From assembly GCA_016201275.1 (NCBI GenBank), contig JACQDB010000144.1:1-34402 (forward strand): a stretch of DNA of 34,402 bases. Reading direction: 5' to 3'. Shown here piece after piece: positions 1 to 34,402 of the stretch. The stretch comes from Acidobacteriota bacterium (GTDB taxonomy: Bacteria; Acidobacteriota; Blastocatellia; UBA7656). The notes under the pieces were generated by a model. It had not been told where the DNA came from and did not search any database. It saw only the letters and a program-made list of their open reading frames with translations. A program made the translations under genes and the position numbers. Position 1 is the stretch's first letter. Every line of letters begins with the position of its first letter.

Positions 1-489
1 ACAGCCAACGCAGGGAAGACCTTCCTGATCTTCGCCAGCGGCCCGAACGGGACGAGTCAGAATCTGACGACGTTACCGGCGGGAACGCAGGGCTGTCCGG
101 CAGGTTTCCTGGGCAACCAGCAAGGTATTCAAGTGACGTTCAAGTGCGAACCGCCACCGACACCGGATAATCCGCCGGTGTCAAAAGATATTGCTGTCGT
201 TAATGCCTGCGCTCTCGACCGCACTGATGCGGGCGGGTTTGTGCTGACGATTACCGGAGGCAATATCAACGCCAACTCAACGATTAAGATTGGCAATACC
301 GAAGTGAACAAGAAGAAGTATAAATCGCCGGATAGTACAAAACCGGCTGGGTACTTCACCAAGGTAATCTTGAAGGGACAATCGTTGTGCGGCTTGTTGC
401 CTGGTCCAATTGTTATTACTAACAATACGACCAACGGCGTACCTTCAAGCGCCTTCCAGTGCAACAAATCTTGTCCATCACAAAACTAA
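1..489 (+). CDS. C-terminal part of an unknown, probably exported protein (5' end outside window)
   Basis: The frame is open from base 1 and ends at TAA 487-489, giving at least 162 residues. No start can be assigned because the frame enters from the left. The visible part is rich in Thr, Asn, Gly and Pro, has six Cys, a proline-rich linker (CEPPPTPDNPPV) and beta-strand-like repeats such as VLTITGGNINANSTIKIG, which resembles the opening of an IPT/TIG immunoglobulin-like domain. Low charge, paired Cys and Ig-like texture suggest a secreted or surface protein; this is inference, as no signal peptide or anchor is visible. The last residues (CNKSCPSQN) carry no obvious sorting signal. A strong intrinsic terminator follows 43 bases later, so this is the last gene of its transcript. 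Function unknown. Confidence 0.75.
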   Translation, partial: TANAGKTFLIFASGPNGTSQNLTTLPAGTQGCPAGFLGNQQGIQVTFKCEPPPTPDNPPVSKDIAVVNACALDRTDAGGFVLTITGGNINANSTIKIGNTEVNKKKYKSPDSTKPAGYFTKVILKGQSLCGLLPGPIVITNNTTNGVPSSAFQCNKSCPSQN

Positions 490-532
490 TTGAATATCGT
501 GGGCTGCTTGCAGCCTGAGTGTTCAGTTCTTG

Positions 533-562
533 AAAGAGGGTCAGTAATGACCCTCTTTTTTT
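533..562 (+). terminator. Intrinsic terminator after the first gene
   Basis: The 11-bp arms AAAGAGGGTCA (533-543) and TGACCCTCTTT (548-558) are perfect complements around the loop GTAA. The T tract runs from 556 to 562. It lies 43 bases after the stop at 489, so it very probably ends that transcript. Confidence 0.9.
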
Positions 563-612
563 CTTCAACTGTCAGGCTATTCACCTTCTGCTAATGAGCA
601 ATGAGGAGAGAG

Positions 613-683
613 GTTTCGTAGTCCCGCCTTCAGGCGGAAGCATTCGCAGCCATAATCTTGCATCTGAAAGCGGGACTACGAAA
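613..683. repeat. Inverted repeat with GTAGTCCCGC ends
   Basis: TTTCGTAGTCCCGC at about 613-627 is matched in reverse complement by GCGGGACTACGAAA at 670-683, about 42 bases apart. The left arm is followed by a small hairpin, CCGCCTTCAGGCGG. The left side is preceded by AATGAGGAGAGA, which also occurs just before the inverted-repeat element at 21677. A related stretch (GTCCCGCCTGCAAGCGG) occurs near 24942. It is probably a dispersed non-coding repeat. Confidence 0.6.
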
Positions 684-848
684 TCTTGCCTATTGATCTA
701 TTGCAGATCATCAACAGAGTTTTGATAAGCCCGATGTGGACGACTGTCGAACGGAAACTTCGTGGCAAAAATAAAGCCGTGCAATTCAATAGTTTTTCGT
801 AACTATCCAGCCTTGTTGCGAGAGTTGAATTCGGTGCGGCTGAGTAGT

Positions 849-949
849 TAGAGCGTGTCGCAGAAATGGATTTTTGTCCAGATATTGTATGTGAAGGTGT
901 AACTAACCACAAGATATGGGCGATTTCTGGAACTCTGCGACACGCTCTA
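849..949. repeat. TA-flanked palindromic element (MITE-like), GAGCGTGTCGCAGA ends
   Basis: The body at 851-947 begins GAGCGTGTCGCAGA and ends with its reverse complement TCTGCGACACGCTC. The inner bases AAAT and ATTT extend the arms imperfectly. A TA dinucleotide lies directly outside each end (849-850 and 948-949), as expected of a target duplication by TA-targeting transposases (IS630/Tc1-mariner type). It has no coding capacity. The right-hand TA is shared with the next element. Confidence 0.65.
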
Positions 950-1075
950 GAGCGGTTTTTATATGGGGTACGGAAACCTCAAACCGGTTGAGCAGCGGTC
1001 TCTGACCGTGCGAAGGTCAAAGACCGCCGCTCAACCGGTTTGGGTTTTCAGTAATTTCAAACGAAAATCGCTCTA
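948..1075. repeat. TA-flanked palindromic element, copy A of the GAGCGGTTTT family
   Basis: The element begins TAGAGCGGTTTT and ends AAAATCGCTCTA, so it has terminal inverted repeats with TA at both outer edges. Inside is a long hairpin: CAAACCGGTTGAGC and GCTCAACCGGTTTG flank a core that includes GGTCTCTGACC (997-1007). Its length (128 bp), ends and internal order match copies at 8084-8210 and 21520-21646. It is non-coding. Confidence 0.75.
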
Positions 1076-1232
1076 GCTATTTCTGAAATGGCATAGCGTG
1101 CAATTTTGAGTTGCCGAACCATACCGAACCGCATTAGGGTTTGAGGCAAGCCTCTTGAAAAATGCCCCTTTAATCTCAAACTACACTTTTAACAGATGTG
1201 TAGTGGTCTGCTGCCCTGTGGGTGTCAACAAT

Positions 1233-1442
1233 ATGAATGAGAAGAACAAGGAGTTGGTAGCCAGCAATTTGACCATGGCCTTTTATGCAGGGTTGGAACC
1301 GAGGATTCCGTATTTCGGGGAAGAACGACGCACGGTTCCGTATTCGCCTATGGAAGATGATCGCATTCCCAGCTTATCGGTTGAAGAAGTCTTTCATGTG
1401 TACACGCGATTTCTGCGTCTGCTTGAAGAGAGCGAAGAATAA
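1233..1442 (+). CDS. Small hypothetical protein, 69 residues
   Basis: The first ATG of the open frame is at 1233; an in-frame TTG at 1155 would add 26 atypical residues (with a VVVCC run), so the ATG is preferred although its ribosome binding site is weak. The protein starts MNEKNKELVASNLTMAFYAG, contains a Pro/Tyr-rich middle (EPRIPYFGEERRTVPYSP) and ends in an acidic, probably helical tail (VEEVFHVYTRFLRLLEESEE). It has no signal peptide, membrane segment or Cys pair, so it is likely cytosolic. I do not recognise the family. It stands alone between a repeat-rich gap and the convergent htrA gene. Reading-frame length is short enough that it could be spurious; the ordered, charged composition favours a real gene. 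Confidence 0.5.
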   Translation: MNEKNKELVASNLTMAFYAGLEPRIPYFGEERRTVPYSPMEDDRIPSLSVEEVFHVYTRFLRLLEESEE

Positions 1443-1449
1443 GAAGTTG

Positions 1450-1502
1450 GGAAGTTCGCTTCATCCATTTTTTTAACAAGAATTGAAGGCGCGAACTTCC
1501 CC
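1450..1502. terminator. Inverted repeat between convergent genes, possible bidirectional terminator
   Basis: GGGAAGTTCGC (1450-1460) and GCGAACTTCCC (1492-1502) are perfect 11-bp complements. The loop is long (31 bases) and contains a T run, and no T tract follows either arm, so the structure is not a textbook terminator. Its position between the stop of the small gene (1442) and the stop of htrA (1516) suits transcript ends from both sides. Confidence 0.45.
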
Positions 1503-1515
1503 TACAACAGGCAGG

Positions 1516-3360
1516 TTATTCCAGTGTGACTTCTAGGAATAAGATACGTCCGCCTCTTTCAACCTGCACGGAAATTTTATCGCCGGTTTTGAGCGCCGAG
1601 TCAGCGCGCTGCAAATCCGCGCCGGTTTTGACGACCGTGCGATCCACGCGGTGAATCACATCGCCGTGGCGTATGCCGGCTTCTGCCGCAGGACTGTTGG
1701 GCGCGACGCTCCGCACGATGACGCCCGAATTGGTGGTCAGGTTCAGGCGCGCCGCCATGTCGGGAGTGATTTCCTGAACGCCGATTCCCAAGTGACTGGC
1801 TTTGGTTGAAGCCGGGTCTGGTTCCGGCGTCTGGTTATCCGGTTGCGGACGTGCGGCGGTAACCTCTGCCGGTCTTTCCGCCAGCACTACGGTCACGCTT
1901 TGAGGCTTGCCATCGCGCAAAAATTCCACCGTGCAGGATTTCCCTACAGGCGTCGCTGTCACTGCATCGGTCAATTCTCTAGGGCTGGTCACTTTCTTGC
2001 CATCGAAAGAAGTGATGATGTCGCCAACTCGTAAACCGGCTTTGGCGGCGGGAGTGTCGGAGCCAGGGAGATTGCTAATCAAAACTCCCGAATGCGGCTC
2101 TACGCCATAAGACCTCGCCAGCGGGGTATCGAGTTCTCTGGGATTGACGCCCAAATAACCCCGCGAAACTTTGCCTTTTTTGACGATTTCATTAAACACC
2201 TCGCGGGCAATGTTGGAGGTGACGGCAAAGCCTATGCCGATGTTGCCACCCTGTTCCGAAAAGGCTCCCGGTTGCGACAGTATGAAAGAGTTGATGCCTA
2301 TGACTTCGGCCTTCATGCTGATGAGTGGGCCGCCGGAATTGCCAGGATTGATCGAGGCATCGGTTTGAATGAAACGCCCTAATTGAGTATTGGGATTTTC
2401 TCTTCCGGTGGCGCTGACGATGCCCGCCGTTAAAGTTTGTTGCAAGCCGAAGGGGCTGCCCAAAGCCAAGACCCAATCGCCCTGCTGCACTTCATCTGAA
2501 TTGCCGAGTATGGCTACAGGCAAGCCGGCCTCATCAATCTTGATGACGGCCAGATCGGTTTCCCTGTCGGTGCCGATGACGGTGGCTTTATATTTTCGAT
2601 TATCGGAAAGCGTAACTTCGATTTTCGAGGCTTTATCCACCACATGATTATTGGTGATGATGTAACCGTCATTGGTGACGACAAACCCGGAGCCAGCCGA
2701 TTGACGACGACGCGGAGTATTGGGAACCGGGAAGCCGAAAATTTCCGGCGACTGCGAATCCTCGGCAACCCTTTCGGTCACCTCTATATAAACTACAGCG
2801 GGCTTCACCGCCTTGCTGATTTCCCGAAACGAATTGGAAAGCTCGGTTGGCGAAGGCGCGCCGGTATAGACGGCTCGCGGCGGCGGCAGCACAGGCACAT
2901 CCCCTGAAGGTTTGCTGCGAAACGCCGCCTGAATCGCCAGTATAGAGGTAAACAACAGCAGGGCGATCACTCCCAGCGCAATCCACATCGTAGCTTTTCG
3001 TCGGCGCTCAGGAAGCGGCGGTTCGCGAAATCCGCCGGGGATTTGCTGTGCAAACGCCTGCTCTTGTGCGGCTGTATAATTCGATTCGCGATTGAACGAA
3101 TCGGTATAACGCTGCTCCTGAAACAGGTTGGTGCGAGGCGGCGGTGGAATCGTTGGTTGGGGATTACTCGAAGGATTTGATAAGCCCGATTCACCAAATA
3201 TCGTATTGCTCAATATACCTTCAAAATCCTCACCTTGGTGCGGTGCGGCAGGGAAGGGACGAGTCGCCTTGCTGCCATTTTCCGTAGCCTGATTCTCAGC
3301 ACGATCTGAATTTTCGTTTGGCTGTAAGGAATCAGGAAAGTGATTATCTTGATTATCCAT
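1516..3360 (-). CDS. HtrA/DegP-type serine protease, membrane anchored, two PDZ domains
   Basis: Envelope protease/chaperone of the DegP/DegS/HtrA family (trypsin-like, S1C), expected to degrade misfolded envelope proteins. The ATG at 3360 is chosen over one at 3390 because it follows AAAGGAA at proper spacing; the product has 614 residues. The order is a Pro/Gln/Asn-rich cytosolic tail (1-120), one membrane span (about 126-146, MWIALGVIALLLFTS), the protease with His239 (NNHVV), Asp269 (ETDLAV) and Ser342 (GNSGG), PDZ1 (about 400-500) and PDZ2 (about 523-614). All catalytic residues are present. The N-terminal tail of over 100 disordered residues is longer than in DegS. The gene stands alone: a perfect terminator separates it from the two-component genes upstream. 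Confidence 0.95.
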   Translation of the reverse strand: MDNQDNHFPDSLQPNENSDRAENQATENGSKATRPFPAAPHQGEDFEGILSNTIFGESGLSNPSSNPQPTIPPPPRTNLFQEQRYTDSFNRESNYTAAQEQAFAQQIPGGFREPPLPERRRKATMWIALGVIALLLFTSILAIQAAFRSKPSGDVPVLPPPRAVYTGAPSPTELSNSFREISKAVKPAVVYIEVTERVAEDSQSPEIFGFPVPNTPRRRQSAGSGFVVTNDGYIITNNHVVDKASKIEVTLSDNRKYKATVIGTDRETDLAVIKIDEAGLPVAILGNSDEVQQGDWVLALGSPFGLQQTLTAGIVSATGRENPNTQLGRFIQTDASINPGNSGGPLISMKAEVIGINSFILSQPGAFSEQGGNIGIGFAVTSNIAREVFNEIVKKGKVSRGYLGVNPRELDTPLARSYGVEPHSGVLISNLPGSDTPAAKAGLRVGDIITSFDGKKVTSPRELTDAVTATPVGKSCTVEFLRDGKPQSVTVVLAERPAEVTAARPQPDNQTPEPDPASTKASHLGIGVQEITPDMAARLNLTTNSGVIVRSVAPNSPAAEAGIRHGDVIHRVDRTVVKTGADLQRADSALKTGDKISVQVERGGRILFLEVTLE

Positions 3361-3443
3361 GTGGTTTCCTTTCGACACTGCAATTGTCAACTAAAGATTA
3401 GCGAAAAAGCGAAATTCAACGCAACTCCCGGTTGCCGGTATTC

Positions 3444-3486
3444 AAAAAAAGACGCAGAGAAGAAATTCTTCTCTGCGTCTTTTTTA
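3444..3486 (-). terminator. Perfect palindromic terminator after the response-regulator gene
   Basis: A run of seven A, then GACGCAGAGAAGAA (3451-3464), is mirrored by TTCTTCTCTGCGTC (3466-3479) and a T run to 3486. The palindrome is centred on 3465 and works in either direction. It lies 24 bases past the stop of the NtrC-type regulator (3511) and upstream of the htrA start (3360), so it isolates htrA from the kinase operon. Confidence 0.9.
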
Positions 3487-3510
3487 ACGCCTGCAAAAGC
3501 CGGTCGGTGG

Positions 3511-4890
3511 CTAAGAAACTTTTCGCGTGCGCGTCAAGCCATAGGATTTCAACTGTCGGTAAAGCGTGCTGGGCGAGATGCCAAGAATCTCGCAGGCTTT
3601 GCCCTGATGCCAGCCGGTCTCTTCCAATACGGTCATGATTTGATTCTTCTTAATATCATCGAGACTGTTTGCCGAAGGAATATTGAGATTGCTCGCCAGA
3701 TACAGCGGCGAATTATTTTTCCGCATCTCTATGGGCAAATCTTCGGCTTTGATTAAATCGCCCGAACAGAGAATCAAGGCGCGTTCGATGACATTGCGAA
3801 GTTCGCGCACGTTGCCAGGCCAATCGTGACTGGCCAATATATCCATAGCCTCTTCGGTAAAGCGTGCGTATTTGCCGCCAGCGGCACGCGCCAGAAAATT
3901 CTCTGCCAAAGGCCCGATGTCCTCCGGTCTGTCGCGCAGCGGCGGCAGCTTGATCGTAAAGTTGTTGATGCGATAAAGCAGGTCGGCGCGGAATTTTCCT
4001 TCCTGCACATCCTGCATCAAATCGCGGTTGGTGGCGGCGACGACGCGCACATCCACTTCAACTTTTTTGGTGCCGCCGACGCGGTAAAACGATTGCGTCT
4101 CCAACACGCGCAGCAGTTTCGATTGCAGCGTCATACTCATCTCGCCGATTTCATCAAGAAAGAGCGTGCCGTTATTGGCCAGTTCAAACAGCCCCAGCTT
4201 GCGTTTTTGCGCGCTGGTAAAAGCGCCTTGCTCATAGCCGAAGAGTTCCGATTCCAGCAAGGTCTCTTGAATCGCCGCGCAACTGATGTCTATGAACGGG
4301 CCGTTATGTCGAGGCGAAAAGTGGTGTAAGGTGTTGGCAATTAATTCTTTGCCGGTTCCCGATTCGCCGGTCACCAACACAATCGCATTCGAGGCCGCGA
4401 CCTTTCTGACCAACGATAAAATGCTCTTCATCAAATCGCTGTTGACCACGATATTCGGAGATTTTTCCTTGTAACTCAAACGTGATTGCAATAACACATT
4501 TTCATGTTTGAGTTGGCGTTTTTCATAGGCTTTATTGAGAATGGCTTCAAGCTCGCTGATGTGACAAGGCTTGGTCAAGTAATCATAAGCGCCCATCTTC
4601 ATGGCTTGTAGCGCCGTCTCTACCGTGGCGTGACCGGTCATCATCAGCACTTCGGGCGGCTGCTCCATCTCGCGCAATTCCCGCAGCACATCCAGGCCAC
4701 CGCGCACCGGCATCATAATGTCAAGCAGCGCGACATCGAACTCTTCTTCATGAGCGGCGCGCACAGCGGCCTCGCCATCATGTACCAGCGTCACCTGATG
4801 TCCAAGTCTGGCCAGTTCTCTCTGTAATACGAAGCCCAGGTTTTTTTCGTCTTCGGCGATTAACAGTCGTATTCTGGAATTAGCGCTCAC
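3511..4890 (-). CDS. NtrC-family sigma-54-dependent response regulator
   Basis: A 459-residue activator of RNA polymerase carrying sigma-54. The receiver domain (1-120) has acidic pocket residues near 13-15, phospho-acceptor Asp57 (LLDIMMP), Thr85 and Lys107. The AAA+ domain (about 145-385) has Walker A GESGTGKE (175-182), the sigma-54 contact loop GAFTSA (222-227), Walker B LFLDEIGE and the arginine finger region RADLLYRIN. A Fis-type helix-turn-helix ends the protein (about 418-451). The start is GTG at 4890, overlapping the kinase stop as GTGA, so translation is probably coupled. With all key residues intact, this is a functional regulator; its target promoters are not evident in the window. 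Confidence 0.95.
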   Translation of the reverse strand: MSANSRIRLLIAEDEKNLGFVLQRELARLGHQVTLVHDGEAAVRAAHEEEFDVALLDIMMPVRGGLDVLRELREMEQPPEVLMMTGHATVETALQAMKMGAYDYLTKPCHISELEAILNKAYEKRQLKHENVLLQSRLSYKEKSPNIVVNSDLMKSILSLVRKVAASNAIVLVTGESGTGKELIANTLHHFSPRHNGPFIDISCAAIQETLLESELFGYEQGAFTSAQKRKLGLFELANNGTLFLDEIGEMSMTLQSKLLRVLETQSFYRVGGTKKVEVDVRVVAATNRDLMQDVQEGKFRADLLYRINNFTIKLPPLRDRPEDIGPLAENFLARAAGGKYARFTEEAMDILASHDWPGNVRELRNVIERALILCSGDLIKAEDLPIEMRKNNSPLYLASNLNIPSANSLDDIKKNQIMTVLEETGWHQGKACEILGISPSTLYRQLKSYGLTRTRKVS

Positions 4891-7541
4891 AATATACTCT
4901 CCGTATGATATTCAGTTAATAGCGGGGGAAGATAATTGCCGGTGCTGATGACGGGCAATAACACGCGAAAAGTCGAGCCGTGACCTTCGCTTGACTCGAC
5001 TTCGATTTTGCCACCATGATCGGTGACTATGCCGTAGCACACCGATAGACCGAGGCCAGTGCCTTTGCCGATCTCTTTGGTGGTAAAGAACGGATCGAAA
5101 ATTTTTGACTTGATCGCCGCCGGAATACCGCAACCGTTATCGGCAAATTCCGCGCACACCCGCCACGCGGTTTCACCCGACAGCCATCGGGTGCGAATCG
5201 TCAATTCACCATCTCTTTCCATTGCGTCATAGGCATTGGAAATTAAGGCGATGAACAATTGCTTCATCTGCCCTTCGTTGACCAGCACATTGCCCAAGGT
5301 GTTATCCAACTCTTTATGGATTTTCATTTTGCCGATGCGCGGGTGATGTTTAAGCAGCAACAGCGTCTGGTCAATCAAGTGATTGATGTCGCATTGAATT
5401 TTTTCGGCCTGACGTTGATGCGAAAATTCCAGCAGGCTGTTGGTGATGGTTTTGCAGCGGAAGGCTTCATCCTTGATGATTTGCAGATACTCTTTGAAGT
5501 CGTCTTGGATGTCGCCGGGATTGATCTCCAACATACGCGAGACCAAGGCCTCGGCACACGCCGAAATGGTGGCCAGCGGATTGTTGATTTCATGCACCAC
5601 ACCGGCGGCCAGCCTGCCTATGGAAGCAAGCTTATCGGCGTGCATAACCGCGTCGTTCATCTTCTTCTGTTCGGTAATTTCTTCGCCGACGGTGATGACG
5701 TGCGACACTTCGGCATTGTCCACGCGCATAGGAATCTTGCTGATTTTCCACACCTGTTTTTGGCCGTTGGCGTGCGACTCCTGCTCGAACTGGATGATCT
5801 TGCCGCTGCGAAAAACCTCCATGAACTCTTTGTGCAACTGGGTGCGCGGTTGTTTGGTCAACACCGAAAAGACGTTGCGGCCAATGGCGTCGCTGCGATT
5901 GATGCCGATACCATCTTCGCGGCTTTGATTCCAAGCGACGATCTTCATATCGGAATCCACCACGTAGAGCGACACCGGCAGCGAATCTATAATCTTTTCG
6001 GTGAAGCGTTTCTGCTCTTCAATCTCCTGCGTCCGTCGCGCAACTTCGACCGCTAAATTGATCGAAGTATCTTTGGTGTTTTGATACAACTCGATGTTGC
6101 GTATGGCGAGGCTCAATTGGTGCGCCACTGCCGACAACAACTTCTGGTCATCGAGCGTAAAAGATCGCGCATTGCTGCTGCCGCAAATCATGATGCCCAA
6201 CAATTTATTGTCAAACATGAGCGGCACGATGGTTTCCAGCAAGATTTTTTCATCGCCAATGAAGCGGTTGGTGACGCGGATTTCGATGGATGAATGCAGG
6301 CCGCCGCGTGACTCCTCGAAATACTTTTCGATGGCGTCTTTGTCGTACCAGTCGTTGTGGGATTGCGGCCCAGCGAGAGTTTTGGAATATTTGGCGGCGG
6401 CGATCTTCTGCGATTGCAGCGAGGTTTTCACCAGCACCGCACACACATCGCATTGCAGCGTCTTGCCTACGGAAAACACCGCGTAACTCAACAACTCGTC
6501 AAACTCCAGCGAAGTCATGAGGTTGTTGCTCAGATTATAAACGAAGGAAAGTTGCGACGCGCTCTTGGTGGTTTCGATATAGAGACGGGCGTTTTCCAAG
6601 GCCACGCTCAATTGATTGCAGATCGTCGAAAGCAATTCGGCATAGGGTTTGGTGAACGCCGTCCGGGTGTTGGAAAACAGACAGATCGCTCCCGCTACTT
6701 CATCCTTCAAACCTATGGGCGCGCAGACCACGCCGTACATCTCTTGCAAACGGTCGTCGGGGAGTTTGAGGCCGCCGGTGTCATGAATCGCATTCAAAAT
6801 CAGCGGCTCTTTTTTCATGTGCGCCACAGTGCCGAAATAAAAATCGAGCAGGCAACCATCCCAGTCGTCTTCCGCAGAAAAGCCTTCGGCGGCTACTACG
6901 CTCATCGCCTGTTTATCCGGAGTTCGCAGATAGACGACACCGGCACTGGCATTCAAGCCTTTGATTAAAGCCTGTAGCGTGCCGCGCAATAACACTTCGG
7001 GATTGAGCGAACTGCTGAGAACGGAGGAGACCGAATGCAGCAGGTGGAGTTGTTCAAACTTTTCCGATTTTACTTTGCCCTGTTGCCAGACCTTCAACAG
7101 CGATTTGATGCGTGACAACAATTCGCCTTTGGGCACCGGCTTGGTCAAATAGACCGTTGCCCCGGCGTTCAACCAGGCAATCTTGTCCTGGGGCAGCGGA
7201 TTTTTAGAGATCACCAGAATGGGAATATCGCTGGACGCGGTGTGTTCGCGTATGGCTACGCAGAACTGCAAAGCCTCTTGCGCCCAGTGCAATTTTTGCA
7301 GACTGCTGGAAGGCTCGTCGTCATGCGTCGGTTTTAACATACCGGTCACACGCGAAGCCGAAGGCTCGATGATGATTAAAGAAGGATGATGTAGGGCAAT
7401 TTGATTCAGGGCATCCGAGAAGCATTCAACTGCGGTCGCCGCATAACCGGAAGACTCGACCAATCGTTTGAGCGATTGTGCCGACTTGACTTCATCGCCA
7501 ATCACCAATAGGTGTTCATGACAACCTGAAAGACTAGACAT
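4887..7541 (-). CDS. Multi-domain sensor histidine kinase with degenerate receiver, GAF and PAS domains
   Basis: A soluble 884-residue kinase and likely partner of the NtrC-type regulator downstream. In order: a receiver-like domain (about 10-155), two GAF domains (about 165-320 and 330-485), a short coiled linker, a PAS domain (about 512-625), the dimerisation/phospho-acceptor region with His650 ([13 protein letters not shown]), and an HATPase domain with the N box (ISNAYDAM), G1 (DNGCGIP), F box (FDPFFTTK) and G2 (GKGTGLGLS). In the receiver-like domain Lys134 is kept, but the expected phospho-acceptor Asp is Glu59 (LIIIEPSA), so it is probably not phosphorylated and may serve as a constitutive or docking module. 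There is no membrane span, so it senses an internal signal. ATG at 7541 has a weak ribosome binding site but is preceded by a good promoter. Confidence 0.93.
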
Positions 7542-7610
7542 GAATTGCCTGCGTGAAGAAAGGGGCGTATTCAGTTAAAGGGGCAATGCAAAATGCAACG
7601 TATTGCTCAG

Positions 7611-7639
7611 AATTTATGTCAAGCTGAATGAAGTGTCAA
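7611..7639 (-). promoter_or_regulatory. Sigma-70-type promoter for the kinase/regulator operon
   Basis: On the reverse strand a perfect TTGACA (7634-7639) is followed after exactly 17 bases by TAAATT (7611-7616). It lies 70 bases upstream of the kinase start at 7541. The -10 box matches consensus at four of six bases. Confidence 0.6.
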
Positions 7640-7817
7640 CACATTTATTGGCGAATCAGTCTTTTTGATTTCTTTAGCGAGGATTTTTCTCTGCGACGAA
7701 GAAAAACACCGACTCAATAATGACAGGTGAAACCACTAACCTTCGCCTTGCGCTATGTCAAACTACACAATAAGCGGCGTTCTCAGTTGGTACTGCCAGA
7801 CGTTCCCGAAAGACTCC

Positions 7818-7937
7818 TCAATGACCGCTGATTTTTGGTGTGCTGCCTGTGTTGGTCTGTTCGACACTCGCCGCATAGTTGTAGTTCAAGTTCATCAACG
7901 TGATGCTGTTGCCGGTACGGATGCGCCGACGCAAGCC
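7818..7937 (-). pseudogene. Possible decayed RHS/YD-repeat fragment
   Basis: One reverse-strand frame reads TGNSITLMNLNYNYAAS before a stop at 7818-7820. The pattern L-x-L-x-Y-N-Y with a Ser/Thr-rich run before it resembles strands of RHS-repeat proteins. Only about 35-40 codons are readable and no start exists, so if real it is a remnant. The similarity is judged by eye and weak. Confidence 0.22.
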
Positions 7938-8083
7938 TACGGCGCTCTGTCAGAGCGCGACCTGCAAACCACCTTTGCCCTCCCGTGGCTCTACCACTGG
8001 CGACTCTCCTGTGCGCCTACGGCGCAAAAACTAAGAGACCTGCAATTACCCAATCACACGATGCGCTACTTGTATGACGCGAC

Positions 8084-8210
8084 TAAAGCGGTTTTTGTTT
8101 GAGCTTACGGAAACCTCAAACCCGTTGAGCGGCGGTCGAAGACCTTCGCTCGGTCGAAGACCACTGCTCAACGATAGCGCGTTCCGTACACACATATGCA
8201 AACCGCTCTA
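8084..8210. repeat. TA-flanked palindromic element, copy B of the GAGCGGTTTT family
   Basis: The element starts TAAAGCGGTTTTTGTTTGAG and ends GCAAACCGCTCTA, with TA at both outer edges. It shares with copy C the internal blocks CCTCAAACCCGTTGAGCGG and two GGTCGAAGACC palindromes (8134-8144 and 8152-8162), followed by GCTCAACGATA. Length 127 bp, non-coding. Confidence 0.75.
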
Positions 8211-8408
8211 ACCTCGACTTTGCCCAATTTCAGATTGGACAACACCAATCAAGAACTGACGTTGCGGTTCGCGCCTAGAATTATTGAACCTTACCTCAAC
8301 AAGCTGAGGTTCAATCATTCCAAGGGTTGAAATAGCCAATGAAATCAGGCTACTTCGCCACGGAAAAATCTACCAACGGAGAGTCGAGGCGGTTTGGCCA
8401 TTCGCTTG

Positions 8409-8647
8409 AATCCCCCAACGGCAGTTGGGCGATGGTTAAAGTCCAACCTACACCGCAGGCGAGCAAAGTTTTTTGCAATCCCCCCAACGGCAGTTGGGGG
8501 GATGCTTAAAGTCCAGCCTTGAGCATCGGGCAAGGTTGGACTTTAAGTATCCACCGACGGAAGTCGGTGGGATTAGTTGATCTTTCGCTGCCTTTCGTAG
8601 GCTGAACTTTAAGCATCCCCCAACTGCCGTTGGGGGGATTAGCAAGG
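8409..8647. repeat. Cluster of four REP-like palindromic units (PPTAVGG type)
   Basis: Four units of about 44 bp occur, two forward (8409-8450, 8477-8520) and two reverse (8531-8575, 8599-8647). Each has a stem such as CCCCCCAAC/GTTGGGGGG with a four-base loop, followed by a side motif CTTAAAGTCCAGCCT. In the third unit the stem reads CCACCGAC/GTCGGTGG: two base pairs differ from the others yet pairing is kept. In all frames the repeat translates to peptides like IPPTAVGG, which explains spurious open frames here. Confidence 0.8.
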
Positions 8648-8789
8648 CTGGTTCGTCTCTGGAAAATGTACAAAGTCGAGCTAACAATGCGACGAGTTTC
8701 ACTAATGCCGCAAGCCGACAGACGAGCTATTCCTGCGATGCGATGAAGCGCTTGTACCGCGCTATGTTGCCGATAGGACGACAAGCCAA

Positions 8790-9395
8790 TCACGATGGGA
8801 CAGCAGATTGTTGTTGGTGTTTGAGCGCTTGTTCAATGAACAGGCGATGCGCTCTTTCATCGTCGGTCAATTCGGGGTGAAAGGTGGCCGCAAAGATTTT
8901 GCCTTGGCGCACAAACACCGGCTCGCCCTTGATGCTTGCCAGCGTTTCAACCTCTGCGGCAAGGGATGTGAAGCGCGGGGCGCGTATGAACACCGCTTCC
9001 ATCGCGCCGCCTGCCAGAGAGGTTGCGACCTCGGCGATGTGGCTGTCGAGTTGCCTGCCGTAGCCGTTGCGTTCAATGGAAACATCGAGCAAGCCTAGCG
9101 ATAGTTGCGGCGGATTGGTTACTTCACGCGCCAGTAGAATCGCTCCGGCGCAGGTTCCGAAAATCGGTTTTCCCTCACCGGCAAATTGGCGTATCGGTTC
9201 CAACAGATTTTCGCCGGTCAGAAATTTCACCATCGTGGTGCTTTCGCCGCCGGGAAGAATCAGCCCATCTACCTGAGCGAGTTCATCAGCGCGCCGCACC
9301 TCGATGGCTTCAATGCCGATGCGCCGCAGCATACGAAGGTGCGCGGCGTAATCTCCTTGAAGCGCCAAAACCCCTATTTTTATTGATGATTTCAT
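8790..9395 (-). CDS. pdxT: Pyridoxal 5'-phosphate synthase, glutaminase subunit PdxT
   Basis: Hydrolyses glutamine and passes ammonia to PdxS for direct PLP synthesis. The chosen start is ATG at 9395 (201 residues, normal for the family; MKSSIKIGVLALQGDYAAHL is the typical N-terminus). The open frame extends 41 codons upstream, but that part is atypical and runs into the GNAT gene. Class I glutaminase features are visible: GGES (49-52), nucleophile Cys82 (GTCAGAILLA), and His173/Glu175 (FHPE). The ribosome binding site is poor. It follows GNAT by 55 bases and is last in the Lrp-aminotransferase-PhzF-PdxS-GNAT-PdxT string, so pdxS and pdxT are split by an unrelated gene. Confidence 0.95.
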   Translation of the reverse strand: MKSSIKIGVLALQGDYAAHLRMLRRIGIEAIEVRRADELAQVDGLILPGGESTTMVKFLTGENLLEPIRQFAGEGKPIFGTCAGAILLAREVTNPPQLSLGLLDVSIERNGYGRQLDSHIAEVATSLAGGAMEAVFIRAPRFTSLAAEVETLASIKGEPVFVRQGKIFAATFHPELTDDERAHRLFIEQALKHQQQSAVPS

Positions 9396-9450
9396 CGTTA
9401 TATGCTTAAGGTGCGGCCAACCAAGCCGCCGCAGCGATGCGCCGAAACCT

Positions 9451-9912
9451 TCACTTGAAAAAATCTTTTTCCAGTCGCATGATCGCCGAGTCGGCTTCGC
9501 TAAAGCCATTCTTGACATAAAAGGCGCGGCGATAACTTTCGCGGCTGCGTCGCGTATTCAACTCTAAACGCTGTGCGCCGATTGTTGTGGCAAAGGCTTT
9601 GGCTTCCTGTAACAGCGCGCCTCCTATGCCTAACCCTCGCGCTGCGTCCGCCACTACGAGTTCATCTATGCAGACGAGGTTTCCGAGCAAGCGCAGTTGC
9701 GGTCTTTGCGAAAGCGTCATCAAACCAAGCGCACGCCCATCGCTATGTTCGGCCAGGAGAATCAGCGCATCCTGATGCTGCAACAGTTCCTTGAAGACGC
9801 GCTTGAACGCTTCGCCATCAAGATGCGTATAGCCGAGCGCTTGAATCAACTCGAAGGCTTTCTCTACATCTTTTGCAGTGGCACGGCGAATTGTAAAAGC
9901 TTTCTCGCTCAT
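9451..9912 (-). CDS. GNAT-family N-acetyltransferase
   Basis: A 153-residue cytosolic acyltransferase that would transfer an acetyl group from acetyl-CoA to an amine; the substrate is unknown. The fold signature is visible: N-terminal TIRRATAKDVEKAFELI, the acetyl-CoA loop ARGLGIGGALL (R92-x-x-G-x-G form) and the C-terminal YRRAFYVKNGFSE typical of motif B. ATG at 9912 has a GAGGCGAG stretch upstream. It lies between pdxS and pdxT on the same strand, 214 bases after pdxS, so it may be co-transcribed, but the gap leaves room for separate control. Nothing in the sequence ties it chemically to PLP. Confidence 0.88.
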   Translation of the reverse strand: MSEKAFTIRRATAKDVEKAFELIQALGYTHLDGEAFKRVFKELLQHQDALILLAEHSDGRALGLMTLSQRPQLRLLGNLVCIDELVVADAARGLGIGGALLQEAKAFATTIGAQRLELNTRRSRESYRRAFYVKNGFSEADSAIMRLEKDFFK

Positions 9913-10126
9913 CGAAGATTAATCTCGCCTCAAATCATGACTCACCGTTGTGGAAGCACTGTACGGGCGACGCTGCGGTAATCGCCCTTCAGTGAACAGC
10001 CGTACAAACCGAGCAACCGAATAGTTCGGCAAAGGGGGCAGGCACAGAGGCCAGCCCGTACATAAGCACGGATGGCTCGCCTTACCCAGACTAGGCAATC
10101 GCCCTTGTCGCCTTGCGGCAAGCGCT

Positions 10127-11008
10127 TCACCAGCCGCGAGTCTGTAGCAATTCGCTTTCGGGAAGTTTCGCTATATCCAAACCCGGCATCGCCTCGCCTA
10201 GTTCTTCGCTGGCTTCCAGCACCATCAATGGGTTTTGATAATGGGTTGTCGCTTTGACGATAGCGCGTGCGCGTGCCGCCGGATCAGATGATTTGAAAAT
10301 ACCTGAACCGACGAACACCGTTTCGGCTCCCAACTGCATACACAAAGAAGCGTCCGCAGGTGTAGCGATGCCGCCTGCCGCGAAATTTGGTACGGGGAGC
10401 TTGCCGTCCTTTGCCACCATACGCACCAACTCATAAGGCGCGCCCAAATTTTTTGCTTCGGCCATCAACTCTTCTGCGCCGAGAATCGTCAACCGCTTAA
10501 TGTCGTGGCTGATTTGTCTGAGGTGACGCACCGCTTCGACGATGTTGCCGGAACCGGCTTCGCCTTTAGTGCGTATCATCGCCGCGCCTTCACCTATGCG
10601 ACGCAAGGCTTCGCCCAGATTTCTTGCCCCACAAACGAACGGAACTTTGAATTGATGTTTGTCCACATGATGCTCTTCATCGGCAGGGGTCAAGACTTCG
10701 CTTTCATCTATAAAATCTACGCCCAGCGCCTCCAGCACTTGCGCCTCGGCGAAATGGCCTATGCGAACTTTCGCCATGACCGGAATGCTGACGACGGCCA
10801 TGATTTCACGAATCTTTTTCGGTGAGGCCATGCGCGCCACCCCGCCATCGCGGCGAATGTCTGCGGGAACACGCTCCAGCGCCATCACCGCTACGGCTCC
10901 GGCATCTTCGGCAATCTTGGCTTGCTCGGCGTTGGTCACATCCATGATGACGCCGCCTTTGAGCATCTCCGCTAACCCGGTTTTCAATCGTATGCTGTTG
11001 TCTGTCAT
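10127..11008 (-). CDS. pdxS: Pyridoxal 5'-phosphate synthase, lyase subunit PdxS
   Basis: Condenses ribose 5-phosphate, glyceraldehyde 3-phosphate and PdxT-derived ammonia into PLP; normally a dodecamer decorated with PdxT. ATG at 11008 is preceded by AAAGGGGA at ideal distance and gives 293 residues, the family size; the 25 extra upstream codons are not conserved in style. Family residues are present: Asp23 ([10 protein letters not shown]), Lys80 ([12 protein letters not shown]) and Lys148 (RTKGEAGSG), matching Asp24, Lys81 and Lys149 of the B. subtilis enzyme. It follows phzF by 96 bases; a strong hairpin fills that gap and could adjust its expression. Confidence 0.97.
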
Positions 11009-11048
11009 TTTCTTATCCCCTTTATAATGTCTCTGCCAAATCGAAGGC

Positions 11049-11089
11049 GATGACTTGAAATAGGCTACTGTAGCCGGTTTCACGTCATC
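11049..11089. repeat. Strong 41-nt hairpin between phzF and pdxS
   Basis: The sequence is almost fully symmetric about 11069: GATGAC/GTCATC, TGAAA/TTTCA and GGCTAC/GTAGCC pair in register, with two mismatches in 20 positions. No T tract follows on the transcribed (reverse) strand, so it is not a typical terminator. It lies 41 bases upstream of the pdxS start and 16 bases past the phzF stop. Confidence 0.6.
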
Positions 11090-11104
11090 AAGGCTTTCGA
11101 TGCG

Positions 11105-12019
11105 CTAAACGAAAAGCTCTCCTTGCCCGGAGATGACCACATTTCCGCCGACGTGAATCGCGGCAATTTGCTGGGACGCTTCGTCCTTCTCCACGGCAAT
11201 TTTCAGAATGCTGGGACGGTGCATCTCGAATCCCTGCTCGCTGATGATGCGAGTTATCGGTTGCACCTCAACCAGTTTTTGCGCCACCAGATAAAATCCC
11301 AGAGGCCCGTTTGCCGAACCCGTAGCGGCATCTTCGAGGATGCCTTCGACCGGCGCAAAGACCCGACAATGCACGGTGCTGGAGGGCAGCAGGGTTTCCA
11401 TAGTGAAGGCCATGACGGTTTTTGCTCCGGCTTCGTGGCTGATGTCGGCCAAGCCTGCGGCGTCCACCTTGATTCGTGCGACGGCCTGCAAAGAGGCAAC
11501 CGGAATCATCAACACCGGTATGCCGTTGAATAACACCTGCACAGGCAAATTGGTTGAGGCAATATCTGATTCCGCCAGCGCCAGCGCTTTTGCCAATCGC
11601 GCCGTGTCCGTCCATACCGATTGCACAACCGGCAGAGGCTGCGTCATCTCTGTGAATCCCGGTTGGTCGTTGGTGATGTCAACCTTGATGACGATTTCGC
11701 CAACGCCGGTTTCCAGGCGGACGTTGGTTGACGGCGCGCTCCACGCTTTCATTTTTTGCGCGACGATGACAAAACCGGAACCGACCAGCGGATGACCGGC
11801 AAACGGCAATTCTTCATGCGGCGTAAAAATTCGCACGCGAAAATCGCCGCTTGATTCGGGTGGCAACAGAAAAGTGGTCTCCGAGTAATTCATTTCGCGG
11901 GCGATGTTCTGCATGGTCGCTTTGTCCAAACCGTTGCCGTCAAGATAAACGGCGAGTTGATTGCCGCCGAATTGTGTATCGGTGAAGACATCTGCAATGA
12001 TGAATTTTTTGTTGCTCAT
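11105..12019 (-). CDS. PhzF-family isomerase
   Basis: A 304-residue protein of the PhzF/diaminopimelate-epimerase fold. In phenazine makers PhzF isomerises dihydrohydroxyanthranilate, but most family members have unknown substrates and no phenazine gene is nearby. Family features: N-terminal IIADVFTDTQFGGNQLAVY, Glu47 in MNYSETTFL (catalytic acid position), LPFAGHPLVGS (71-81) and EDAATGSANGPLGFYL near the C-terminus. ATG at 12019 follows GGAGAG. It is 95 bases after the aminotransferase and 96 before pdxS on the same strand; the setting suggests amino-acid or amine metabolism, by inference only. Confidence 0.9.
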   Translation of the reverse strand: MSNKKFIIADVFTDTQFGGNQLAVYLDGNGLDKATMQNIAREMNYSETTFLLPPESSGDFRVRIFTPHEELPFAGHPLVGSGFVIVAQKMKAWSAPSTNVRLETGVGEIVIKVDITNDQPGFTEMTQPLPVVQSVWTDTARLAKALALAESDIASTNLPVQVLFNGIPVLMIPVASLQAVARIKVDAAGLADISHEAGAKTVMAFTMETLLPSSTVHCRVFAPVEGILEDAATGSANGPLGFYLVAQKLVEVQPITRIISEQGFEMHRPSILKIAVEKDEASQQIAAIHVGGNVVISGQGELFV

Positions 12020-12114
12020 CGTTTCTCTCCATTTCGTCTTTCGGCAAACGGCCAGTTGCTACCCACTCACCACCCCCGGCGCGGCCTTTTTACTTTTGCC
12101 TTTTGCCTTGTGGT

Positions 12115-13377
12115 TTATCCGAGGTGATCTTTAATCACCTTGCCGAGTCGTTTGATTCCTTCTTCAATCCTTTCCGGTGTGCTGTTGGAAAAATTCAAGC
12201 GGATGAAATTTTCTTTTGCATCCCTGGCGAAAAACGGCGCGCCCGGTACAAACGCTACACGCTCCCGCAAAGCTTCATCGAGCAATTTCGTGCCATTGAT
12301 ATTTTCCGGCAACTCGACCCATAAAAACAAACCGCCTTCCGGTTTCGTCCATCGGGTCGTTGCCGGGAAATATTTTTCGATGGCTTGTTTCATGGCTTCG
12401 CAACGCTCGCCATAAACTTTGCACAATACTTCGATATGACCTGCGTAATCGAAAAGCTCAAGGGCTTTGGCGGCGGCGCGTTGGACTATCGTGCCGGTGT
12501 GCAAGTCGGCAGCCTGTTTGCACACCACCAGTTCCTGTATCACTTCCGTAGCCGCAACGACCCAGCCGATTCGCAATCCCGGACTGAGAGTTTTGGAAAA
12601 CGTGCTGACGTGAATCACCAGCCCGTCTTGATCGAATGAAGCCAATGGCGGCAAACGCTCGCCGCGATAACGCAACTCGCCATACGGGTTGTCTTCGAGA
12701 ATCGGCACGCGATAGCGCCGCGCTATTTCGACCAATTGCTGGCGGCGTTCCAATGCCATCGTGGTGCCCTTCGGGTTATGAAAGTCTGCGACTACATAAA
12801 TCAATTTCGGGTTTTCCGTTTGAATGGCGCTTTCCAGATGTTCGAGACACATTCCTTCATCGTCGCTTTCCAGCGCAACGAAGTCGGCTTCGTAAGCGTT
12901 GAACGCCTGCAAAGCGGCAATGTAAGAAGGATTTTCGACGATGACTTTGTCGCCTTTTTCCAGAAAGATTTTCGCCACCAAGTCTATGCCTTGCTGCGAA
13001 CCGCTGGTGATTAACACGCGCTCGGCATCGGCTTGTATGCCTTGCGAATTCATTCTGGCGGCAATCCATTGGCGCAACGGCAACCAACCTTCCGTGGTGC
13101 TGTACTGCAACGCCGCGTTGCCGCTTTCGGCAAAGACTTCGGCATGAGCTTTGGCGATGATGTCAACAGGGAATAGTTCCGGGGCCGGCAGGCCACCGGC
13201 AAAGGAAATAACTTCGGGCTTTTCCGTGACCTTGAGAATTTCGCGGACGGCGGAAACGCCTATGCGCGACATTCTTCGGGCAAAGCGATAGTTGGGCAGA
13301 TGCGAAAGCGCTGCGACGCTGGACGGAGAACTAGATGAATCGGTTTCGCTGGCAACGGCTGAATCTTTCAAGGTCAT
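12115..13377 (-). CDS. PLP-dependent aminotransferase, class I/II (LysN/ARO8-like)
   Basis: A 420-residue fold-type I aminotransferase resembling 2-aminoadipate/aromatic aminotransferases and the catalytic part of MocR proteins, without their helix-turn-helix. Visible: ISFAGGLPAPELFP (substrate-side N-terminal motif), TSGSQQGIDLVA (cofactor phosphate loop), FHNPKGTTM (Asn201), EDNPYGELRY (Asp229) and STFSKTLSPGLRIGW with Lys262 as the PLP-binding lysine. ATG at 13377 has GGAG upstream. It starts 40 bases after the Lrp/AsnC regulator ends and is followed by phzF and the PLP synthase genes, so cofactor supply and a cofactor-using enzyme are probably controlled together. The amino donor cannot be deduced. 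Confidence 0.93.
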   Translation of the reverse strand: MTLKDSAVASETDSSSSPSSVAALSHLPNYRFARRMSRIGVSAVREILKVTEKPEVISFAGGLPAPELFPVDIIAKAHAEVFAESGNAALQYSTTEGWLPLRQWIAARMNSQGIQADAERVLITSGSQQGIDLVAKIFLEKGDKVIVENPSYIAALQAFNAYEADFVALESDDEGMCLEHLESAIQTENPKLIYVVADFHNPKGTTMALERRQQLVEIARRYRVPILEDNPYGELRYRGERLPPLASFDQDGLVIHVSTFSKTLSPGLRIGWVVAATEVIQELVVCKQAADLHTGTIVQRAAAKALELFDYAGHIEVLCKVYGERCEAMKQAIEKYFPATTRWTKPEGGLFLWVELPENINGTKLLDEALRERVAFVPGAPFFARDAKENFIRLNFSNSTPERIEEGIKRLGKVIKDHLG

Positions 13378-13417
13378 TCACAGACTCCTTCATAAAATAA
13401 GATTTGCGTAAGGCTGG

Positions 13418-13927
13418 CTAGGCTTTGCGTTTCGGCTTGCCTCCTCTGATCTGGTGGTTTTCACTGAGGCTGCCGTGGGGATGAATGTAGGTTCCTTCTT
13501 TGACGGAGTGTAGCACGATGGTGGTTTGCGTTCGCGTGACTCCGGGGATAGTTCGCAGTTTGACGGAGATCAACTCGTCGAGCTTTTCGGTGTTTTCGGT
13601 TTTGACTTTCAGCAGGTAGGAGTCCTTGCCGGTGACGTGGTGACACTCCAGAACTTCCGGCAGACTAAGAATTTTTTTAGCAAAGGCTTTGTTAAATTTC
13701 GGATGCACGATGCCGACGCCGATAAAGGCGAAAATATCGTTGCCCAGTTTGCGCGCATTTACATAGGCCGCATAACCGGTGATAACGCCTTCCTGCTCCA
13801 ACTTCTTCATGCGTTCGGCGACCGCTGGTTGCGATAGTCCGACCGCGCTCGCCAGTTCCGATTGAGTGGCGCGGGCGTTCTGTTGCAGGATTTCCAAAAG
13901 CTTATAATCTATAGAATCAAAATTCAT
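13418..13927 (-). CDS. Lrp/AsnC-family transcriptional regulator
   Basis: A 169-residue amino-acid-responsive regulator. ATG at 13927 gives the classical N-terminus MNFDSIDYKLLEILQQNARA; an open frame extends 74 codons upstream but covers the promoter and is untypical. The helix-turn-helix is TQSELASAVGLSQPAVAERMKKLEQ (about 20-45, quoted in part: SELASAVGLSQPAVAERMK), followed by VITGYAAYVN and the ligand-binding RAM domain (about 65-145). The C-terminus is Lys/Arg rich. It lies 40 bases before the aminotransferase and heads the operon, so it probably controls it in response to an amino acid and may regulate itself. Confidence 0.93.
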   Translation of the reverse strand: MNFDSIDYKLLEILQQNARATQSELASAVGLSQPAVAERMKKLEQEGVITGYAAYVNARKLGNDIFAFIGVGIVHPKFNKAFAKKILSLPEVLECHHVTGKDSYLLKVKTENTEKLDELISVKLRTIPGVTRTQTTIVLHSVKEGTYIHPHGSLSENHQIRGGKPKRKA

Positions 13928-13964
13928 TTTACCTATAAATGTTAAGAAATTAACCGCGCTGTCT

Positions 13965-13993
13965 ATAATATCTTTGAAAGGTAGAAACGTCAA
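13965..13993 (-). promoter_or_regulatory. Sigma-70-type promoter for the lrp-aminotransferase-pdx operon
   Basis: On the reverse strand TTGACG (13988-13993) is followed after 17 bases by TATTAT (13965-13970), each one base from consensus. It lies 38 bases before the lrp start codon at 13927. The divergent truA gene begins at 14102. Confidence 0.7.
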
Positions 13994-14101
13994 TGCAGCC
14001 GAAAGTGAGTTGCAGCAGCAGCGGCGAAGGCCATTTCTTTTATTGACAGGCGGCCTATGGTGCGGCAATCTCAATACGAAGTGAGGGGATGAATTACGAG
14101 T

Positions 14102-14902
14102 ATGAAGACTTATAAATTGACCATTGAATATGACGGAACCCGTTATCACGGATGGCAGGAGCAGAAGACGGCGCGCACCATTTACGGCGAAATTCGTCAG
14201 GCTGCCAAAGAGTATTTCCGTGCGCCGATTATTTTAGGCGGGGCGGGAAGAACCGATTCCGGGGTACACGCCTTGGCACAGGTGGCGCATCTGCGGGTCG
14301 AAAGTTCAGCCTCTAGCAGAGAGGTGCAGTATGCCTTGAATGATCAATTGCCCCCAGACATCAACATCATCAAAGTCGAAGAGCAGCATCTGTCGTTCAA
14401 TGCGCGGCACGAAGCGATTACCCGCTACTACCTTTATCAAATCGCCCAGCGCCGCACCGCCTTCGCGAAAAAATATGTCTGGTGGATCAAAGACAGTCTG
14501 GAGGTTGCGCCGATGCAGAATGCCGCAGAGTTTTTAGTCGGGCGACATGACTTTCAAAATTTCTGCGAACCCAGAGAAGACGATGGCAGCACGAAAGTCG
14601 TAGTCGAGTCGGTGGACTTAAAAGTGGATGGCGATTTGATTTTGTTCCGCATCGGCGCGTCGCACTTTTTATGGAAGATGGTCAGGCGCATAGTCGGCAC
14701 GTTGGTGGGCGTCGGGCGCGGCCAGCTTTCCGCGTCCGCGTTCAACCAATTAATGAAACCCTTACCCACCAATGGGAAAGCCATTTTTGATATTGCAGCC
14801 AACACGGCTCCGCCCTCCGGCCTCTTTTTAGAGAAGATCATTTATGACAAAACGGAACGGGTTGACGATCTCGCACCAGCCTTTTCGGTGAAACGGTTTT
14901 AG
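14102..14902 (+). CDS. truA: tRNA pseudouridine(38-40) synthase TruA
   Basis: Converts uridines 38-40 in the anticodon arm of tRNAs to pseudouridine. The 266-residue product has the family start KLTIEYDGTRYHGWQEQ, the catalytic Asp52 in GGAGRTDSGVHALAQ, and C-terminal FLWKMVRRIVGTLVGVGRG, all standard for TruA. ATG at 14102 is preceded by GAGGGG about 13 bases away. It is transcribed away from the lrp operon; a TTGACA at 14043-14048 could serve as a -35 box but no good -10 follows. No partner gene is evident, and the downstream metal-efflux cluster has its own promoter. Confidence 0.96.
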   Translation: MKTYKLTIEYDGTRYHGWQEQKTARTIYGEIRQAAKEYFRAPIILGGAGRTDSGVHALAQVAHLRVESSASSREVQYALNDQLPPDINIIKVEEQHLSFNARHEAITRYYLYQIAQRRTAFAKKYVWWIKDSLEVAPMQNAAEFLVGRHDFQNFCEPREDDGSTKVVVESVDLKVDGDLILFRIGASHFLWKMVRRIVGTLVGVGRGQLSASAFNQLMKPLPTNGKAIFDIAANTAPPSGLFLEKIIYDKTERVDDLAPAFSVKRF

Positions 14903-15064
14903 CTGCAGCGGTCTTTTGCCGTGTCTGAAATCGTTTCAACCGCACCGCATCATGGCGTTTTCGGCGGTGCGAGTTCGCCACCCTGAAAGGGCGCAATTCA
15001 CTAGCCCAGCCCAACGGACTGGGGACGCACTTGCACCCAGCCCTACCAACCTGACGATGATTTA

Positions 15065-15093
15065 TTGCCAACCATCAGGAGGCTGGCTATACT
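15065..15093 (+). promoter_or_regulatory. Promoter of the metal-efflux cluster with a dyad in the spacer
   Basis: TTGCCA (15065-15070) and TATACT (15088-15093) are separated by exactly 17 bases. GCCAACC (15067-15073) and GGCTGGC (15081-15087) form a 7-bp inverted repeat with one mismatch, starting inside the -35 box and ending just before the -10 box. This is a natural place for a metal-responsive repressor or activator to bind. The start codon at 15113 is only about 20 bases beyond. Confidence 0.55.
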
Positions 15094-15112
15094 ATCTGCG
15101 TTTTTGATTCGT

Positions 15113-15502
15113 ATGAGATACACCGGCTTACATAAAATCATAATCCTGCTGCTCTTCGCTTTTGCGCTGTCGGATATTTTATCCGGCGAGATTTGCAACG
15201 ATGAGTTGAATGGACTCAATGCCAGTTGTATCGCCTTGCTGCCAAGCGCTGAGGCGCTTCAACAAAACTCTACAGACCGCAACCTTGAGGTAAAGATGGA
15301 TGGCGCTGAATCTCGCCAGCAAGGCTCAACCGCTAGTCCTCCACATTGCCTAGATTGCTTTTGTTGTTGCACTCATATTTTGCCGTCCACAAAATTTGTC
15401 TCTATCTATTCGCCTAATAATCAAGTGCCGGTTGTTCGGCGCAGCAGTATTCTGCCTTCAGCACCCGCCAAAGATACCTTTCACCCGCCGCGTATTGCCT
15501 AA
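15113..15502 (+). CDS. Small exported Cys/His-rich protein preceding the efflux genes
   Basis: A 129-residue protein from ATG at 15113; an in-frame TTG at 15065 would overlap the promoter and is rejected. It begins with a basic residue group and a hydrophobic stretch (KIIILLLFAFALSDILSG) that looks like a signal peptide or membrane anchor. The middle is polar; the striking part is HCLDCFCCCTHIL (about residues 81-93), with five Cys and two His in thirteen residues, a likely metal-binding site. The tail is basic and Pro/Ser rich. No Shine-Dalgarno is visible and the leader would be very short. Located 119 bases before czcC, it probably handles the same metals in the periplasm. I do not recognise a named family; small exported Cys proteins are often seen beside CzcCBA pumps. 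Confidence 0.7.
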   Translation: MRYTGLHKIIILLLFAFALSDILSGEICNDELNGLNASCIALLPSAEALQQNSTDRNLEVKMDGAESRQQGSTASPPHCLDCFCCCTHILPSTKFVSIYSPNNQVPVVRRSSILPSAPAKDTFHPPRIA

Positions 15503-15621
15503 GCTTTTCACGCCACTTGTCACTTTCATAGTTGATTTCATCATTGGCATTTGAGCCTTGCGGTGTCGGCTATTTCCATGGCGCAGACCGCTAGCGGCTC
15601 AGTGAAGAGAAAGGGAAAACG

Positions 15622-17019
15622 ATGTTGCACAGAGAAAGGCGCGTTCTCGCGCTCTTACTGATTGCTATGTGCGCCTTTGCCTCAAGCGGTAGAGCGCAGC
15701 ACCTGACCATAACGGGCGCGGCAAAAGGAGCAACGCCCGACCTTGAAAAAATAGACGAACCCGAATTGCTGACGGCAACGCCAACGATTTCGCGTTTTGT
15801 GGATAGCGCGCAAGGCGCTTCCTCCATTGATCTCATCCGCAGGGCGCTCGGTTCAAACGCCGAATTGCAAGCATCGCGTTTAGAGACTGAGCGCGCACGC
15901 GCCAGACTTACGCAGGCGCGCTTGAGGCCAAATCCCGCGCTTGATTTCGAGCAAACCACGGGAAAATTCACCGGCTCAAAAGGGGAGAGAACGACTGCAA
16001 TCGGGTTTTCGCTGCCCCTTGAATTGGGCGGCAAACGGCAAAAACGCATTGACCTGGCGCAAGCCGAAATGGCTGTCGCCGAAGCCTTATTGGCAGAGCG
16101 CGAAAGGCTCTTGATGAAAGATATTCGCGCTGCTTATGCGGACGCTCTCGCTCTCATTCGTGAACTACAAATCACCGAAAATATAAATTCGATAGATCGC
16201 CAAGCCGCCAAGGTTATCGAAGCCAGAGTTAGCGAGGGCGATTCCTCGCTCCTTGAATTTAATCTGTTTGGTGTGGAAATTGAGCGCCTGAAATCTCGCC
16301 GCGTGTTGTTGGAGGGACGCTTGCAAGCGGCGCTTCTCAAGCTGAAAACTCTCGTCGGTATCTCGCCGCTTGAAACATTGAAACTCCGCGAAGACCTGAC
16401 GAACAAGCTTCCTGATCCAGTCGCCTCCGTCGCCGAAGCGATAGACCTGGCATTGCAAAATCGTCCCGATTTGAAATATGCAAAACTGGTCGAGGCCGTA
16501 GCGCTGGCGGGGTTTACTTTAGCCAAAGCGCAGAGCTTCCCTGATCTGATTGCCTTCAGCAAATATTCTCAAGGCACTGCGGTTTTTGATCGCACGCCGG
16601 TTGGCATCTTGCGCGATAGCGACAAGCTGTTCACCTTTGGCGTCTCCATCAGTCTGCCTTTCTTTAACCGCAATCAAGGCGCAAAAGCCGAAGCGCAAAT
16701 CGCCATACGACAGGCCGTGCGTCGTCGTGAATTTATAGAAGCGGCGGTGCGCTCGGAAGTCGCGCAAGCTTATGCGCGCTATGACGCCGCCACCAACGCC
16801 CTCGCCACGTTTGAAAAAGGCGTGATCGAACGATCAACCCGAAATCTTATCGCAGTAAAAAAAGCCTATGAATTGGGGGCTTTTCGGGTCTCGGAGCTGT
16901 TGATTGAGCAAAGAAAATTTCTCGATTCGCAGCGCGAGTTCATAGACACCTTGGCGGAGCGCTACCGCGCCCTGGCCGATATTCAAGCGGCGATGGGATT
17001 CAATACCGGAAAACAATAA
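15622..17019 (+). CDS. czcC: CzcC-like outer-membrane factor (TolC family)
   Basis: Outer-membrane channel of a tripartite heavy-metal efflux pump. The 465-residue protein starts at ATG 15622 after AAAGGG and has a signal peptide (LALLLIAMCAFASSGRAQ). The rest is the OEP repeat architecture: two long alpha-helical halves, with IDLIRRALGSNAELQASRLE and LRPNPALDFEQTTG in the first and LALQNRPDLKYAKLVEAVA in the second, the hallmarks of CzcC/CusC-type proteins. Unlike CusC it has no lipobox Cys. It is followed after 10 bases by the adaptor gene, so the three pump genes form one operon. Confidence 0.93.
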   Translation: MLHRERRVLALLLIAMCAFASSGRAQHLTITGAAKGATPDLEKIDEPELLTATPTISRFVDSAQGASSIDLIRRALGSNAELQASRLETERARARLTQARLRPNPALDFEQTTGKFTGSKGERTTAIGFSLPLELGGKRQKRIDLAQAEMAVAEALLAERERLLMKDIRAAYADALALIRELQITENINSIDRQAAKVIEARVSEGDSSLLEFNLFGVEIERLKSRRVLLEGRLQAALLKLKTLVGISPLETLKLREDLTNKLPDPVASVAEAIDLALQNRPDLKYAKLVEAVALAGFTLAKAQSFPDLIAFSKYSQGTAVFDRTPVGILRDSDKLFTFGVSISLPFFNRNQGAKAEAQIAIRQAVRRREFIEAAVRSEVAQAYARYDAATNALATFEKGVIERSTRNLIAVKKAYELGAFRVSELLIEQRKFLDSQREFIDTLAERYRALADIQAAMGFNTGKQ

Positions 17020-17029
17020 AAGGAGATTT

Positions 17030-18421
17030 ATGCTGAAAAATTTTCACGCAAATGCAAAACCGAAACGCTTACTCATAATCGGCGCGCTGTTGGCGGTTGG
17101 CCTTTTCGGTCTCGTTTTCTTCTGGTCAAGCGCCAGTAAAAAAAGTGACCAAGTAAAAGCAGAAGCGCAAGGCAAGGCGGAACACCAGAGCGGCGAGGGC
17201 AGGGAAGTAGAGTTGTCCACGGAAGCCTTGAACGCGACGGCGATTGAAACCGCAGAAGTGACCAGTCGTGCGCTGATTGCCACTCTGCGTTTTACCGGCA
17301 GCGTTGAAGCCAATCAACAACAGACCCAACAGATCACCCCGTTAATCGGCGGGCGCGTCGAGCGCGTGCTGGTCGCGCTTGGTGATCGCGTGCGGGCAGG
17401 GCAAGTGCTGGCGATTATCTCCAGCCCGGAAATTGCCGAGATGCACGGCAAACTCCACGAAGCGGAAACCCGTCTGGAAGTCGCGGAAAATAATTTTGCG
17501 CGGGTCCAACGCGCCGAGAATCGCGCTACCTTGATTCAAGCGAAAGCTCGCCTTGATGAAGCCGATGCGACGTTGCGGCGCACCCGGAAACTGGTTGATG
17601 CGGGCGCGGGCGCGGGAAAAGATTTGGTGGCGGCAGAGGCTGCCTATCAATCGGCAAAGGCCGAGTATGATTATCAAAATAACATTTCGATCAATCGAGA
17701 AGTGCAACAGGCGAAGGCCGATTTCGAAACTGCTCGCGTCGAGGTTCTGCATCTGAAAAACAGCTTGCGCGCTCTGGGGGCCAGCGTCTCCCCCTATGAA
17801 AATAGCAAGGTGGAACATAACACCGCGCGCATTGCTTTGGTGGCACCGATTTCGGGAAGCGTGACCGAGCGAGTGGTCAATGCAGGGGCGGGCATAGAAG
17901 CCGGGAAGCCGCTCTTCACGATTGCCAATCTTGCTACCGTGTGGGTCATTGCCAATGTGCAGGAAGCCCAGATCAACAGGCTGCGACTTGGCACTCCGGC
18001 CAGCATTCGCGTGGCCGCTCTTGCCGACATCACCGGTCGCATCACTTACCTTGATCCAACCTTGAATGAAGAGACGCGCACGGCTCGCGTGCGTATAGAA
18101 GTTGCCAACCCCTATGAACGCTTGAAAGTGGGAATGTTCGTTGAAATCAGTTTTGCGGCGCTGAATGAAGCTGGCGATACCGGCGCGGTACTGGCGGTTC
18201 CCGAAAGCGCCGTTCAACGTCTGGCCGACCGTGCCGTGGTCTTCGTTCAAAAAGACAATGAAGCCGGACATTTTGCGGTAAGAGAGATTGAAGTAGGTAG
18301 CAGCGTGGGCGGCTTCACCAAAATCATCAGCGGGTTAAGCGGCGGCGAAAAGGTTGTCACCAAAGGCAGCTTCGTTCTGAAAACACAATTGATGAAAAGC
18401 GAACTGGGGGAAGAACATTGA
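17030..18421 (+). CDS. czcB: CzcB-like periplasmic adaptor (HlyD/RND membrane fusion protein)
   Basis: Links the inner-membrane pump to the outer channel. ATG at 17030 follows AGGAG; 463 residues. There is an N-terminal membrane anchor (LLIIGALLAVGLFGLVFFW, about 14-33), then a barrel-sandwich half (TQQITPLIGGRVERVLVALG), a long coiled-coil hairpin (about 140-255, rich in Glu/Ala/Lys), the second lipoyl half (LVAPISGSVTERVVNAGAGI), a beta-barrel and a membrane-proximal domain. No extra metal-binding His cluster like that of the longer CzcB proteins is obvious. The stop overlaps the start of czcA as TGATG, implying coupled translation. Confidence 0.94.
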   Translation: MLKNFHANAKPKRLLIIGALLAVGLFGLVFFWSSASKKSDQVKAEAQGKAEHQSGEGREVELSTEALNATAIETAEVTSRALIATLRFTGSVEANQQQTQQITPLIGGRVERVLVALGDRVRAGQVLAIISSPEIAEMHGKLHEAETRLEVAENNFARVQRAENRATLIQAKARLDEADATLRRTRKLVDAGAGAGKDLVAAEAAYQSAKAEYDYQNNISINREVQQAKADFETARVEVLHLKNSLRALGASVSPYENSKVEHNTARIALVAPISGSVTERVVNAGAGIEAGKPLFTIANLATVWVIANVQEAQINRLRLGTPASIRVAALADITGRITYLDPTLNEETRTARVRIEVANPYERLKVGMFVEISFAALNEAGDTGAVLAVPESAVQRLADRAVVFVQKDNEAGHFAVREIEVGSSVGGFTKIISGLSGGEKVVTKGSFVLKTQLMKSELGEEH

Positions 18422-21400
18422 TGATCAACGCACTGATAAAATTTTCCGTCTCACAACGCCTGCTGGTTTTATTGCTGGTTGGGTTGATGATCGGCGCAGG
18501 CCTCTACAGCTTGAAGCGCCTGCCAATTGATGCCGTGCCGGACGTAACCAATATACAGGTACAAGTTTTAACTGCCGCGCCTTCACTGGCTCCCCTGGAA
18601 GTCGAAAGACAGATCACCTTTCCGGTTGAAGTGGCCATGTCCGGACTCCCGGAGATTGAAGAAATTCGCTCGGTGTCCAAGTTTGGCCTCTCGGCGGTCA
18701 CCATCGTTTTTACCGACTCGCTTGATATTTACTTCGCTCGCCAACTGGTTTTGGAAAGGCTGTCGCAAGCGCGTGAGCAAATTCCCGCAACCCTCGGCTC
18801 TCCCGAAATGGGACCCATCTCCACCGGGCTGGGAGAGATTTATCAATACGAATTGAAAGCCAGCGATGCCACAAAGTTCGATGCCACAGCGCTTCGCACG
18901 CTTCAGGATTGGAGCGTCAGGCGGCAACTCCTCAGCGTCTCAGGGGTGACCGAAGTGAATAGTTTTGGGGGCTTGGAAAAACAGTATCAAGTCCGTGTTG
19001 ATCCGGCGCGACTGCAAGCCTACGGGCTGACGTTGCGAGATGTCTTTGAAGCGGTGGCGAGAAATAATGCCAATGTCGGCGGCGCGTATATTGAAAAAGG
19101 CGCAGAGCAATACTTACTTCGCGGTCTCGGTCTGGTCGAATCTCTGGACGATATTTCAAGCATAGTCGTCAAGACCGGCAAAGATGGAACGCCGGTTGTT
19201 GTGCGCGATGTTGGCGAAGTCGTGGTCGGGGCAACGGTTCGACAAGGAGCGGTCTCTGCGGATGCCAAAGGCGAAATCGTTTCCGGCATCGCCTTGATGT
19301 TGAAGGGAGAAAACTCTCGCGCTGTCGTTGAGCGCGTCAAAGAGCGCGTCGAACAAATAAAAAAAACCTTGCCGAACGGGGTGGAATTGGTGCCGTTTTA
19401 TGATCGAACGGAATTGGTAGATCGAACGATTCAAACCGTAGAAAAGAATCTTCTGGAAGGCGCGGCACTGGTCATCATCGTGTTGATTCTGCTGCTTGGC
19501 AATTGGCGCGGGGCGTTGCTGGTCGCCACGATCATACCGCTGTCTATGCTTTTTGCCGCTATCTGTATGGTGATGTTCAAGGTCTCTGGAAACCTCATGA
19601 GTTTGGGAGCGCTGGACTTCGGCTTGATCGTAGATGGCGCGGTCGTGATGGTTGAAAACGTGGTGCGGCAACGCGCCGAAGCGCAGCATCAGGGCAAAGA
19701 AGAGAGTCCACAAAAAACCATTCTGGCCGCCTGTCTGGAAGTTGGTCGCCCTGTGGTTTTTGCTGTGGCCATCATCATGATTGTCTATCTGCCGATTCTC
19801 AGCCTCACCGGAATTGAAGGCAAGATGTTCAAGCCGATGGCGCTGACGGTTATTTTTGCGCTCCTCGGTTCGCTGCTGTTGTCTTTGACGTTTATTCCGG
19901 CGGCGATGACCTTTTTGTTGCGCGGCAAAGTTTCAGAGAGTGAATCGTTTCTCATTCGCTATGCCAAGCGGGGGTATCGTCCGGCGCTCGATTTGGTGAC
20001 GCGCCATCGCCGTAAAGCGGTAGCGATTGCTGCCGCTTTAGTGCTTCTCAGCGGCATTATCTTTCCATTTCTTGGCTCCGAGTTTATTCCCAGACTGGAT
20101 GAAGGCTCGCTGGCGGTACAGATTCAACGGCTCCCCAGTATCTCGCTGACCGAATCGGTGAACATAGCGACTGAAGCCGAGCGCATCTTGATGCGCTTCC
20201 CGGAAGTGGTCACAGTGGTTTCAAAAACCGGTCGCGCCGAGGTTGCGACTGATCCGATGAGCGTTGATATAAGCGACCTCTATGTGGCCTTGAAACCGCC
20301 ATCGGAATGGACGAGCGCGAAGACCAGAGAAGGATTGGTGGAAAAAATGTCTCAGGCGTTGGCCGATCAGGTTCCCAGCGCGGTGTTCAGTTTTTCTCAA
20401 CCGATAGAGTTAAGAGTCTCTGAGTTGATCTCCGGGGTGCGCTCGGATGTGGCGATAAAAGTTTTCGGTGATGACCTCGATACCTTGAAAACTACGGCGG
20501 AGAAAATCTCTCGTGTGGTGAGCGGCGTACCCGGCGCGGAAGATGTCAAAGTCGAAGCGGTGTCCGGCTTGCCGCAACTGCAAATCAAACCGGATCGCGC
20601 TGCGCTGGCGCGTTATGGCATCAATGTCGAAGATGTCAACCATCTCGTTGAATCAATCGTTGCCGGAAAAAATGCTGGGCTGGTTTACGAAGGCGAGCGG
20701 CGATTTAATCTTGTCGTGCGCTTAAAAGAAGAGCGCGACCGTGATGTGGAAGCCTTAAAAGCGTTGCTGGTTTCGGCTCCAAACGGGGCGCGCATCCCGC
20801 TGGCGCAGCTTGCCGATGTAGCTTTGGTCGAAGGCCCGGCGCAGATTTCCCGCGAAGACACGCGGCGAAGAATCGGCGTGGAATTGAATGTCAGAGGGCG
20901 CGACATCGGCAGTTTCGTAAAAGAGGCGCAGGAAAAAATCGAGCAACAGGTAGCGATTCCTTCGGGCTACTACGTGACTTGGGGCGGGCAGTTTGAAAAT
21001 TTAAAACGAGCCTCGGCAAGGCTGCTGATCGTGGTGCCGCTGGCGCTCTTTCTCATCTTTGTGTTGCTGTTCACCACCTTTGGGAGTGTGAAGCAAGCGC
21101 TGCTCATCTACACCGGCATTCCCTTTGCGATAGTCGGCGGCGTGTTGGCTATAGCGCTTCGCGGAATGCCGTTTTCAATCTCTGCGGGTGTCGGTTTCAT
21201 TGCGCTTTTTGGCGTAGCGGTCTTAAACGGGGTGGTGATGGTGAGCTACATCAACAAGCGGCGCGATGAAGGGCGCACGCTTGATGAAGCGATACGCGAA
21301 GGGGCGCAGACGCGCCTGCGCCCGGTGTTGATGACGGCACTGGTCGCCAGCCTGGGATTTATTCCTATGGCGCTTGCCCGGTCTGCCGGTGCCGAAGTGC

Positions 21401-21510
21401 AGAGACCGTTGGCGACCGTGGTGATTGGTGGATTGATTACCTCGACGCTGTTGACGCTGCTGATTTTGCCCACCTTCTACCATTGGTTTGAGAGTAAGCA
21501 GAGCGAATGA
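18421..21510 (+). CDS. czcA: CzcA-like heavy-metal RND efflux transporter
   Basis: Inner-membrane proton/metal antiporter of the HME-RND family, 1029 residues with the usual 12 membrane spans and two large periplasmic loops. ATG at 18421 overlaps the czcB stop (TGATG); a TTG one codon earlier is less likely. The TM4 motif reads DFGLIVDGAVVMVEN, the form found in divalent-cation exporters (Zn/Co/Cd/Ni), unlike the AIG...DAA form of Cu/Ag pumps. Also typical are FSQPIELRVSELISGVRSD in the second porter loop and the N-terminus RLPIDAVPDVTNIQVQV. The exact metal cannot be fixed from sequence. A palindromic element (copy C) begins 10 bases after the stop. Confidence 0.96.
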   Translation: MINALIKFSVSQRLLVLLLVGLMIGAGLYSLKRLPIDAVPDVTNIQVQVLTAAPSLAPLEVERQITFPVEVAMSGLPEIEEIRSVSKFGLSAVTIVFTDSLDIYFARQLVLERLSQAREQIPATLGSPEMGPISTGLGEIYQYELKASDATKFDATALRTLQDWSVRRQLLSVSGVTEVNSFGGLEKQYQVRVDPARLQAYGLTLRDVFEAVARNNANVGGAYIEKGAEQYLLRGLGLVESLDDISSIVVKTGKDGTPVVVRDVGEVVVGATVRQGAVSADAKGEIVSGIALMLKGENSRAVVERVKERVEQIKKTLPNGVELVPFYDRTELVDRTIQTVEKNLLEGAALVIIVLILLLGNWRGALLVATIIPLSMLFAAICMVMFKVSGNLMSLGALDFGLIVDGAVVMVENVVRQRAEAQHQGKEESPQKTILAACLEVGRPVVFAVAIIMIVYLPILSLTGIEGKMFKPMALTVIFALLGSLLLSLTFIPAAMTFLLRGKVSESESFLIRYAKRGYRPALDLVTRHRRKAVAIAAALVLLSGIIFPFLGSEFIPRLDEGSLAVQIQRLPSISLTESVNIATEAERILMRFPEVVTVVSKTGRAEVATDPMSVDISDLYVALKPPSEWTSAKTREGLVEKMSQALADQVPSAVFSFSQPIELRVSELISGVRSDVAIKVFGDDLDTLKTTAEKISRVVSGVPGAEDVKVEAVSGLPQLQIKPDRAALARYGINVEDVNHLVESIVAGKNAGLVYEGERRFNLVVRLKEERDRDVEALKALLVSAPNGARIPLAQLADVALVEGPAQISREDTRRRIGVELNVRGRDIGSFVKEAQEKIEQQVAIPSGYYVTWGGQFENLKRASARLLIVVPLALFLIFVLLFTTFGSVKQALLIYTGIPFAIVGGVLAIALRGMPFSISAGVGFIALFGVAVLNGVVMVSYINKRRDEGRTLDEAIREGAQTRLRPVLMTALVASLGFIPMALARSAGAEVQRPLATVVIGGLITSTLLTLLILPTFYHWFESKQSE

Positions 21511-21519
21511 GTTAATTTT

Positions 21520-21646
21520 CAGAGCGGTTTTTGTTTGAGATTAGTGAAACCTCAAACCCGTTGAGCGGCGGTCGAAGACCTTCGTGCGGTCGAAGACCGC
21601 TGCTCAACGATAAGGGGTTCCGTACACCCATATGAAAACCGCTCTA
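21520..21646. repeat. Palindromic element, copy C of the GAGCGGTTTT family
   Basis: It starts CAGAGCGGTTTTTGTTTGAG and ends GAAAACCGCTCTA. The outer right edge is TA; the left edge is CA, a one-base change. Internal blocks CCTCAAACCCGTTGAGCGG and the doubled GGTCGAAGACC are nearly identical to copy B. Length 127 bp. It is placed 10 bases past the czcA stop codon. Confidence 0.75.
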
Positions 21647-21676
21647 GGTAGTGGGTCAATGAGGAGAGAAAAGAAA

Positions 21677-21878
21677 AGTTTGGCGTTCCGCCTACAGGCC
21701 AATGGCGTTCAGTTAAGAAAAACGGTACCGCCGACGGTCTAGTCTGCGGCTGACAGCAGCAAGCTAAGACTGGGATTTCGCACGCTTCTGCAACCAAGTC
21801 CGCCGCCGGCTAGACCGCCGGCGCTACCTCTATGCCGCTTAACTTCATGCCATTGGTCTGTAGGCGGAACGCCAAACT
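21677..21878. repeat. 202-bp element with 30-bp terminal inverted repeats
   Basis: The 30-base left end (21677-21706, beginning AGTTTGGCGTTCCGCCTACA) and right end (21849-21878) are reverse complements with one mismatch. Inside, a second pair, ACCGCCGACGGTCTAG (21727-21742) and CTAGACCGCCGGCGCT (21810-21825), pairs at 14 of 16 positions. No open frame of note lies inside and no target duplication is clear. It is probably a MITE-like or other mobile palindromic repeat. Confidence 0.65.
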
Positions 21879-21921
21879 CCAGACTCCCGCTCCCCATCCA
21901 CTACCAATTTTTATCTGTTCC

Positions 21922-24096
21922 TTACAGCTTGGCCAAATGTTCACGCGCCGTGTTGGTATAAGGCTCTTGCGGGGCGACTTCTATGGCTTTCTGAAAATTG
22001 GCACGCGCCTGTTCTTTATTGCCCAAACCTTCAAAGCCTATGCCGAGCATGGTGTAGGCCAGACGGTGACGCGGTTCGCGCTGAATCAATTTCGTCAACG
22101 CATTGATGGCGTCCTGATATTTACTCATACGCAAATAAACATCGCCCAACGCATAAAGCATCACCGGATGATCTGGCGCGTAAGTTTGCGCGGTCAATAA
22201 ATTATTGAGCGCTTCGTTTACCGCATTGCGTTTGGCTTGGAGAATGGCGAGATTAATTCGCGGTTCGGGATAATCGGGCTTGATGGCCAGGGTCTGCGCG
22301 TAAGTCTGTTCGGCAATCGCCGATTTGCCCTGTTGGTCATAAACCCAAGCGAGGTTGTAAAGCGCAGCGGCGCTTGTAGGATTTTTTTCGACGGCGGCTT
22401 GTAGTTGTTGCTCGGCTTCCGGGAAGCGGTTTTGTGAAGTGTAAACCACCGCCAGATTATAAAAGGTGTCCGAGTATGGCGCGCCCAATTCAAGCGCCTT
22501 CAAATAACTTTGCTCGGCTTCGGCAAGTTTTCCTTGCGTCCGATAGAGGTCGCCCAGATTGGCATAGGCGTCATAAAAGGCGGGGTTGAGGTCAATCGCC
22601 TTCAAGTACGCGCTCTCGGCTTGCGTGTAGTTGGTTTTATTGAAGTAGTACGCGCCCAGGTAGTTATGCAGAAACGGGCGGTTCGGCGCATACTGCAACG
22701 CATGAGTGGTCATCGTCAGATCATTTTTCCAGGTGCGGTTTTGCGAAAAGGTGAGCGCCAGAAAGAGCAGGCAAAGGCTCGCGGTGACGCCTTGAAAAAC
22801 GCGCTCCTGCTGCGCTTTGAAAAACTGGCTGAGGTGATACAGCGCCAGCGCCAGCAGTATGCAAAAACCGATGGAAGGAATATACAGGTAACGATCATGA
22901 AGAATGGATTCCTGCGGATTGAAGGCTTTGAGATTCAACACCGGCAACAGGAACAACAGCAACCAAATCAATGACCATCTGCCAACTTGTGAAGCGCGAG
23001 TCCACCAGAAAGCCGCAACCAGCAAGGCGATTACCAACAGCGCAGAGAACCAGAACAAAGGGCTGCTTGCCTGATTGACATAGTTATGGTCATAGACAAT
23101 GGCCAATGGATACGGAACAAAAAGAAAACGCGCATACAACAACAACACTGAGGGCAGCGTCAAGATGACCTCTGACGTAGTGATAGCGGCGGCCTTCGGC
23201 TCGGCTTTGCTCAAAAAACCTAAGACCGCATAACGCAACGCCAGATTGATTACCACTAACGCAAAATAAGGCGCGGTGCGTTGGGCGGCAACGCGCAGGC
23301 GCTCGAATACGGAACCCTCGTGGGCTGGCTTCCAATATTCCCGCAGAGCGAGAAAGGCCGGAAAAACAATTGCCACCTCTTTGCTGAAATACGCAAACAA
23401 CGCCGCTACCAAACTCAAGACCAGTATATAAGTCTGCCGGTCTTGCCAGAATTTTCCGCGATAATATTTTTCATAAGCAAACAGCGACAGCAGCAGAAAG
23501 ACCGCCGCCAACGGATCGGGCAAGCCGGAAATCCAGGCGACGGATTCGCTATGCACCGGATGCACTCCGAATAACAAAGCCGCCGTCAACGCCAGCGGCA
23601 CAGGCAGTTTCCATTGCGTGACGATTTTATAAATGAAAAAAGTGGCGGCCAGATGCAGCAGCAGCGACACCAGATGCCAGCCGAAGACGTTCGCGCCAAA
23701 CAGTTGATGATTGATAATCAAAACCGTATTAAAGAGCGGACGGTAATAAAGGCCGACGGCATCGGGCGATGCGGCGTTCATAAATTGCCAGACGCTTTGC
23801 ACGAACATGAGTGGAATATTGGCGAGGCTGTTGAGCGATGGGTTCTTGAGAATTTGAAACTGATCGTCATAGACAAACTCACCGTTCAATGAATTCAAAA
23901 ACGCCAGCGTAGTTATCGCCAAAACGCCGATCAACATTGCCCGTTCGCGCTTTTTGCTTGCGGTTGCCGCCATCGCTTTGTCGCGGCGTTGCTGGCGCAG
24001 CGAAGGCGAAGCGGTCACCGTCTCGACGGCGTTATCAGTGGTGACGGGCGGCGCATGGAGAGTTGGTTGTCTCTTGGCTTTTTTCTGTCTGGCCAT
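21922..24096 (-). CDS. TMTC-like membrane glycosyltransferase (GT-C) with C-terminal TPR repeats
   Basis: A 724-residue membrane protein resembling TMTC-type O-mannosyltransferases: a polytopic GT-C domain followed by TPRs. After a basic cytosolic tail (1-53) comes the first span (LIGVLAITTLAFLNSLNG) and then YDDQFQILKNP, whose Asp77-Asp78 is the acidic pair expected in GT-C catalytic loops. LYYRPLFNTVL, VHPVHSESVAWISGLPDPLA and FSKEVAIVFP are further family signatures. About 10 spans extend to residue 450. Seven TPR units occupy about 478-715. Donor and acceptor are unknown; polyprenyl-phosphate mannose and a protein are the family precedent. Its start lies 15 bases after the dedA stop on the same strand, so the two are probably co-transcribed. 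The ribosome binding site is weak. Confidence 0.85.
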   Translation of the reverse strand: MARQKKAKRQPTLHAPPVTTDNAVETVTASPSLRQQRRDKAMAATASKKRERAMLIGVLAITTLAFLNSLNGEFVYDDQFQILKNPSLNSLANIPLMFVQSVWQFMNAASPDAVGLYYRPLFNTVLIINHQLFGANVFGWHLVSLLLHLAATFFIYKIVTQWKLPVPLALTAALLFGVHPVHSESVAWISGLPDPLAAVFLLLSLFAYEKYYRGKFWQDRQTYILVLSLVAALFAYFSKEVAIVFPAFLALREYWKPAHEGSVFERLRVAAQRTAPYFALVVINLALRYAVLGFLSKAEPKAAAITTSEVILTLPSVLLLYARFLFVPYPLAIVYDHNYVNQASSPLFWFSALLVIALLVAAFWWTRASQVGRWSLIWLLLFLLPVLNLKAFNPQESILHDRYLYIPSIGFCILLALALYHLSQFFKAQQERVFQGVTASLCLLFLALTFSQNRTWKNDLTMTTHALQYAPNRPFLHNYLGAYYFNKTNYTQAESAYLKAIDLNPAFYDAYANLGDLYRTQGKLAEAEQSYLKALELGAPYSDTFYNLAVVYTSQNRFPEAEQQLQAAVEKNPTSAAALYNLAWVYDQQGKSAIAEQTYAQTLAIKPDYPEPRINLAILQAKRNAVNEALNNLLTAQTYAPDHPVMLYALGDVYLRMSKYQDAINALTKLIQREPRHRLAYTMLGIGFEGLGNKEQARANFQKAIEVAPQEPYTNTAREHLAKL

Positions 24097-24111
24097 AGCG
24101 TAGCTTTCTTT

Positions 24112-24786
24112 TCATCCTTTCACATCATCGGCAAGCGGTTTTGCGGAGCGCGAACGACTGCGGAAATATTCAATGATCGGCGGTAAAATCGAGATGAAGA
24201 CGATGGCCAGAACGACCAGCGAAAAATTATTTTTGACCATAGGAATGTTGCCGAACAGGTAGCCTGCCGCCAGACATATTGCTACCCAGAAAATTCCGCC
24301 GACAATGTTATAGGTGATGAATTGCCAATACTTCATCTGGCCTATGCCGGCGACAAACGGCGCAAAGGTTCGCACGATGGGAATGAAGCGCGCGATGATG
24401 ATGGTCTTGCCGCCGTACTTTTCATAAAATTTTTGCGTGCGAAGCAGATGCTCTTTTTTGAAGAAGCGCGATTTCTCCTGTGAAAAAACTTTCGGCCCAA
24501 GGTAAGAGCCGATCCAATAATTCACTGTGTCGCCAATGATGGCCGCAACGCTGAGTAACACAAAGAGCAGTCCGACATTGAGCGGACTGCCGGCGCTAGC
24601 CGCTAATGCAGCGGCGGCAAAGAGCAGGGAATCGCCCGGTAAAAACGGCGTGACCACTAATCCGGTTTCGCAAAAGACGATGAGAAAAAGAATCAAATAA
24701 GTCCACAACCCATAATGCTGTATGGCTTCATTCAAATGTTTATCGAGGTGCAGAAATAAATCTATCAGTGATTTGATCAGTTCCAT
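24112..24786 (-). CDS. DedA-family inner-membrane protein
   Basis: A 224-residue protein of the DedA/VTT (SNARE-associated) family, members of which are implicated in flipping lipids such as undecaprenyl phosphate or phosphatidylethanolamine and in envelope homeostasis. Visible signatures are TPFLPGDSLLFAAAALA in the first re-entrant region and IIIARFIPIVRTFAPFVAGI with its conserved Arg residues, then four to five hydrophobic spans. The C-terminus is basic. ATG at 24786 has no good Shine-Dalgarno. It precedes the TMTC-like gene by 15 bases; a lipid-carrier recycler beside a polyprenyl-sugar-dependent GT-C enzyme is a sensible pairing, though this is inference. Confidence 0.93.
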   Translation of the reverse strand: MELIKSLIDLFLHLDKHLNEAIQHYGLWTYLILFLIVFCETGLVVTPFLPGDSLLFAAAALAASAGSPLNVGLLFVLLSVAAIIGDTVNYWIGSYLGPKVFSQEKSRFFKKEHLLRTQKFYEKYGGKTIIIARFIPIVRTFAPFVAGIGQMKYWQFITYNIVGGIFWVAICLAAGYLFGNIPMVKNNFSLVVLAIVFISILPPIIEYFRSRSRSAKPLADDVKG

Positions 24787-24864
24787 AAGTTTTATAGTTT
24801 CGGAAAATTGAATTTTGGCGCTCTGGTAGAGCGCGTGAAGATCCCCAAAATGTTGTATGCAGTT

Positions 24865-24901
24865 GCCGTGGAGACCTCAATATATTGAGTGCCTTCACGG
24901 C
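24865..24901. repeat. Inverted repeat with perfect core CTCAATATATTGAG
   Basis: A perfect 14-bp palindrome (24876-24889) is enclosed by GCCGTG (24865-24870) and CACGGC (24896-24901), giving an about 37-nt hairpin with small bulges. It lies between pcm (stop 25005) and dedA (start 24786), upstream of dedA. No T tract follows, so it may be an operator or mRNA structure and not a terminator. A GTCCCGCC repeat fragment lies at about 24942-24965. Confidence 0.5.
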
Positions 24902-25004
24902 AGCTATCCGAGAACCGTAATTTTTGAAAACCGTTTTATCGTCCCGCCTGCAAGCGGCAGGGTTCCTCGTCAGCATCTACAAACTGCTGCCTTGCCTGTA
25001 GCTT

Positions 25005-25682
25005 TTACGATTTCCAGCCGTGTCGCCCGATGAGTTTGACGAAGACACAGGATTCCAGATTCTCTCTGACGACGCCCTCTGCGGTGCGCGTGATGCGAAC
25101 CAGAGTTTGCTGGTCGTGAGTGCCAACCGGCAACACCAGACGGCCTCCGACTTGCAATTGCGCCACCAAAGGTTCGGGAATATCGGGGCTGCCTGCGGCC
25201 ACCAATATGCCATCGTAGGGCGCGTATTCGCTCCATCCCAGGGTGCCGTCAAAGCATTTGATCGTCGCATTGTAACAACCGATTTTTCGTATATTGGCCT
25301 GCCCTATGCGGGATAATTCGCTGATGCGTTCGAGCGCGAAGATGCGCCCGGCGACCGCCGATAACACCGCCGTTTGATAACCGGAACCCGCACCGATTTC
25401 CAACACCGTTGCCTCCTTGTCCACCTCCAGCAATTCGGTCATGCGCGCCACCATGTAAGGTTGCGAGATGGTCTGCATTGCGCCTATAGGCAAAGCGTGG
25501 TCGCCGTAAGCTTTGGCGGCCAACGCTTCCGGCACGAAGAGATGACGCGGGATTTCCAGCATCGCCTGCAAGACGCGCTCATCTTTGATGCCGCGTTGAC
25601 GCAAGACCTCGACCATACGGGCGCGTTGCGGTTGATACATACCGGCGAATTGTTTATCGGAAAAGGTGCGATTCGGTCTCAT
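25005..25682 (-). CDS. pcm: Protein-L-isoaspartate O-methyltransferase
   Basis: Repairs isoaspartyl damage in aged proteins by S-adenosylmethionine-dependent methylation. The start is ATG at 25682, overlapping the surE stop as ATGA; the 10 extra upstream codons lie within surE. The product has 225 residues. Family motifs: IPRHLFVPEALAAKAYGDHA, the SAM loop VLEIGAGSGYQTAVLSAVAG (93-112, GxGxG form), and DGILVAAGSPDIPEPLVAQL. The ATGA overlap indicates translation coupled to SurE. It is cytosolic and complete. Confidence 0.96.
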   Translation of the reverse strand: MRPNRTFSDKQFAGMYQPQRARMVEVLRQRGIKDERVLQAMLEIPRHLFVPEALAAKAYGDHALPIGAMQTISQPYMVARMTELLEVDKEATVLEIGAGSGYQTAVLSAVAGRIFALERISELSRIGQANIRKIGCYNATIKCFDGTLGWSEYAPYDGILVAAGSPDIPEPLVAQLQVGGRLVLPVGTHDQQTLVRITRTAEGVVRENLESCVFVKLIGRHGWKS

Positions 25683-26443
25683 GGTTTTACGGCTTCCGGC
25701 GCGATTTGCCAATTCAGCGTTTTGATTTTCTCAAGGGCTTGATAATCGGTCAGGTCGTTGCGAAGCGGAGTAATCGAAGCCCAGCCCTGGCGCAAGGCTT
25801 CATAATCGGTTCCGTGTTCTTCGTTCCAGGTGAGCGCTTCTTCGCCGATCCAGTAATAAGTGCGTTGGCGCGGGTCTGTGCCTTCGACAACCGTCGGTCG
25901 CAAAATCTTTGCTCCTTGACGCGTGATGCGAAGACCGCGAATCGGCCCCGGCGGGACATTGACATTCAACAGCGTGCCTTGCGGCAAACCGTCGCGCAGA
26001 ACTTGCACGGCCAGTTCCGCCGCCAGTTCTGCGGCGTAGGTGAAATCGAATTCGCCGCGCTGCACTAAACTGATGGCAACCCCCGGCAGTCCGTACATAG
26101 AGCCTTCCAGAGCGCCCGCTACGGTTCCTGAATAGGTCACGTCGTCGCCCAGATTACCGCCTTTGTTGATGCCGGAAAAAACGATGTCCGGCAAATTGCC
26201 CGACAAGATTTTATTCATCGCCAGAGTAATGCAATCGGCGGGCGTGCCATCCACCGCATATTGATTTTTATCCACGACATCAATGCGTAAAGGGCGCGTC
26301 AGCGTCAGGGAACGCGACGCCGCGCTCATCTCATGAGCCGGTGCGACGACAACCACTTCGCCAATTTTTTGCAGCGCCTTGGCCAGCAACTTGAGTCCCG
26401 GCGAATGAATGCCGTCATCATTGGTAACTAAAATTTTTGGCAT
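25679..26443 (-). CDS. surE: 5'/3'-nucleotidase SurE
   Basis: Dephosphorylates nucleoside 5'- and 3'-monophosphates (metal-dependent), a survival protein of stationary phase. ATG at 26443 gives MPKILVTNDDGIHSPGLKLL, the canonical N-terminus with the Asp8-Asp9 metal pair (numbering approximate), and 254 residues as expected; the open frame runs 102 codons further upstream but that part is not SurE-like. FSGINKGGNLGDDVTYSGTV is the conserved Asn/Gly loop. The C-terminus ends within the pcm start codon overlap. surE and pcm are an ancient neighbour pair; here no rpoS or nlpD accompanies them. Confidence 0.96.
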   Translation of the reverse strand: MPKILVTNDDGIHSPGLKLLAKALQKIGEVVVVAPAHEMSAASRSLTLTRPLRIDVVDKNQYAVDGTPADCITLAMNKILSGNLPDIVFSGINKGGNLGDDVTYSGTVAGALEGSMYGLPGVAISLVQRGEFDFTYAAELAAELAVQVLRDGLPQGTLLNVNVPPGPIRGLRITRQGAKILRPTVVEGTDPRQRTYYWIGEEALTWNEEHGTDYEALRQGWASITPLRNDLTDYQALEKIKTLNWQIAPEAVKP

Positions 26444-27131
26444 AACCGAGCCACGTAATCCTATCGAAAAAGTCCATATTTTATGGGAAAAATTCACAGA
26501 AGGAGGCAGAACAACCGGCAGCGGTAGGACGACCAATCTGTGATGAAAGATTGTAACCGATGAACGGTGTAAAGCCAAAATGAATACGAAAAATGAAAGC
26601 GCGAAAACCTGGGCTGGATGCCAGATCATGGCGTTCTCGACGATGCAGAGAAAGCCCCGCCAAACAACCGTGAAGATCGAACATGGAGGCGGTGAATACG
26701 GCGAATCAACCTCGCCATTGAGCCACTTTATCCGCTCGCCAATGGACACGAGATGAGAATTTTTTTTCTATAGTAGCAAGAATTCAATGACCGGAAGTTT
26801 GGCTGCACCTTTTCCATACAGGTTGAACAGCATTCATACAGGAAAAATATGATTCTGAGCGATTGTCGAGAAAGAGCTTTTTGATTGCACTCAAAATTCA
26901 ACTGATTCGACTATCAACAGGTTCACGGCGGAGTTTATGAAGTTGTCAATCGAGGCACAGGACTTGCCCTTTGAAGAGGGGAAAAGAGTGTCGTGTTAAA
27001 GCAGATGTATGTAAGAACGACATTCCAAATTAGTGGATTATTGCGAAACGGTTATATTACACACGGAAACCAACGAAACGACTGCCTGAATCTAGGAGAC
27101 GCATGGAATTGCAATTGAAGGGAGAGACATT
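26444..27131. other. 688-bp divergent intergenic region between surE and the OmpA-domain gene
   Basis: No gene is recognised: the reverse-strand continuation of the surE frame has no conserved features and short forward frames are unconvincing. The region must contain the promoters of both flanking transcripts. A TATATT at 27053-27058 could be a -10 box for the OmpA-domain gene and TAAAAT near 26475-26485 one for surE, but neither has a convincing -35 box. I see no strong repeat in it. Confidence 0.5.
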
Positions 27132-28724
27132 ATGAAATTACCAAAACTATTTTTATTGAGCGCTATGGTGGTGTTGCTGGGGTCGCTGGCGCTGGCGCAG
27201 ACGATGATGGAGAGGGATAACGTCGTCCTCGCTAAACGCGCTACGCTGGCGGTTAAATATCCAGATAACGACGGCACTTCGGTTGATATGATCGGCACGG
27301 CTCTGCAACCACGCCTCCGTGGCAGGGCGGAAGTGAAGCGCAAAGAAGGGCGAACGCGAATTAAATTAGACCTGAAAAATTTGCAGAACCCGCAAACCCT
27401 AGGAGCCTTTTATACCACCTACATTCTCTGGGCGGTGGCTCCCGAAGGCCAGGCCGACAACATGGGCGAGTTGAGCGTCAAAGGCAATGAAAGCAAGATC
27501 GAAGTCACCACGCCGTACCAGACCTTTGGCTTAATCGTCACCGCCGAGCCGTATGGCACGGTGAAATTGCCTAGCCCGACTATCGTGGCCGAAAATATCT
27601 TGCGCGATAAAACCGAAGGCACGATAACCTCCAGTCAAATCGAATATCGCGGCGACAGTGGCGCATATTATCGCGTCGCGGCGACTGAAATGACGCCCGA
27701 TTTTTCCACGCCGCTAGTCGTTTTAGGAGCGCGTCGTTCGGTTGAAATTGCCAGACGCGCCGGAGCGCGACAGTATGCCGCAAGCGAATTGCAGGAGGCG
27801 GAAAATCGTCTGGCGGTGTTGGAATCCTTATGGGTGGCGCATCGCAAACACGAGGAAAAATTCGGCAGCGAGGCGCGTGATGTAATGCGTCTTGCCGAAC
27901 AGGCACGCTCGCTTGCGGTCGAACGCATGGAGCAGGCCAGATTGATGGCGGAACGACGCGCCGCCGGTCAGGCCATAACCGAATCGCAAAACGAAGCAGA
28001 CCGCGCCAAAAGCGATGCCGAGCGCGCCCGTCTGGAAGCCGAACGCGCCAAAATGGAAACCGAAGATATTCGCGCTGCCTTGCAACGATCCGAAGACGCT
28101 TTGATGGCCGCGCATAAAAATGTTGAGCAAGCCAAGACCGAAGCCGAACGCGCCAAAGCCAATGAAGAGGTCGCCCGTTTAGAAGCGGAACGCGCTCGCC
28201 TGGAAAGCCAGGAAGCCAAGCAGGCCACCGCAGAAGCGCGCCAGCAGTTCGAGGATGTGAAACGCGAACGCGACGCTTTACAACAACGCCTGTTTGTTTC
28301 GCTGTCGGCCATTTTGGAAACTCGCCGCGAAGCGCGTGGTTTGATTGTCAGTCTTTCCGATGTGCTGTTCGATTTCAATAAAGCGACGCTCAAGCCCGGA
28401 GCGCGGGAAAAACTCAGCAAGCTGGCGGGCATATTGCTGGCTTATCCTGGCAAGTATCAAATCGAAATCGAAGGCCATACCGATTCCATTGGCTCAGATG
28501 ATTACAACTTGAAACTGTCGGAAGACCGCGCCAAATCGGTACGCGATTATTTGAACAGCGCTGGCATTGGGGCAAATAAAATTATTGCGGTGCGCGGCTT
28601 TGGCAAAGCGAAACCCGTTACCACCAATGATACTGCCGAAGGTCGCCAGATGAATCGGCGCGTTGAAATTATTATCGGCGACAACGAAGTAATTCCGGCC
28701 AGCGTCAACGGCAAGAATAATTGA
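27132..28724 (+). CDS. Exported coiled-coil protein with C-terminal OmpA domain
   Basis: A 530-residue envelope protein likely to bind peptidoglycan. ATG at 27132 follows GGGAGAG. Signal peptide: KLFLLSAMVVLLGSLALAQ, cleaved near residue 23. Residues 30-190 form a beta-rich domain with no name I can give (ILWAVAPEGQADNMGELSVK is characteristic). About 195-390 is a long Ala/Glu/Arg coiled coil with heptad-like repeats (AERARLEAERAKMETE). The OmpA domain covers about 411-518: FDFNKATLKPGAREKLSKLA, IEGHTDSIGSDDYNLKLSED (Asp/Arg contacts for diaminopimelate) and MNRRVEIII. There is no lipobox, so it is probably periplasmic, spanning between outer membrane or a partner and the cell wall. Single-gene transcript with a hairpin and terminator downstream. 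Confidence 0.9.
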   Translation: MKLPKLFLLSAMVVLLGSLALAQTMMERDNVVLAKRATLAVKYPDNDGTSVDMIGTALQPRLRGRAEVKRKEGRTRIKLDLKNLQNPQTLGAFYTTYILWAVAPEGQADNMGELSVKGNESKIEVTTPYQTFGLIVTAEPYGTVKLPSPTIVAENILRDKTEGTITSSQIEYRGDSGAYYRVAATEMTPDFSTPLVVLGARRSVEIARRAGARQYAASELQEAENRLAVLESLWVAHRKHEEKFGSEARDVMRLAEQARSLAVERMEQARLMAERRAAGQAITESQNEADRAKSDAERARLEAERAKMETEDIRAALQRSEDALMAAHKNVEQAKTEAERAKANEEVARLEAERARLESQEAKQATAEARQQFEDVKRERDALQQRLFVSLSAILETRREARGLIVSLSDVLFDFNKATLKPGAREKLSKLAGILLAYPGKYQIEIEGHTDSIGSDDYNLKLSEDRAKSVRDYLNSAGIGANKIIAVRGFGKAKPVTTNDTAEGRQMNRRVEIIIGDNEVIPASVNGKNN

Positions 28725-28754
28725 GGAGACGAAGGGCAAAACAAAATATCATCC

Positions 28755-28818
28755 GCAAAGTTTAGAGGCGGTCTCTGACCGTAAATTGCGGTGGTCTCTG
28801 ACCGCCTCTAAACTTTGC
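28755..28818. repeat. 64-nt palindrome with doubled GGTCTCTGACC core
   Basis: GCAAAGTTTAGAGGCGGT (28755-28772) and its exact reverse complement (28801-28818) form 18-bp arms. Between and overlapping the arms GGTCTCTGACCG occurs twice (28770-28781 and 28793-28804). The same core occurs in copy A of the TA-flanked family and a GGTCGAAGACC form occurs twice in copies B and C, suggesting a related palindromic family. It lies 30 bases past the OmpA-domain gene. Confidence 0.65.
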
Positions 28819-28893
28819 TCTTGTGGTTTTGCGCCGCCGCTTGAAGCAGACTTCTCTGTACTTCTTGGCGAGATTTTTTTCTGCTGCAAAGTC

Positions 28894-28931
28894 AAAAAGG
28901 GTTGTCGAATTTGTTTTCGACAACCCTTTTT
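28894..28931. terminator. Bidirectional terminator between ompA-like gene and tRNA-Pro
   Basis: AAAAAGGGTTGTCGAA (28894-28909) and TTCGACAACCCTTTTT (28916-28931) are perfect 16-bp complements with a six-base loop. The ends are T-rich on both strands, so it can stop the OmpA-domain transcript from the left and the tRNA transcript from the right. Confidence 0.9.
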
Positions 28932-28941
28932 GGTTTTTGCA

Positions 28942-29015
28942 TCGGGACGACTGGATTCGAACCAGCGACCTCTTCCACCCCAAGGAAGCGCGCTACCGGG
29001 CTGCGCCACGTCCCG
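28942..29015 (-). tRNA. tRNA-Pro, anticodon GGG
   Basis: A complete 74-nt cloverleaf on the reverse strand. The acceptor stem is CGGGACG/CGTCCCG, D stem GCGC/GCGC, anticodon stem CTTCC/GGAAG with loop TTGGGGT (anticodon GGG, reading CCC/CCU), and T arm GCTGG-TTCGAAT-CCAGT. The discriminator base is A and CCA is not encoded. It lies 15 bases after the merR gene stop on the same strand and ends 10 bases before the shared terminator. An open frame over it (RDVAQPGSALPWGGRGRWFE) is the well-known spurious translation of tRNA-Pro/Met-type genes. Confidence 0.97.
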
Positions 29016-29030
29016 TACTCCAACTTGCAT

Positions 29031-29642
29031 TCAAGTGGAACGCTTGATGCTAGCATCTGCTTTTAACAGTGTCAACAAATCTTCCAAATCGTGTTTGATG
29101 ACGCGCAAAGCGAGTTGCGCTCGCGGCGACATTCCTTGTTCCACCGGCGTGGCAATAGCCGTGGCCAGCTTTTTTTCGTCCATTGTGGAAGGGGGAAGGG
29201 TCTTCGGTTTGAGCGTCGAATTTTTCCCGGTCGCGGTTGGCGCGCTCGATGCTTCCAGCACCGGCGATTCAAAATCGTCATCGGCCTCGAAGTATTCATC
29301 CGGTGCTTGCAAATCCATTTCCGGGTCTGGGTCAAGCTCGACGGCTTTCTCTTTTGCCGCAGGGCGCAGGCGGGGAATTGCGCCTTTGCGATTCTCTTCG
29401 GCGAGGCGTTTTCTAGCCCCTGCGATGGTGAACTTTTCTTCGTAGAGCAGGTCACGAATTCGCAAGACCATCTCGACATCTTTGCGGCGATAGACGCGCT
29501 GTCCGGCGCGATTTTTTTGCGGCGCGAGCATCGGAAATTCGGTCTCCCAATAGCGCAAGACGTGCGGCTGGACTTTGATCAGGTCGCAGACTTCGCCGAT
29601 TCTGAAGAATAATTTTTGCGGGATTCTTGATTCCGTTTCCAT
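29031..29642 (-). CDS. MerR-family transcriptional regulator
   Basis: A 203-residue regulator. ATG at 29642 follows GAGGG. The winged-helix part is N-terminal: [26 protein letters not shown] (about 11-37, read in two pieces) and [20 protein letters not shown] (about 47-66), as in the HspR/YcgE-like MerR group with WETE. The following segment (about 67-140) is a helix plus acidic, Asp/Glu/Pro-rich linker ([20 protein letters not shown]) and the C-terminus is a helical region ([20 protein letters not shown]) that could dimerise. No Cys cluster for metals or mercury is present, so it is not a metal sensor by sequence. It lies between ppx and tRNA-Pro; its targets are unknown. Confidence 0.9.
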
Positions 29643-29837
29643 ACCTAGCCCTCGTCATCGAGCCTTAGAGTTTATTGAACTGACAGACTGCATTGCGCCC
29701 TGAAAAACGGACGGTTCTATGTTAGGCGTTTCGTTTTTCAGTGTCAATCTATTTGAAATGAAGAGGATGCGGCGGTCTCGTTAAGGTTGATTCTCAATGG
29801 CAAAAACTAAACTGCAAAATTTGCTACAGCGAAAATC
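29643..29837. other. 195-bp gap with an inverted repeat after ppx
   Basis: CTGAAAAACG (29700-29709) and CGTTTTTCAG (29732-29741) are perfect 10-bp complements with a 22-base loop. No T tract follows the arm on the transcribed strand, so it may be a weak terminator for the ppx transcript or an operator of merR. Otherwise the gap holds the merR upstream region; no promoter is convincing. Confidence 0.45.
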
Positions 29838-31508
29838 TTAATCGGCAACCGAAAACAATTTGTTCTCTTGAAGGGCTGGGGCAATCTGCGCTTTGAAGTG
29901 AATCGGTACGCGGAAAATATCGGTGAACCATTTGGCTTTGCGCTCGGCGGACCACAATTCCAAATCACAGTCGCTATTGCTGTGAACGCTGATTTGCAAA
30001 CCTGCGTCGCTCAATTCGCTATTGATACGACGAACATTTTGACTGTGTGAGCGGTCAAGGCCATCAGCGATTTGTAGAATTGCCGCCAGTCGTAAGACCT
30101 TCGCACGGTCAGCGCGTTTCAACGAATAGTAATCTTCATGCTCGCGTTTTTCGCGTTTATTCTTCGGCTTTTTTGGCATCGCGCCGCGATGATAGCGCAC
30201 GATGACGCCCACCATAGCGATTTCATTGGCGGTGAACCCCGGCATCTCGGAATTTTTAATTAAGTAAAGCCCGTGGCGGTGATGCTCGTTATGGGCGACG
30301 CGATAGCCTATGTCATGCAAGAGCGCGGCGTATTGTAAAAGTCGGCGCTCCGTGTCGCCCAATTCATGCAGCGGTTGCGTATCGTTGAACAAGCGCGTCG
30401 CTAAATCGGCGACGTGATGCGAATGCGGCGCGTCGTACTCAAAATGTCTGGCGACCGACAACACCGAGCGCGTGCGAACATCAAGCGCGTCGAACAAATT
30501 TCCCTGTTCAAGCCTTCTGCCGTCCGTGCCGGTCAACAGCGGCGAATTTTCATCCAGGCCGCTGTGCGTGGCTTTCTGTTGGCGAAGGTAATCAAGGACG
30601 ACGCCTTCGCGCAAGGACCAATCGCATTGCGTCAATTCCTGGGCGTGCAATTCGTGGAGGATGGTTTCCAGCAACAGACCACCGGCGATGATGATGTCGG
30701 CGCGTTTCTCTTCCAGCCCCGGCACGAGGCGGCGCTCGGCGATCTCCATTGCCGCGAGTTGGCGATTCATCTGGTGGATTTGCTCAAGGGTAATGGTCGG
30801 GCTGAAGGCTTCAAATTCCGAAGCGTTATCCGTTTCGGCGGCTTCCGCCTGCAAGATGGCTTCGGTCATATTCAGTATAGTGCCGGAAGTGCCGATGATG
30901 AAATCGAAGCCGAGTTGTTTGATCTCTGCAACCGCGTGGGTTAAATCGGCGCGTATGGCGGCAATTAAATTCTCGCGTTCAGAAGGCGAAGGCGGGTCGG
31001 TTGAAATGAAGCGTTCGGTGAGACGTACTGCGCCGAGCCGTACCGATAATAACAACTGCGGTTCACGGCCATCACTGATGATGAATTCGGTAGAGCCGCC
31101 GCCTATGTCTATGATGAGCGCTCGGCGATGATTGAAGTCGGTGATTTCGGCAACCGCCAGAGCGATGAGCCGCGCCTCTTCGACGCCCGGTAAAAGCTGC
31201 ACTTCCAAGCCGACCTCTTTGCGAACGCGGTCAATGAATTTTTCCGCATTGGTAGCTTCGCGCACGGCGGCGGTGGCGGTGGTGATGATTAAATCCACGC
31301 GATTGGCCTGCGCCATCTGGCGAAATCGTCGGAGCGTCAGTATCGCCCGTTCCGTAGCCTCTTTGGAAAGGCGATGGTCTTGCAAGCCTGCGCCCAGGCG
31401 CACCACCTCTTTTTCGCGGTCAATAATTTCGATGTGCTGACCTTCAACGGCGCGCACGATGACCAGATGTATGGAATTGGAGCCAATATCAATTGCCGCG
31501 ATTTTCAT
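29838..31508 (-). CDS. ppx: Ppx/GppA-family exopolyphosphatase with HD domain
   Basis: A 556-residue phosphatase acting on polyphosphate and/or pppGpp. N-terminal actin-like part (1-310): phosphate loop IDIGSNSIHLV (6-16), Glu110/Glu111 in GVEEARLI (catalytic Glu region), DIGGGSTEF (134-142) and GTSGTILNM. C-terminal HD-type domain (about 345-520): His364/His365 region (SHHVADLATRLF), LLHDIGYR with His398-Asp399, and ILQIADGLDRSH. This is the long two-domain form, as in E. coli Ppx. ATG at 31508 has AGGA upstream. It starts 42 bases after lysC and is probably in the same transcript. The sequence does not decide whether polyphosphate or pppGpp is preferred. Confidence 0.95.
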   Translation of the reverse strand: MKIAAIDIGSNSIHLVIVRAVEGQHIEIIDREKEVVRLGAGLQDHRLSKEATERAILTLRRFRQMAQANRVDLIITTATAAVREATNAEKFIDRVRKEVGLEVQLLPGVEEARLIALAVAEITDFNHRRALIIDIGGGSTEFIISDGREPQLLLSVRLGAVRLTERFISTDPPSPSERENLIAAIRADLTHAVAEIKQLGFDFIIGTSGTILNMTEAILQAEAAETDNASEFEAFSPTITLEQIHQMNRQLAAMEIAERRLVPGLEEKRADIIIAGGLLLETILHELHAQELTQCDWSLREGVVLDYLRQQKATHSGLDENSPLLTGTDGRRLEQGNLFDALDVRTRSVLSVARHFEYDAPHSHHVADLATRLFNDTQPLHELGDTERRLLQYAALLHDIGYRVAHNEHHRHGLYLIKNSEMPGFTANEIAMVGVIVRYHRGAMPKKPKNKREKREHEDYYSLKRADRAKVLRLAAILQIADGLDRSHSQNVRRINSELSDAGLQISVHSNSDCDLELWSAERKAKWFTDIFRVPIHFKAQIAPALQENKLFSVAD

Positions 31509-31550
31509 CCCTTATTCCTGTCTGAACGAACCCTTAATCAGTTTAACAGT

Positions 31551-32768
31551 CTATTCACCCTCTTCAAGGTGAAATAAATCGTGGACGACGCGCACCGCTT
31601 TTTCGGCGTCGCTGTCGCTGACCACACAACTGATGCGGATGTCGGATGACGAAATCATCTTGATATTGATGCCCTGTTTACCGAGTTCGGCAAACATACG
31701 CGAAGCAATATCCGGTTGATCCATCAACTTCGCGCCGACTATGGAAACCTTGGCTACGTCTTCATCAGTCAGCACACCCTCTGCGCCAATCTTTTGCGCT
31801 ACGGCTTCCATGACGCTTTGCACCATTTCCACATCGTCGCGTTTGATGGTGAAGGTAATATCATTGACCGAACGATCCCGGTGAAACGCCTGAATAATCA
31901 TATCCACGCTGATGCGATGTTCGGCGAGCGCTGAAAATATTTCTCCGGCCACCCCCGGCTCATCCGGCACTTTTAACACTGCTATGCGCGCCTGATGCCG
32001 ATCAACCGTGACGCCGCTGACGGGACGATAAATCTCCATTTCATCTGCTCCTCTTAAAATTGTTCCTGTCGCTTCGGGGTCAAAGGTATTTCGCACGCGC
32101 ACCGGCAAGCGATGTTTGCGCGCCAACTCGACAGCGCGTGGATGCAAGACTTGCGCGCCGACTCGCGCCATTTCCAACATCTCTTCATAAGCGACCTCTT
32201 TCAACAAACGCGCCGTTGGCACGGTGTTCGGGTCTGCCGTATAAACGCCGCTCACGTCCGTATAAATATCACAGACACGCGCCTGCAAAGCCGCCGCCAG
32301 CGCCACCGCCGTGGTATCGGAACCGCCGCGCCCCAGCGTCGTGATATTGCCTTCGGGCGTGATGCCTTGAAAACCTGCCGCAACGACAATGTAGCCGTCA
32401 TCCAGATAACGCCGTATGCCATCAGTCTTAATATCCACGATGCGCGCCGTCGTATGAACGCTCTCGGTGAGGATGCCGAGTTGTGCGCCGGTCATCGAAA
32501 CGGCCTTGTGTCCCATTTCATTCAACGCCATCGCTACCAGGGCAATGGAAATCTGTTCGCCGGTCGCCAGCAGCATATCGAGTTCGCGTTTGTTGGGCGA
32601 ACGGGAGATTTGCCTGCCGAGTTTCACCAGATAATCGGTCGTATCGCCCATCGCCGAAACGACGACGACAACCGGATCACCTTCAGCCGCACGGGCCGCG
32701 ATGTTGGCTACATTTTTAATGCGCGCTGCGGACTTCACCGAAGTGCCGCCAAATTTCAAAACGATCAT
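31551..32768 (-). CDS. lysC: Aspartate kinase (LysC type) with two ACT domains
   Basis: Phosphorylates aspartate, the first step to lysine, threonine and methionine. The 405-residue single-chain form has KFGGTS (5-10), MTGAQLGILT, TTLGRGGSDTTAVALAAAL (143-161) and YTDVSGVYTADP, then two ACT domains: the first near 263-295 (DEPGVAGEIFSALAEHRISV) and the second near 345-395 (NIKMISSSDIRISCVV), which bind the feedback inhibitor. ATG at 32768 is preceded by AAGGA, which is part of a heptanucleotide hairpin; initiation could be affected by folding. It follows hom by 101 bases. A bifunctional or longer N-terminus is absent. Confidence 0.97.
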   Translation of the reverse strand: MIVLKFGGTSVKSAARIKNVANIAARAAEGDPVVVVVSAMGDTTDYLVKLGRQISRSPNKRELDMLLATGEQISIALVAMALNEMGHKAVSMTGAQLGILTESVHTTARIVDIKTDGIRRYLDDGYIVVAAGFQGITPEGNITTLGRGGSDTTAVALAAALQARVCDIYTDVSGVYTADPNTVPTARLLKEVAYEEMLEMARVGAQVLHPRAVELARKHRLPVRVRNTFDPEATGTILRGADEMEIYRPVSGVTVDRHQARIAVLKVPDEPGVAGEIFSALAEHRISVDMIIQAFHRDRSVNDITFTIKRDDVEMVQSVMEAVAQKIGAEGVLTDEDVAKVSIVGAKLMDQPDIASRMFAELGKQGINIKMISSSDIRISCVVSDSDAEKAVRVVHDLFHLEEGE

Positions 32769-32868
32769 TAGTCCTTAGTCCCTAGTCCTTAGTCCTTAGC
32801 CTCCCCGTTCTCTCCAGAATTTTGTGAAAACCAAAACTAAGGACTAGGGACTAAGGACTACGGACTAA
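32768..32868 (-). repeat. Inverted heptanucleotide arrays (TTAGTCC/GGACTAA) filling the hom-lysC gap
   Basis: Four heptads, TTAGTCC TTAGTCC CTAGTCC TTAGTCC, run from 32768 to 32795. A second set of four on the opposite orientation runs from 32841 to 32868 (GGACTAG, GGACTAA, GGACTAC, GGACTAA). The two arrays can pair over 28 bases with three mismatches, leaving a 45-base loop. In the hom-lysC message the array nearest lysC carries its Shine-Dalgarno (AAGGA next to the ATG). So the arrays occupy most of the gap and could mask the lysC start. Confidence 0.7.
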
Positions 32869-32869
32869 T

Positions 32870-34135
32870 CTATTCAAACACTCGCAAAGCGATGCCGATT
32901 TGCCGGGTGGTCGCCTGCGCTTCGATCTCTTTCAAGGCGCGGGAGACGCTGCGCTCGCTGGCCTTATGCGTGAGAAAAATAATCGTTGCCGAGCCGTCTT
33001 CTTTGATGCCGCGCTGCACCAGCGAGTGAAGACTGACGGAATGCGCGCCGAGTGCGTGACCGAGATTGCCGATGACGCCCGGCGTGTCCTGGGTTTCCAA
33101 GCGTATGTAAAAGGCCGCTTCGCTGTCTTCGATGGAGCCGAGCTGGAGGTTTTGCGAAGCCACCGCCGGTTGAAAATAGGGCGCAAAATCGGGCAATTTC
33201 AAGGCGCTGGCGATGTTGATGATGTCGCCAACCACAGCGCTTGCCGTAGGCATCTGGCCTGCGCCCTGGCCGACCAGCATCACATCGCCGACGGCGCTGC
33301 CGCTGATGAAGATGGCGTTGTTTGCGCCTTCTACAGAAGCCAGCAGATGATGCAGCGGCACGAGCATCGGATGAGCGCGGATGTCTAGCTGATTACCGTT
33401 GCGCCGCGCCAGACCGATCATCTTGATGCGAAAGCCGAACTCTTTGGCGGTTTTAATATCGGTGTCGGTGATGCCGGTGATGCCCTGGCGATAGACCGCC
33501 AGCGGGTCAACGAATCGCCCGAAGGCAAGGCTCGACAGGATGTTGATTTTATAGGCGACATCGAACCCTTTCACATCGTTGGTCGGGTCGGCTTCGGCGT
33601 AACCGAGAGCCTGCGCGTCGGCCAGCGCGTCCTGAAAGCTCTGCCCCTTTTCTTCCATCTGCGTGAGGATGAAATTGGTGGTGCCGTTTAAAATTCCGGC
33701 GATACTGGAAAAGGTATTGGCCTGCAAGCCGCGTTGCAGAGTCGAGATTAAGGGAATGCCGCCGCCGACTGCTGCTTCAAACATCACCGTGACGTTGTGC
33801 TTTTTGGCAAGCTCGAAAATTTCCGTGCCGTGTTTCGAGATCAGTTCTTTGTTGGCGGTGACGATGTGTTTGCCCTGTTCGATGGCGTGTTTGGTCAATT
33901 CATAAAATGGGTCGGTGCCGCCTGCGACTTCAACGACAATTTCCACTTCGGGGTCATTGACCATATCGAAAGGATTGTTGGTGACGCGAATGTTTGACAG
34001 GTCAACGTCGCGCTCTTTGGTGGTGTCGCGCACGGCTACCCATTTAACTTTAAATTGCGGGTCGGGGGCGAGCAGTTTGACGACGCCCGTGCCGACCGTG
34101 CCTAAGCCGATGATGCCAATGTTTATTTTTGCCAT
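32870..34135 (-). CDS. hom: Homoserine dehydrogenase
   Basis: Reduces aspartate semialdehyde to homoserine using NAD(P)H, feeding threonine and methionine. ATG at 34135 follows AAGGA. The 421-residue product has the Rossmann motif NIGIIGLGTVGTGVVK (5-20), TANKELIS with Lys96, GGGIPLIST, AGILNGTTNFILTQM and DVKGFDVAYKINIL with the catalytic Lys196, then a C-terminal ACT domain (about 342-420: DTPGVIGNLGHALGAHSVSL) for feedback control. It heads a hom-lysC-ppx string on the reverse strand. Its own promoter is not obvious; a TTGACA (34213-34218) has no -10 box at the right distance. Confidence 0.97.
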   Translation of the reverse strand: MAKINIGIIGLGTVGTGVVKLLAPDPQFKVKWVAVRDTTKERDVDLSNIRVTNNPFDMVNDPEVEIVVEVAGGTDPFYELTKHAIEQGKHIVTANKELISKHGTEIFELAKKHNVTVMFEAAVGGGIPLISTLQRGLQANTFSSIAGILNGTTNFILTQMEEKGQSFQDALADAQALGYAEADPTNDVKGFDVAYKINILSSLAFGRFVDPLAVYRQGITGITDTDIKTAKEFGFRIKMIGLARRNGNQLDIRAHPMLVPLHHLLASVEGANNAIFISGSAVGDVMLVGQGAGQMPTASAVVGDIINIASALKLPDFAPYFQPAVASQNLQLGSIEDSEAAFYIRLETQDTPGVIGNLGHALGAHSVSLHSLVQRGIKEDGSATIIFLTHKASERSVSRALKEIEAQATTRQIGIALRVFE

Positions 34136-34350
34136 TCGATCCTTCCTAACATGGCGTTGTGCAAAAAGTCCTTGTTGAACATTATGATAGAAAAGAGGTT
34201 TTGCCGCTGGTTTGTCAAGGCTTGGCGAATGGCTGCGGTGTAAATTTTATTTATGGATAGGGCTAGTAGTCAGTCCTTGTGGTTTTGATGAATAACAGTT
34301 GATCGGGTAAAGTCTGAATGGAATAACTATCACAAGGAGATTGACCAGAC
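34136..34350. other. 215-bp region upstream of hom and of the transposase gene
   Basis: It contains the hom upstream region and presumably the left end of the IS630-like element. A TTGACA box (reverse strand, 34213-34218) and a TATCAT (34184-34189) are 23 bases apart, too far for a standard promoter. No gene is recognised. Confidence 0.45.
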
Positions 34351-34402
34351 TTGCCCAAGAAAAAATACATCGTTGAGTTAACCGAGGAGGAGCGCGATGA
34401 AC
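34351..34402 (+). mobile_element. Start of an IS630-family transposase gene (3' end outside window)
   Basis: The frame from TTG at 34351 reads LPKKKYIVELTEEERDE to the window edge. This is the typical N-terminus of IS630-family transposases (a KKYIVELTEEER start before the helix-turn-helix). AAGGAG at 34334-34339 supports the TTG start, about 11 bases away; no in-frame ATG is near. Only 17 codons are seen, so completeness and the IS ends cannot be judged. The left terminal repeat should lie between about 34200 and 34340, and I could not fix it. The gene runs away from hom. Confidence 0.65.

Follow-up and report, generated by a model that had tools for sequence, protein, structure and literature searches.

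A 127-bp intergenic repeat family of an Acidobacteriota genome very probably consists of IS630-type MITEs carrying a REPIN

The window analysed in this study is a 34,402-bp stretch of DNA from a draft Acidobacteriota genome (the host genome, G000; 6.84 Mb, 162 contigs, 98.7% complete). It contains three copies (A, B and C) of a palindromic repeat, designated family F1, as well as one free-standing doublet of the REP-like units that make up the cores of these copies (Table 1). The coordinates, lengths and borders of the three copies, including the CA at the left side of copy C, were re-read from the sequence and agree with a preliminary description of this DNA. Copy A is opposite in orientation to copies B and C, and copy C begins approximately 10 bp past the stop codon of a gene encoding an AcrB-type transporter (18418-21510). 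When oriented alike, copies B and C are identical in 114 of 127 alignment columns, compared to 102/129 for A versus B and 105/129 for A versus C. The subgroups proposed earlier within the 127-bp family, with B and C closer to each other than to A, are real. The folding energies correspond to z = -8.5 for copy C and z = -10.0 for copy A, with none of 200 dinucleotide shuffles equally stable. A search of the window against Rfam at the gathering threshold gave a tRNA as the sole match.

Table 1. Copies of family F1 and REP-like units identified in the window.
Feature	Position	Strand	Basis
Copy A, family F1, divergent subgroup, 128 bp, TA at both borders	948..1075	-	sequence
REP-like unit GTTGAGCAGCGGTCTCTGACC, copy A core	987..1007	+	0 mismatches to degenerate unit
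Inverted partner REP-like unit, copy A core	1015..1035	-	pattern match
Copy B, family F1, 127 bp, TA at both borders, left = TAAAGCGG	8084..8210	+	
REP-like unit, copy B core	8124..8144	+	pattern match
Inverted partner REP-like unit, copy B core	8152..8172	-	1 mismatch
Copy C, family F1, 127 bp, left border CA, right border TA	21520..21646	+	
REP-like unit, copy C core	21560..21580	+	pattern match
Inverted partner REP-like unit, copy C core	21588..21608	-	pattern match
Free-standing inverted REP doublet, GTTTAG variant, without IS630-type ends	28760..28813	.	pattern match

The left TA of copy A (948-949) doubles as the right TA of an adjoining element of the 102-bp type. This second TA-bounded element (849-949), which abuts copy A, has palindromic ends TAGAGCGTGTCGCAGA...TCTGCGACACGCTCTA; such end pairs occur 58 times in the 1.99-Mb sample described below, 47 of them 102 bp in length, and the 12 that were printed have no REP core. 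Copies B and C sit amid other high-copy repeats (7920-8047, 8211-8692 and 21647-21878), and the host genome as a whole is rich in interspersed repeat families. Arms of the type GTTTAGAGG, similar to the doublet at 28760-28813, constitute cores in three other genomes (G435, G463 and G477).

A first look in the host genome gave 221 candidate loci, and the 40 that were scored each had E < 1e-46. The ends of the element were found 239 times at up to 2 mismatches, compared to no match of the reversed pattern, i.e., the genome holds at least about 120 elements. Individual copies were analyzed in a sample of 31 contigs (1,985,845 bases, window included), most of which were picked for their hits, so the density of copies in it is biased upward. 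With a threshold of E ≤ 1e-10 the sample contains 53 full and 2 partial copies. The genome-wide search suggested in the preliminary description thus revealed a large family. Exactly 127 bp is the length of 40 of the 53 full copies, which is too short for a transposase gene. The median pairwise identity in a set of 56 copies was 0.913, with no two copies identical, and the outer 10 pairs of the terminal inverted repeats are almost invariant (48 copies).

The flanks of different aligned copies are unrelated to each other, as had been described for the three copies of the window, and the borders are sharp. TA was found at the left border of 49 of the 53 full copies in the sample and at the right border of an equal number (49/53). 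Both borders were TA in 46 copies, in which the target context was CTAG (18), TTAG (9), TTAA (6), CTAA (6), ATAG (3), CTAT (3) or ATAA (1), the usual border being TA within YTAR, often CTAG. Tenzen and Ohtsubo reportedly found in 1991 that IS630 favours TA inside CTAG. A purified IS630-family transposase has been observed to insert at TA and to duplicate it (PMC2170065).

To identify empty sites, the flanks of each copy were joined around one TA and searched against the sample, the comparison being with repeats within the genome and not with a close relative. A paralogous repeat spans the empty site for 7 of the 53 copies, which yielded 39 alignments. The junction corresponds to two ungapped bases in 38 of these, and no gap lies within 12 columns of it in 37. 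TA itself is present at five of the 39 junctions (three without a nearby gap; of the other two, one has a gap in the junction itself and one near it); the other pairs were TC (18), CA (5), AA (4), GA (3) and four single others. The clearest empty site is that of copy C125:12927-13053: its paralogues, C80:111408 and C144:20207, each have just one TA there (...ATAGCC-TA-G...). Copy A has one TA match with a weak left arm (14/22). The non-TA junctions fit the idea that only those members of a repeat which carried TA could be hit, although they are weaker proof. Empty sites with a single TA, which the preliminary description had sought in related genomes, were thus obtained, but from within-genome repeats and in a minority of the alignments. 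The TA target is duplicated by F1 insertion, and what has dispersed to TA sites is a unit of 125 bp together with the duplicated TA.

One copy (G000:C17:55720-55846, L278) lies exactly in the middle of a perfect palindrome, TTCCGGCACGCT-TA-AGCGTGCCGGAA. Its flanks, read by eye with one TA counted, form a perfect 26-bp palindrome, and insertion into a hairpin or cruciform tip would fit this location.

F1 shares its outer ends, TAGAGCGGTTTT...TACGGAA, with insertion sequences of the IS630 family. In a class-wide search, at least one end at ≤2 mismatches was found in 17 of 147 genomes, compared to 1 match of the reversed pattern in each of 3. In G481 (one case) and G015 (two cases), the same inverted ends enclose an IS630-type transposase in elements of 1014-1019 bp; G015 belongs to the class of the window genome according to the kinship labels. 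The right end of copy C and the left end of the G481 insertion sequence are identical at 25 of 28 positions. A domain scan that took in the G481 element and one of the G015 elements (L098) placed PF13358 and PF01710 over the cut-off in the G481 transposase pieces, the second frame of which matched the NCBIfam IS630 model with 120.7 bits (cut-off 100), and PF13358 over the cut-off in the 201-residue piece of L098. In all three elements (L078, L087 and L098) the transposase is split over two overlapping frames, which suggests programmed frameshifting.

More distant IS630 relatives were surveyed for terminal inverted repeats at 35 loci among 80 fetched. The sequence TAGAGC opens both ends in 20 of the 35 best pairs. 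In a control performed on 25 of the 35, mostly good-looking ones, 20 pairs had higher scores than any of 25 reversed controls.

A search of the host genome gave no relative of the G481 transposase (best E 0.0168). Four PF13358 (DDE_3) loci of that genome were considered as parent candidates and rejected, as they lack F1 ends. Full insertion sequences with the same ends, which were expected to name the parent of the family, were found in G481 and G015; no parent was found in the host genome. From these elements of relatives we infer that an IS630-type enzyme would move F1 in trans. The earlier view of the repeats as non-autonomous elements of a TA-targeting transposase is supported by the sharp borders, the unrelated flanks, the TA duplication, the preference for CTAG/YTAR targets, the empty sites and the IS630 elements of relatives with the same ends.

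The profile of F1 also matched loci having only the middle part of the element in common with it. The core units are of the type GTTGAG(A/C)RGCGGTCNNNGACC, and each of the 52 F1 loci has them as an inverted doublet. With ≤2 mismatches, the RAYT-type unit pattern gave 628 matches in the host genome, in which a palindromic unit can count twice, compared to 2 matches of the reversed pattern; it was matched in 46 of the 53 full F1 copies. The sample contains 162 unit loci: 52 in F1, 47 in a family with TATAGCG ends (both present in 36, a single one in 11), 22 in a third family whose outer parts are of the GGAAAG/TTCCCC type, and 41 elsewhere, the last group including two pieces of F1 and 8 genic, probably chance, matches. 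Thus, 121 of the 162 loci belong to repeat families whose ends are conserved. The core is held by 34 of the 36 full elements of the TATAGCG family, and it is present in 51 of 51 F1 end pairs of the sample, one 891-bp pair being spurious. No F1 end pair devoid of the core was found in the sample when ends with ≤1 mismatch, 45-1500 bp apart, were searched for.

Among 6-bp stems with a 3-nt loop, GCGGTC is the most frequent in the sample (121 occurrences, compared to 47 for the next). The REP-like units are extragenic as well as abundant: of 60 hairpins located outside full F1 copies, 4 overlap called genes. Single REP units were also observed in tandem arrays, at G000:C93:36210-36376 (period ∼49 bp) and C52:14611-14723 (∼45 bp). 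An attC-like reading of GTTGAGC...GCTCAAC was dropped, because attC sites carry their boxes in the opposite order. The units have GTTGAG or GTTTAG heads in place of the canonical GTAG or GTGG head. This makes them a poorer fit to canonical REPs only, as REPs without GT[AG]G have been described for some Y1 classes (PMC6006769).

The host genome has eight matches to Y1 transposases, and the gene flanked by units on both sides is that of contig C93. Seven flanking units are exact to the degenerate pattern: four direct (+) and one inverted (-) on the left, and two inverted (-) on the right. At the other Y1 loci of the genome no units were found, except for one 2-mismatch match at the C80 gene. The C93 protein (187 aa) matches the NCBIfam model of REP-associated tyrosine transposases (NF047646) with 104.4 bits (cut-off 80), as well as PF01797, and shows a weak match to the solved TnpArep 4er8 (E 6e-4). 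The flanking of a RAYT by inverted REPs is a described layout (PMC2817692). Identity between the F1 core and the RAYT-flanking REP is 87.5% over 24 bases, a difference that counts against a composite element. The F1 core is an inverted pair of REP-like units and, judged from these sequence matches, is best read as REPIN/BIME-like and as part of the genome's own RAYT system. The preliminary reading of the repeats as non-autonomous elements therefore holds, these being IS630-type MITEs, but was incomplete, as it overlooked that the core appears to consist of two REP units belonging to another transposon system.

A search of 14 genomes placed the RAYTs closest to that of C93 in G002 (74% identical), G463 (58% and 55%) and G435 (49%). 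On either side of the G435 RAYT (NF047646, 105.6 bits) there are units GTTTAGAGGCGGGC-TTCC-GCCCGCC, and the core of the G435 element is GTTTAGAGGCGGGC-ATA-GCCCGCCTCTAAAC; its stem equals the RAYT-flanking units (by eye), while the loop differs. G463 has its RAYT matches in two partial pieces that contain one stop apiece; one unit lies beside a partial piece only, which is weak support. Within 1.5 kb of the G002 RAYT there is no unit at ≤2 mismatches.

Similarly ended elements with quite different palindromic cores were found in G019 and G470. If F1 is a composite, these cores should be REPs of the genomes that contain them, a prediction that was tested on 22 Y1 loci from four genomes. The G019 core arms stand on either side of one Y1 gene, and the remaining 13 Y1 loci of this genome lack them. 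Those of G470 flank one Y1 gene on both sides with 97-100% identity, and the core also occurs once as a doublet beside a weak Y1 match in a long sensor-kinase-like frame; the right end of the G470 element is degenerate. Both proteins are Y1 transposases which score only 25.5 (G019) and 26.8 bits (G470) with NF047646, below the cut-off. In a cross-comparison of four loci, the own-genome pairing was the best for G000, G019 and G470, while the G435 core scored slightly higher with the G000 locus than with its own (26.9 vs 25.4 bits).

Altogether, short end-bearing elements of 11 other genomes were inspected, of which G435, G019 and G470 agree with the prediction, G463 agrees weakly and seven do not. 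Palindromic cores without a match at their Y1 loci are present in G417 and G410 (genomes 73% and 83% complete, respectively). G477 has a related core and, in the search for relatives of the C93 RAYT, showed no RAYT close to it. No strong palindromic core was found in G003 and G010, the G453 element is a hairpin of 42 bp, and the search in G445 gave no second end. As a separate observation, G019 contains 112 ends, and the elements seen there (L031, L085, L097) have very long, almost perfect palindromic cores.

If F1 were a plain IS630-derived MITE, with the core merely a part of the element and the REPs representing decayed or recombined pieces of MITE cores, the retention of the core in all F1 end pairs of the sample and the location of most unit loci in conserved-end families would fit. 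We nevertheless consider this improbable, given that units in inverted layout flank RAYT genes in both G000 and G435, that the sequences matching the cores of G019 and G470 are quite different ones, and that RAYTs flanked by REPs have been described as a system (PMC2817692).

Still less probable is a reading in which all 127 bp are a REPIN with extended conserved flanks, moved by the RAYT via single-stranded DNA, and the IS630-like ends are target sequence that hitchhikes. The apparent membership of the core in the RAYT system would suit such an origin, as would the REP dimers in conserved TA-ended palindromes, termed targets, that PMC3733652 describes. However, the TA duplication, the CTAG/YTAR preference and the empty sites are all found at the outer borders, where IS630 elements have the same ends, and no core-less F1 end pair was detected in the sample within the limits of the search.

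With respect to genomic setting, 51 of the 53 F1 copies overlap no called gene, the non-coding fraction being 0.246. Gaps between convergent genes hold 15 copies compared to 7.9 expected by bases (47 copies; p 0.010, uncorrected and based on home-made gene calls). Among 48 F1 copies, compensatory changes were limited to 1 cell altered on both sides, and private substitutions are not significantly depleted in stems (31/96 columns vs 15/31, p 0.23). These 48 copies provide no evidence that the hairpin has been under selection once inserted. The extragenic location, the excess in convergent gaps and the strong hairpins might point to static structural repeats retained for a function, for instance to terminate transcription where genes converge. 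This is hardly credible in view of the empty sites, the target duplication and the lack of significant depletion in stems, the intergenic bias being expected from selection against gene disruption.

We conclude that F1 is very probably a DDE-type (IS630) MITE carrying a REPIN of an HUH system. According to the proposed mechanism, an IS630-type DDE transposase acting in trans would bind the ends and move F1 by cut-and-paste, inserting it at TA, preferably in CTAG/YTAR, with duplication of the TA; this transposase would now be missing from the assembly or lost. The RAYT is an HUH-type transposase, which handles single-stranded hairpins. The REP doublet between the ends would travel as a passenger, and the spread of the composite as one unit would account for the larger number of REP loci in conserved-end families than in the free state in the sample. 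The REP pair may have entered by RAYT-driven insertion into the tip of the MITE hairpin or, alternatively, an IS630 element may have closed around a REPIN. More tentatively, we propose that in several lineages of the class REPINs of HUH-type RAYTs might have been captured repeatedly at the centre of IS630-type MITEs, possibly because the RAYT inserts at MITE hairpin tips, so that many REP copies would have been spread by a DDE transposase and not by the RAYT.

The abundance of REPs is normally credited to RAYT activity. If REP doublets ride in DDE-mobilised MITEs, their copy numbers and positions do not measure RAYT activity, and one composite joins two chemically unrelated transposition systems. 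This gives a testable rule: the core of a MITE is read and a match is sought beside the RAYT of the same genome.

F1 can be likened by kind, not by sequence, to Nezha of cyanobacteria, a bacterial MITE. Correia elements and RUP (IS630-Spn1) are, like F1, short, bounded by terminal inverted repeats, TA-ended and linked to the IS630 family (PMC2229807, PMC2817692); F1 differs from them, as judged by their descriptions and not their sequences, in that its core is the putative REP doublet of a RAYT system. ERIC (IRU, RU-1) shares with F1 the length of 127 bp, the intergenic location and the TA termini (PMC2229807), whereas the account of it available in that source, the sole basis of the comparison, gives a terminal inverted repeat of 7 bp and mentions no REP core.

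IS630-type MITEs and REPINs are thus each known, and their combination has one short precedent (PMC3733652), a single paragraph that was the only description of such a composite yielded by a literature search covering few subscription journals. It concerns the GTAG-15 dimers of Anabaena variabilis, enclosed in TATAGGA...TCCTATA palindromes that, like F1, are TA-ended and surround REP dimers; no such palindrome lacking a REP was found there (PMC3733652). In that paragraph the palindromes are termed targets and tied to no transposase or target duplication. As in REPIN/BIME systems with a RAYT (TnpA_REP), the core of F1 is an inverted REP doublet hairpin, and the units flank the gene of a REP-associated tyrosine transposase (PMC3116915, PMC2817692, PMC6006769). 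Unlike in those systems, the REP head is GTTGAG/GTTTAG and not GTAG/GTGG, and many of the doublets are enclosed by the ends of a DDE-type transposon.
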